Origin: Agrocybe praecox
Taxonomy: Eukaryota > Basidiomycota > Agaricomycetes > Agaricales > Agrocybaceae
Direction: 5' to 3'
Length of the DNA: 64,000 nucleotides
Assembly: GCA_964017145.1 (NCBI GenBank)
Contig: OZ024841.1
Span: 2,728,001-2,792,000 of the forward strand
Of the stretch, positions 1 to 64,000 are shown piece after piece. The notes beneath the pieces are model-generated. The model saw only the letters and a list, made by a program, of their open reading frames with translations. It did not search any database and was not told where the DNA came from. Both the position numbers and the translations under genes were made by a program. Position 1 is the stretch's first letter. Every line of letters starts with the position of its first letter.

Positions 1-1112
1 AGAAGTCAAAATATTGTATATACAGTTTACCGGTGGGCCAGTCATGGTGTTGTAAATTATGAATAGGAAACCGGGCGCCCGAGATCAGTGATAGTGTACT
101 TACCTGCCTTGTTTTAGCCATTAAAGGCATCCTTACAAATGTTTTGGGCATTCAAAAAGGTTACTTTGTAAGGGTACAATGAGGTCTTAGATGGAAGCTT
201 GGTGTGAGCTCTGAAGATATCATATGCAGCCAATAAGAGGTCAGGACAATTTAATTGTACACATTATGAGAGGTGAAAAACTTAGATATCCAAAGACATT
301 TGTATACAGACATCTGGGCACCCGAAGTACAGTGTTTAAACATGATCGGAAGGCCGGAGAAATAAATTTGACACATTACAAGGAGTACCAAAGCCATGTT
401 CTGGACATCCAAAGTTGTAATCAGGTGCGGGAGTCCAAACACAGGGTGTCAACTTGCACAGATGTCCAAACTGAATTTTAAACACTAAAAAGCAAAGGAT
501 TTAATTACCAGACATCCGAAGTTGGACTCAAGCTGAGACAGCGGGACAACTGAAGTAGTGTATAAACATATGTGGAGGTCCAGATACAGTAGTCCTCAGT
601 CACCCAAAGTACAGTGTTTAGACTTGCTCGGAGGTCCGGTTACTGTAATTTTACTTGTATGAAAAGTGTAAAAATCAATTTCCGGCCCTCCGCAGTTGTA
701 CTTGGTACAGAAAGTGTGAATATCAATGTCTGGGCACCCAAGGTACAGTGTAAAAATGTGTCTGGACGTCCGGTTACTGTAATTTTATTTGGTATGGGAA
801 GCTTAAAATATCATTTCCCGGCCCTCCATGATTGTACTTGGTATGAAAAGCATAAAAATCAAAGTCCGGCCCCCCGCATTTACACTCACATACAAACAAC
901 TGGACACCCAAAGTAAAGTATATAAACATGTCCGGCCATCCGGTTACTGTAATTTTACTTGGTACATGAGGGTTAAAAAATAAGTTCGCAGCCCTTCAGG
1001 GTTGTACTTGGTATGAAAAGCCTAAAATTCATTTCACAGCATTCCGCAGTCACCCTCACGTACAGACAACCGGACATCCGAAGTAAAGTGTATAGATGTG
1101 TTCGGACGTCCG
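1..1112. repeat. Left block of degenerate ~170 bp repeat array
   Basis: This stretch has no credible gene. It consists of diverged units that recur every 150-180 bases. Each contains a run like 'accaagtaaaattacagta' or its complement, a palindromic core of the type CGGACGTCCG, and a stretch like 'gcggagggccggaaattgat'. The units read mostly in the complementary orientation here. The same units appear in both orientations at about 1560-2032, 2516-2546 and 3862-5200. Short open frames in this block are products of the repeat and not genes. Whether the array belongs to a transposon terminus, a subtelomere or a centromere cannot be told from the window. Confidence 0.8.
545..1112. repeat. Left arm of a 568-bp inverted repeat
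   Basis: The 568 bases here are the reverse complement of 4199-4766, colinear with no indel where I compared them. For example, a 100-codon frame at 614-916 on the plus strand reappears residue for residue at 4395-4697 on the minus strand. The inner end of the arm stops exactly at the N gap that begins at 1113. Homology continues outward past 545 but with mismatches. The perfect identity contrasts with the diverged neighbouring units. This means either a very recent event or an assembly artefact. Confidence 0.85.
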
Positions 1113-1312
1113 NNNNNNNNNNNNNNNNNNNNNNNNNNNNNNNNNNNNNNNNNNNNNNNNNNNNNNNNNNNNNNNNNNNNNNNNNNNNNNNNNNNNNNNN
1201 NNNNNNNNNNNNNNNNNNNNNNNNNNNNNNNNNNNNNNNNNNNNNNNNNNNNNNNNNNNNNNNNNNNNNNNNNNNNNNNNNNNNNNNNNNNNNNNNNNNN
1301 NNNNNNNNNNNN
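1113..1312. other. Assembly gap of exactly 200 N
   Basis: Two hundred undetermined bases, a round number typical of a scaffolding placeholder. The true distance and even the orientation of the flanking contigs are not established by this sequence. Open frames that run through it are meaningless. Confidence 0.99.
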
Positions 1313-2032
1313 TTCATCCCCACCTCCCCCAAGTAGGTCAACCATAATAGTGCCGACTGCAGTATTTTAATGTCACCACCCCAATATTCATATCCATCCT
1401 ATCTGAGTGCCACTACTCTATCCTACATACTCTATATACTATATTCTACCTATCTACATCTATGCACTTCAGTACTTACCAAACAGACCTATGCAATGCA
1501 CCAACCCACCAGCATGCCTAGCCCAACCAACCTATTTTGTAATTTTTAGGCCCCTGTACTAGGTAAAATTATATCATCCGGACCTCTGAGCATCTTTACA
1601 CACTGTACGTGTCTCTGCTTGAGTGTGACTTTGGAAGTCTGAGAGGTAAATTTTAAGCTGTGGTACCAGCTAAAATTGACAATATATGTAGCTGTTTGCA
1701 TTGAGTACGAGTGTGGAGGGGCAGAAATTAATTTTTAGGCTTCTTGTACCAATTAAAATTACAGTAATTGGACCCCCGAACAAGTATAAACACTATACTT
1801 CAGGTGTCCGGATGTCTGTACATGAGTCCAACTACGGGGGGCTGAAAATCAATTGTTGTGCTTTCTGTGCTGAGTACAACTGCGGAGGGCCGGAAATTAA
1901 TTTTTAGGCCTCCCGTACTAAGTAAAATTACATTGACCGGATGTCCGAACATGTTTATACACTGTAGTGTTCGGATGTCTGTATGTGAATGCAAGTGCGG
2001 AGGGCCGGAAATGATTTTTGAGCCTCCCGTAC
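1313..2032. repeat. Spacer and plus-oriented array units
   Basis: 1313-1550 is AT/C-rich sequence with no gene or motif I recognise. From about 1555 to 2032 three to four diverged ~170 bp units run in the orientation with 'gtactaagtaaaattaca' followed by a CGGA-type core and 'ggagggccggaaattaattt'. The last unit is cut at 2032 by the LTR-like insertion that starts at 2033, and the interrupted repeat resumes at 2516. Confidence 0.7.
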
Positions 2033-2085
2033 TGTCAGGGCAACACTAAGATCAGTGTGACAAGGCCACCAACAAAGACAAAGCA

Positions 2086-2116
<31 letters not shown>

Positions 2117-2515
2117 TAGAGAGAGATAGAGAAATATATATAGAGAGAGACACTCAATGGTTCTAAGAGATCACACCAATGATAGTGGATATCCTAAGAG
2201 ATTGAAGCTGGGGCTACAGCTACATACATGTCCAGTATATATACCCTACAGCTATTCTAGAATATTCCTCTATGACATCATAGAAGGGAATGATGAGTAA
2301 GGCAATGACATCATTAAGAAAGTAAAAGAATAATGTGGAATGATGTAGAATGAATGAGGCTGTGCTCATGGGAAATCAAAGTGATAAGTATCTAATCAAA
2401 TGATAATCAAGAGATAATCAAAGATATGAAACAGATAAGATATCTACACATCTACAAAAGGGAAAAATGCGAAATAAATATAGAAAAATAAGGAAAAATA
2501 GGGGAAACCCTGACA
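2033..2515. mobile_element. Solo-LTR-like insertion, 483 bp, with 5-bp target duplication
   Basis: The segment begins TGTCAGGG and ends CCCTGACA, a perfect 8-bp terminal inversion with the TG...CA ends expected of a retrotransposon LTR. It is flanked by CGTAC at 2028-2032 and again at 2516-2520, a 5-bp target-site duplication. Removing the element plus one CGTAC restores the surrounding repeat unit (cccgtac followed by caagtaaaatta). No reverse transcriptase, integrase or second LTR is present, so it reads as a solo LTR left by recombination. A GA-rich microsatellite lies inside. Confidence 0.82.
2085..2149. repeat. GA-rich microsatellite inside the 483-bp LTR
   Basis: About 28 bases of pure GA dinucleotides, then imperfect GA/GATA-like repeats. 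No function is suggested. Confidence 0.9.
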
Positions 2516-2808
2516 CGTACCAAGTAAAATTACAGTAAGCGGACGTTGTCAACGTGAAAAAGGTTTTCACTTGGGTTTACCGGAACTGTTATGTTCGGGA
2601 TATACCAATTGGTTCGAAGGTAAAATTTAGTATGTGTCGAAGTGTGAAATAGTAGTTCTGTAATGAAAATATAAGGGTGAGTAAAGCACAAGGATGATTA
2701 GAGAAACCAAAAAGAAGATAGATCAAAATATGGATGATAAAGATTATCTTATCTTATCACTTTTGACCTTCATGCCTTATCCTGTTGATACTTGAAGTAT
2801 TCTTGTAG

Positions 2809-3193
2809 ATCAGAATCTGGATGATAAGGCTTACCGATGCTTATCACTTCTGAAATACTGTAAGTCGTAGAGTGTATCTTATTCGTAGATTGTGTAAATC
2901 AGAATCTGGATGTTAAGACTTATCGATGCTTAACACTTCTGAGGTACCAAATTTGTAGACCGTGTAAATCAGAATCTGGATGCTAAGGCTTATCGATGCT
3001 TAACACTTCTGAAATACCAAATTCGTAGCTAGTATATCGTGAGGAACAGGAATATATCTTATTTGTAAGTCAGAATCTGGATGATAAGGATGCTTATCAC
3101 TTCTGAAATACTGTGGGAGAAAAGAAAGATATATTTTCTTGGCAAAGCAGAATCTGAATGACAAGGCTTATCGATGCTTGCCACTTCTGAGTT
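2809..3193. repeat. Five tandem hairpin-forming units inside the 1315-bp LTR
   Basis: Five copies of a unit starting 'cagaatctggatg', followed by a short stem, a loop near 'gcttatcgatg' and the opposite arm, then 'cacttctga'. They begin near 2811, 2899, 2968, 3070 and 3149. The stem arms are GATAAG/CTTATC (copies 1 and 4), GTTAAG/CTTAAC (copy 2), and GCTAAG/CTTAAC and GACAAG/CTTGCC with one mismatch each. Copies 1, 2 and 4 pair perfectly although the sequence differs. Confidence 0.75.
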
Positions 3194-3429
3194 ACCTCAA
3201 CTTTTTAATAAAAGTAAGTGATCCTTGAAGTATGTAGTAAAACTTTTGTAAGTAAAAGCTTTCTTAGTAAGAGGTTTAAATCAGTAGAGTTGTGGGGGAA
3301 AAGGTAGGATGATTATTCTTGTCTGTTATCTACTACATATTTATACTATTTTCTATCCTACTTCCTTGTTCATGTTTCATAGTGACAGGTGTTAATCATA
3401 ATGGTTTTAGGTTGGTAACCATGTGCTTA

Positions 3430-3700
3430 GTGTTAGACTGGCAGATATGTCATGCTAGTCCAACTCATATGTTTTTGTTAGTTTGTTGCATATGTCATGA
3501 TCATAATGTTTTTGGGCTTGTAACTATATGTTTTCTATTAGGCTGACAAATATGTCATGCTAGGCTGACACATATGTTGTGTTAGTTTGTTGCATATGTC
3601 ATAATCATAATGTTTCTAGACTTGTAACCATGTGTTTTTCTTTTAGGCTGACAAATATGTCATGCTAGACTGACACATATGTCGTGTTTTAATTTGTCAT
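3430..3700. repeat. About 2.5 copies of a ~115-bp tandem repeat
   Basis: Units contain 'gacaaatatgtcatgctag', 'gttagtttgttgcatatgtc' and 'cataatgttt', and recur at about 115-base spacing inside the 1315-bp LTR. No coding potential was found. Confidence 0.7.
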
Positions 3701-3865
3701 GTGTATCATGTTTTTCTCGCATATGTCACTTAGGTTTTATTGTTTTTAGAAGTGTTAGTGTCGATATGATTGTAGGGCTTTTTGGGAATGAGTGTATTTC
3801 TTCCTTCTCAACAACCTTCTGTTGTCCTGTTTTTAACAAGAAACAGGATCCAATGCTGACAACGT

Positions 3866-5200
3866 CCGAACACGTTTATACAATATACTTCGGGTGTCCG
3901 GTTGTCTGTACGTGAGGGTGACTGCGGGATGCCGTGAAATGAATTTTAGGATTTTTATACCAAGTACAACCATGGAGGGCTGCGAAATTATTTTTTAAAC
4001 CCCCCGTACCAAGTAAAATTACACTAAGCGGATGGCCGAACACGTTTCCACAATTTACTTCGGATGTCCGGTTGTCTGTACGTGAGGGTGACTGCGGAAT
4101 GCCGCAAAATGATTTTTAGGCTTTCTGTACCAAGTACAACGATGGAAGGCTGTGAAATTATTTTCTAAGCCTCCCGTACCAAGTAAAATTACAGTAAGCG
4201 GACGTCCGAACACATCTATACACTTTACTTCGGATGTCCGGTTGTCTGTACGTGAGGGTGACTGCGGAATGCTGTGAAATGAATTTTAGGCTTTTCATAC
4301 CAAGTACAACCCTGAAGGGCTGCGAACTTATTTTTTAACCCTCATGTACCAAGTAAAATTACAGTAACCGGATGGCCGGACATGTTTATATACTTTACTT
4401 TGGGTGTCCAGTTGTTTGTATGTGAGTGTAAATGCGGGGGGCCGGACTTTGATTTTTATGCTTTTCATACCAAGTACAATCATGGAGGGCCGGGAAATGA
4501 TATTTTAAGCTTCCCATACCAAATAAAATTACAGTAACCGGACGTCCAGACACATTTTTACACTGTACCTTGGGTGCCCAGACATTGATATTCACACTTT
4601 CTGTACCAAGTACAACTGCGGAGGGCCGGAAATTGATTTTTACACTTTTCATACAAGTAAAATTACAGTAACCGGACCTCCGAGCAAGTCTAAACACTGT
4701 ACTTTGGGTGACTGAGGACTACTGTATCTGGACCTCCACATATGTTTATACACTACTTCAGTTGTCCAGCTGTCTCAGCTTGAATGCAACTTCGGAGGTC
4801 CAGGAATCCTTTTTTAGGCCTCTTGTAACAACTAAAATCACATTATCTGGACCTCTGAGCAAATTGAAATATTGTATTTCGGGTGTCCAACTGTGTGCTT
4901 GGGTTCAGCTTTGCAGGTACAAAAATAATTTTTAGGCTTCCCATAACAAGTAAAATTGCAGTATCCGGACCTCTGTGCAAGTATAAACACTACTCCGGGT
5001 TTCCGCAAGTTTGTGCTTGAATGCAACTTCAGAGGTCGGCAAATCAAATTTTAAACTTTCTGTTCCAAGTGAATAAAAATTACAGTAACTGAATCTCCAT
5101 CCAAGTCCACACTCTGTTTCCAGACACTCCCACTTGATATGTCTGATGAAGTTTTCTGGGATGTTTTCAAACAAAGCCAAGTAAATATATAACATTAATT
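3866..5200. repeat. Right block of the ~170 bp repeat array
   Basis: At least seven diverged units run in the plus-type orientation with cores at about 3864, 4030, 4200, 4368, 4542, 4675 and 4845. Consecutive units contain 'cgtgagggtgactgcgg', 'ccaagtacaac' and 'ccaagtaaaattaca'. Units towards 5200 are increasingly degenerate. There is no gene in this stretch. Confidence 0.8.
4199..4766. repeat. Right arm of the 568-bp inverted repeat
   Basis: Reverse complement of 545-1112 with no indels. The first mismatch outside is at 4768, after which similarity to the left side falls quickly. This arm lies within the continuous right-hand array, so it is the better supported of the two placements. Confidence 0.85.
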
Positions 5201-5763
5201 CTGGGATCCCAGTAACTTACTCTAAATACACAACTACATGACCGGGCCACCGACAGCCTATATATTTAATGTTTTGGTTCCTCAGGGCTCCGCCAACTGT
5301 ATAGCTATACCAGCCGCAATGGCTAGCACCATGTAGTATGGTTACCAGGGCCCTTGATAGCTCTGCCATACACTACGGCTATTTTGTTATAAATAGCTAT
5401 GACCGCTAGCCCCGTACAGTATGGTGATCCTGTCACCTTGGCTATTACATACTAGTACGTGACTACTATACTGTCTTATGTGTGTTTGAAGGAAAGCAGA
5501 GCTATGCATACCAGCAGATGGAGAGGTGTAAGACTATGGGCATGCACTGCATTCAGAAATGGAATGGTATGCCAGTCAAACTTGGTCTAATCAGAGAGTG
5601 CAATGGAGAAATAATGGTGGAATATTACCCAAGGTCTAGGTCTAACATTGCGTCATAGCATAGTATGCATGTAACTCAGCTTAAATAAATATTCATTGTC
5701 AGAGGCACAAATATGTCAGATAACATAAGTCTATATATAGAACAAGTTGGGTAGAATATTATT
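5201..5763. other. No gene recognised
   Basis: AT-rich sequence with repeated short words such as 'agctat' and 'gtagtatggt' between about 5290 and 5460. No open frame of substance and no motif I can name. Confidence 0.6.
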
Positions 5764-6050
5764 AGAACTGATGGATTAACAGACACACTAAAATAATCAA
5801 ACGCAGACACATGTATTGATGGATTAGCGGACGCGAAATAATTGAACACAGATGGATTAATAGACGCGCCAGAATAATTGAATGCTGATGGATTAATGGA
5901 CGCGAAATAATCGAACGAGGATGGATTAACAGATGCATATATTCATGGATTAGTGGATATATTAACGGGCGTAATCGAATCCGGATGGATAAATTGAACC
6001 CATGGATTAATGACGATGGATAAATATCGATAAATGCCAGTGATTTATCC
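5764..6050. repeat. Minisatellite of ~40 bp units
   Basis: Six to seven imperfect copies of a unit built on 'gatggattaatagacgcg' followed by 'aaataatngaacn'. Copies become shorter and more diverged after about 5940. The minus-strand open frame across it (96 codons) is a product of the repeat. Confidence 0.85.
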
Positions 6051-6229
6051 AACAGAAAGAGTGTAGTAGTAGGGAGGATGCTGCAGCTGAGCCATTAATT
6101 CATATTTATTGAACTCAAGAACTTGCCGCCATTTGTTGACCTTTTTTTTAAGGAAGTTACCTACTATTTATTAATGAAAGGGACATATATGCCTGAACTT
6201 CGCCGCTAACGAACTTGCTCTGTTGATTA

Positions 6230-6990
6230 TAAAATGTCAGAGATTTTACATAAATTGTTCATTAAGAAAATGTACGTTCAATACGTTGAGGCGATTCGAT
6301 AGTGATGTCATCTGCGACTTGATTCTTGAACATCCTGATAATCTCGGTGCGTGTCTTTGCTCGTCCTGGTATTTTGACTTCTTTTGTTGCACGAGCAGCG
6401 ACATCAATCATATTTTTAAATGTTGGATGTTCCATCGCTGCAAGTGGCTAAAAGCTGCAGTTTAATGATAATAAAACATAACTAGAAAAATTAAATGTAC
6501 CACATTGGTTTTGATTAACCAGTGAATCGCCGCCTGATGAAAAAGCCCATCGCTATAAGGCTCAACCTTCTCAGCCGCGGGAGGCTCTGATCCTGGCACC
6601 ACCATTGTGAAATGGCCATTGACCTGCGTCTGAAGGAGGGCCTTGTACGTGGTATGGAGTTGGGCCTGGCGTCGTTCCTTTGTGTCGTCCGGAAGCATTG
6701 ATAGAAAATTGTTTGCCTTACACCAGGTTCGATAGACGCCTTGTTATATGATATTAGTTAAATCAAAAGTTTATAACATAATACGCACACTGTGCTCACT
6801 GCTTGTAGGCCATGTGTCGTCGCATCGTTGTACAATCATCCGAGAGATTGTAGTTCGCAACTTTGATACAACCTCCCAGCCCCGAGCTATAGAGGGAATT
6901 AGAACGACGTAGCGAGTAGGAAAGGATTTACTTACCTGCACGAAATACACTCTTGCCGCCCGCGTTTGTCACCCGCTATCCGAGTCGCCT
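6230..6990 (-). pseudogene. hAT-family transposase relic (N-terminal part)
   Basis: Read on the minus strand, three disconnected pieces resemble hAT transposases of Agaricomycetes. First comes a remnant of a BED-type zinc finger around 6800-6840 with a DDCTTMRRHM-like end. Next, at about 6500-6745, is a block with YRTWCKANNFLSMLPDD and YSDGLFHQAAIHWLIKTN. Last, at about 6250-6450, is a block with MEHPTFKNMIDVAARAT and PGRAKTRTEIIRMFKNQV. The catalytic core and C-terminal dimerisation domain are missing and the frame is interrupted by stops. The pieces follow each other in the family's usual order, so this is a decayed and truncated copy, not chance similarity. Assignment rests on remembered family motifs. 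It lies just beyond the truncated 3' end of NLR pseudogene A. Confidence 0.6.
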
Positions 6991-7123
6991 TTCGAAAGAA
7001 AAAAAGCGGAAAATGATAATTAAAGACTCGTACTGCCACGCGGCGTAGCGGTGGCCCTGCAACACAAGTTGCAGAATGTCCGAATATGTTGCAGGTAGAA
7101 TAACTTCATGTTGTCCTTCCAGA

Positions 7124-8826
7124 TTATGCAATTGACATTAATTCAAGAATGTAAGAGAACGAAAAAAGGCTTACAATTTGAACCAAAAAGGTTAAAAACT
7201 CAAACAACAAGCGAGCCTTATCCGCGTTAATTTTGTTGTGAGTAAGAATGCTCGTGTAGAAATGATTCCATTGGGAACTCATGGATAGGGTGATGGCTAC
7301 CGAATGCCCTGTTTCAAACCAAGTTTGAGATTGAACTTCGGCAGCATCCAGAATGGGTCTAACGGGGAACGTAAACTGCGAAAGGTCGACATGATGATCT
7401 AAAGACAAAAAAATGATTGAATATCTTGAGGTTGCTAGAAGACAGACAGAATCAGACCTGGAAGCATCATTATAAAGTTATAAATGTGTCGTGCCCTCGT
7501 TTCGATGTAGTCTTGGGAGAATTTTTTGGAACGATGGGGGTCAGATAAGGAGTCCTTAAATAACTTCAAGTGCAGCATGCGAGCTTTACACTCGCCTCTC
7601 GAGCCATCAACACGCATCCCTATAATAGCCGTAAGATCAGAGAGGACGACCTCTGCTTCCCCATCTTCAAGGCGAAGAAATAGTTCTATATCTTCTGTAC
7701 ACATCTCACCATACAAGACAAGCAACGCCAAGACATCAATGGCTTGAGTTGGGTCATCTGTATTGCCGAGTATGTGTGTGTAGAGAGCGTCCAACTGAGC
7801 AAACGGTAAGTCCTTGAACGGAGGGCGCAAGCCAAAAATAGCATCGAGTCGCTGATTAGGCCGGTGACGGGGTGATTCGAGGTAGCGAATCACTGTAGAT
7901 GCATAAATGAATTGACTGAAGGACATGCTGACAAGGTTCCGTATGCTATATTCAGTCGGCCAAACAGGGGGTATCGAAGCTTTGAAGATATGGGTTTCCT
8001 GAGGTCGCATAAATACAGCCTGATATCGTCATAGGAGCTATACGTATCGTCCAGAAGTATCTTGAACCCTTCTGCGCGCTCATGTTCAAGGCGTTGAATG
8101 TGTTTTTGATGTCGCTTTCTGGACGACTACATACAAGGATGCGAATGGGCGTTGCAGAGTCTATTACAACAGAGAGATGAGTTTCCAGGATATTTCGCTG
8201 GCTATCCTCTTCTATGCACTCATCAAGGACATCAATGACGATAAGCCGAGGAGCCTTGGAAGGCTCATTGGCGTAGGCTAAAGCTAGAGGGTCTACTACC
8301 AGCGCAGAGAATTGGGCTCGTAAAGAGCGAGTGAATATTAGCGGATCGTGGTCGATAAAATCTCGCAACACTGAGAGATTTGGAGTGATTTCGTGTTGCA
8401 TCACCCGACCCAAAGAAGAAACCGGCAAGTAGCTTCCCTTCTTCCGAGCAGCGCTCGCATACGGTCCTCCCAATAGCAGATTTTCCAGCCCCTGCCGCAC
8501 CGGTGAGCCAAGTTATGGGTTTATCTCGATTGTCCTCGTTTGTTCCCATCACCCCTTCAACAATTATCTTTATGATTGCAACACGCGTTCCTGGGTGACA
8601 CTTGGGAGGATCGACGACATGTCCAGAATCATGCAAGGCGTTAGGCGCCACATTCTCGTAAAGACGCTTGAATCTGCCTGTAAACCACGATTCATCATAT
8701 GAATAAGTCATCACTAAAAAGGTAATTCATACCATTTTCCCCGCTATGGATACTGTTGAATGATCCTCCACTAATAATGACCTTGGATGAGGAGAAAAAG
8801 GACCTGTTTGATGCTCCCTGTGACAT
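7124..8826 (-). pseudogene. NACHT-domain NLR, copy A, broken
   Basis: This is a degraded fungal NLR (P-loop STAND NTPase of the non-self-recognition type). Exon 1 (8826-8733) encodes MSQGASNRSFFSSSKV and the glycine-rich stretch IISGGSFNSIHSGENG. A GT-AG intron leads to exon 2 at 8677, with PPKCHPGTRVAII, the Walker A TWLTGAAGAGKSAI and then FFFGSGDATRNH. The frame then shifts and tens of residues expected between ATRNH and the following helix are missing. Walker B (LIVIDVLDECIEED) and ILVCSRPESDI follow in the second frame. A second shift near 8040 moves the SQFIYASTVIRYLES part into a third frame. One further exon (about 7408-7190) is recognisable, and the 3' part that copies B and C have is gone. 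Two frameshifts plus truncation argue that it is non-functional. Confidence 0.85.
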
Positions 8827-8889
8827 TGTAGAGGCTGCGTTGCCAGAGCTGAAATATTTTAGAGGAATAATCAAGGGACAATCGATAAG

Positions 8890-10170
8890 TAATGTAAGCA
8901 AGGACGGCAAAGTCATGGGGTACGATAAACTTACATTTCAGGAATTCGTGGCGTTAGTGCCAGTCGACCACGGCTTCGAAATTGAAGAGAGACCTTGAAT
9001 TCGGGTTGATAGTAGCTACAGAGGAGTCAAATGTTTAAAACCAGTAGTAAGTTCCAAAAAAGACCTTAACTTACCAGTGGTGGCATCAAGGGATATCTTA
9101 GGATAAATAACAAATATCAGCAAGTATTCGACGGGTGTCCCAAATACCATTCAACTTACGGTCACAGAAATGGTGCTCTGACCATATTTGGCTTCAGCAC
9201 GAACGCCTGCGCGCAGTGGGCCCTGAGAAATGACGGAAACATTTGAAAATGCAAGAGGTTGAGCGGTTTCCAAATGGTGTATTTCGACATCTAATAAACA
9301 TTATTTCAATTCCATCTCGTCAAGTAAAATGAGTCTATTCTCACCCCAGGCATCCCAGTAGTTGGGACGATCTTGGAAAATAACAAGACCTCCCGTTTTT
9401 CCTTCAGCAATAAGCTCGTGGCTGGAACATCGTCAGGACAATGACAAGTATTATTTGGTAATGTACTTGAGCTTAACATTAACCAAGCTGTGAATCCGGC
9501 CATTAGAAATTGTGAGCTGGACATTAACATTACGAAGTACAAAATTGTCTGATCCGTTGTTGTATACTATAGACCATAATGTTGAGCCATGATGGCGGTA
9601 CTGATACAATAATATAATTTCCAAATACCTGAAACGGGCTTGAGGTGAGCATGGAGAGCATTGGATGGGTGCTTGAGCTCTCCGGGTCCAGCTCCATTGG
9701 CGCAATGCATGATAGCATATCCTTCTTTACCATCGTCCGCTGCCTGCATGATTTGAGATTTGAGGCTAGGGACAGCCTTGGCCAATGGGATCTTGATGAT
9801 GTCCCAACGAGGGAAAAATGTGGTGTTGCATGCCATAATTTTACTGGACCCCGCAAGTGATTTCGATCGGGTTGACGAGGTTAGAGGAACCGAGCCTGGG
9901 AAAAGAACAGAGGCAGCCTCTTCGAGGAGCGCTTCACCGTCTTTCTTGACCTCCTCGTAAAGAACTTCTGCGTCGTCGTACACCATACCTCTACGTAAGA
10001 TTGTGAGTCCAAATCACCAAACGATTCAGACAAGCAGCCTTACATGGCCGATCCAGGTAGGACTGGACATTGAGAGACTCATTAGTCGACATTCTCTGAA
10101 AAATAATAATGAATGAATTACCATCATGGACTAAGCATCACCAAGAATATTAGATGCACAAAAAAGCTGC
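8890..10170 (-). pseudogene. Duplicated internal fragment of the alpha-mannosidase gene
   Basis: This ~1.28 kb stretch is a close copy of about 31075-32360, which lies inside the full alpha-mannosidase gene, introns included. Matching minus-strand exons include [21 protein letters not shown] and [21 protein letters not shown]. It holds only central exons, with no N-terminal GH38 catalytic exons and no C-terminus, so it cannot make an enzyme. It abuts the first exon of NLR pseudogene A. Divergence from the parent is modest (scattered substitutions, a few small indels), so the duplication is younger than the NLR-A decay. Confidence 0.88.
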
Positions 10171-10199
10171 GAAATTAGGACTACGAACAAGTGCTAGTG

Positions 10200-11100
10200 C
10201 TCATACGTCTCGTCGGCCGTCGTAGAAAAAGAAAGAAAAACAGGGTGGTATCATTCTTTCAAAAGATGACGACAAGATGGACGGATGGATGGTGGCCGGT
10301 GCTGGTGAAGGGTGGACCTAATTAAACCTCGTTCTTCGGCCCAGCCTTGCCCCAAAGAACCCGATGAACCGCCCCAAGCCCAAGCACCCCCCATCCCGCA
10401 ACCGCATGTCCAATATGATGAACTTTCATATGCTTCCCCACCCTCGCTGGGCATCAACAGCGGGGCGACGAAGAAAAAAACATTTGTTGCACCAAAAAAA
10501 TGCCGCAGCCCCGAGACTCGCGAGGGACGATAAGGGCTAACCGAGAGCATCGTGCCAATGTAAATAGGGTGCGGGTAGTGTACTTGTTCCTGTGGACTCG
10601 GAGGACCTTCGTTGACGTCGAGACTCGAGCCTGCGGGAGTTTGATGGATATGGTAGATGGGAGAAGCGGGAGGAAAAGTATATAGGTATTTCTTCTTCTT
10701 CTTTCCGGGTGGATTATTGACGTATGGAGACGACGATAAGGACGACGACAACAATAGCCCAGCCGTTCGTGATATCAATTGTCACGTTCATGTTTATGTT
10801 TAGGGTAATAGTAATTTGGCGAGAGGCAGGCGAGAGCAAGCGGCAGACGCGAAGAGAAACTTGAGGGTGTCGCCCAAGTTGATATACCAACGTCGGCGTC
10901 GGCGTCTGTATTTAATGTGCACGTAGTAGCCTGAGGGTCGCTGGGCGGTGTGAAAACTAGGGGAATGGAAGGAGAGACGACAAAGATGTTGAAGGTAATG
11001 ACATTGTCGAGGGGGGATCCCGGGTCCCAACGAAGAAGAAGGGAAGCGCACAGACGTTAAACGAGGACGGAGGGGAGACGTCTATATCTTCGTGAATGCG
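10200..11100. repeat. Dispersed repeat R, copy 1
   Basis: Segments around 10320-10380, 10430-10600 and 10725-10880 match the tandem pair at 16.6-17.95 kb and part of 29.2-29.35 kb. A typical shared run is 'ctcgcgagggacgataag'. On the minus strand a peptide with GATNVFFFVAPL is similar to GATNVFWFVVPG in copy 3, and a hydrophobic stretch VVVVLIVV matches VVVLILAS of the other copies. The frames are not conserved between copies, so I treat it as a repeat that may carry an old gene fragment. No current gene is supported. Confidence 0.55.
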
Positions 11101-11367
11101 AATGATATGACTTGTATAGCGTGAGGGTGGTCCCTTAACATCCTTTGCTCACGCAACCCAATCAAACGCCCAACGCCAACCACCCGCAGCAAAACTCGAA
11201 GACTTGCTGTAATTTCTTCCGTCTTTACGCCTATCCGTGCAAAACGTATCGGTCTCAATTCAAATGCAAGAAATGATAAAGATTTACCAGCAGGATAATC
11301 TAAATTCTCTGACAGCTACAACACATTGACAACTACGATGGCCATGCGGACGGAGCATTGGGGCTCG

Positions 11368-11421
11368 TCACTTTCTGAGCGCGTAGTTGACGTTCGAAAG
11401 GCCGATGTAAGACCAGATGTC
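11368..11421 (-). other. Short conserved exon-like segment
   Basis: On the minus strand a 3' splice site (AAACAG) is followed by DIWSYIGLSNVNYALRK and a stop. The C unit has the same arrangement at 25033 downwards with DIRSHIGLSNVNYAL. The splice site and reading frame survive in both copies, which suggests a captured exon from an unidentified gene. I do not recognise the protein. It may be non-functional baggage of the duplicated unit. Confidence 0.3.
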
Positions 11422-11745
11422 CTGTTTAAGTGGAGAATATCAGTAATTTTCTTCAAGTAATACAGGAGAACGGTGCAAAGAAGGAAAGGGAGTAAAGGAT
11501 GCGACGGAAACGGCAAAACCAACTCACTTCATTGTACTTGTCGGTTTGGAAGTGTGCATAACTCGAACACCACTATGGTGAGATATAGGTCCACCTCGAA
11601 GAGTACATATGTGCATAGCTAGATTAATGAGGGAGAATTGAATGTCGGGGGAAGAAGCGAAATAATCCGTGAACTGGAAAGCAAATCACCTAACATCCAA
11701 ATATAGAAAAATTGCACAGCCGATGTCGTGCCGTCTCCTGTCGGA

Positions 11746-12536
11746 GCTTCGTGTTAGACCTGTAACAGTTCTGTCTATGAGATACCTTTTCAATTGCCCT
11801 ACGGGCGACGCCTGGACACAGAGAGGTTTAGTGCGGAGCAGGAGCGTATTGTCAAAGGGAAGAGACTTGTCTGCGGATTTGGCAGAACTCTGAAAATATA
11901 CTAATAGCTATTATGTATATTATCATTTCAAATGCCAAGTGCAGTGTACTGTGCCAGCCGCTGCCCGTGTTTGGAAAGTTTTGATGATACACCAAAGGGG
12001 TTAGACGGAGTGAAGGCTGAATGAATTTTAGAGCGCGTCATGGTATTTACTGAACAACTACTAGCTTTCTGCACATTCAAGTCATGTCATCACAATTCAC
12101 TCCAAAATTCTCCACCCCGCAATAGGAGCACAAGAATAGGAGGACATTGGGGCCATAGTAACTTAGGAGAACTGATGTTGTCCGCGAATATTTACTCAAG
12201 AATGCATAGTATATGTGCCATTCCAAATCAGGACAAGTCGTTACGGATCCTACAGAATCTAAAAATTGGCTATGCACAGTGCAAACTGCAAAGTACACTC
12301 GGGACCTTTAGAGGAGGCGCATGAGATCATCAGAGTAATGATGTTTACGTGTGGCGAAATCTATAGTCGGCATGTCCGGCATCTATTACCATATATAGGT
12401 TTTTAGATCCAGAGGAAGACCTGTTCCACTTCGTGTCCAGGCATTTGCGGAGCAAACTGTCGATAGACAGTAGTTTGCAAGACCGGCTCGCCGGGCCTCT
12501 GTCATAGACAGAACGGTCACCGGTCTAGCTTCGTGT
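11746..12536. mobile_element. MULE-like non-autonomous DNA transposon, 773 bp, with 9-bp target duplication
   Basis: Element 11755-12527 is bounded by GCTTCGTGT at 11746-11754 and 12528-12536, a perfect 9-bp direct repeat. Its ends are inverted: the left end reads TAGACCTGTAACAGTTCTGT and the complement of the right end reads TAGACCGGTGACCGTTCTGT, then both continue CTATGA (25 positions, 3 differences). Weaker inverted similarity continues inward, for example 'gcctggacac' on each side. Long inverted ends with 9-bp duplications are the usual signature of Mutator-like elements. No transposase frame is present, so it depends on another copy for movement. Confidence 0.72.
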
Positions 12537-12712
12537 TCTAAATTTACTAACGACTCCTTCGTCGACTAACTGGGGTTGGCTTTTTCCTATCAGCGCATTC
12601 TCTTTTATTCATGGCTGTCATACGCATGCTTTAGCTGTACTCCTCCACTATTAAATGGCAGTGCAGAGATTCCATATGTTATGGGTACCCAAATATATAC
12701 TACACAGTGCCT

Positions 12713-12719
12713 TATAAAA
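12713..12719 (+). promoter_or_regulatory. TATAAAA box upstream of NLR-B
   Basis: TATAAAA lies 210 bp before the NLR-B start codon in sequence that is otherwise conserved with unit C. The corresponding place in C (about 25595-25605) reads CTGTAAAGAG, so the box is absent there. Confidence 0.45.
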
Positions 12720-12928
12720 AGGCTGTGTCAATTCGGAACAGCTTTGAGACCTTTGGCCAGTGAAAGTTCTAAATACATGTTGCATGGCCAATGCATTGCT
12801 TGTATGTATATTTAGGATTTCGAAGGTTTGCATGGCGGTTGCTGTGTCACTTTCCTTGCTTTCCCCCATCAGCTAGCATCTGGGATCTGATTTGTTTCTT
12901 TCTCTCGATTATCGACATCGTAGTAGGG

Positions 12929-15392
12929 ATGGACGATCGGCGTGTTATCAACAATAACTCCGTTATATCTGGCCATAACGTTATTACCGGCGGTACATTT
13001 AACCAACAAAATGTGGCGGGTGACGGACGAAAATGTGAGCATTAAAGATTCAAGGTACATGCCACTACCACAGAGATCTAACTATCTGTAGGGTCTTTTG
13101 AGATTCTGATGAAAGCTACGGCACCGAATGCTTTGCAGGATTCTAATGTCGAGTTTGACCGCCCAAAATGCCATCCGAATACCCGTGTTGCTGTCCTGGA
13201 GAAAATCATGAACTGGGCCCAACGTTGCGACAGGGAAACTTGGGACAAATACATCATGTGGCTGACCGGCGCTGCAGGAGCGGGAAAATCAGCCATCACA
13301 AAGTCATTTATCGAAATGTGTCTTCTCGACGAGCTAGTCCTCGCGACTTTCATTTTCTGGAGAACTGATGAAACGAGAAACCACGCAGGCGCGTTCGTAG
13401 CAACGATTGCTTACCAGATCTATCAGAAAATTTCGGCCACTCGAGACAAGATACTCTCCGCGATTGAGGCAGACCCCTTGATTCTGACGAAGGGATTGGA
13501 AGATCAGTTTACCCACCTAGTCATGAAGCCCCTTCAAAATGTTTGCTGTTCAGGAAATTCATCTCCTTTGGGTTCCTGGGAGGTCATCGTCATAGACGGT
13601 CTCGACGAATGTGGTGACGGGGCTTTGCAGGCCAGGATTCTGCGCATTATAGCAGACGCAATTCGAACATTCGAACTACCCATTCTCTTCCTCATCGCCA
13701 GTCGCCCTGAGCATGAGATCAATCTCGCATTTAAATCGAAGAAAATGGAAGGGCTATTTTCACGACTTTACCTTGACGACACATTCCACCCCGACGACGA
13801 CATTTGCACATTTCTCAGAGACAAATTTGAAGAAATCAAGACCACCCATCCATTCCAGGCCTACATCCCCGCTTCTTGGCCATCTGACAAAATTCTAGAA
13901 GAAATTGTCAGAAAATCATCCGGGCAATTCATTTATGCTTCAACAGTGTTTCTCTATTGCCAATCCAAAAGGCATCGACCTGATCACCGCCTTGATGTGG
14001 TGAATAAGCTACGACCGGCGGCGAAAGGTGACCTACCCTTTGCGCAGCTGGATGCGCTATATACAATGATCCTCAACTCCGCCGCAGATACAGAGCGTGT
14101 GCTATATATGCTCAGTATCTACTCACATCGCGTATACGGGGGTGCCAAAGCCAGTGAATTCGACATATCTATATTTATGTCGTTGGAACCGGGGGACCTC
14201 GAGATTTTGGTCTGTGATCTAGGCGCCATTGTCTCTATTGAGAAGGGTTACTCTCCGTGGTTTAAGAGGGACTTGGAGGTTGTGAAAATTCTACACACTT
14301 CCCTTCATGACTTCCTTCTCGACCCCGTGAGGTCCGGAGATTATTTCCTTGACATTGATACCTACAGACCAGAGCATATTGCAAATATAATTCAATATGT
14401 AATTAAAGGTGAGAGTATTCCCAGAAATTGAACATTTCGAACTAAATTCTCCTAGATCCCATGCCCTATACTATTTCAATCTTTGAGGACTTCATTAAAA
14501 GGGAAATTCCGTTATGCCAGAGCTCAACTTCGCTAATCAATATTGCTGAAAAGTTTTTATTTCTCGACCTTATATTGAGAGAAATAGAATACCACAGGAG
14601 CAGACAGTATGCTACTTCTATGGACATCCGAAAATTCGTATTTTGGTTCTGGCTTCCATTCTGTGCACGCATGGTAAGGAAGAAATCTTCATTTGATGTC
14701 AATATTGTTAGATTTCCACGTAGGCCCCTTTGGATGAGCGCTGGGCTGTAATAAAGAAAAAGCATCAAGAATATATGGATCAGCTATTTTTGTCTCAGCT
14801 GCCGCACTATTGCAAGGACGACGCTGAGGAGATCGTGCTCTTATGCATCGCATATCACCTGGGGAATGACATGTGTGTACCAAAACTTTTCAATTTCAAC
14901 TATATAGAGAAGTTCCTTGGGCGCGGACTAGGCTACTGGGATATGCTCTATCTATGTCAATCCTTTTCTCTCAAAGACGGAAAAGCCCACTATTTTCGGC
15001 ATTTTATGCACTTTCTGCGGCACCCAGACCAATCAGACAACTACCCTATAGGTCCATCTGCCTACGCAGGGGCAGCCTTACATTGTGTAATGCAGTACCC
15101 ATTTTTTCCGCGCACGAACAACTCGGAAGATAAAATGTTGGACGCACTGACCTTGGACAATGGCCAATGGACATTAAACGGCTCCACCTCGGACTATGAT
15201 AGCAGAATGGAATTTCTGTTTCTTGGCTATATAATCTTCTTCCTTCCTCGAGCTGGATTTTCTAAAAGACTCGTTCAACAATGTGAAATGGAAATACGGA
15301 ACCCTTTCGGACTTATTATGCGCAATTTTCCCAGGCGCGGAGCTCTCGTACACCAAGAGATGAAGAATTACCTGGACCGAATTCGATCGTAG
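12929..15392 (+). CDS. NACHT-domain NLR protein, copy B, intact (769 aa)
   Basis: A predicted cytoplasmic NLR-like receptor, part of the large Agaricomycete NACHT expansion thought to act in non-self recognition and programmed cell death. Exons by GT-AG sites: 12929-13034, 13092-14408, 14456-14673, 14724-15392, giving 770 codons with the stop and no break. Residues 1-35 form a short N-terminal region with VISGHNVITGGTFNQQNVAG. The NACHT domain follows: Walker A LTGAAGAGKSAI, FIFWRTDETRNHAGAFVATI, Walker B VIVIDGLDECGDG and the ILFLIASRPEHEI segment. After it come SGQFIYASTVF and LHTSLHDFLLDPVRS, then about 290 residues with no WD40, ankyrin or TPR pattern. No large N-terminal effector domain is present. 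The start is supported by the matching exon 1 in copies A and C. Confidence 0.88.
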
Positions 15393-16589
15393 CAGGGCAA
15401 CGGATATGACTATCCACATAGACCCATGTACGTATGATACAATCCTCGGAAGTAAGCACACCCAGCTAACATATTTAGATATCAAAGTGCAGCAATCAAT
15501 TTTTTAACTAGTTCGCGCCGGACGCTGGGCTTTGACTCTGACCAGATTTGGCTCTCATGATATAAACCATGTATTTAGTCGTAAAACATACAGGAACGAG
15601 AAGGTCAAGTCGTGGATCAAGGCAAAGTTGAATTAGGAGCGTCGTACTGTGTACATAGATAATGAGTGCGAGTGTCAAGTCGTGTATAAAAAAGAGGGAA
15701 AGGATATCAGCATAAGTCTGAAGGGAACAGCGTTCAGAAAAGTATCTTGCAGGGAGATATACGTATATGTAGGAGAGAGGAAGAGAGGCGGAGAAAAAGA
15801 GAGAGAGAAAAATGAAGAGACGGAGCGAAAATCGCGTCACAAGAGAAGATAGGATACAAAGCATAACAAATGAGATGGAAGGGATGCGCGTAACTTTGAG
15901 AGCAGAGAGCGAGGAAAAGTAGACGGCTCGTGTTGGTGCTCCTAAAGATGATAGTGTTGTTGACGGGGTAAACGCCTAGGCAAGGATAGGCAGCAGTCAC
16001 GTCGATGGGGGATAGCTGAACAAGGAAATGGAAGCCGCGATAGGGATGACGGTAAAGTCGATGAGCGACGACAACAATGGAGAAAGCTTTGACGACTGGC
16101 AGCATATATTCCCGATCGACCACTGTTCTCCATCTTTGCACCTGTCCATGCAAAAAAAAAAAAAAGACTCCAATTGCACTTTAGAATACGACAGAGGACG
16201 TATCGGGAACAGAAGTGAAGTTGCAACCGCGCTCGCCCTGAAGACGGTATGTTCGCGGTTCACGTATACGTATAATTGATGTTCGAAAGGTGTGGGGGAA
16301 GAGCGTTGATGTGCGTAGTGTTCGTGATCCTGGCGGTGGATAGCAATTATCTTGTCGATGGTAATGTGGACGAGAGGCGTAGGCGGGGAAGAGGAAGTAG
16401 TGAAGTGTATCAACGTACGCGTCCGAATTCAACGTCAATGTGATGTCGGAGACGGAGGTTCGAGAGTCAAACCTCGAAGTGGGCTATGGGAGGTGGCGAC
16501 GGCGACGGCAACACAGAAAGTGACGCGACTAGATTTGTTGTCGTCGAGAAGAAACGGAGGAGGGCCGTGGCATCATGGATATTTTTAAT
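15393..16589. other. 3' flank of NLR-B, non-coding
   Basis: No gene is supported. The part to about 16310 is shared with the 3' flank of NLR-C (28269-29160). It includes purine-rich runs near 15780-15830 and a poly-A stretch at 16151-16163 that differs between the copies. Minus-strand frames here are not conserved between the two copies beyond what DNA similarity gives. Confidence 0.6.
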
Positions 16590-17950
16590 TGGCTGTGTTG
16601 GGAAACATAGCGTTCAATTTAAAGGTACAAGCTCAAATATCCAGCCTAGATGAGTTGAAAGGTTAATTTACAATGCACGAACGTCCTAAACCCCAACCAC
16701 CTACACCCCTGCATCCTCAAGTCTTCCTTCAAGTTTCCAACGTCTCTAACCCTCCTCAACTTATACTCCCAACCGTTGGCCCAAATCACCCCATAAACCG
16801 CCCTAAGCCAAAACACCGCCTATCTCCTCATCGCAATTGTCCAGTACGATGGACTTCTATATGGTTCCCTTCCCTCGGCGGGCCTCGGCAGCGGGACGAC
16901 GAACAAAAAAACGCATTCTTTGCACAAAAATGCCGCAGCAGCGAGAGTCGCGAGGGACGATAAGCCTCAACCAGGAGCGTCCTGTCAACGTGAATAGGTC
17001 GGGTACTTGCGCTTGTGGACTTGGAGGGCCTGAGACGCGTCGTTTTTGAGGTTGGGACTCGGGCATGAGGGAGCAGAGCATTAAGACGGGTTGATCAGGG
17101 GAGGGAGGAGCGAAACATAGATTGTTCATATTTTTTTTTGAACGTTGACCTCGAAGAGGGTAAAGGAGGTGGCGAAAGCACCGGCGACAAGGAGTCACAG
17201 TACACGACTGTGCAGTACAAGTGGAGGCTACAATCAGGAGAGAGGGGGACGATATCATTGACACTTTGAATTGCGGGCGTTGATAAATGTAGCGTTCACT
17301 TTGAGGGTGCCAGCCCAAATATCCAGGATAGATTAGTCGATGCACCACTCTTCCTCCCCCCAAGCCTCCTAAACATCCGCCTCCTCAAGCCGTCCTCTCC
17401 AGCTCACTAACCCACTACAACTTATAACCCCCCAACGCTCGCGCAAACATTGGCACAGATCACCAAATCAATCGCCCGAAGCCCTCAAAAGTGGGACTAC
17501 CGGGAACGACGAACCAGAAGACATTCGTTGCACCCAAGAATGCTACAGCAGCGCGACTCGCGAGTCGAGAGAAACGATAAAGGCCGACAGGGAGCAACGT
17601 GCCAATTGAAATAAGATTAAGCTTGGAGGGGCGGTTCATCGTTGAGGTGGAGTTGAGACTCGATCCTGAGTGAACGAAGCGTGAAATTGAGTTTTTTGAG
17701 GATGTCAGACGAGATAAGAGAGTGAAAGAAGAGGAATGCGGGGAAGGGAGGACCGTTGAATTGTTGATGAGGCGAGGATAAGGACGACCACGAGGAAAGC
17801 ATAGACGTTCTTCGTAACAGTAGTTGTGCGTTCGTGTTTCCATTTGGGCTGATCATGGTGGTTTTGGCGATAAGCAAGCCCAAGCAAGTCGGAGGCAAGA
17901 AGAGGAACGTATAAACTGACGTTGATGTCGGAATTTAACGAGGTTGTCGA
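16590..17950. repeat. Dispersed repeat R, tandem copies 2 and 3
   Basis: Two head-to-tail units, about 16590-17265 and 17266-17950. Each begins near 'tagcgttcaattt' or 'tagcgttcactttg', with 'aaatatccag' soon after. Each contains a pyrimidine-rich part (cctcctcaa...), an 'actcgcgag' core, and a minus-strand hydrophobic stretch such as VYAFLVVVLILASST near 17800. The third unit keeps GATNVFWFVVPG on the minus strand, and the second has lost the frame. A related 130-bp piece lies at 29215-29345. Confidence 0.6.
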
Positions 17951-18880
17951 GGGCGGGTCATGGATCCAGACGACGAGGAAGGCGCGTCAAACGTTAGGTG
18001 ACAATTAAACACCATGGCATGCATCGTAAGTGTATCGAAGTAGTGGTCAAGAAACAAATGATAACCTTCGACTCGACTTACCAGAGACCGGGCCGGCCCC
18101 GCTCATAGCGATTCACTCACTCAACTCTTTGCGAATTCCAAGTTAATAGTCGTTACTAGCGGTCGACTTCATCTCCGAACAGGCTTACTGTCTGACTTAA
18201 GCTGTTTGTATTGATAATTGATTGGTAAATTTATCCATAATAAATCTTATAATTTTACAACTTCGAATTGAAAAACAAAGTCATTGTTAAGGAGGCGAAG
18301 ACAATAGTGGTAATTAAATTTATTCTACCACGTTGAGACGAGCGCATGATAGGTTACATCTTGCTTTTTTCGCGTTCCTAGCCCCTTCGTGTGAAAGCTA
18401 GACTGGCGATTGCAAGGCGAACATCAGAGGACACGGGAAAACTAGACGACGCTATCGAGCTAGCAATATTAATCACTGCTCTAACCAATCCGGAGCTATC
18501 CCGATGATTTTCGAGATAAATTGGGATTTTTTGGAAAGCTGGTTTAGGGTACAAGTTTCGGCACCTTCGGAGCCTGGAGGAGCGACCTACGCTGTATAAT
18601 GGTCACCCCCCTAAATTCCAACTTACTAATAGATGAAGGCACACTGACGTCGTTCATCATCAAGTTATTTATAGATCAACGCTTCGTAGTCCAATGATAA
18701 TGGTTACTATGTACAATCTACAGTGATAGTCCTAATATTCAGTTATCATTGGAAAAGTCTGGCAGTTGTGGGTCATCATTGCCTTATGTATGCCGATTAG
18801 CGTGCAAAGTGGGATTGGTGCAAAATGGGTAGGGGCTGTGTTGACCGCAAACCAAGATCTTCGTCGGAATGTGCAGTTGT
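17951..18880. other. Intergenic, nothing recognised
   Basis: About 930 bp with no long open frame, tRNA or repeat that I could identify. Confidence 0.6.
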
Positions 18881-20201
18881 TCAGTTCGATACATGTTGTT
18901 GTTGACCACTTGTAACGGAATCGAAGGAAATGGGCGCTTGTGAGGATATGGGGTCGCTCGTGGTGGTCATGATGCTGTTGTTTCCTGCTACACGTAGTGG
19001 AGCTGCAACCCAGGTTTCCTTTGCTACTCTACTTGCAATGGTCTCAGGTCCTTCACGATATATCCCGAGCTTTGTGTTCCTATAAACACGACTGGCCATG
19101 ACATTCGTTACCACGGCATTGAGGATGCTCATTACACCACGGATAGGAAGAGGAACCAGGTCGAGGTGGAGAGTGATAGTGGCAAGCAAAGAGAATACAA
19201 CAGTAGTCCTGCAGAAAATAGGGTTGAATGATTCAATGAACTATAAGGATGTATTACTGAATAAACACACAAGTAATATTTCTGTCCATCGTGCAAAAAG
19301 GCCTTGGAGAAACTCGGAAGGCCCGCTCCAAATAAAAAAGTGCGCACATTCTTGAGAACCGTGTCGTTATCCTCTAGCGAGAAATCACACAATGCCCAGG
19401 AAGCTGCCAAGAGGGTTAATGTGTCGTTCGTCAATGTGGCGACCCAAAACATAAAAGTCATTCGTGGAGGGGATGTGAAGAGGCAATATTGAGTAGGTCC
19501 GATAGTACCTCCGGAAATATTGCCTGTGGTCATAACGCCGACGCAGCAAACCCCCACCCACATAATCATAAAAAAACCGACCACGATTTTTTTCCCGCTG
19601 TATAGAGCCTGGACGCGGAAAAAGAGAAGGAGCGAAGATGATGGTATTGCGATACTGCATAGCCATCTTAGCGCCTCTGCTAATGTCTCGCAAGCACCAA
19701 TGGGAGCAGCTATTTACCACAGGGCCATATCTTGCGTTAGGTGTTAATCTTTCCCAAAGATTCTCCAAGAACGTACTGCCAAATATCGTCATAACAAGAA
19801 GAAATCCAAAGGTTGAGAGCCTGCGAAATTCAGTGAGGATGTTTCATTGTAGAAGAAGGACACGGAAAGAGATTTACTTGCCTGGCTACGAAATATACAA
19901 TAGTTGGAATCTTAATCCTATGTTTTGTTAAAAGAACGTAGTCCTTCCCAATGGTATGCACGATTTCCCAGACCATGATCTGTTTTTCATCATCAACAGC
20001 ACCGGGAGGAAAGACGATAATGCTTACAGCTAATGCGGAAACTGTAATATAGACCTCAACCATCAAAGAGAACGCAATACTGGGAGGAATGAATGCTAAG
20101 GGCGTAAAAGGATTGGGTAAAGAAATTGTCGAGTCATTTGTGCTTGGCCCGGCCAATGCAATGTCAAATTCCGACCGTGCATGTAAATAAGATAGATACA
20201 T
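18881..20201 (-). CDS. Seven-helix integral membrane protein, Agaricomycete-specific family (360 aa)
   Basis: This belongs to an abundant uncharacterised family of mushroom membrane proteins; function and ligand are unknown to me. Five exons fit: 20201-20028, 19979-19882, 19820-19777, 19709-19271 and 19208-18881, totalling 361 codons with the stop. Landmarks are NPFTPLAFIPPSIAF near the N-terminus, DYVLLTKHRIKIPTIVYF, TAPIGACETL, LLLFFRVQALYSGKKIVV, LTNDTLTLLAASW and LDLVPLPIRGVMSILNAVVT, followed by a hydrophilic tail. Several of these are long hydrophobic helices. The second intron uses a GC-AG pair (AG|GCAAGT), the only non-GT donor I noted; the paralogue has GTAAGT at the same place. All exons are open, so the gene looks intact. 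The exact N-terminus is uncertain. Confidence 0.78.
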
Positions 20202-20915
20202 AAATTAAAAGGAGGGTAAGAATGGCAAAACCTGGAAAGATGTAAGCTTAAATATAATGGTTACCTCTACCTCAATCAACAAAGGCACAACGACGTTAGA
20301 AGTATGGGGAACTTCCAAATACAGTGATCGACTCCAAATTTCGAGTAGCGTGAAACACCGTGGAGTGAGAAAGGGACACAACCAAAAATACAGACGGGGA
20401 GACGGGGAGACGGGGCGGCTGCAGTAGTCATCTAGAGATCATCTACAGAATATCAGAGAGTGTCTTGAGGTGCGATGATCAATGAATGCGCCCACCCTGG
20501 TATTTAGTGTTCTAATTATAATCAGCCTAGAGTAATGTTATTTCGGGTTTTTAAAACATGAACATTGCTCCAGCATAAGAATAAGGCAACAATGTTTGAT
20601 GCACCTACAAGATAACATCAGGCGAGGTACTATATAAGGAAATAAAACATTTTTTTGCCTTGAGGAGTCGGGACAGAGTATTTGATATTTATATGCGAAC
20701 TAGTCGAATGATTTCCCGAGCTTTATATTTATGTAAATGCGACCAAACTTCGAGCAACGCTATGTTAAGGAGACCTATAACACCGCAAACATTGACATCA
20801 AGAGTGAGAAAAGTGATCAAAGAAGATCCAACAGTGACCCTGTATAAAAAAATGGCGGTAAATCGTTTGATTAATCATGAATCAATTAGTTGGATTGATA
20901 TATAGGTAGTACCTC
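20202..20915. other. Intergenic, nothing recognised
   Basis: Upstream sequence of the membrane-protein gene. A short tandem 'gacgggga' (about 20395-20412) is the only repeat seen. Confidence 0.55.
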
Positions 20916-20919
20916 TGTT

Positions 20920-21065
20920 CCTCTCTTAGAAAGTCCTTGGAGAACGTCGGAAGATTCGCTCCAACGAAAGAGTGCGCATCAGTTTACAAGATACGTCGTT
21001 TTCCTCCATTGGCAATCCACTTGAGCTTCGGGAGCTGATAAGGGTGTTAACATGAGTATAACCAA
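20920..21065 (-). pseudogene. Relic of a third membrane-protein paralogue
   Basis: On the minus strand the DNA matches the fourth exon of the gene at 18881-20201 over about 140 bases (the part encoding TLTLLAASW through RTFLFGAGLPSF), but frameshifts prevent translation. It lies between the two recognisable family members, so the locus once held at least three copies. Confidence 0.6.
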
Positions 21066-21944
21066 AGGTGTAGTATGCTATTTGTGAGCCGTGAAGCGCA
21101 AGAACTGCTCATGAACGAATCAAAGTTTCGAGATAAATGCACAGCTGTGAGTAACAGCTGCCACTGTAACAATAGGATCCGGCCTCCATGGTCTTCAGAT
21201 GGGGGCGTATCAGTTTCTGTTCGGAAAGTCAGGCAACGGGCGGGAAGTTGGCGGTACCCACGATCGTGTGGCTAGGAATATATATCAAACACTGAGTTGA
21301 TGAAAAGAAAGATCGTCAGAGTTGACGCGGACGTTGTCATTAATGATTCAGATTAATGAAAGCGCACTCGATTGCACGTAATAAAACACGGCCGGCATGA
21401 GCCGATTCGGCACTTACATGAGTACATACCTTGCACGAGTCGCACAAAGGATAAGTGACGTATACAGTACATAGTATGTCAAGCGATTTCCAAATTTTCT
21501 ATTAGGATTTTGGTCATAGTTCACTTAGAATCTACTGACTCTTCTGCCCAAGTCCAATAGTAATAATTTTATAGGTAAGTATATACAATCTAAAACATGA
21601 AATGTTCCTAGATAAACTTGAACGCGCCAGACCCACGAAAAGTAGTGCTCAATTTTAAGATTCTCCTGAGGACAGTGTTTTTGAAGTGCGTCCGTTGGAG
21701 CAGTACAGAGTGCAGCTAGATGGCGTAGCAGGGCTCGGAAGCGCGTCGAGCAGCCTCGCACGATGGCGGTAATGGTCAAAGCAAGGATGATTGTTAGGCT
21801 ATGTACGCGTCGGTCACATATCTGTATGGTGTGATCTAATCTAATCTATGTACGGACCGGGCAGTCGGTCAGACTGCACTGCCACACCGTCAGTGTCCGA
21901 AATGACCACTGGGGCGCTTGTAAGTGTAATCTGATTCTCATTTA
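21066..21944. other. Intergenic, nothing recognised
   Basis: No gene is supported. A minus-strand frame of 84 codons at 21525-21779 has no recognisable feature. Confidence 0.5.
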
Positions 21945-23025
21945 TCACTTTCCCACTACCCCGCGGAAGGGCAGAGGAGCGACTTTGAGGTAAAGAGTTA
22001 TGGTAACGAAGATAGAGAATCCAAAAGTGACTCTGAAACGAAGGTCAAATAAGTAATAGCTCGCTCCATTCAGAGGCTGAAACCCACAAATAATATTTCT
22101 GCCCATCCTGTAGGAATGCCCTGGAGGATTTGAACCGGTAAAAATCGTCTGGAGATTTCCACAAAAGTTTCTTTGTTTTTCCAATGCTAAACCCTTCAAC
22201 CGCCAGGAAATTGCGAGGAGGCTCAGCGTGTCGTTTGCAAGGAAAATAACCCCAATCATGTATGAGTTCTGTGGTATTGATGAATTAGTAACGCAATATT
22301 GAGTTGACCCAACGGTAGTCCCGGAGAGGTTAATTGTGCTAAGCACACCGACGCAGCAGACCTCTACCCACACGAAGACGAATAATGTGACAACAATTTT
22401 GTTTTTAATGTAAAGTGCTTGGACACGGAAGGAAAGAAGGAGAGACGTCGATGAGATTGCGATATTGCATGACCAGATCACAGCTTTCATTAAGGTCTCG
22501 CAAGTACCAAAGGGGGTTGCTTTAGTTATATATAAAATGTGAAGTAAGAAAGGCGAAGGTCATTTTTACTTCATGAGAAACATACTCTCAAGGATTGCCA
22601 AGGATAAAAGATAGCCCACGGTTGACAATCTGGCAGAGCGTTTGTGTTAGTACTATACAAACGGTTTAAGACTCGACAGACTGGTTTGATGAGACTTACC
22701 TCGATATAAAATAAGTAATTATGGGAAACCTAATCCTATGCTGGGTCAAAAGAGTATAATCTGTGCCAACAGTATGCAGGATATCCCAAGTCATGATCTA
22801 TCCCTGCCACTTTAAATGATGCACAAAAAGATGCCGAAGGAAGTAAATGCCCACCGCCAATGAAGAAGCTGTGATATAAGACCCGATGGTTAACTCAAAG
22901 GCAAGAGTGGGAGGAAAGAATGCCATGGGCGTTAGAGGGTTTGGGAGGAACGGCATCGACCCATTCATCGCTGAGCGCGATAATGCACCTTCTAGGTCCG
23001 GTTTCGACAATAAATACATCTTCAT
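21945..23025 (-). CDS. Seven-helix membrane protein paralogue, C-terminally truncated (about 276 aa)
   Basis: Paralogue of the gene at 18881-20201 with the same intron positions: exons 23025-22855, 22797-22700, 22629-22586, 22519-22088 and about 22030-21945. Exons 2 and 3 are the same length as in the first gene (98 and 44 bases). Recognisable parts are NPLTPMAFFPPTLAF, DYTLLTQHRIRFPIITYF, LLLSFRVQALYIKNKIVV, LANDTLSLLAISW and VAPLPFRGV. The last exon works only with an AGAG acceptor and then meets a stop after RGVVGK, so the last helix and the hydrophilic tail of the first copy are missing. It could be a truncated but expressed protein or a young pseudogene. Confidence 0.6.
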
Positions 23026-23203
23026 GGCCTCAAGAAGAAGATAAGAAAGAATGACGTTTGAAAGCTGGAAAAAATGTGAGGGCTGCTGTTACCTGTGCGT
23101 TAGTTATATGCGTCAGGAAAACCGGTGACCTAACCTATTTTCATTCGATCTGATGATAGTATAAACATACTCCTTCGTCAAGATTTCATCCCAATGAGAG
23201 TAG

Positions 23204-23645
23204 CTACACCCTGATGAAGATCAATGTGGCGTGAGCTTGATTCGTTGTGATGACTTTGAGCGTAAAGGCTACCTTTAGTTCGTGAAGGAGCATTGTTATG
23301 TCTGAGATGTAGGGTGCTGAAGCAGTCGAAAACATGACATCGAGCTTCACATAGTGAGTGCGCATGCAGTATGGGGTAGTCAAGACCGCACAGAGATAAT
23401 ATAGCGGGAAGTTAAACCAATCATTCATCATCCTGGTCTTTAGATAGCAAGAAGATCAGATGGCTAAAATAAAATCAGAGAAGGGGCCTGACGCTCTAAT
23501 CATCTCATCGAAAGGCGGTGGTATTTGAGGATTGTGCAATGCAAAGCAGTGAAAGTACTGGTCAAGGATTGGAAGTAGTCGATGCATATCTGTGTTTGCC
23601 TCAGGTCTGCGCGCAAATGCTTGCATTTCATAAAGTCGCGGAATG
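23204..23645 (-). other. Coding-like minus-strand segments, unassigned
   Basis: Two open frames have protein-like composition: 23431-23204 with FPLYYLCAVLTTPYCMRTHY, and 23640-23456 with DMHRLLPILDQYFHCFALHN. They are not joined by obvious splice sites and I do not recognise either. They may be exon fragments captured next to the Helitron relic. Confidence 0.25.
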
Positions 23646-23647
23646 TC

Positions 23648-24215
23648 ATGATGGAAAGAGATGGCGGTATGAAAGCCATGATCCAAGCTAATATCGCGGT
23701 GGAAGCCTCTATCGCAAACGGAACAAGGGGGCCATCGAGGAGATGATACTGGACCCACTAGAAGACGACGAACACGAGATCGACGAAGAAGGTGCCATTC
23801 GTCTGAAATATCCTCCTGCCATGGTACTGTTCCGACCAAATAACCCTACATCTCCGCGACTCCCAGGCATACCAACCCGGCCTCGTACCACTTGTGCCGA
23901 CGCGAGCGACGTTCACCGTGACGAGAAGAAATAACTCGAAACACACTGTAATAGCTAGAAGGCAGTTCCGGCAATTATACAGGGATACGCCCTCACAGAT
24001 TACAAGTCCCAAGGCCAAACCATCGAGTTCATGATAATTGATATTGGCCAGCCGAAGACAGGCGCGGGATTATCACCATTCGGAGTGTACGTGGCACTAT
24101 CGAGGAGCAGGGACAGGTCAACAATACGCCTTCTACGAGACTTCAAAGACGAACTGTTCCAGAACCATCCGTCGGAGGAGCTGAGGAAAGACATGGAAAG
24201 GATCGGTCTTCCATC
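23648..24215 (+). pseudogene. Helitron helicase relic (Pif1-like C-terminal part)
   Basis: The plus strand carries the C-terminal end of a Helitron-type SF1B helicase. First is a block ANGTRGAIEEMILDPLEDDE and AIRLKYPPAMVLFRP, ending at a stop near 23934. After a frameshift comes GYALTDYKSQGQTIEFMII, SPFGVYVALSRSRDRSTIRL and LLRDFKDELFQNHPSEEL. The TDYKSQGQT and VYVALSRSR motifs are the conserved final helicase motifs of this family. The Rep endonuclease and most of the helicase are absent, so the element is dead. A hairpin plus CTAG at 24886-24925, downstream in the right orientation, could be its 3' end. Confidence 0.8.
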
Positions 24216-24417
24216 TCGGTCTACCTTTCTGTTTCTGCCTAGGCTGTTACTGTTTCCCATTTTTTCACACATTCGATTTGACCGAATTAGCCGTTTTCCA
24301 TTTTTATCCCTCACCTTCTCCCCCTCTTTGGTTCCCTTTCCATTTCGGCCCTGTTCAAATCTACCCCAAAGATAAAAGGCACAGAGCTTGTATGCGCCGT
24401 CACGCGTAAAGAAATAT

Positions 24418-24510
24418 AAGAGCTATAGCCAAGTGGTTACGTTACGGCTACTGGTATCAGAATCGGACTCCCATTTCCTCTTCTTGGGTTAAGCTTCCTG
24501 TATCTCTTCT
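24418..24510 (+). other. Degenerate tRNA-like sequence
   Basis: A box-A-like run TAGCCAAGTGGTT at about 24427 and a box-B-like run GGTTAAGCTTCC near 24487 are enclosed by ends that pair as AAGAGCTATA with TGTATCTCTT (one mismatch, one wobble). The D-arm GCC/GGC fits. No good anticodon arm or T-arm forms, so a working tRNA is unlikely. It may be a tRNA-derived SINE or pseudogene. Confidence 0.2.
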
Positions 24511-24653
24511 GCGTGATTGACATCGGATGATGGCGATCCCAAGTCCGAGTAAGTGCCATCATCGCCGGTCTGAGAATCGACGCGACGGGTGGTCGTTTTC
24601 TTCTTTTTAGCAGCAGAATTGGAGGGTTTGGTAGGTTTTCCAGCGTCGGGCAT
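24489..24653 (-). CDS. Small Lys/Ser-rich ORF, conserved in a broken inverted copy
   Basis: A 54-residue frame starts MPDAGKPTKPSNSAAKKKK and continues TTTRRVDSQTGDDGTYSDL. The same start recurs at 29392 on the plus strand, where a one-base difference in the Lys codons shifts the frame. The similarity covers about 140 bases. It looks like the 5' end of a gene carried by a mobile element. I do not recognise the family, and the frame may be only a first exon. Confidence 0.3.
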   Translation of the reverse strand: MPDAGKPTKPSNSAAKKKKTTTRRVDSQTGDDGTYSDLGSPSSDVNHAEEIQEA

Positions 24654-24885
24654 GGTGATGAACAAAGTGGGGGTAGGATGAAGAGGGTTGACTAGGGTCG
24701 CAATGGAAAATCACGACGCACGTCTAAATATAAGACGCGACAAACGCGACGCATCAATGATCAAGGTGGCTTCCTTTTACTCACCAACCTGTGTATCACT
24801 GTGTATCAGCACGACGAACTTGGCTGCCATTATTTTCCAACTAAAAACCTTTACATGTAATGACACTCATTAAAAAACTTCTGCC

Positions 24886-24925
24886 GCCTGGCATTCTATA
24901 GTGCCAGGCTAATCTGTGCGTCTAG
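24886..24925 (+). mobile_element. Candidate Helitron 3' terminus (hairpin plus CTAG)
   Basis: GCCTGGCA (24886-24893) and TGCCAGGC (24902-24909) form a perfect 8-bp stem with an 8-base loop. Twelve bases later the sequence reads CTAG (24922-24925), matching the CTRR end of Helitrons. The element is followed by G, whereas insertion between A and T would leave T, so the junction may have been altered. It lies about 700 bp after the helicase relic in the expected orientation. Confidence 0.5.
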
Positions 24926-24977
24926 GGACCAAAGCCCAGATACAACTCATAGCCACGATCAATGAAAATTGGCGTTC

Positions 24978-27900
24978 GTCACTTTGGAGAGCGCGTAGTT
25001 GACGTTCGAAAGGCCGATGTGGGACCGGATGTCCTGTTTAAGTGAAGATTTTCAGCAAATTTCTTGAAGTAAAACAGGAACACGGTACGAAGGAGGAAAG
25101 GGAGTGCAGGATGTGGAACGGAAACGGCAAACACCAACCCACATTGCAGTACTTGTTGGTCACTAAGCGCGTGGATAATCTTGAAAGTGTGTATAAATTG
25201 AACGCCAGTATGGTGATATATAGTTCCGCCTCAAAGAGTACATATGTGCGTAGCTAGATTAATGAGAGAGAATTGATGCGTGAACCAGAAAGCAAATCAC
25301 CTAACAACCAAATATAGAAAAATTGCACAGCCGATGTCGTGCCGCCTTCTGTCGGAGTTGAAACGGTGATGTTTAAACGTCTACTGAGACTAGGATAACA
25401 CGGTCTGACACCCTGAATCTATTCCTCTCACTTCAATCTCTAATTACATCTGGATAGAACAATTGGTCATACTAGTAACCCATTATGTTTTATTCATGGC
25501 TGTGGTATGGATGCTCTGGCTGTACTCCTCCGCTATTAAATGGCGGTGCAGAGATCCCATATATTATGTGTACCCAAATATACAGCACAGCGCCCTGTAA
25601 AGAGGCTGTGTCAACGATCAGCTTTGAGACGCGTTGGCAGTGAAGATATAACTACATGCTGCATGGCCAATGCACGGCTTGTACATAAATCTAGGGTTTC
25701 GAAGGTTTGCATGGCGGTTGCTGCGTCACTTTCCTTGCTTTCCCTCATCAGCTAGCATCTGGGATCTGATTTGTCGCTTTCTCTCGAATATCGACTTCGC
25801 AGAAGGGATGGACGACAATCGGCGTGTTATCAACAACAACTCTGTTATATCTGGAAAAAACAATTTCTTTGGCGGTACATATAACCAGTACAATGTAACA
25901 AGTGACGGACGAAAAGGTGAGCAATAAAGATTCAAGGTACTACATGGTACCACGGAAATCTAACTATCCGTAGCGTCATTCGACATCCTGAGAGAGGCTA
26001 CGGCACCTAACGCGTTTCACGACTCTGGGTCCCAGTTCGACCGTCCTAAATGCCACCCAAACACCCGAGTTGCTGTGTTGAAAAGAATCATGAACTGGGT
26101 TCAACTCTGCGACAGGGAAACATGGGATAAACACATTATGTGGCTGACCGGCGCTGCAGGAGCAGGAAAATCAGCCATTACACAATCATTCATCGAGATG
26201 TGTCTTCTCAACGAGCTAGTACTTGCGACTTTTATTTTTTGGAGGTCCGGTACAACCAGGAACCACGCAGGCGCGTTCGTTGCAACGATTGCGTACCAGA
26301 TCTATCAAGCAATCCCTGCCACTCAAAGCGAAATACTCTCCGTGATTGATGCGGACCGCTTCATTTTAACGAAGGGATTGGAACATCAATTCACAGAGCT
26401 GGTGATCAACCCGCTTTACAATGTCTGCTATTCACGAGTTTCATCGCTTTGGGGCTTCTGGCGGGTCATCGTCATAGACGGTCTCGACGAATGTGGCGAC
26501 GGAGTTATGCAGGCCAGGATTCTAAGAATGATAGCAAACGCAATTCGAAAATATGGCCTACCCATTCTCTTCCTCATAGCCAGTCGTCCTGAACATGCAA
26601 TCAACCTCGAATTTAGGTCGAACAAAATGGACGGGATGTTTTCACGACTTTACCTTGACGACACATTCCATCCTGACGACGACATTCGCACATTTCTCAG
26701 AGACGGTTTTGAGGAAATCAAAAAGAATCATCCATTTAAATCTCGAATCCTTCCTTCTTGGCCATCCGACAAAATTCTGGAAGATATTGTCAGAAAATCG
26801 TCCGGTCAATTCATTTATGCAGCAACAGTACTTCGCTATTGCCAATCTATCAGGCATCGCCCTGATCACCGCCTTGATGTGGTGAATAACCTACGACCGG
26901 CGGCGAAAGGTGACCTACCCTTTGCGCAGCTAGATGCGCTATATTCAATGATCATCAACTCCGCCGCAGACACAGAGCGTGTGCATTATATGCTCAGTAT
27001 CTACTCACATCGCTTATTCGAAATTGGATACTCAGACCTTGAATTTGACATATCTACATTTATGTCGTTGGAACCGGGGGAGCTCGAGATTTTGGTCTGT
27101 GATCTAGGCGCCATTGTCTCTATCGAGAAGGTCTTCTCTGTGCATTTGGGCAGGGACATGGAGGTTGTGAAAATCCTACACACTTCACTTCATGACTTCC
27201 TTCTCGACCCCGTGAGGTTCAGAGACCATTTCCTTGACATTAATAAATACAGATCAGATCATATTGTAAATATAATCCAATATGTGATCAAAGGTAAGAA
27301 TGTTCCCAGAAATTGAACATCTGAAACTAAATTCTCGTAGATCCCATGACCTATAATATTGAAATCTTTACGGACTTCATTAGAAGGGAGTTTCCACCTT
27401 GTCAGAGCTCAACTTCGCTAATCAATATTGCCGACAAGTTTTTATTTCACGACCTTATATTGAGAGAATGTAAATTTTACAATGCGGTTGGCACCTATAG
27501 TCAATCTATAGATCTCCGAAGATTTGTATTTTGGTTCTGGCTTCCATTCTGTGCATGCATGGTAAGGAAAATTCTTCATTTGATGTTAATATCCTTAAAT
27601 TCCCCATGTAGGCCCCTTTGGATAAGCGCTGGGCTGTAATAGAAAAAAAGCATCAAGAATATATGGAACAGCTATTTTTGTCTCAGCTGCCGCACTATTA
27701 CGAGGACGTGGCGATCCTGCTCTTATGCGTCGCATGTCACCTGGGGAATAACGTGTTTGTACCAATTGTTCTTGGCCACGCCGAGCAATATCCCATCGAG
27801 TTCAGAACATATTATGATGCGCTTTATCTTCGGGAATCCTTCGCGCTCGAAGACGGAAAGGCTCAACATTTGCAGCATTTTCAGCACTTTCTACAGCACC

Positions 27901-29350
27901 CAGACCAATCAGGCAGCTACGCTGTAGGTCCTTCTGACTACGCAAGGGCAGCCTTACATTGTGTAAAGTATCACCCGTTTATGCCGTTCTTAGAAAACTC
28001 GGAAGATAGTATGTTGGACGCACTGACCTTGGACAATGGCCAATGGACATTAAACGGCTCCACCTCAAACTATAGGGACAGAACGGATTTTCTGTTTCTC
28101 GGCTATATAGTCTTCTTCCTTCCTCGAGCTGGATTTTCTAAAAGACTCGTTCAAGAATGTGAAGAGGAAATGCGGAAACCTGACGGACTACATAGAAGCG
28201 CCTATCCCAGGCGCGGAGCTCTCGTACGCCAAGAGATGAAGAATTACCTGGACCGAGTTCGATCGTAGCAGGGCAACAGATATGATTATCCACATAGACC
28301 CATGTACGTATGATAAAATCCTCGGAAGTAAGCACACCCAGCTAACATATTTAGACATCAAAGTGCAGTAATCAAAATTTTCAACTAGTTGGCGCCGGAC
28401 GCTGCGCTTCGACAAACATACAGGATGCAATATTATCTACTTGAAGAAAAAAATATGGTACAACGTGCGGTTGACGTTGAATATTGCTCCGAATTAATAT
28501 CAAACAAAGGCGGGAGGAAGGGTGGCATAAAAGAGAACAGGGGAGGAATCACGAGAAGGTCAAGTCGTGGACCAAGGCAAAGTTGAATTAGGAGCGTCGT
28601 ACTGTGTACATAGATAATGAGTGCGAGTGTCAAGTCGTGTAATAAAAAAGAGGGAAAGGATATGAGCATAAGTCTGAAGGGAACAGCGTTCAGAAAAGTA
28701 TCTTGCAGGGAGATATACGTAGATGTAGGATAGAGAAAGAGAGGCGGAGCAAAAAAAAAAAAAAGAGAGAGAAATCAAGAGACGGAGCGAAAATCGCGTC
28801 ACAAGAGAAGATAGGAAGGCGAAGGTGTAAGACGGGATGCGATACAAAGGAGAGCAGAGAGCGAGGAAAAGTAGACGGCTCGTGTTGGTGCTCTTAGTGA
28901 TGATAGTGATGTTGACGGGACGTAAACGCCTAGGCAAGAATAGGCAGCAGTCACGTCGATGGGGGATAGCAGAACAAGGAAAGGGAAGCCACGATAGGGA
29001 TAACGGTGAAGTCGATGAGCGACGACAACGATGGAAAAGCGAAGTTGCAACCGCGCTCGCCCTGAAGACGCTGCGTTGGGAGTTCACGCGTAATTGATGT
29101 TCGAAAGGTGTGGGGGAAGAGCGTTGACGCGCTTAGTGTTCGTGTTCCTAGCAGTAATGATAGCAAATCATTGGGGTTACAAAAAGCAGAGAGATACGGG
29201 GGAGGAGGATCAGTGAATTGTTGATGAGGCGAGGATGAGGACGACGACGAGGAAAGCCCAGACGTTCTTCTCGTGTTTGCATTTGGGCTGATCATGGTGG
29301 TTTTGGCGAGAGGCAGGCCCAAACAAGCGGCAGTCGAAAAGAGGAAAGCA
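24978..29350. repeat. Segmental duplication unit C (carries NLR-C)
   Basis: Counterpart of unit B (11362-16310). It begins 53 bp after the candidate Helitron end. It contains the shared upstream block, the NLR-C gene and the shared 3' flank, and ends near 29350 with a piece of repeat R. It lacks the MULE-like insertion of unit B. Inverted copies of one fragment lie just outside both ends (24555-24697 and 29356-29496). Confidence 0.85.
25808..28268 (+). CDS. NACHT-domain NLR protein, copy C, intact (768 aa)
   Basis: Close paralogue of NLR-B with the same four-exon structure: 25808-25916, 25974-27293, 27341-27561 and 27612-28268, giving 769 codons with the stop. Exon 2 opens with ASFDILREATAPNAFHDSG, then Walker A LTGAAGAGKSAI, FIFWRSGTTRNHAGAFVATI, Walker B VIVIDGLDECGDG and ILFLIASRPEHAI. 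The first exon encodes VISGKNNFFGGTYNQYNV where B has VISGHNVITGGTFNQQNV, so the N-terminal motif has changed more than the NACHT core. The start of exon 4 also differs from B, while its end (TLDNGQWTLNGSTS) is nearly identical. A predicted cytoplasmic recognition/cell-death NLR; ligand unknown. The B TATAAAA box is not conserved upstream. Confidence 0.88.
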
Positions 29351-29355
29351 TGGGT
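28269..29355. other. 3' flank of NLR-C, non-coding
   Basis: Shared with the flank of NLR-B to about 29160, then a 130-bp piece of repeat R (29215-29345). Contains a poly-A/GA purine run at 28750-28780. No gene is supported. Confidence 0.6.
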
Positions 29356-29496
29356 GTAGTCAACCCTCTTCATCATGTACCATCACCATGCCCGACGCTG
29401 GAAAACCTAGCAAACCCTCCAATTCTGCTGCTAAAAAGAAAGAAAACGATCACCACCCCTCGCGTCAATTCTCAGACCTGCGATGATGGCACTTGC
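29356..29496 (+). repeat. Inverted copy of the 24555-24697 fragment
   Basis: Reads like the reverse complement of 24555-24697, including 'tagtcaaccctcttcat' and the start codon region MPDAGKPSKPSNSAAKKK. An extra base in the A/G-rich codons shifts the frame after KKK. It places an inverted pair around the NLR-C unit. Confidence 0.7.
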
Positions 29497-29981
29497 TCGA
29501 GAGCAGAGATAAGCAATTGGTGAGCCATGGAGGAAGGAAGGAAGGGAAAGTGACGCGTCGGAGATGAACGCGTCGAAATCACATCATTTGGGAGGTACCT
29601 TGACGCGTCGTTGAGTTTTTGTTCGGTATTCTGAATACGGGATGTCCCTAGATTGTATTTATTGATCCTGAAATAAACCTGGTTTGTTTTCCACGGGCGA
29701 GACACATATGTACATCCATATTTTGTTGCTGTCGTATTGGTGATGTGCTTGTGAATGTATTCGCCATTACCGCGCTTCTTACTCACACATGGGTTGGTTC
29801 CATATAACCGTTAAGCACACTTTTCAGAGGACTCACATATAGCTCGACTTTTTTTTTTTTTTTGTCCATGATGCAAAACGAGCGGTCAACACTTTTTTTT
29901 TTAACAGGCGAGACAAACTGAGGGCTATATACATCATCCATATTTACAAAAAGCTAAAGAGTCCGTGGTATCAAGCGTTCC
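29497..29981. other. Intergenic region downstream of the alpha-mannosidase gene
   Basis: Contains T-runs at about 29850-29863 and 29892-29901. No gene recognised. Confidence 0.5.
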
Positions 29982-32900
29982 TTATAGAGCCAGCAACTGA
30001 GCCTGGTCAACATTTACCCAGCTGGATCGCTTAGATAATCGTTTTTGGGAAGGAGTTGGGGGCAGCGCACCAAGTACGAGCTTGACCGTCTTCACTTCAA
30101 ACCCTCTAAAGCTCAGAGACAAGCTTGATCCCAACTCTCCATCAGCATCTGACGATCGCAACACGTAAAGCTCTTCGTCTTCGTCCTCGAGGAGATTGGT
30201 AGTAAAGGCTTTGAGGACGGGTAGATGGCTTGAAATGTTCAGTTTAGCTTGAGCGTGCCCACCGAAAGCCTCGTAAAGCCTTAACACGACCGTCGTAGTC
30301 GAATCTTTATCTTCCAGATTAACAGCCTCATCAAAATCGTCGTATTCCCCTCGTTTGACGGTCTCGAGGAACACGTTCCTCGCCCCTTCAACTACGAAGG
30401 GTGACTTCATTGAAGAGGTCACGTCGGGTGCGCTAGCAGGGATACAGCGGACTGTTGAAGAGGGAGGAGGAGGAAAGGTCAGTCCCTGAAAGGTTCAAAA
30501 ACAAAAGAGTCGTAAAAGAAGCAAACCTCGTAGTGGGGAGTTGTACAGGTAACCAGCAATTGGGACATCAGACTCGAGGAAGTGACCTTCGTGTGGCAAG
30601 ACGGCCCATGAGAATCGATGCTCTCCTAAATACCCACCACCGTAAGCTATCAAGTAACTGACAACGTATTGCAAGCATCTGAAACGACGAACCTTGATCT
30701 TGTTCTGCATCGGGTGCAGTGGCAGACCGGAGGAGAGAGATGGTGAGTACGTTGCCCAGGCACGAGAAGCCGTATTTCGATTCAGACAAGATGGCAACAC
30801 CGTATCCAAATTCACTCAGGTCAGCGTACTAAATCGAAAGGAGTGAGCATTTGTCAGAAAAGTGGTGTAGTATTATTCACCTTGTGTCCACAAACCTCAA
30901 ACTGGAAATTGAATCATACGGCTGTCAATATACTGATTATCGTGATCATAAAACAAATGACTTACTTTGGCAATGTCCCATGTGGTATTTTTGTGAGTAG
31001 GTCGTTGAACATAACCGAATTGTGTCTCGTACGTAGCATTGTTGCTATGGATGTTCAAAGGCAGCTCGACTAGAGAATCAATATGAGTAAGGGCGGTAAG
31101 CTATGGGATACGATAAACTCACATTTCAGGAATTCGTGGCGTTGATGCCAGTCGACCACAGCTTCGAAATTGAAGAGAGACCTTGAGTTCGGTTTGATAG
31201 TAGCTGCAGAGGAGCCAAATATTTAAAACGAGTAGTAAGTTCCAAAAAAGACCTCAACTTACCAGTGGTGGCATCAAGGGATATCTAAGGATAAATAACA
31301 AACGTCAGCAAGTATTCGACGGGTGTCCCAGATACCATTCAACTTACGGTCACAGAAATAGTGCTCTGACCATATTTGACTTCAGCACGAACGCCTGCGC
31401 GGAGTGGGCCCTGAGAAACGACGGAAACATTTGAAAATGCAAGAGGTTGAGCGGTTTCCAAATGATGAATCTCGACATCTAATAAACGTTATTTCAATTC
31501 CATCTTGTCAAGTAAAATGAGTCTATTCTTACCCCAGGCATCCCAGTAGTTGGGACGATCTTGGAAAATAACAAGACCTCCCGTCTTTCCTTCAGCAATA
31601 AGCTCGCGACTGGAACATTGTCAGCACAAGAAATAGACAAGTAATACCCGGTAACGTACTTGAGTTTAACGTCGACCAAGCTGCTAATCCGGCCATTGGA
31701 AATTGTGAGCTGGACATTAGCATTACGGAGAACAAAATTGTCTGATCCATTGTTGTATACTATAGCCCAGAATGTTGAGCCATGATGACGACATTGATAC
31801 AATGAGATGATTTCTAAATACCTGAAACGGGCTTGAGGTGGGCGTGGAGAGCATTAGATGGGTGCTTGAGTTCTCCGGGTCCGGCTCCATTGGCGCAATG
31901 CATGATAGCATATCCTTCTTTGCCATCGTCCGATGCCTGCATGATTTGAGATTTGAGACTAGGGCCAGCCTTTGCCAATGGAATCTTGATGATATCCCAA
32001 CGAGGGAAAAATGTGGTGTTGTATGCCACAATTTTACTGGACCCCGCAAGTGATTTCGATCGGGTTGACGAGGTAAGAGGAACCGAGCCTGGGAAAAGAA
32101 CAGAGAAAGCCTCTTCGAGGAGCGCTTCGCCATCTTTCTTGACCTCCTCGTAAAGAACCTCTGCGTCGTCGTACACCATACCGCTAGGTTCGATTGTAAG
32201 TCCAAATGACCAAAGGATGTAATAAAGTTTCTTACATGGCCGATCCAGGTAGGACTACACATTGAGAGACCCATTAGTCAATATTCTCTTGAAAATACAA
32301 ACAATGAATTACCATCATGGACTAAGCGTCATCAAGCATGTTAGATAGACAAAAAAAGTTTGACGAAGGAGCGCTCACATTGGTTCAACAAAACTTTCTC
32401 CCAACATTCGTCGATTTTATCCTTGGGGTATACATAATCTTTAGTACCGTGCTTAGAATGCAACGAAGCCAAAGTCGTTATTTGCTATAACATCGCAATG
32501 AGTCATTACTACTGCAGTCTCAGTGGGAAGATGTCACCTCGACATCACGAAGCAATATTTCAGAGTGTCTATTTCCCTTCTTAATCGACCCATGTGACGT
32601 ATACGTGCCACGATGGAATTCGAGGTAAAGCTCTCCGTGCCTGGAAGTTCACGATAGTTTAATGACGAGTAAACAGCCCGTTACCCAATAAAAGACGGTA
32701 CGCACCAGTTGGGCAGAGTCTTGCCTTCTTTAGTATCCTTTGCGAGATGTTCAAAGAATTCATCTACAGAATGACCCATATTGACTGGTGGTAATTCACG
32801 GTGGTTGTTCGTAGTACCGCGGATGCGACGAAGCTGATCGTTCAAGGTTAAAATTTCATGGCAGGCAACCACTGAAGCAATGAGATCTTACGTTTTCCAA

Positions 32901-35277
32901 CATCTTAGCCAGAGGGCCTCCTCCACCATCCCCGTTTCCGAAGACAAGAAGTGACTTGTCTGACGATTCAAGGTTCTTTTATTACATGATTCAGCATAAA
33001 ATCTGACGAACGGCAGGGGTGTAGTAATGCAGCTACCTTATGATTGGTTAGTCCCTTGTTGACATCTTCAACAGTGGCTTGAGCAGTATAAGTGTCGACT
33101 AGAAGAAATGTTATTCAGCCAATGATTTCGAAGATCGGAAGGAAGACATACCTGGCGTCATGTGGCAAAGAACTTGAGTACCGTCAATACCTACCCAGTT
33201 GAATGTCGAGTGAGGGAATACATTGCTGTGGTAGATATGTCAGAGATTAGATATACATGATCGCATATAAATTGTACGAACATATTGTTCCTTCAGAAAA
33301 GAACGGAAGTAAATTAATATATGTCATGGCCATGAAAAAAGTAAGGCATTACCATGACAATTTCTGGGTGAAGAAATAACTCATTCCTAGCAAGAGAAAT
33401 CAAGCAGGAAGCCTGTCAATGTAAAGAACCACTTACCAGCCCCCCGAATCAACTGAGGTAACGCTCCGGTGAGACCAAACGAGTCTGGTAACCACGCAGT
33501 GTCGCATCGTTTACCAAACCTCGTTTCGAAATACCGTTGTCCGAACAAGAATTGTCTAACGAGGGCCTCACCAGATGGCATGTTAGAGTCGTTTTCAACC
33601 CAGGACCCACCAACAGGCTGGAATCGACCATCCAAAACCTTTTCTTTGACGCGGTCGAATAATGGAGGGTACAACTTCGTCAATGCATTAGCGTCTTCAA
33701 AGACTTGAGGTAAACGATCAAGAAAAAGCTAACCTCTTCTAGCCACTTATATTGTTGCGCAGAGCTGCACGTAAACCTGTGCTCTGGATATCTTTCCATG
33801 AGATCGACCTGCGTCGCCCAAGACCTAGCAACCTTCTGTTGTGTAACACGGTATGGCCAAAGCCATGCAGTATCTATATGACAGCTTGAAGAAAGATGAT
33901 CGGGAAGGTTTTACAACAACGTTTGTTAATCCACTTACTGTCCTGGAAAGAAGTCAAAATTCGAATTTTAAGGAAAATTATTGTGGGTGCTCACCGATAC
34001 CCCATACGTTGATCTCTGCATCCTTGGGACCCTCCTCGTAAATGCCCGCTCCTTTCTCTTCCCAACCTTCTCCGAATACTTGTTCGGCCAACTTCCTAGC
34101 CTTCCCAATTGAAGATACATCTCCTTTATTGAAGACGTTCATAATTTCATTGGCGACGCTAAGGGCCTTGTTTTGAAGTCTGACATCAAATGAGTTGACT
34201 CATTGATGAATGTAAATACGATGGAACGCACGGGGTATTTCCAGGGAGGGTATCAACGAGTTCTCGGAGGGTCTGGAAATCCCATAGAAGCCCCCACGCC
34301 TCCATGTTAGGAACAACGAGATCGGCAGACGCAAGTGAGAAATAACGATTCATGTCTGGAGGTTGAATAGTGTCGCCGTTCCATGGCACACCGAACATTC
34401 CATTGCAGCTCGATTCAATGACGAATTCATGGACACCCTCTTCGCGAGCTTCCTCGGGAATGATGTATTCGACTCGACGGTCGCCTCCATAACCACCAGT
34501 GATTCCTTTGATGTTGGTTTAGAAGCACTCAAGAGAGAGATATGAAATAGAAATGCAAACCTTGAAGCGGAATGCCATCAGTCGTATAAATCATAGCCTC
34601 ACAACCGGGATCAAATTCGACTTGACCATGACGTATTCAGCGGGGAAGTCTGCAACAGAGAAAAGAAATAACATACATTGTACTCGCTCATACTGTTCCC
34701 AGTAGCTGGGGATATTCACAGTGACTTTCCACCAGTGGTTCGTCTAATACCGCATGTAAATCAGTAAACCACAGACGACGCATGACGACCCTGAGCCGCA
34801 TGCATTGTACGCGTAAGTGCTTTAACATACCCCTGCCCCAAGAAAACATTAGCTTGCACAATATCGAATGGCCACAAGACTCACATGATGGTCCAAAACT
34901 ATCGCCCTGAGAGAACACTTCAATTCAGACATTATGCCACTCGAAAGTTGTGTCTACCAAGCGCACCTTCTTTGCCGTCTTGAATTTTTGTTGCATTGCT
35001 TCTTCGAAAGTTGGTTTGGTCATCCCAGGTGCACTCCATCTACCAGTTGCGTCAGTGTATGTAAATTAACATGGAATTATGTGTCTAGTTACACTTTCAG
35101 CTTCACATGCTCTGAATTGTCAACACGATGGGTGAACAACACTGATCCAAGGTTGACATCAGCGTAGTGGCCTCCGTTGAACGTTCCGAGCCGGTCTTTT
35201 GTCAGTTTCTTTATCCATTTTGGTCCAGCGCTATAGTTGAGCTCGGGATATGATCCATGACCATGATTGCAAGCCAT
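29982..35277 (-). CDS. AMS1: Alpha-mannosidase, GH38 (vacuolar Ams1 type)
   Basis: A many-exon gene encoding a class II alpha-mannosidase, which removes mannose from oligosaccharides in the vacuole or cytosol. The likely start is at 35277 ([20 protein letters not shown]), followed by [20 protein letters not shown] second exon carries [20 protein letters not shown]. The catalytic region near 33683-33400 has [20 protein letters not shown] and the nucleophile segment [20 protein letters not shown], where Asp of PDSFG is the expected nucleophile. Central exons include [18 protein letters not shown] and [20 protein letters not shown]. The C-terminus ends near [14 protein letters not shown] at 29982. 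No frame break was noticed, but I did not verify every intron. About 1.25 kb of it was copied to 8890-10170. Confidence 0.88.
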
Positions 35278-35537
35278 GGCGGTACTAGACACAATAGCGA
35301 GGTGGAAGTGAGTGTCTGGCCGCCTTCGTCGTTTAGCTACCCGGTGATTAACAGGCCTGGGAAAATATTCATTGTGGCTTTTGTGGCGCATAGTTTGGGC
35401 AGTAATAAGTACCGCAGCATTCATAAATCGTGAGAGTGAAAAAATTCGTTAAGTACATTGACAGGACATAATAGTACATCGTATCGCCCAAAATCCCGTC
35501 CATGGGAGGGATAGCAACCATTCAAAGCAACTATATG

Positions 35538-37958
35538 CTACAAAACATATCTGAAGTCACGGTTCTGAATATCAGTCAAGTCCAAGAATTCCTTGAAGAC
35601 ATTACAAGTCAGAAATGGAGATGGAAAATGACTAGAGACCAAGCTTACCTTGTCTACCTTCACCTTCTCCAACTCCCCATCCTTTCCTACTCGTTCAATG
35701 TAAACGTCTTCAAAAGTGTCGTCAATCGGTTCGTTGTCGCGTCTCTTATTTTCAGTCGAAAGAATGTATCTGATGATCAGGAGCAGAGCCATGCAGGTTA
35801 TATAGCAAACGCCGATGACAATCCAGGGGATGTGATTTCTTCATTCGGTCAGGATAAGTAAAATCATTAGGATGAACACAACCAATTCAATCTCACCTTG
35901 GTTTGTATTGGGCTTGCCACATAAACGGACCAGCAGAATTACCAATGCAATAAGCAGACAACATGATAGCATTCACAGTCACTCGCTTCGTATGTCCTGC
36001 CGTGACACTAGATAACCAGGACAAGGACAACACGAACCCAGTCGTTCCAACGCCTATCATCAAGTTAGCACTCGTTTTGTTGTCGACAGACAGAGATGAA
36101 CTGACCAGTAAGCCACACCGAGAACAGCAACCCTACTTTATCGCTCCATGGCAGGAAGTTGACCATGAAAACACCGAGAATGTTTGGAATAAAATATATG
36201 AAGCCCACATACGCGCGACTGTTCGGTATTCTCGCCGCGATGTTCACACCTGTATAAATGGTAACTATTTCGATGATGCCGTCAACACACCCGAGAAGAG
36301 TTGTTTGGAGTGGGGTAAATCCAAAGGAGGAGACGATGATTTGCCTCTGATTCGTCAAAGAATTCGGTACGTTATCCAGGGCGGAGAATAAGGCAAACAG
36401 CCAGGTCTTCGGGTCCAGCAAGGCTTCGATCATCCTGCACCACAGATTGATATTTATTTGGCATAAAACCAACGAGGTTACTCACTGTTCTTTCTTGAAA
36501 GTTTTATTCTCTACCCCGGTTTGATTTTCCTGTAAAATTCAAATGAATAAAGCTTTCGTAATGCTTGCCAGACCCCTGAATGCTCTGCTAACCTTGATCC
36601 GACGAACAGCAACAGAGCGCTCAGCAGGTGTCAAGAACCAAGCGTTCGTCGGGGAGTCAGGGAAAAGGAACCTTGACAAATATCATTATCTTGTCAGTAA
36701 GTGCTATATGGCGCAAGAAAAACGGCATTGACTAACCAGAAGGCGATCGAAGTCATAAGAGTGAGGATACCAGTAATGATCATCAACCTGCTTTGCGGTT
36801 AATACGGGATTCGCTTGACAGGGAACGGGAGTGAGGCCCACCATTGCCATGGCTCGAAAGACTCCGTCTTGATATGCAATACTCCAAAGCTGATAAAGCC
36901 AGATATTATTTGGGCTTTTGTGCCATGATCAGAACAAACCAATTTCGAGTTTATCAATGTTTCCTTTACCTGTGCCGTTCATAAGGACTGCCAGAAAGAT
37001 AAATGAGAGTTAGGTTTCGACCTAGATGTCAGGGACTTACACCAGTATCCCACTCGTAAGGTTTGTTCTGTGCGTGTATAGAACATTGAGCTAACAATCA
37101 TAAAACCTGCGGTGATGGACCCTTCACACATCCCCAGTATGAGTCGAACAACGAATAAACCGGCAAAATTCTTGCAGGCAGCGTGTGAAGCTAGTGAGAC
37201 GGCCCAAACAAAAATGTTGATGCTGCAGACTAAGATAAGAAATGGGGGCAGGGCCTGCATGAAGATTTACGTACCTCATCCATTTACCAACAGGAAACCG
37301 CTGCAGGCAGAGGTTTTGGGGGAATTCGAAGAGAAGGTAGCTCAGGTAGAATATTGTCCCTAACCTATATATGACGACGTTTGAATCTTGGGCCTTATAA
37401 AAATCTTTGCTGCTTACCAGTTATACCTGTGACATACTGGGTCAGGTTTGATCAAGGAGATAGTCAAGGAAAGAGCTCACTGATTGGTTGTAAGATGCGT
37501 CGATTCTCTGAAACGATGTATGAGCTTTATGAGAAAGATCACCAACTTGTCCGTACCGTATCCCAAGAATGGCAGAGCTTCCCAAAGTCGTCTTGTCCAT
37601 GAATTGTATCCTAGATTCATATTTGAATGATATCATCATCTTCGAGCCTCATTCCCCGCACCAGTAAAGTGCTGTATAAGAAAATTAGTTGTGATTAAGG
37701 AGAAGACACTGATCCCACATACTACACATCAGAGGCAGGATATGTCGGTCGATCTTCTTTCTACAAAGCATTCAGAACCCTAACTGAACAGAGGAGTCGA
37801 ACTGGATACCTGACACGAAGCGCTTCCTCGGGATCCAAAGCACCCTCCCCTGCGGCAAGTTCTGCTGCGGTATCGACCTCCTTGGTCGCCACAGACACGA
37901 ATGCGCGCTTGTCCATAGCGCTCTTTTCTTCAACACTGGCCTCTGAGCTGGTTCCCAT
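35538..37958 (-). CDS. MFS transporter, anion:cation symporter (Dal5/Tna1-like) family
   Basis: A plasma-membrane major facilitator of the allantoate/nicotinate permease group, which imports small organic anions by proton symport. The exact substrate cannot be read from sequence. It starts with a hydrophilic N-terminus (MGTSSEASVEEKSAMDKRAF), then FMDKTTLGSSAILGI in the first helix region, FAGLFVVRLILGMCEGSITA and GFMIVSSMFYTRTEQTLRVG in helices 4-5, and FALFSALDNVPNSLTNQRQI and GFTPLQTTLLGCVDG in the second half. The C-terminus EFLDLTDIQNRDFRYVL is joined through a clear GT-AG intron (GTAAGC...TTCAAG) and is the usual end of this family. It is arranged tail-to-head with the alpha-mannosidase gene, both on the minus strand. 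Confidence 0.85.
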
Positions 37959-39385
37959 TGTTCGTAAAGGTAGGTAAGGATTGGAGTCAGCTTATGGCGG
38001 CTGTCAGGCAATCAATCCATACCCCACAGCACCAGTATAAATACGCATTTCTTTTCCAAAATCTCCATGAGGAGATAGGTGGGAGCCACCGAGACTGCGA
38101 TAACATGGGATGCTTCACATGCTTTATCTTCCATTCGAACAATGATTGGCGGATGCTGTATTCTTTCCGTACCTGATTAAAAGGTATAAGGGTTTAGTGC
38201 CATATATCCACAAATAAATCCTGTCAGTAGCTGGGAAAAAATGTCCCATGGTTCGCTAATGTGACTTCTGGGCGTCGAAAGACCTTAAAGTGAGCACTTA
38301 CTGAGGATCGACATCCCATGAGAATACTGATGTGTACAAAGTTACAGAGTTGACCTGTTCCCTTGCCCAATTCTGTCAGTTTTAATATATCGCCTTCAAA
38401 GACCTTTACATTGTACTCAACGATTTGGTAGACGATACGGTGAAGTCGGGCGCATGAAAATCGTCGGAACCAGTTTCCGCCGTGCACTATCCAACTCCGG
38501 ACAATTTGAAGACCCCGCTCCGCCTGAATTTCATCCAAAGTCGATGGATATGCCCGCGTAAGTGTACTTTACGTTCAATTAGCTCGGGCTCGCTGGCAGA
38601 TGGAGACTTGGAGTGACGACAGTGGACGATAAGCTTACGGTGTTCCATTAATGCATTACCCCGGAATATGCCGGTCCGGGGTTATAACTGACATGGATGC
38701 CAAGGGAAACTCCGAACTCGTAATCTGCACGTATTTAAACTGATTTTGTACTATGCTGCCTGACGTCGGTGGAAAGTTTGGCTCCTGCGAGTGAAGAGGG
38801 AAGTTCTACTTGCATTCTACTAACCAGAAGTTTTCAAATTAGTATTAAGACGATTGCTTGCTAATCTAGCAGAGTGCTCAGAATTTGAAGAGCATCATTG
38901 CGACATACTTTGAAATGTGTTGTAACTTATACTACTTCTGATGAACATTAAGATGAATTCAAGCAGATAAATTCAAGCAGATAAACACGACAGTATCCGA
39001 AATTCAATCGAGATTCGTACTAGTAGGCGAGATTGCGAATAGCTAACCGTTCTCAACAGCTCGTTATCAAGAATTTCCAAAAGTTCTGACCCTAATTTGA
39101 TTCATCATTATATCCGCATTGCAAATACACGGATGAGCTGCGGAGCCTAGCAGGTCCGCGAGATAGTTTTTCGTGATCAACATTCATGGAATTCGAGGTA
39201 TAGAGATTCATGATTGATCCAATAGTGATACAATAGTATGACATTCAGGTCAAAACGAAAGTGGTCAAAGCAGCATAACGATTCTGAGAATTGGCGTTCG
39301 TCTTTTTGGCTTGCTGAATTGTGCATCTGCGTCCAACAGGTTGCTTCGACGGCGTAGATATACTGAGTGAAGAATTAGGAACGTC
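37959..39385. other. Intergenic region, one unassigned ORF
   Basis: A minus-strand frame at 38224-38538 (104 codons, starting MDEIQAERGLQIVRSWIVHG) has no recognisable domain. It could be a stray frame or a piece of an old gene. The rest (38540-39385) is AT-rich and shows nothing. Confidence 0.45.
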
Positions 39386-42300
39386 TTAGCGAGCTTGAGG
39401 AGGGTTACTACGCCTGACAACAGTAACAAACTCATTTCGTACAGACGCCTTCGTTTTTGTTGCCGCCGCTACCATTGCATAAGTTTTATGTTGAAGAGTA
39501 GGAGGGGGTACGGCGACAACATCTTGAAATGATTGATAGATACTATTCGCCGAGGGCTGGTCACCTTCATATCGTGGCCGTTGTGGAAGAGGAGGGAAAA
39601 GTTTGCTAACATCAAAACCTCCAGATGATCCTCGATATGCCCAAGGAGTATAGGAAGTGGACATAGACGTGGCTGAGGATTGTGATAGTCGAGCTGGCAG
39701 ATACGTTATCGTAAGAGTTCCATTTGTTCGATAAGGAGCTGGTATGCTGGGCAAATCAACCGAGCCTCCTGCTACACTGCGCCAATCAAGCCAGATGTCT
39801 GTTGTACATTTGCTTTGCCATTGCCTAGAAATTTCTCCAAGTAGCGTTTTTGAACCCCCCAGTTGCATGAATCTTCGGCTTGAGACGATGACCATGCCCT
39901 TCTTGAAGCGTGTCAACATGACGTTCAATCTGTTCAAAGAGGACAGAAATCCAGGATACTGCGACCTGACGACAGAGATAAGAATGAAATCATTCTCGTT
40001 TCCTGTCGTGAATGAAAAAAATCTCAATTATAACCGACTGTAATCTGCATTCTCAAGACTTACCTTGAAAGCTATCAATATTATAAACAGACTCCCAAGG
40101 TAGACGCTCTGCTTCGAGAGCCCTCTGTATAGCCGCCCGTTGACCATCGTAGGGCGTGATGATGGTAAAACGATGTCCCTTATAGTAATTTTTGACAAGA
40201 TGGACAATGGTTTGGATTTCTCCAGCATTCTGATTATTGTTGGTTAGATAACAAAAGATTTCTTGAACTGAAAAGATGTTCATACCGTCCAACTAAAACC
40301 GCTTTTTTCTTCTCCTCCTCTGGATATATCCACATTGACGAAAGCAAGACATGATTTCCCATGTATTGCATGGACACTTTTGAGGCGTCCTGCATAAACA
40401 GCAGTCGATATAAAATTGCCTACTGCAACCGGCATACGATCTAAATTTCGTAATCAGAGAGCCAATATAGAGAAAGATGGATCGGAGATCGGACATTGAG
40501 TGTCGAGAAAAAACTCATGTGTGATATGTTTTATGTCAAATATCGTCTTCATTGTTGGTATACTATCCTTTCCGTAAGGAGGTACTAAGGAATTAAAATA
40601 AATCACCGTATATGACCGTTTTCAAAAGGAACTCACATTGTTTTGGATCTCCAAAAAAACATACTTTTCCTAAAGTCTTCTGGAACTTGATGAACAGGTG
40701 CTGCACAATAAAGGATTTATGAGAAGAATTCATTGTGTTGCTCGAAATAGTAAGCTCACCAAGAAGTCGAATATACTGATCTGCGACGCTTCATCGACAA
40801 TGAGCCTTTCGACAGGAAGGATAGTGAAGGCGCCGTTATCGTGAAGTAAAGGGTTTGAAAGCATGCTCAATGTGCATAGAATTATACGAGACCCTTTTAG
40901 CATACGTTCCATGTCAGAAGCGTTGTCGGGAAGTTCGTCGCTGAGTATTAATGCTTTGCTGATCGATCCATAAATATGTTCATGCCTGATAGAAATAGTT
41001 CAGTGATAGTCGACGATAAAAATTTCGATGGATGGAGTACCATTCGTGGTGAAACTCTTTGGATACAATCAGTTTGAACTTGACTTCTCTCTTCGCCAAT
41101 GCTTCTGCAATATTTTTGACCGCTACGTTCGAATGCGCAACAATCCAAACACATTTTCCAAGAAAGTCCCAGACTCGGGACGCCGCTGATATAGTTGTTG
41201 TCTTTCCCGTTCCAGGCGGCCCTAAATGGGATAATTATCAGCAAAACCTTTACCGCACAGTACTACCCAGGCCAAAAAATTCCTACACACCATGTGTTAT
41301 GACCAGTGGGGCACCGCACACCATCTCACGAACGACACGTTTTTGCGATTCATTCAAGTTTGCTGTAGCGGCTAAACAGTTAGACGGAATCTCAACGTCG
41401 GACTCGTATTCGGACCCGGCGAGGGTCGTGGTTTTCCACTTCGGAAACCACACAGCACGAATGAAAGGGGATCGACGCAAGTCCGTTTGGCCAATCAACA
41501 GCCTATGAATGAGTTCGTATCGGGCCTTTTCAGCATTGGTAGGTTCATGTCGTCCAATAACTTTGATGCTAGCGACCTCACAAGGTCCCAAGTTTCCTTG
41601 CATTTTGACAGTGGTTTTCTTCCCTTTCACGGTTTGAGCATTCCCAAAGTATTCCCGTCCTGTGGTATCCGTCATGACAATCTGTGTCTATATAGCTGAT
41701 GTCAGACAGCTCGACGAGAGAAGAAAGGAAATTTTCATACCTGGGCGCTCCGACGAATTCTTGTTTTGTAGCGAGAGTTAATCAAATTGACTCGTCCAGA
41801 GCGATCTGTGGTGGCGCTGGTGAGTTCTGTAGGGGTCTCCTTGGGTTTCAGGCCTTCGAGGCGTTCGGATTGAAATATCAATTCCGCTATAAAATCGCGT
41901 TCCTAATGCAAGATAACAATTAGAGCGCGTCGTTGTCTTTTTACCGGCTCTCAACTCACAGTAACGTTAAGAAATTTCGTGTCAACCTTGGTAGCAACCG
42001 TTAGCTGTGTGGGCAGTCTACTCCCAACACTGAAGGCAAACAATGAGACGTATTCATGGAAATCAGAGGGAAACGCACCAAGCGGCGAGCCATGCTTGCA
42101 AACACGTATCCGCTTCGATTGATTCTTCATGACCAAGCCATAATGAAGTGATTCCCCACTTGTCCGCTTTCGCTGAGACGTGGCTTGTAATGATTTGCAT
42201 TGGAGTCTTCGGCCTCCAAGTGTCGGGAGAATGCAGTGTCGAAAGATCCACCCCTTTGATACGTAGATTTGTGGCTTGGGACACCTGCACAGCGATTTTT

Positions 42301-42647
42301 GCCATCGAAAATCCGGTGAGATATGTCATGGGTGTTGAATCATCGGAGGGGTAGCAAAGAGATTTGAATTCAAGATTCGTCACCGACGAATGCGAGTCCA
42401 GATAAACAAGGAAAACTGTGTCCGTGCGGGCAAGCGATATGAAATCGACAGCACCGGTTTCGTCAGCGTGATATGCGATACCAATGGCCAAACACTCGGA
42501 ATGCTCGGTAGAAAAGTTGGACATAAGGTGTCTGACGGCGTCACCGACATGACGAATGGATATCTTGCGAATATTGATATTCAAAGGAAAAAGGTCACTG
42601 GGAGGGAATATCGTTTGCGTCAGGCGGGTTTGCGTCAGGCGGCTCAT
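39386..42647 (-). CDS. UPF1-like superfamily 1 helicase
   Basis: A multi-exon P-loop helicase of the UPF1/SETX/DNA2-like group, predicted to unwind nucleic acid with ATP. The N-terminal exon (42647-42070) contains IGIAYHADETGAVDFISLAR and FLVYLDSHSSVTNLEFKSL. Its pattern faintly recalls 3'-5' exonuclease-like folds but is not diagnostic. Walker A GPPGTGKTTT lies near 41190-41225, before WDFLGKCVWIVAHSNVAVKN. Walker B is LIVDEASQ near 40795. Late motifs are FTIITPYDGQRAAIQRALE, YNIDSFQG and GFLSSLNRLNVMLTRFKKGM. The C-terminal tail after SKTLLGEISRQWQ is low-complexity. Many exons are short, so exact boundaries are uncertain. The cellular role (RNA decay, transposon control or repair) cannot be told apart from sequence. 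Confidence 0.78.
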
Positions 42648-43672
42648 GATTGAGCGGAGACCACGAAGGTGAGGAATATAGCTGAATCACGGAGCATGTA
42701 TGGGCTGCATTTAATACTGCGGATTGAACGTCCGAGCCGTAATTTTTCGTACACAAAGCCGGATAGACGCCCAAAGAACTTCTCGACCTAATCTTTAATT
42801 TTCCGATAAACAATCAATGCGTGTACATGGGACTGGAATTTAGTTCAAGGCTTTGAAAAATTGGTATCAACGAAGCTGGTGACGGCTAAAGAAAAGGACT
42901 CACTCGATTACAGAATAAGTTATGAGACGAAGAAACATCCTGTCCCAAAAAAAGAAGAAACACGACTTTAAGCCACTACCTGGGTTCCAAAGCAACATCC
43001 GTCCGCACGCGGATAAGGATATCAAAGATGTTGATAGGTTTACATGGAGGTTCATCGGATTCTCTTGACGTGAAAAAGGTATAGAGACATTCCATATTAC
43101 GTACTGTACACCACAGGCTATAAATTTTGGTTCAATCTATTTTCTCACTTCAAAATTCAAAAGAAAGAAAGGCAGGAACGAAGCACTCACAAACTTTCGG
43201 AACGGTAAGAGAAGCTTAGCGCCACTAGAAGCTTGGACTCATCCAGAAACGTTGTTTACCGACGTTTCTTGACGAATGCAATTTCTTTGAATATCTGTTG
43301 CGGGTCAACGCGGTGCCCTTATATAGCTTGACCAAGTAGAAACACAAATTCCAAACTTTCGTTTAGAATATAATCTCTCGAGTTCGATGAGGATTCCTCG
43401 TAGAGGAAATGAAGTCGAAGCAGTTGTCGCAATCCTCTTTCAAATGGTATTTGAGGTCTGTTCCAAGCGTGCTATTCTTCTTTTTTATTTGCTTTCTATT
43501 CAAGTTTCAATGCAGACGTGAAGAATGGCAGAATCTCTGAGAAAAATGAGTGTGAAATGTCTTGTATGATGTGGTTGAAAGAAAGAAAGATCAGTGGCAC
43601 TGCATCAAGGAATAACCCTTTTTACTGCTACCGCCACCAACATCGAACTAGTCCTAGTCATCGCCGCCGACT
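42648..43672. other. Divergent intergenic region between helicase and importin genes
   Basis: About 1 kb separating two divergently transcribed genes; presumably contains both promoters. Pyrimidine-rich tracts occur at 43478-43500 and 43610-43690. No further gene was recognised. Confidence 0.5.
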
Positions 43673-46600
43673 ATGGCAAATCCTTCTTTCCTTCCTACTC
43701 TCTCACAGTTTGACATCGAGCACGCAGCCCAAGTTAGTTAACTTATGGCACCCAACCCTGTCTATCGTCTCACGTCTTGTGTCTCGGCCAGTTGATTCAA
43801 CAAGCGTATGCACCACCAACAGCGGGGACGACACCAGAAGGCCTCAAACGTCTTCAGCAAGATTTGTTCGAACTGCAGAAACGACCTGAAGCCTGGGGCT
43901 TGGTCATTCCGCTCTTGAATCATCAAGATCAAAATGTCCAATTCTTCGGTGCTCACACCGCGCAAGTCAAAATCGCAAGAGACTGGTAAGCACACGCGTA
44001 TTCTGCTCTCGGAAGCCACATTAATCTTGAATGGATGCACAGGGAAGCCTTCCCTTCTGAACACGTCGAGGATCTACGCGATCTCGTCGTCCAATTAACT
44101 GCACATTCAATCGCGACAGGACGGAGCAAGTTCATCCTTCGCAAGCTATACGTCGCCGTACGCCCCCTCTCCAAGCTTTAATGACATGCCTTCCCATTCT
44201 TGTCATCCTCCAGCTCACATCTTTGGCCCTCAAGCTTTCACCGGGTCGTCCTTCTCGTTGGCCAGGATGGATTATGTCCTGTGTTTCGACTTTCTCCAAC
44301 CAAGGAGCAACTCCTGAATACCTACTTGATTTTTTGGCCATCGTTGCTGAGGAGGTTGGAAATGCAGATCTTCTTGGGCCCACCAAGTATGTCCTCGATA
44401 TCTGATTTAATTTTCTCTCGGGCAATAACTTTTAATCAGGATACAAATGCAACAGTCTCTGGTTGATGCATCACCAATGGTTGTTCAGGCCATCACATCA
44501 ACAATTGTACAACATTTGGGATCTATACCCGCTAAACAGTATATTTCATCGCTTAGTTGCCTACAAGCATGGATGTCATTCCTCAAGACAGAGTGAGCCT
44601 TTATTCCTAATTTACCCGCGCCTTAGCCTAACATAAACCTTTTAAGTCACATAACACCGCTTATCCCTACTCTTATTGCGCAATTGGACCCTAATTTCCC
44701 AGATGACTCCATCTTCATCGCCATTTCAGACGCATTGCAAGAAATAACGACCAAGTCACCGCTCTCTGATGGTTCAGGTTCAAAGACATTAACAGAGCCT
44801 TTAATGATTTGGCTGGAAACAACAGGGAATAGAATCATGGAGGCTACTCTAGCAAACGACGAAGTTTCACCTATCTCACATTCATTATGTAAATTGCTTG
44901 TCGCCTTGGGGGATCATTCTACTTCATACATCGCCACGAACATATCTTCATCTCTACCCGTCTCTACAGGCCCAAGCACATCTCCAACAACCAAGGGCCA
45001 CCTCACACAAAATTTCCTCCGCTTGCTATTGGCATATACTGGATTACCAGGGTATTACGGTGTCGATGAAGAAGAGAGTGAAATGACGTTGGGCTTTTGG
45101 TACCTTTTCCAAGAAGCCCTTTGGAGTACCGACTTTTACATAGAAGATGGCGCCGACGATCGATCGCCAGCGCCAGCTGATGTGGAAGATGGTGCAGAAG
45201 CCAAGCAAGTCACAATGGCGAAAGCTGTATTCACTGAACTTGTGAGGGTGCTCAGAAGGAAAGTTGTATTTCCTCCACCAGGTGCAGGCTGGTCACGCGG
45301 TTCGTTGCCTTTTGTGCTCACATCTTCTATGATAATCATTGAACACATTTAACAGACCAAGTTGATAAATTTCAAGTGTTAGTCTCAACTACCGGATTCT
45401 GTCCTTGTTCCAAATTGACCAAAATTTCCGTAGTTATCGAAGAGATGTTGGCGACACCCTCATTAATGCGTTAGTTTTTACACCGCCAAAGTAACATGTG
45501 AAACTGACCTTTTCCCTCCCAGTTACTATGTCCTCAGAGATGACATGCTGGGATATTACATCAATGATATTGCAGAAAGACTAGTATCAAGACAAGAATC
45601 TGATGGATGGCAGGTATGTGATATCCTTTATATAACCAATTGTTCTACGTCATAGAACGTTACAAATTTGTTTCATAGGAAATCGAAGGCACTTTGCATT
45701 GTATCACATCCATTCAAGAAGCCATCGACATGGACAATGTGTCTCATTTGGACAGGCTTTTCAGCCCCGAAATATTTGGTCGCCTGCCGTCCACAGGAAG
45801 ATCCAGAGTAAGGAGAACGGCTTTGAGTGTCATTGGTAAGATCTAGGATGTTAAAAGCTAGTAACTATATCGATTGAAATGGTATATGTATACAGGTTCG
45901 TACTCGTCATGGTTCGCAACCCAACCATATCCGTCACCATCATCCCAGCCATCAGCGCCGAATTTACTAGTCACTGTGCTATCATATGTTGTTTCTGCCC
46001 TCCCCGATCCATCGCTTTGCCTTCCTGCCGCGACTGCTTTGCGTAACCTTTGTGAAGCGAACCGCAAGGATTTGGCTGCACATATAGGAGCTTTTGGAGA
46101 GTTACACGCAGGCCTGAATAATATTCCTGTGGGTCTTCCTCTTAGGTGATGTTTTATGAAGTGCTAACCTGATCACGCTCCACTCCAGGATTCGGAGAAG
46201 AGCAAAGTGTTGCAATCCATTGCGAGTGTTATCCAGGCTATGCCTCCTGCAGAATCAATTCCTTCCATTGAGGTATGTAGCCCTCGTGGTTTATTATTCT
46301 TGGCAGCTGACATTTACTAATCCAGGCAATTGTTAACCCTATTGTGCACAACCTATACGAGGCCCTCGGAACAGCATCGAATGTAAGCTCGGACATTTGC
46401 TGTTCTTCCGCCCTCACTCATCTCATATGATTACTTGTCCAGCTCCCAGAGGAAGCCAGACAGTCAACTATCCTTCATCTCGAAACCCTGTCTGGCGTGG
46501 CCAAGGGTCTCACAAGAACGACAGATGGCCCTACCCTCCTTGAAGATGATCCTGACACCGAGGTGCAAGTCGAGACTGAAACTATTAAACGGGCTCGCGA

Positions 46601-47895
46601 AGACCCACGTGCGATCAAACTTCGAGAGGGAATATCTGCTGTTATACGTGGAATTATGGAGTTATGGTCCGCTGATGCGGCCATAGGCCATGTACGTTGT
46701 CTTTTACTCTGCTTGCTGGCGATGATTAAGAAGCGCTTTCTTCAAGGCTTTGAGCGATCTATTTAAGTCCATTACCTCCCTTCCGGCAGATATCACCTTG
46801 ATTTCGCTTCCAGCGGGGCCTTTGCTAGAACTTGTATGCTTAGCGGCTCAACGTCAATTGACAGCGACATGGCTATCGCTTTCTCATATCCTCATTGCAC
46901 AATTAAACCCACCTGTCTTTTCGTTGAATTTGAAGAGTGGGCCTACTCCCGAAGCTGAGATGACGATACAACAGTTGTTACCAGTCATCTTGCAGACTAG
47001 TTTGACAGCATTTGCGGTTGATGGGCTTATGGAAAACGTGAGTTCCTGTTCTTCGATTCTGCACGAATTTAGCCATTGATAAAGATTTTCCAGAACCCTG
47101 ATATTGTTCAAGAGTTCTTTTCCTGCATGGATAGGGTTAGAAATTTCCATGAGATTTTCACCCGGTCGACAGAAACTGACATAGGTTCATAGGCTGCACA
47201 AGATTTTGTTTCTGCTTTCTATGTTCTTCCGCCAGGATTATTCGACGCCCTTATACAATGCGCCATAAACTCATTATCGTTGCAAGAACGATATTCATTA
47301 GTTTCGGCCTGTAATTTCCTCGTATGTGGTCCTTTGTCATGCAACTCTGAATTTTGTCTGATTCATTTACTACCCTCAAGTGCACATTAATTCACAGAAC
47401 GTCTATGTCAGACGATCTTCTACCACAAAGGACGGCCTTTTTGAGCACACATGGACCAAACCTAATGCGGGCTGTGCTGCAGGGCTTTGCGGGTGTTGCT
47501 CCAAGAAGCGTCGTTCCTAATTTAATCGAGATCCTAGGCACGCTACTAAGTCGAGCAAGCGGGAACGAAATAGCGGGAGGCGCTACACTGTGGATGAAAG
47601 ATATTCTACTATCGGTCAGCGATATCCAACCCTTATGTGGACAATATATGCTGATGCTTTCCATCTTTCATTACAGGATAATTTTGTACCAAGTAAGGCC
47701 AACCTCGAGGTGAAGAATAAATTTATCAAAGCAGTTGCAGGGTAAGTCGTACACAATGAAACTTCTGTGCATATATGCTGAAAATATCTCAGGTCTCGTT
47801 CTCTAAAAAAGACTCGCGAGGCGGCGCAACAGTTTACTCTAGTTGCTCGGGGGTTAGAGGGCTCAAATTTCGGATATTCGACTTTAACTATGTAA
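43673..47895 (+). CDS. Importin-13-like karyopherin (ARM/HEAT repeat nuclear transport receptor)
   Basis: A beta-karyopherin that would carry cargo through nuclear pores under RanGTP control. Exon 1 (43673-43732) encodes MANPSFLPTLSQFDIEHAAQ and joins LIQQAYAPPTAGTTPEG through a GT-AG intron ending at 43783. The importin-N region follows: GLKRLQQDLFELQKRPEAWG, VQFFGAHTAQVKIARDW and AFPSEHVEDLRDLVVQLTAHS, then SLALKLSPGRPSRWPGWIMS. Further exons show helical repeats without other domains. The C-terminus SLKKTREAAQQFTLVARGLE and GSNFGYSTLTM ends at the stop 47893-47895 and is typical of this family in fungi. About 15 small introns are implied. No break was noticed. Confidence 0.85.
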
Positions 47896-48133
47896 CTTTA
47901 CGCTCACCTTGTACCGTAGCTCTAGGTCCTCATGCATCACGTTTTCCGCATTATTCAAAAACCTTTTATAAATTGAAACAGATGATTTCGTGACACTCGA
48001 GCCAAACCGGCTGGCTTTGTTTGGATTATAATTAATTGACTTTGATAAACAGGGTTTTCCCTATTTAATGACCGTGCCTCAACTCTATAGTATTTAGCGT
48101 TCTTTCATTTGCTCTCCCATCTTCCGAATAGCG
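47896..48133. promoter_or_regulatory. Short intergenic region
   Basis: Separates the importin gene and the small Cys/His gene, both plus strand. No distinct motif was recognised. Confidence 0.3.
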
Positions 48134-48558
48134 ATGAACCCCATCATTGTTGTGAATGACTTCGTCTTTTGCGAGAGGCACGGGCTAGAATACTGTGGTA
48201 GCTGCTGCTACGACCATCGCATGACCAACAACTACAATGTCGAGGACAGGCTTGGGGACATTGAAGATAACTTCCACTACAGTATTGAGGTAGGCGACTT
48301 ATTGACGAGTAGCTTGGAATAGAAGGGCGTTGCTTATACTGTTGCACTCAGAATCGTGACTCTTTCAACGTTTACGCGCTTGGAGCCATCAAAGCTGGAC
48401 GAAAGTCAGAGTCGTAAAAGTGTCAAGACCATAACAAAATTGATTGCAACACTTGCTTTGACTGGGTTGGCTTCATCGAAAAGCAAGCAAAGGAAGCTGA
48501 ATCCAGGGCCGCTTGGTTGGGAAAGAGGGAGAAGTACTTTAACAAAAGAGGGGACTAA
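48134..48558 (+). pseudogene. Small Cys/His (zinc-binding-like) protein gene with in-frame stop
   Basis: Belongs to a small Agaricomycete family of Cys/His proteins with two zinc-knuckle-like halves. Exon 1 (48134-48289) encodes VVNDFVFCERHGLEYCGSCC and YDHRMTNNYN. A GT-AG intron leads to exon 2 at 48352 with NRDSFNVYALGAIKAGRK. A TAA at 48415-48417 then ends the frame. Directly after it, in the same frame, the second half of the family is present and open: KCQDHNKIDCNTCFDWVGFI, then EKQAKEAESRAAWLGKRE, to a stop at 48556-48558. The single stop codon is therefore the only obvious lesion. It is either a recent nonsense mutation, a sequencing error, or a site of readthrough. Function of the family is unknown to me. 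Confidence 0.72.
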
Positions 48559-48783
48559 ACGTGTCAGTGTTTCATACATTTTCAAACACATATACAGCAT
48601 AGATTTGTCAACTGATGCCACCAACAGCAAATCATCAATTAATTTGAAAAAAGGGACAATTACAGTTATTAAAGATACAACACAGAATTTTGGATAAGAA
48701 ATAAGAGCACCTGTACATTATAATTATACATACAAAGCATTATAGAGTGATATTAGCAGTGACAGAAAGAAATAGATAGTGTA
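48559..48783. other. Convergent 3' intergenic region
   Basis: AT-rich stretch between the 3' ends of the small Cys/His gene (plus) and the arrestin-like gene (minus). No feature seen. Confidence 0.4.
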
Positions 48784-51037
48784 TTAGCATTTCCTTCTCA
48801 ATGGTTGGGTGAAAGCAATTGGCCGCATGCCATCCGAAGGGTAAAATGTGGCAATTCTAACAGGATGCGAGACGAGAGTTGTCTTGTCTGGTGCCTTTTC
48901 ACGACTCTGGCTATGCATGGATTCGAAGCCAGTGACAATAGGTGGCCGCATCTCCACAAAATACTGTAAGTATATATCACATAGATCTTTTAGCATTCCA
49001 TTCCCGTGTAATAAAGAACAAGACGTACCTCAATCCGGAACAAAGGACAAGCACAACTAGGCTGCATATCCACAGGAAGGTGGATCTCGCCCTCTAAATG
49101 AGAGGTGTACAGCTCGCTTGGAGCATCTTTCGGTGGTTTCCACCACACAGCGCCACCCATGTCTGCTACGATAGTCTTCAACGAAGTCCCTTTCCCTGAA
49201 GGCCCCGTCGCAGCGGGAAGGACAGGGTACCATACATTCGTTCCACTGCTCCCATACTCGGGATTGTTCGCTGTGTTTCCGGCTTCGTCACATTCGGATA
49301 CTGAATCTCCGCCTTTTGGGCAGAAGTGGCGAAGACGGCGGACGAGGCGAATGCAAGGCGCTTTGGGTGATGAGAGGACGTTGAGCGCCTCAGTGTCATC
49401 GCCTGAGAAGGAGAGGTGGCATGGGATGAATGTGTTCCGCGTGTATGTGAGCTGGATAAAGAGGGAGAACAATTAGATTCTGCAGCTCCAGAGCTGAGGC
49501 GATCGTGGAGGATTGTCGACTCACTGGGGCAGCTAGATATAACTAAGTATAGAATGAGCAGAAGATACGACAGATGGATAAATTGTGGACATACTTGACA
49601 GGATACTGATATATTTCTACCCTTTGGCCCTCCGAGTCGTCCCTCAACAGTGACTTTGGGCAGTGCGATCCACCCTCCTGGGTCTATCAACGGCCCTGGG
49701 GGAATATTTCTAGTCGCATATGCCTCCCACCTTTTCGTAGAGGGAGAACGAGGGAGAACGGACGGTGTATATGCCACCGCAGTTTTGATTCTGTACGGAT
49801 GGAGGGTTAAAAAAAGAAGCGCCAACTGTGAAAGATTGATATCACAACCTGCTGTCTGGCTTCAAGAACCCATGTACTATATGCACGGTGAGCTCATATT
49901 GAATACTTGCGGTGATTCCGGGCTCGATGAAGCTGGGTGGGGCGGGGCAGATAGAATCGTTGTTGCCGCAGCCATCTGTTTGGATTGTAAGGGAGTTTGG
50001 GAAGGTAGAGGGGTGATCATGTAGCCCTCCCGTGCTGTCTCCATAGGGTGATAGAGGCGAGTTAATATGCAAGTTTAATGGTGTTTTCCTATCTACCTCG
50101 GCCCACTGAGGCCTTGAAGTGTTGGAAATAGTAGTGGAAGACGGAGACGCAAGAGAGAACGGAGAGATTGCATCAGGGACAACCGCCTCGTAGGAGTCAA
50201 AGTTTATCACAGAGGGGAAAGGAAAGCAGAAAGGAATTTGATAAGAGCCAAGTAGTTTCCCGGGCGCCTTCTTTGTTTGATTTGTCCTAGGATGCTTAGA
50301 AGAGGTAGGAGGACTCCCCATATGCTTGGTATTCCATATGAGATGCTTGTGCTTCAAGAAAGTATACGCATCGTCCACGAGATAGCCAGTAACAATCTTC
50401 CCTCGAAGCTACGAGGATCAATAAGTCTCGGAGACGGAACAAAAGACAGTCGCGGACATACAGTCACCGATATCTCCTGAACTTTTTGCGCGGTCTCCAG
50501 GTCAAGTTCCACCATGCCAGTTACCATGTCGTTCCCTACGAAACATGGTATTTTCCTGGCACGTCCATCACTGGCTAGCCCCGATGTAGAGCTACTAGTG
50601 AAAGTTAGAAGCGTGGCCCAGGGTTTGTTGTCTCTTATTGGGAAAGAATGTTCAACGTGAGTTACTTTCTTGGGCGCCCCATCGTCTGGCCCTGCGGTAG
50701 GTAGAGAAAGAGGCTGATACAGAATACGTGAATACCGAGGTGGGATAGTCGAGCTTTCTACATGTGTTGCTGCAGGTGAAGACTGCTCGGATTCGCTTGG
50801 TATTGTGGCACTTTCAGGGCATGAGACGAGGAGGTCTGCCTCCCATTCAGATTCCGTCGGAAAAGCAGAAGGTATACTCGCGTCAAAGGGCGAATACTGG
50901 GGTAAATTTGACTGAGCGGATTTTATACTGGATAATGTGTTCAGAGAAGAGGTTGAGGCCCGTCGGAAAAGGGAGAATCTCCTCCACGCATTACCTTGCG
51001 CTCGCAAGCAACTTGTGTCGGCAGGTGAAGTTGACAT
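48784..51037 (-). CDS. Arrestin-like domain protein
   Basis: A predicted alpha-arrestin-type adaptor, a family that in fungi links ubiquitin ligases to plasma-membrane transporters. The start at 51037 gives MSTSPADTSCLRAQGNAWRR and a low-complexity Ser-rich N-terminus. A beta-strand-rich arrestin N part follows: GNDMVTGMVELDLETAQKVQ, then through a GT-AG intron SVTLRGKIVTGYLVDDAYTF. Next are PPSFIEPGITASIQYELTVH and IVHGFLKPDSR, then WIALPKVTVEGRLGGPKGRN and LTYTRNTFIPCHLSFSGDD. The last exon ends FTQPLRRKC at 48784. This order (N-arrestin strands, Pro-rich insert, cysteine-poor C part) matches the Agaricomycete arrestin-like family I remember. No PPxY motif was noticed. It shares a ~290-bp divergent promoter region with the Dis3 gene. 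Confidence 0.65.
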
Positions 51038-51328
51038 AGAACGGAGGCAAGGAGCAAGTCATTTGGTAAAATCATATAACACCGTCCACCAGACAAGATT
51101 GTTACACTCCAGGAATGATCAATGATCAATGATGCAAATTCAAAAGGGCAGCATTATTTTTGGGATTGCACCGCCCATTTTACGACATCGTATGTTCCAG
51201 GTACCCCCATTTTTGTGGATGAAAGGCGGAGTTTCAAAAAAATGCGTAACCGTTCCAATATTAGTAACCCTAACAGGAACAATCTCTGCGTTGTACTCTT
51301 ACGATCCTAGGCGCCCAGGGGAATTCCA
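51038..51328. promoter_or_regulatory. Divergent promoter region, arrestin-like gene and DIS3
   Basis: 291 bp separating two head-to-head start codons. The sequence includes 'gatcaatgatcaatgat' (51118-51134), a short tandem. No clear TATA box was seen on either strand. Confidence 0.45.
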
Positions 51329-54300
51329 ATGCCGGAAATCACGATCCTGAAGAGAACCAGCACAGAAGCTGTGGTTACCCAGCGCAAATTTTTCAAAAAG
51401 ACCGCCCGAGGAAAAGTCATCAAAGGTGAGATCGTTGGACCTCCCAAAACGCGTCTAATATTTTGATAGTCCTGCGTGAGAGGTATCTACGCGACGACGT
51501 CTCTTGCGGTATAGCAGGTTGCAGAGAATGCGAAATCAACAATCTGGCTTTACCTTCTTCGGGAGATAAACTGCACCCTTCGTTCCCCAATGGACATTTC
51601 ATCTTACCAGACACAAACGTTTTTCTATCCCAAGTGAGTTAAAGCCATTTTATACTGCTCATTCATAACGTTTTGCCGACATTTTAATGACCAGTTTCGA
51701 TAGATGGATCTCGTAGAATCGCCGCTTTTCAATCCTCCAATTATCCTCCTACAAACAGTTCTCGAAGAAGTCCGGCACCGGTCTTTGCCTCTGTACAATC
51801 GCTTGAAGGCACTAACGAAAATGGAAGATAAAAAAATATGGGTTTTCTACAATGAATACAGATCGTATGCGCTATCATCGCTCGAATAGTTTATCTCTGC
51901 TGACCGAAGATCTTCCCATAGCGAAACTGCCATCATAAGAGAAGAAGATGAGACCCCGAATGACAGGAACGACAGAGGTATGTCAGTATTTTTTGACCTA
52001 TTGTCTTTATCTAATGTTCAAAATGGCCAGGAATTCGAAAGGCGACAGCCTGGTATAATTCACATCTCAAATTAACGCGCCCTCCAATTCGCGGTCAACC
52101 CTCTCAACTCCCAACAGTTGTTCTCATGACTGAAGATGCAGCAAACAGACGGAAGGCAGAGAAATCAGACATTGCCGCCACTTCAGGTATGCACCTGTCA
52201 TAAAACATCTATCCCACACAATTTATCATCTTCGGCATGCAGTGAGGCAATATGTGGAAGGAATGAAAGAAGCGACACAGTTACTAGATCTCCTAGCAGC
52301 TGAAGGTTCAAATGATATCGAACCCACTAAAGCTGTTGCTGGACGTCAGGCTTTGTACCCAGAGGTACGCAAATCCTGAATATTTGCTTATTTGCGGCCT
52401 AACATTTTGCGCTAGTACCTTTCAACCGCTGTATTGGTAGCAGGAGTCAAAGGCGGAAAACTTCACCAAGGCCACTTCAATGCCAATCAATACAATTATC
52501 TCGAAGGGAGCGTCTCCGTACCCGCTTACAAAAAACCTGTCCTCCTCATTGGTCGAGAAAACATGAACAGAGTGGTTGACGGAGATATCGTTGTAGTGGA
52601 AGTTTTTGATGAATCAGAATGGAAGGCACCTGCGGATGAAGTCGTTGATCAGGATTGTGAGTTGACATCCTTTGTTTTCATATACCTTTATGAGTGATCT
52701 TCTCATGTTGTATAAATTTAGCTACACTAAAGAACGACGATGCCGAAGAATCAGGGGACGATCTCGACCTTGAAGCTGATGAAGTGCTTGTCAAAGAATC
52801 CAAACTTACTCAATCCGAAAAAAGGACATCAGAAAAACAGCCAACTGGTCGGGTTGTGGGCATCATCAAACGCAACTGGAGAGCGTAAGGCATCGTCAAT
52901 TAAGTCGCCTATCTGTCAATCACTAATTTGTTTGTTCTCTTTGGGCTCAGTTACGTATGTCATATTGATAGCACCTCTCTAACCTCTTCCAACGCCACCT
53001 CCTTGTCTCAACAAACTGTCTTCGCCACCCCCGTATCCCGCCTCCTCCCCCGCATTCGTCTACGCACGCGCCAGGCACCCTCTCTAATAGGCCAAAAAAT
53101 TCTCGTCACCATCGACAGATGGGACGTCACGTCGCGCTATCCAGAAGGCCACTTTGTTCGCGCCTTGGGCAAAGTCGAAAGCAAGGAGGCGGAGCAGGAG
53201 AGTTTGCTGTTGGAGTTTGAGGTGCCTTACAGACCTTTTGGAAAGGCTATTCTGGATTGTCTCCCAGAGCAAGGCGAGCAATGGGTCGTTCCCCCCAAGA
53301 GCGACACTAGCCCAGAATGGAGGGGTAGAGAGGATTTGAGGGATATGATTATCTGCAGCATTGATCCTCCTGGTATGGTCTTCCTTATCGGTTTTCTGGG
53401 CAACTTACGACTTTTTCTTTAGGCTGTCAAGATATCGACGACGCTCTTCACGCAAGACCACTCGCAAACGGAAACATCGAAGCTGGGGTCCACATCGCTG
53501 ACGTGTCTCACTTTGTTCATGCCGATACACCTATGGACAGCGAGGCAGCCTCGAGAGGAACTACCGTCTATCTGGTAGACAAGCGTATCGACATGTTACC
53601 CGCACTCCTAGGCACGAACTTGTGTTCATTGCGTCCGTTTGTCGAAAGGTTGGCCTTTTCTGCAATTTGGGTAGGTTTTAGTGTTGCTGCATGCGTATAT
53701 TTGCATTGATGCTGATGTATGTCTCGTCTCTGATGCAGGAAATGACACCGGAGGCTGAAATTGTCAACGTACGGTTTACGAAGTCAGTCATTGCTTCCAA
53801 GGCTGCGTTCACATATGAGGAAGCGCAGATTCGCAAAGATGACCCGTAAGTTCTTCTCTTTACGAGGGATTACGGGGGAATCTATACTTACGTAGAATTT
53901 ATCATAGTCATCGTCAAGATGAACTAACAACCTCCATCCGTCTCCTCAACACCCTTGCCCTCAAATTAAAAGCCAAGCGAATGGCAGCTGGAGCTCTTAA
54001 TCTTGCCTCGCCAGAAGTTAAGATCCATTTGGATAGTTCTGAATCTTCCGACCCTATCGATGTCGAGCAGAAGGAGATGAGGGAGACAAATAGTCTGGTC
54101 GAAGAGTTCATGTTGCTCGCCAATATCAGTGTGGCTAGGAAAATCGAGGAGACGTTCCCACAAACGGCTGTTCTCAGGTAAGTTTTGACTCAGTGTATTG
54201 ACGCAGTTTTTAAATATTAGTATCCAGACGGCACTTACCTCCCCCCCGAACCAATTTCGAGAAATTGCAAGATATCCTCCTGAAGAGGAAGGGCATGAAG

Positions 54301-55119
54301 TTGGATGTTTCGAGTTCCGGAGCGCTCGCTGCATCTCTGGACCAATGCGTTGATCCACAAGAACCCGCATTCAACACTTTGGTCCGCATCATGGCTACTC
54401 GATGCATGCTCTCCGCAGAGTATTTCTGCTCTGGAAGCGTCGGAAAGGACACCTTCGGACATTACGGACTTGCCAGTCCTATTTACACGCATTTCACCAG
54501 CCCTATTCGTCGTTATGCAGGTACTGAATCTTTTAACAGCTCGATCTCTTTCTTTCCATCTGTGCTAATTTTACTTTAGATGTACTTGCACATCGACAGC
54601 TTTCCGCAGCCATTGGCTATACGGCTCTGCATCCATCATTGCATTCTAAACCCCACGTCGAGCGCGTCCTGGATGTCGTCAATCGCCGTCATAGGATGGC
54701 TCAGATGGCAGGCAGGGCGAGCGTCGAGTTCTATGTCGGGCTGGCATTGAAAGGTCGGGGCGAAAGGGAGAAGAAAGTCCCCGGAAGTGCCGGTACCGTG
54801 ACGGAAGAAGCATTCGTGATCAGGACATTCAGGAATGGAGTTGGAGTATTCGTGTCAAAGTAAGCTTTTTCTATTCGACCTCCTGTTTCGAGATGCTTAT
54901 ATATGTCTTGTGATCCATAGACTTGGGATTGAAGGACTGGTGATGTTCAAACGTGACATGCAGTTTGATGCGGAAAATTACACGATTACAGTTGGTGAAA
55001 CAACTATCGCTGTATTTGACAAAGTGAAGGTTCGGATTGAGGTGGAAAAAGACCGAAATACACAGAGAGGACGGGTGAAGATGAGTCTTGTGGAGCCTAT
55101 TGACTCGTTTGGCATGTAA
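51329..55119 (+). CDS. DIS3: Exosome catalytic subunit Dis3/Rrp44 (RNase II family)
   Basis: The 3'-5' exoribonuclease and endonuclease of the nuclear and cytoplasmic exosome. It starts at 51329 with [20 protein letters not shown]. Domains in order: the CR3-type Cys cluster in [17 protein letters not shown]; a PIN domain with [12 protein letters not shown] and [20 protein letters not shown]; cold-shock domains with [20 protein letters not shown] and [17 protein letters not shown]; the RNB domain with [20 protein letters not shown] (acidic catalytic cluster) and HTSPIRR-like [18 protein letters not shown]; and a C-terminal S1 domain ending [14 protein letters not shown]. About a dozen short introns are implied. 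An acidic insert ([17 protein letters not shown]) lies between the cold-shock parts. The reading frames are open wherever I joined exons. Confidence 0.93.
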
Positions 55120-55671
55120 ATGGCATCACCCCGGGGAGTTCAAGCCTTCAGTTCACAGCAAAACCTCCGAAAAAAAATATTGGTCCAGAATTGAGAACAT
55201 GTATTAATCAAAGGTTTTGCGATGAACCGAAAGTCAACTGAAATTAGAAACTTCAACTGTAATTTAATATCTTACGAAAACGATCGTGCTGTTTCTGCGA
55301 GTGTTATCGCACCTCGGATGGACCAAATTCCTCTGAAGTACCTGGGATATGTAGGATCCAAGAAAGAAACACGTTAAACAACGCGGAGCAGGCCTGCGGA
55401 GAATATAAAAAAGCTCACGAGATTGCATCTATGTGTATTCGAAAATCTAGCGCCGTATGTGTTTTCAAGTCGGCCTGACTGAACATCCCACTTCGGGAAA
55501 ATCCCCCTGTATCAGATGTCGAGCGGTGTTGGGAAATGGAAACTAATTTTAGCGTGATGTTCGTCAGCAAAATGAGTCACATGATCAATTCGTCATCCCT
55601 CGTAACTAAATAATTGCGCGATTCTTTTTAGCCGTGTTGGAAACGTTGGAATAACATAGAAGTCCCTTAAC
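55120..55671. other. Intergenic region, nothing recognised
   Basis: About 550 bp between the Dis3 and MsrA genes, both plus strand. AT-rich; no tRNA, repeat or ORF of note. Confidence 0.5.
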
Positions 55672-56600
55672 ATGCTTGGCCGCCTCAGAAATATCTTCTC
55701 TTCTCCCGTCACAGACCCCTCCTACTACCGCTCGACAATGTCCTCAGGTGCCTTTTTATTTGCTTCTATCCTCTTTGCGATACTTACACATGTCTATGGT
55801 CGACATTACACAACAGCATCAACTTCACAACCCGAAATAGCTACCTTTGCAGCTGGATGCTTTTGGGGTGTCGAGCACATCTTCCTGAAGCATTTCCCAC
55901 CATCGCAGAACAAGGGCATTTTATCGACTGCCGTTGGATACACAGGCGGAAACCCACTGGTATCCAACCCTAGTTACGAGCTTGTCTGCAAGGGGGCGAC
56001 AGATCATGCAGAGGCGTTGAAGATAGAGTTCGACCCCAGTGTGGTGACTTATGCCCAGCTTGTCGGTATGTGCATTGATTTCGCGAGTATATGTTCCTTA
56101 ATCTGATCTGTGGGTTGTATCGCGAATCAAAAGAGTTCTTTTACAGAACCCATGACCCAACGACGGTTAACCGCCAAGGAGGCGATACTGGTAGTCGTGG
56201 GTTATATTCATTATCTGATTCTTACATCAGGATATCTCGAAGGGACTAATCGTTGTCAATCATTTTTCTCAGAATATCGCTCGGCCATCTTCACCCACTC
56301 ACCAGAACAGGAGGAAATCGCGAGACGTATTACGGAGGAAATTCAGGCCAAACATTTCACACCAAAAGGTATGTCCGGTCTTTATTTCATCCGATATCGA
56401 CGCCACGCGCTGCCTTTTACCGGTATTCAAAACAAAAACAAAAAAAGCATGCTCATCATCATCATCATCTATTAGGCAAAAAAATCGTAACCGAAATTGT
56501 CCCTGCAGGGCAGTGGTGGAACGCCGAAGAGTACCACCAACTCTACCTGTACAAAAACCCAAGCGGATACCAATGCCCTACCCATCGTCTACACTGGTAG
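55672..56600 (+). CDS. Peptide methionine-(S)-S-oxide reductase (MsrA)
   Basis: Repairs oxidised methionine (S-sulfoxide) in proteins using thioredoxin. The active-site motif is present as FAAGCFWGVEHIFLKHF, with Cys in GCFWG as the nucleophile. Then come TAVGYTGGNPLVSNPSYELV and CKGATDHAEALKIEFDPSVV. An intron leads to FFYRTHDPTTVNRQGGDT, another to YRSAIFTHSPEQEEIARRIT and EEIQAKHFTPK, and the last exon is IVTEIVPAGQWWNAEEYHQL ending YQCPTHRLHW at 56600. The first exon adds about 55 residues with a hydrophobic stretch (GAFLFASILFAILTHVYG) before the catalytic domain, possibly a signal or organelle-targeting segment. Translation could instead start at 55738. Around GGDT the exact splice sites are uncertain. 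Confidence 0.88.
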
Positions 56601-57835
56601 ATTACATGACCTCTACGGTCTACCCCTTTTTATCGGACCCCGCCCGGCTTTCCCGTGACTTATCTAGTAATTTGGCTTGTCAGTAGTTTTTTTTATAGAG
56701 TTGTTCGTACGTATATACGTTGTCTTTGCCACTCATGAGTAGATATCTGTATGTCTGCGGTTTTTTTTGTATTTGGAAGATGTATGATTATAATTTCATT
56801 GTTATTTTTTAATATCTATTTTGTTCTCTTTGACTCGGATCCTTCAGGACGACTCATGACGTGTGATTTGTCAAGCATGATAGACAGATAGACTGCATGC
56901 AATGTTCCGTTGTAACAGTCAATCAGAACGAAAAATGATATCATTGGCTTCAAAGAACATCACAGCCAATCCGAGGCCTAAATTGACAAAATGTCATATC
57001 TCGGCTACTACTCTTACCAACGTAAATTTGAACTAAATATAGGTTGCAATTTGCGTGTAATTCTGCACCCCAATCAGGATATTATTTCCTAATAAGTTCT
57101 AGAAACATACCTCGATATCGACGCCGGTAGATCCAGGCACCAAGGTCTGCAGCGTAGTTGGGTATTTCCAACTTTTCGTATACCTCGAAATTTTTTTTCG
57201 ACGTGTGCGAGGCTTCCTCCGCGCGTTTCCCCAGAACCAGAAATTATGAGGCCTGTCAGCAACGATTGCGCTAACCTTGACATATTTATCAGCCTACGAC
57301 AAATCGAGTATCGATGACATATCTTTCTTCTGAATTCCGTGGATTAAATTGTCTCAAAGGAATATGTACTAAACATATAACTGTCAACTTCTATTCTGTC
57401 CAACATTCGGACCCTTTGGTACTCCTTGATCATTTCTTTTTGGAATCAATTTATCTGTTAACAGCGTCTCGCAGGACACGAAGACCCGATGACTTGTTAT
57501 CGCGAGCTAAATAAAGCCAGAATACCTTCTAGTCAATCTCGGCGTCAAACTAACTCAGTTCTCGAGCGATGTCCCCAGAATCCAGATCATGATGCACTAG
57601 TAAGCATTGCCTTTTGTGGAGATAATCTGTGAACGAATGTATGTATATCCGTACGAGAAGTACCTAGTTTCTCAGACAACACTGCCGATGAGAAGAAAAG
57701 AAGTTCTTGTTTTGTCGCGTGTTCTTCTCCTTCTATATGATACCACGATGGAATGTATAAATACACCAGGTAAATCCAGAAGACCCCTTTGTATTCTTAA
57801 CCAGCCTTTTGACTTGCACTTCAATCGTACACTAT
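56601..57835. other. Intergenic region with one coding-like relic exon
   Basis: Mostly AT-rich. The only protein-like part is on the minus strand at 57234-57111, described separately. The other open frames lack recognisable motifs. Confidence 0.5.
57111..57234 (-). other. Coding-like orphan exon
   Basis: One minus-strand frame reads LGKRAEEASHTSKKNFEVYE then KLEIPNYAADLGAWIYRRRY, with protein-like composition and a GT donor (CGAG|GTATGT) at its end. No acceptor or neighbouring exons fit, and I do not recognise it. Probably a leftover exon of a lost gene. Confidence 0.3.
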
Positions 57836-60689
57836 ATGCCTTTCATCAAGGTCGACCAAGTTGCCCAGGCGTATGATTATGTGATCGTTGGAGGAGGGGT
57901 ATGTTCAAGCAAACTATTCACTCCGAGTTGTTCTGATATATCTTGATTTTCATTGTCCATTTGCATCCCAGACTGCCGGCCTGGTAATCGCAGCTCGTCT
58001 TTCAGAGGATCCTTCGGTCTCTGTGCTCGTATTGGAGGCTGGGCAGCAGAATCTGGGTGACTCGAAGATCGACATGCTAGCTCAAATCGGAGCAACGTTC
58101 GGTAACCCGCAGGTAGTACATATGCTTCTTCTAACCTAGTTGTTGAACGTCCCAGAAAGTCGAGACTTATTCAATTTCCTCATAGTACGACTGGAATTTC
58201 CCAGTGGCGAGGCAGAATGGTCGAACATCTGATAGCCCTCCGTGGCAAAGAGGCAAAGGACTTGGTAGGTTTTATTTATTCATTCTTGTGCCATATTTAG
58301 GAAAGCGCGTACGTACTATTATGATCTAACGCCCAATTGATACTGTAGGCGGTAGCTCTGCGATGAACTTTTACTGCTGGATCAAGCCGCCTGCGGCAGA
58401 TGTCGACGCTTTTGAGGCTCTCGGGAATCCTGGATGGAACTGGGCAGAGTTTGAAAAATATTCCAAGAAAGTGGAAACGTAAGTACGTCCAGAACTTTTT
58501 GATCGCCGGACATATCCGTGTGGCACTGGCACTGTCGGGCTCTGAGCTCAAAGTTCAATTCTGTTACTTGTTCTATCCTCAAAATTGACAGGATGACCTG
58601 CTAATCCGTACTTTACTATTTTGTATAGTTTCCATCCTCCAACAAAAGAACAAATAGATAACTTCCCCATCAACTACGATCCAGCTTTCCGGGGTGATTC
58701 TGGGCCGATTCACATCACTTTCGCACCGCACTTTCACACCATTGATATTATCTTCCGGAATTCGCTGATTAACAAGGGTATCAAGGCAGCCGAAGAACCC
58801 TTAAGTGGTGATGTGAGTGACTATTACATATCGTGATGAATAATTGAGCGTATAACGTACACAGATTAATGGAACGTGGACTGCGACTTCCAACGTTGAT
58901 CCCAAAGGCTGGAGTCGATCCTATTCCGTTGCTTATCTCTTGCCCAACGTCCAACGCCAGAATCTGAACGTTTGTATTTTCTTCCACTCCTTATTGAGAA
59001 GACTCGCTGATTTAATTACGAAAAGGTCCTCACCGAGGTTTTGGTGTCTCGTGTCTTATTTGCCGACAGCGAAGGAAATGAAGATAAGACAGTCGCAGGC
59101 GTCGAATTTACTCACAATGGTCAGAAATACACTGCCAACGCCAATAAAGAAGTCATCTTATCTGCCGGGTAAGCATTTATGTGACTCGAAAGCAAAACGG
59201 AAAGAAATTGACAGATTATCTCAAAAACCGATTGACTTTAGTGCCATCAAAACCCCGCATATCCTAGAGCTCTCGGGTATTGGCCGCTCAGAAGTCCTAC
59301 AGAAGATTGGTGTAAATACCGTGATCGACCTTCCAGGTGTCGGAGAAAACGTACAAGAGCATATCGGCTTCGGTATTCCTTTTGAGCTCGATTCCAGTAC
59401 CACTCATGAGAGCCTTGACGTACTGCGCGATGCAGACCAGATCGTAAAGCATAAAGATCTCTAGTGAGTCTTCTGTCTGGGAGTTAAAAATTGATACGTT
59501 CCCTCAGCAATATTTTTCGTGATCAGCCTTCAGGGCCAAGGGCTCTACCGCAATGCAATAAGCTCCTTCGCCTACTTCCCGTTATCGGATATTGACGCTC
59601 AGGAAGCCGGGGAAATCACAAGCAGCTTTGAAGAGCATTACAAAACTTTAGAGAACGAAGGAAAATTGACACCGGGCCTCAAGGCGCAACTTGAGCTTCA
59701 AATCAAGATGTTGAAGAACAACAATATCCCTGATTGCGAGTTCGTCTCATTTCCTGGGATGTACTCACCAGTGTGTAAGTTGAAGATCTTCGCAACGGAG
59801 GCTGATGAATACATACTGATAGATGGTGCAGGCCCGATCGAGAAAGGAAAATCGTACATGAGCGTCGTTTGTATCTTGAACCACCCTGTGTCTCGTGGAA
59901 CAATCGTGCGTTCTTTGGCTTTTCATATCAATTATTTTCTTCATTGAGCTTGCTGTAGCATGCTCAAACGGATAACCCCGAAGACTATCCGCTGATTGAT
60001 CCTCACTACTTTGAGAGTGACATTGGTACGTCAATATCATACCTGCCACTGCTCGGGCGTGTTTCACAACCTTAAATCAAGATGCCGACGTCCTAGTTCA
60101 GCAGCTCAAGTTCGCGAGGTCTCTAAAAGACGTCGAACCATTCAAGTCATCTGTTATAAAGGAAGTCGGACCCAGTGTTGGTGCCAATACAGACGAGGAG
60201 ATGCGAGGTTAGTAAACTGCACCCAGACCATACCCTGAGCCCATGGAGTCCCTGTTTTTTTCATGTTACCTCCAGACTTTGCCCGCAACAATGCAGCTAC
60301 CATCTGGCGTACGTCCCCTTTGTCCTTTTATCTTTCTCACCGGGATAAAGCCTAAAATTGAAATACAGACACTGTGGGTAGCTGTTCGATGCTCCCACGT
60401 GAGCACGAAGGTGTTGTCGATCCCAAGTTGAAGGTACATATTTTCTTCGTATCAGATCGTCGAAGAGTTAGCGCTAAGCCAGTCACTCCGTCTCGTAGGT
60501 ATACGGCACCAAAAACCTGCGTATTGCTGATTTATCCATCATTCCTCTTCATATTGCCGCACATACCCAAGTAACGGCGTACGTTGTTGGAGAGAAAGGT
60601 AACTTCGCTTGCAATATGGCTGAATTTTTTTTTCTGACGAATGCCTCAACCTATCAGCTGCTGATCTTATCAAGGCTGACCAGAAGTAG
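57836..60689 (+). CDS. GMC oxidoreductase (FAD-dependent, aryl-alcohol/glucose oxidase-like)
   Basis: A flavin oxidoreductase of the glucose-methanol-choline family, which oxidises alcohols or sugars with FAD. It starts at 57836 with MPFIKVDQVAQAYDYVIVGG. The FAD-binding GGGTAGLVIAARLSED is split by an intron within the glycines. It continues with PPWQRGKGLGGSSAMNFYCW, DPKGWSRSYSVAYLLPNVQR and the GMC signature AIKTPHILELSGIG...VNTVIDLPGVGENVQEHIGF. The C-terminal active site is AATIWHTVGSCSMLPREHEG and RIADLSIIPLHIAAHTQVTA, with His in WHTVG and the second His in AAHTQ as the likely catalytic pair. It ends EKAADLIKADQK. More than ten small introns are implied. There is no signal peptide, so an intracellular location is likely. 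It is convergent with the repeat-peptide gene at 61098. Confidence 0.88.
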
Positions 60690-61097
60690 TATATTTTATG
60701 TGTCAAATTATTTTGAAAGTCAAGGAATCTCGATATCATGTAACTACTTTCCTTCCTATTCCATTCAGAGTCGGAAATAGACGCCTAAAAACGACCCATT
60801 GAGCCAAATGTAATGAAACAAAGACATATAAATTTGTACAAACAACTGTTTAGATACATTCCAAAATCTGGTAGGTATTTTTGTTTTTTTATACTACAGA
60901 CTAGGACTATTTTTTTCTGTTTCGTTTCGTGAAGAGAAGATAAACGTTCAAACTATTTGGCCACAACACATCACCGACGGAGAGCTGGAACGGCGGAAAC
61001 CTACTCGTACAATGCATTTCGGATCGAGGAGAAGAAAGATTCTGGATGATTTTGGATGAAGAAATTGACGATGTGAATGTTGGTTGTTGGGAGCAAC
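60690..61097. terminator. Convergent 3' region between GMC gene and repeat-peptide gene
   Basis: About 400 bp holding the 3' ends of two convergent genes. T-rich tracts (for example 60870-60882 and 60911-60920) are compatible with polyadenylation signals, but no precise site can be named. Confidence 0.4.
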
Positions 61098-62451
61098 TCA
61101 GTCGAGATCGCGCCTGCCGTGAGAATCTCCGTGTCGGCGGGCCTCCAACTCGCGCCTGTTGTGAGATCGTCCACGGGAATCACCGTGTCGGCGGGCCTCC
61201 AATTCGCGACGAGAGTTTGGGGTGCGACCACGACCATGAGAGTCACCGTGGCGGCGGGCCTCCAACGAGTCGCGCCTGTTGTGGGAGCGTCCACGAGAAT
61301 CGCCGTGTCGGCGGGCGTCTAGCTCGCGGCGGGAGTTGGGGGTGCGACCGCGACCATGGGAGTCGCCGTGTCGACGAGCGTCTAACTCGCGACGAGAGTT
61401 GGGAGTACGTCCACGGCCATGGGAGTCACCGTGTCGGCGGGCGTCCAATTCACGACGAGAGTTAGGGGTGCGACCGCGACCATGAGAGTCACCGTGCCTG
61501 CGAGCGTCGAGCTCACGACGTCCATGAGAGTCACCGTGTCGGCGGGCGTCCAATTCACGACGAGAGTTGGGGGTGCGACCGCGGCCATGAGAGTCACCGT
61601 GCCTGCGAGCCTCCAGTTCACGACGACCATGAGAATCCCCGTGGCGGCGTGCATCTAATTCGCGACGAGAGTTGGGAGTGCGGCCACGAGAGTCACCGTG
61701 GCGGCGCGCCTCCAGTTCTTCACGGCGGCCATGAGAGTCTCCGTGTCGGCGAGCATCCAATTCACGACGAGAGTTGGGGGTGCGGCCACGACCATGAGAA
61801 TCTCCGTGGCGGCGAGCCTCTATTTCGTCGCGACGGCCGTGAGAGTCGCCATGGCGGCGGGCATCAAGTTCTCGACGAGAGTTGGGGGTACGACCGCGAC
61901 CATGAGAGTCACCGTGCCTGCGAGCGTCGAGCTCACGACGTCCATGAGAGTCACCGTGTCGGCGTGCGTCCAATTCCTCACGACGGCCATGAGAGTCGCC
62001 GTGGCGGCGGGCGTCAAGCTCTCGGCGAGAGTTGGGGGTACGACCGCGACCATGAGAGTCACCGTGCCTGCGAGCCTCGAGCTCACGACGTCCATGGGAG
62101 TCGCCGTGTCGGCGAGCATCGAGCTCTCGGCGGGAGTTGGGGGTGCGACCACGAGAGTCTCCGTGCCTGCGTGCCTCCAACTCACGACGACCATGGGAAT
62201 CACCGTGGCGGCGAGCGTCTAAGTCACGGCGACCATGAGAGTCTCCGTGGCGCCTAGTCTCGAGCTGAACAACCTCTTTGACGACTGGAACTTCACGAGT
62301 AGCCAATTCTGCGGCACCCAAAGGAACGATCTAATGAAAAAATAAATCAGAATTGAGCAGTAAATATATATTAATCAATAATTACTGGAATAGCTTGTGC
62401 AGAAAGGACTGCAGCGAGGACAAAGGCGATGAAGCTCTTGTTGAATTGCAT
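61098..62451 (-). CDS. Secreted Kex2-processed-type repeat protein, 22 HGDS peptides (432 aa)
   Basis: Exon 1 (62451-62386) encodes the signal peptide MQFNKSFIAFVLAAVLSAQA plus IP. A 55-bp intron (GTAATT...TCATTAG) leads to exon 2 (62330-61098), starting IVPLGAAELATREVPVVKEV. From there to the stop the protein is a tandem repeat. There are 22 copies of HGDS, each preceded by Arg-Arg, alternating with acidic spacers such as ELDA, ELEA or EELDA that are also bounded by Arg-Arg. Ten units are short (HGDSHG), ten are longer and end TPNS (eight HGDSHGRGRTPNS, two HGDSRGRTPNS), and two end in SHN. Arg-Arg sites are classic Kex2 targets, so many small peptides would be released in the secretory pathway. 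The repeat has no Cys, Tyr, Phe or Trp. I know no named family with this sequence; it fits the general class of fungal Kex2-processed repeat proteins. Function is unknown. Confidence 0.88.
61101..62262. repeat. Coding minisatellite, 42- and 63-bp units
   Basis: The DNA underlying the HGDS protein. Units of 42 bp (14 codons) and 63 bp (21 codons) alternate, with one-codon insertions (EELDA, DEIEA). Silent differences between units are frequent, showing that the repeat is not freshly expanded. All insertions keep the frame. The plus-strand frames across it are shadows. Confidence 0.9.
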
Positions 62452-62526
62452 GTTGATAAGACTTGTTAGAAGTAGAGAAGTTTAGTCGAGTTGAAGACTG
62501 GAAGAAAGGGAGGGAAATGGGAACCC

Positions 62527-62533
62527 TTTTATA
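62527..62533 (-). promoter_or_regulatory. TATA box of the repeat-peptide gene
   Basis: The minus strand reads GGTATAAAAGGG about 76 bp before the start codon at 62451. That spacing would give a leader of about 45-50 bases. A strong TATA box is more usual for highly or conditionally expressed fungal genes than for housekeeping ones. Confidence 0.65.
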
Positions 62534-62539
62534 CCGTTT

Positions 62540-64000
62540 AACTTACAGCAATAGGGATTGGATACCCTGATGATTTCATAGCTATTTTCTGAGAATAATG
62601 GAGAGAGGTCTTGGCGTCAACTCAGAAAGACTGCAAGTTGCGCCATCTGGTTGCAATAAAAGATGAAAATAGGTCGCCAAGATGACTTAACGAACAAAGA
62701 TGAAAGGAACTGAAGTTTCGAACCGACAGGTACTGGGAGCCATATTCCGCAGTCATATAGATGATTAACGACAGCGTAAGCTCTGTCGCAATCTAGAAAT
62801 AAACCAGGGGCGTTTGAGATCGAAGTCCCTTTACTCGAGATTTACATACCATCAATTGAGCAGTGTTGTAGATGCTTAGAGTCAACCTATGAAGACAAGT
62901 GTTAAATTTCCACGCAGTCCGAATTTTCAATCTCCATAGTTTGCCTAGTAGACCCAAGAGAGCTGCGGAGCTGCGCTTTCGAGAAATATTGTCCTTTTTG
63001 AGCTTGACCGGGTCAATTTCTTCTCATGAAAGGACTCCCGGTATACTCCCTGTTATTTATACTTGAAGTAGCGCCAAGGCTAGATAGAAATAGAACGGGA
63101 GTAAATTATAAGTAAAAGAAACAATAACCATAGTTTACTCACTATTTGTCATAGGAAGAAAGATTCGACTATACCACCGAATTGCATACAGAAAGCAGCT
63201 CACAAAATGATCGTACAATACGAGAGAAAAGGTAGCTCGTGCCCCACAAAACGTAAGGTCGATCAACGGAGATGCACGCGACAGGACGAGGGAAGTTCTC
63301 GAGGACATCTAGGAGATAGAGCTATAAACGGTCTCGAAGAACGACCGAAGCGCAGCAAAGAGACGCTTAGACATGCGAGAAACTGTTTAAAATTGACAGT
63401 GGGGGCGGTAAATTTGGAAATAAAAAAGCCTCGGTACATACCCATCAAGACATAGAGCAACGGTTAATCTCCCACTGTTTGCAGAGAGAAATCCACGTTT
63501 ATGACCCAGAGTGCCTATGTGTTCCCAGCGACACGGTACAGGGTATCGAAACAGCGTGCATCTGACATGTCCAGGGATTATAAAAAGATAGAATTTCACT
63601 CCAGTATTCATTTCGGGGCCGTGCCATAGCGTCCATGGATATGGATAGGAACCGATAACCGGGTATCTGGATACCACAGCGTCGAGTTTCCCGAGCAAAG
63701 GATGACGATATACCCAGTTCAGCGGAGTTGGCTTGAAGAGAATATACCACGGTCTGTAACATAAAACAATTCGAGAGCAGAAGTTATAAAGCATTGAAGA
63801 ATGAATTATAGACGCTGTTGTGTCGTGGTGGTGGTAGCAAGTTGTAAGCGTCGACGTGATGCATGATGTGAGAAATTTCAGAAAACCCCCTGAAACTTAC
63901 GAAACTTAAAAGAGTCCGAGAGTTGAAAGAGTCACGTGAGGAAGTTCACAGTCCAGACTCCACATGATGACTGGAATCTCCAACGTCCATTGCCTAGGGA
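62540..64000. other. Unassigned end of window
   Basis: Overlapping minus-strand frames at 63263-63794 (one containing PTPLNWVYRHPLLGKLDAVV) do not show a family motif or consistent splicing. A gene running off the window edge cannot be excluded. No repeat or RNA gene was seen. Confidence 0.4.

What the first reader, a model, noticed from the sequence alone, without database searches (positions are those of the whole stretch)
61098..62451. Secreted precursor built from 22 dibasic-flanked HGDS peptides
Seen: signal peptide, one intron, then 22 copies of HGDS(H/R)G with Arg-Arg on each side and acidic ELDA/ELEA spacers also flanked by Arg-Arg. Known: Kex2 cuts after Arg-Arg in the fungal secretory pathway, and Kex2-processed repeat proteins include mating pheromones, repellents and the precursors of some ribosomally made cyclic peptides. 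Inferred: the gene makes a mixture of about 22 short basic/His peptides (after trimming: HGDSHG, HGDSHGRGRTPNS, HGDSRGRTPNS, HGDSRGRSHN) and about 20 acidic tetra- to pentapeptides. The sequence matches no family I can name, so it may be an undescribed peptide system.
Basis: partly seen in the sequence, partly recalled or inferred. Interest (0 to 1): 0.88.

Follow-up and report, generated by a model that had tools for sequence, protein, structure and literature searches.

The report
Mushroom multi-copy secreted-peptide precursor gene
A mushroom gene encodes a secreted protein that looks built to be cut at paired arginines into 22 short peptides that all start with the same letters, HGDS; it belongs to a known class of fungal peptide precursors, but to a family that has relatives in many mushroom-forming fungi and no known function.

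Summary
On the minus strand, 62451-61098, a 55-nt GT-AG intron separates a signal-peptide exon from one exon holding 22 RR-HGDS cores (10 HGDSHG, 8 HGDSHGRGRTPNS, 2 HGDSRGRTPNS, 2 HGDSRGRSHN) alternating with 21 acidic segments, then a terminal DLD. It is an old, selected gene: between copies pS is 0.64 and pN 0.06, and RRHGDS is invariant in 22 of 22. It meets both published definitions of a KEX2-processed repeat protein (KEP), save that SignalP was not available. It is no orphan: searches reach uncharacterised proteins in 12 named Agaricomycete species; where starts are intact the pre-pro region matches without the repeats. No second copy was found in its genome. No UstYa match on its contig, no Tyr: not dikaritin-like. 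No Ste13 signature: not alpha-pheromone-like. Most likely Kex2 and Kex1 release a mixture of linear peptides; cleavage and function are inferred. The class is known; this family is not named in the main texts I could search. A good new family, not a new kind of system.

The parts
62527..62533 (-). TATA-like box (TATAAAA), about 76 nt upstream of the ATG
   Evidence: read; a motif match only
62386..62451 (-). exon 1: ATG and signal peptide MQFNKSFIAFVLAAVLSAQAIP (22 codons)
   Evidence: hydropathy; aligned with relatives
62331..62385 (-). 55-nt phase-0 intron, GTAATT...ATTAG, directly after the AIP codons
   Evidence: joining gives one 432-codon frame; no transcript seen
61098..62330 (-). exon 2: short pro-region (IVPLGAAELATREVPVVKEVVQLET) and repeat array, stop codon 61098-61100
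61101..62255 (-). repeat array: 22 RR-HGDS cores alternating with 21 acidic segments, terminal DLD; 44 RR dipeptides as predicted Kex2 sites

Best explanation
It is a KEX2-processed repeat protein (KEP) of an Agaricomycete. The protein enters the ER by its signal peptide. In the late Golgi kexin cuts after each RR, a Kex1-type carboxypeptidase removes the arginines, and the cell secretes a mixture of linear peptides that all begin with free His-Gly-Asp-Ser (10 HGDSHG, 8 HGDSHGRGRTPNS, 2 HGDSRGRTPNS, 2 HGDSRGRSHN). The acidic D/E-L-D/E-A spacers are most likely processing helpers, not products: they put an acidic P1' residue behind the RR that ends each core. The released HGDS peptides probably act outside the cell, as a signal or in interaction with other organisms. 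Shown here: gene structure, selection on the repeat, relatives, kexin-type genes in the genome. Inferred: cleavage, trimming, spacer role, extracellular function.
For: Gene and frame. Purifying selection: pN/pS 0.096 over 13 codons in 21 copies; the residues RRHGDS are invariant in 22 of 22 although their codons vary (CGC/CGA/AGG at the second Arg; the pN of 0.020 printed for this stretch comes from counting paths between Arg codons), while the four spacer positions, pN 0.128, change mainly between D and E. Published KEP criteria are met apart from SignalP (criteria; tested). Relatives with RHG cores alternating with acidic ..EARR spacers. A pre-pro profile of 5 Polyporales proteins without repeats scores the window at 27.7 bits and 7 of 7 other relatives tested at 19.5-53.2, against 7.4 for the best of 1600 shuffles and 3.0 for the best of 5 unrelated signal peptides. 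In 24 of 29 fetched relatives, over in-frame stretches chosen by eye, 100 KR/RR sites are followed by H 48 times, D or E 33, other 19. P-domain matches lie at three places in the genome, C13 twice and C5, in line with the three kex2 genes reported for C. cinerea and other agaricomycetes (PMC9769878, discussion). In yeasts, cleaved Kex2 sites are enriched for acidic and small residues at P1', P2' and P4' (PMC2515848, passages), which fits RR|ELDA. KEP peptides have been detected by MS in four mushrooms (PMC9769878, results parts 1-2 of 3).
Against: No transcript, no peptide, no SignalP run. RR|HGDS has His at P1', which that enrichment does not favour. Single arginines inside the long cores (GRGR) might also be cut, as seen for some KEPs in Pichia, so the product list may differ. 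RR is partly expected from the Arg-rich composition. Six KEP knockouts in C. cinerea showed no phenotype (PMC9769878), so a signalling role is not the rule. The core is not conserved letter for letter beyond close relatives: Polyporales such as Trametes and Lentinus have HGSGSRGRGDSRG.
Confidence: 0.85

Rival explanations
1. The protein works uncut, or partly cut, as an arginine-rich repeat protein with alternating charge on the hyphal surface or in the matrix, comparable in place to Rep1 of Ustilago maydis.
For: Very high Arg content (113 of 411) and calculated pI 11.7 for the mature form; Rep1 peptides coat hyphae as amyloid-like fibrils (PMC8528282, passage).
Against: Kex2 would meet 44 RR sites in the Golgi, and RR is kept in register in 22 of 22 cores; spacing between cores varies (14, 15, 18, 19, 21 aa), unlike a regular solenoid; the cores have no hydrophobic residues for a fibril. 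No fold prediction was run.
Confidence: 0.1
2. Metal-binding peptides: each core has a free N-terminal His and, in HGDSH forms, a second His; the peptides would bind Cu(II) or Zn(II) outside the cell.
For: All 22 cores begin with His and 18 of 22 have a second His at position 5; His follows the cut at 48 of 100 sites in 24 relatives. N-terminal His as a copper ligand is recalled general chemistry, known from LPMOs.
Against: The second His is replaced by Arg in 4 copies and the HGDSH form is missing from many relatives read; no metal-transport domain was among the open frames scanned around the gene, which were not all exons; nothing here measures binding.
Confidence: 0.12
3. Precursor of a cyclised RiPP (dikaritin type).
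For: Same signal-peptide plus Kex2-repeat architecture; the genome has 17 UstYa matches.
Against: None of the 17 lies on contig C2; no Tyr or Trp, and no Cys, in the protein; neighbours identified are a Rrp44-type exonuclease, MsrA, a probable GMC oxidoreductase and SKN1/KRE6.
Confidence: 0.03
4. Not a gene: a DNA tandem repeat that happens to be open.
For: The array is also a DNA tandem repeat, long open frames exist on the other strand, and one antisense frame also has a low pN/pS of 0.156.
Against: pN/pS is lowest, 0.096, in the claimed frame, and proteins elsewhere share the same pre-pro region in that frame.
Confidence: 0.01

Closest known systems
KEX2-processed repeat proteins (KEPs), Le Marquer 2019 / Umemura 2020 / Vogt 2022
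   Same: Signal peptide, many short repeats between dibasic sites, no Pfam domain, no maturation cluster seen.
   Different: Two alternating segment types: Le Marquer reports two types for 77 and three types for 2 of 1193 KEPs. 22 cores is in the upper part of their range (129 is the extreme, 38 the second highest). The peptide letters are not in the searched texts.
Uncharacterised Agaricomycete proteins such as EIP91_009267 (Steccherinum ochraceum) and CVT25_005239 (Psilocybe cyanescens)
   Same: Similar pre-pro region; RRHGDS cores and acidic spacers; Psilocybe has HGDSHGRR-ELDARR units letter for letter.
   Different: Several Polyporales members use HGSGSRGRGDSRG cores and fewer copies, and at least in Lentinus an intron seems to lie between repeats; the window gene holds all copies in one exon.
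Ascomycete alpha-factor precursors
   Same: Secreted multi-copy precursor processed by Kex2, with acidic residues between copies (recalled).
   Different: No XA/XP (Ste13) dipeptide after any of the 44 sites; basidiomycete mating pheromones are not made this way (PMC6339444, results).
Rep1 repellent of Ustilago maydis
   Same: Kex2-processed repeats in a basidiomycete (passages).
   Different: No Ustilago protein appeared in the three homology searches; the cores here are hydrophilic.

Membership tests
KEP (KEX2-processed repeat protein) | N-terminal signal peptide | tested here: met
   Nine-residue windows starting at residues 5-12 average 1.6-3.2 on the Kyte-Doolittle scale, and the start aligns with relatives; SignalP, which the definitions use, was not available.
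KEP (KEX2-processed repeat protein) | Le Marquer: at least 4 fragments after KR/RR cutting, at least 3 alike, at least 15% of the length | tested here: met
   45 fragments, 22 HGDS and 21 acidic; 31% (criteria). Their FIMO pipeline itself was not run.
KEP (KEX2-processed repeat protein) | Umemura: at least 3 repeats of at least 8 aa between dibasic sites, none over 100 aa | tested here: met
   HGDSHGRGRTPNS x8 (13 aa) (criteria). The ten 6-aa cores alone would not count; the repeat-scoring script itself was not run.
KEP (KEX2-processed repeat protein) | Actual cleavage by kexin | not testable with these tools
   Needs MS; kexin-type P domains at three places in the genome.
Dikaritin / ust-RiPS | UstYa/Yb (DUF3328) gene near the precursor | tested here: not met
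   17 matches, none on contig C2.
Dikaritin / ust-RiPS | Tyr in the core | tested here: not met
   0 Tyr in 432 aa.
Alpha-pheromone-like KEP | Ste13 dipeptides XA/XP after the Kex2 site | tested here: not met
   Segments after RR begin HG, EL, DL, EE, DE or DS.
Umemura type G-1/P-2 (found in most genera of all types) | High Tyr content of the repeat | tested here: not met
   Text; 0 Tyr here. The type's sequence logo and Table S2 were not seen.
RHG-core Agaricomycete KEP family (defined here) | Shared pre-pro region and RHG cores alternating with acidic ..EARR spacers | tested here: met
   The pre-pro region could be tested only for relatives with intact starts.
Rep1-type repellent | Amyloid-forming peptides on hyphae | not tested
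   No assay; the composition argues against it.

The most novel reading that the evidence does not exclude
The gene belongs to an Agaricomycete-wide peptide family, with members in up to five orders, whose conserved product is a peptide with a free N-terminal His-Gly: a mushroom extracellular peptide signal, or copper-binding peptide, with its own receptor or metal chemistry and no described counterpart.
Probability: 0.15. Interest if true: 0.78.

Novelty: new member of a known kind. Interest (0 to 1): 0.47.

Why it matters
Most KEPs have no known function, and most KEP types are confined to one genus (PMC7329392; PMC9769878). A KEP family with a recognisable pre-pro region in several Agaricomycete orders, and no second copy found in this genome, gives a tractable test case: exact peptide masses to look for, relatives in sequenced wood-decay fungi, and a clear question (is the His-initiated core or the spacer the thing that is used?).

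Tried and rejected
Exact DNA pattern with fixed codons in the own genome: nothing, too strict. Degenerate pattern for RRHGDS and similar: 36 places, 22 of them this gene, 14 scattered singletons, with 17 matches for the reversed control pattern, so no second locus; with one more Gly: 1 match against 3 for the control. Protein searches of the own genome with a repeat piece, the Steccherinum protein, the pre-pro region and a relatives' consensus found only this gene. Pfam: no family. Dikaritin, alpha-pheromone and Umemura G-1 readings rejected as in the membership test. A DPPIV (Ste13-type) gene exists but its signature is absent here. Bacterial promoter and terminator scan upstream: not informative for a fungus. 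Literature: nine peptide strings against 5.39 million full texts gave no fungal hit (0 papers; 8 papers, seen as a listing only, all for the string RHGDS, by their titles on rose or other plant scent and on unrelated subjects). The species of the window was not determined; the closest start is that of Psilocybe cyanescens (34 of 49 aligned pre-pro positions identical), which suggests Agaricales. P0021 (E 0.96) was taken as a chance match; P0019, P0021, P0023, P0027 and P0028 were left out of the tally (24 of 29 used), where in-frame stretches were chosen by eye because several database models run out of frame or through introns.

Full report
Observation. The window lies in contig C2 (2728001-2792000) of an unnamed 59.2-Mb genome. 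On the minus strand an ATG at 62451 opens a 22-codon exon, MQFNKSFIAFVLAAVLSAQAIP; a 55-nt GT-AG intron (62385-62331) follows; the second exon runs to a stop at 61098-61100. A TATAAAA lies about 76 nt before the ATG (read; a motif match only).

Is it a gene? Codons of the copies, aligned over 13 positions, differ mostly at third positions: mean entropy 0.26, 0.07 and 1.17 bits for positions 1, 2 and 3 (22 copies). Between 21 copies pS is 0.637 and pN 0.061. Other frames give pN/pS ratios of 2.1-5.6, save one antisense frame at 0.156. Synonymous sites are far diverged, so the array is old, not a recent slippage product, and the amino acids have been kept. RRHGDS is invariant in 22 of 22. The spacer changes mostly D for E, as if charge and not identity matters. 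Copies within an array are not independent (gene conversion is likely), so I give no p-value. The count of RR sites by itself is weak evidence: 44 against a shuffle mean of 31 and maximum of 42.

Relatives. A single-sequence search found a Steccherinum ochraceum and a Sphaerobolus stellatus protein. A profile of those with the window gave 21 proteins at E up to 1 (the last, P0021, taken as chance). A second profile, which contained nine of them, gave 24 at E up to 0.001, eight of these new; the nine match it by construction. Each search scored only the roughly 8000 candidates sharing most words, so the lists are lower bounds. Named species, 12 in all: Steccherinum ochraceum, Sphaerobolus stellatus, Lentinus brumalis, Psilocybe cyanescens, Trametes sanguinea, Trametes punicea, Cubamyces menziesii, Cubamyces lactineus, Ramaria rubella, Mycena venus, Paramarasmius palmivorus, Sanghuangporus baumii. 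Orders looked up: Agaricales (Psilocybe), Polyporales (Steccherinum), Gomphales (Ramaria), Geastrales (Sphaerobolus), Hymenochaetales (Sanghuangporus); the other species' orders were not looked up. All bear the name 'hypothetical protein'.

Is this homology or only shared composition? I built a profile from the pre-pro regions of five proteins of Lentinus, Trametes and Cubamyces, repeats excluded. Psilocybe scores lowest (19.5). The Ramaria and Sanghuangporus models lack a usable start, so their membership rests on the repeats and, for Sanghuangporus, on a RGRSP..RHG stretch read by eye. The start reads roughly M(Q)F(K/N)..F..FV.AAV...AIP; the Lentinus-Trametes group adds RGRSPV.V.ARDPRHG. Unspliced-looking ORFs (P0010, P0017, P0024) read on from the same place, A(I/A)P, into unrelated letters, which suggests that the first intron is shared; this is inferred from protein letters only. 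In Lentinus brumalis an intron seems to lie between repeats: P0003 and the near-identical unnamed P0023 (98% over 45%) agree up to RRD, then one model splices and the other reads through. The window gene has all 22 copies in one exon.

Machinery and surroundings. Kexin-type P domains occur at three places (C13 twice, C5); the first C13 gene has, by eye, a C-terminal membrane-like stretch and tail. One DPPIV-type gene and 31 S10 carboxypeptidase matches, many of them exon pieces, exist; I did not single out a Kex1 orthologue. UstYa: 17 matches, none on C2. Neighbours are a Rrp44-type RNB exonuclease, MsrA, a probable GMC oxidoreductase (E 2e-4, just below Pfam's cut-off), and beyond the window a SKN1/KRE6 gene. 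I saw no maturation cluster, but scanned 17 chosen open frames, not every exon.

How it most likely works. The KEP model (PMC9769878, introduction): signal peptidase, Golgi Kex2 after the dibasic pair, Kex1 trimming, secretion. For yeasts, cleaved Kex2 sites are enriched for acidic and small residues at P1', P2' and P4' (PMC2515848, passages). Here the cores end at RR followed by E or D, in most copies then L, D/E and A: a good site. The site before the core, ARR|HGDS in most copies, has His at P1', which is not among the favoured residues. I therefore read the acidic spacer as a processing aid and the His-initiated core as the product; this is inference. The cores contain no large hydrophobic residue; the long ones are basic, HGDSHG is near neutral. 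What they do is open. Six KEP knockouts in Coprinopsis gave no phenotype and five bacterial strains were not inhibited by synthetic KEP peptides (PMC9769878); its authors suggest a role in biotic interaction.

Against what is known. KEPs were surveyed in 250 species and in 1461 strains of fungi (PMC6339444: outline, results, discussion part 1, pipeline; PMC7329392: outline, section on diversity, discussion, detection method). The window gene meets both surveys' criteria, signal peptide without SignalP. It is unlike the conserved basidiomycete XSDW motif and the Tyr-rich G-1/P-2 type. Full-text searches for HGDSHG, HGDSHGRR, RRHGDS, RGRTPNS and RHGDS, RHGSGSRG, HGSGSRGRG, RHGGDS, EARRHG found no fungal paper. 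Figures and supplements were not searchable, so the family could be listed there without a name.

Verdict. A confirmed, selected KEP gene, a new member of a known kind, in a family that seems unnamed and is wider than most KEP types. Interest is moderate because the class is established and because cleavage and function remain to be shown.

Noticed in passing
window 504-4807: A 4.3-kb stretch bounded by 609-nt inverted repeats that are 99% complementary and contain 170-bp tandem repeats: looks like a recently inserted DNA element.
   Followed up: partly
window 13109-14431 and 26075-27316: Two similar ORFs on the + strand, each followed by a similar second ORF (14730-15392, 27618-28268), apparently a duplicated gene; the first matches NPHP3_N above and NACHT just below Pfam's cut-off, the other was not scanned.
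   Followed up: partly
P0003, P0005, P0006, P0007, P0008, P0020: Members from Lentinus, Trametes, Ramaria, Sphaerobolus, Cubamyces and Sanghuangporus carry RGDS (the letters of the animal integrin-binding motif, recalled), often inside the core, e.g. HGSGSRGRGDSRG; the window gene has HGDS and no RGDS.
   Followed up: no
P0001, P0006, P0008, P0009, P0013, P0022: Database models of this family seem to run out of frame through the repeats or through introns, so automatic annotation probably misses or garbles members (read by eye).
   Followed up: partly
window 57885-60690: Probable GMC oxidoreductase gene on the + strand ending just downstream of the repeat gene's stop (tail to tail); one of three frames scanned gave a Pfam match, just below the cut-off.
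   Followed up: partly
L009 (G000:C13, about 2727459-2731167): Two kexin P-domain matches lie about 3.4 kb apart on the same strand, which suggests a tandem kex2 pair.
   Followed up: partly
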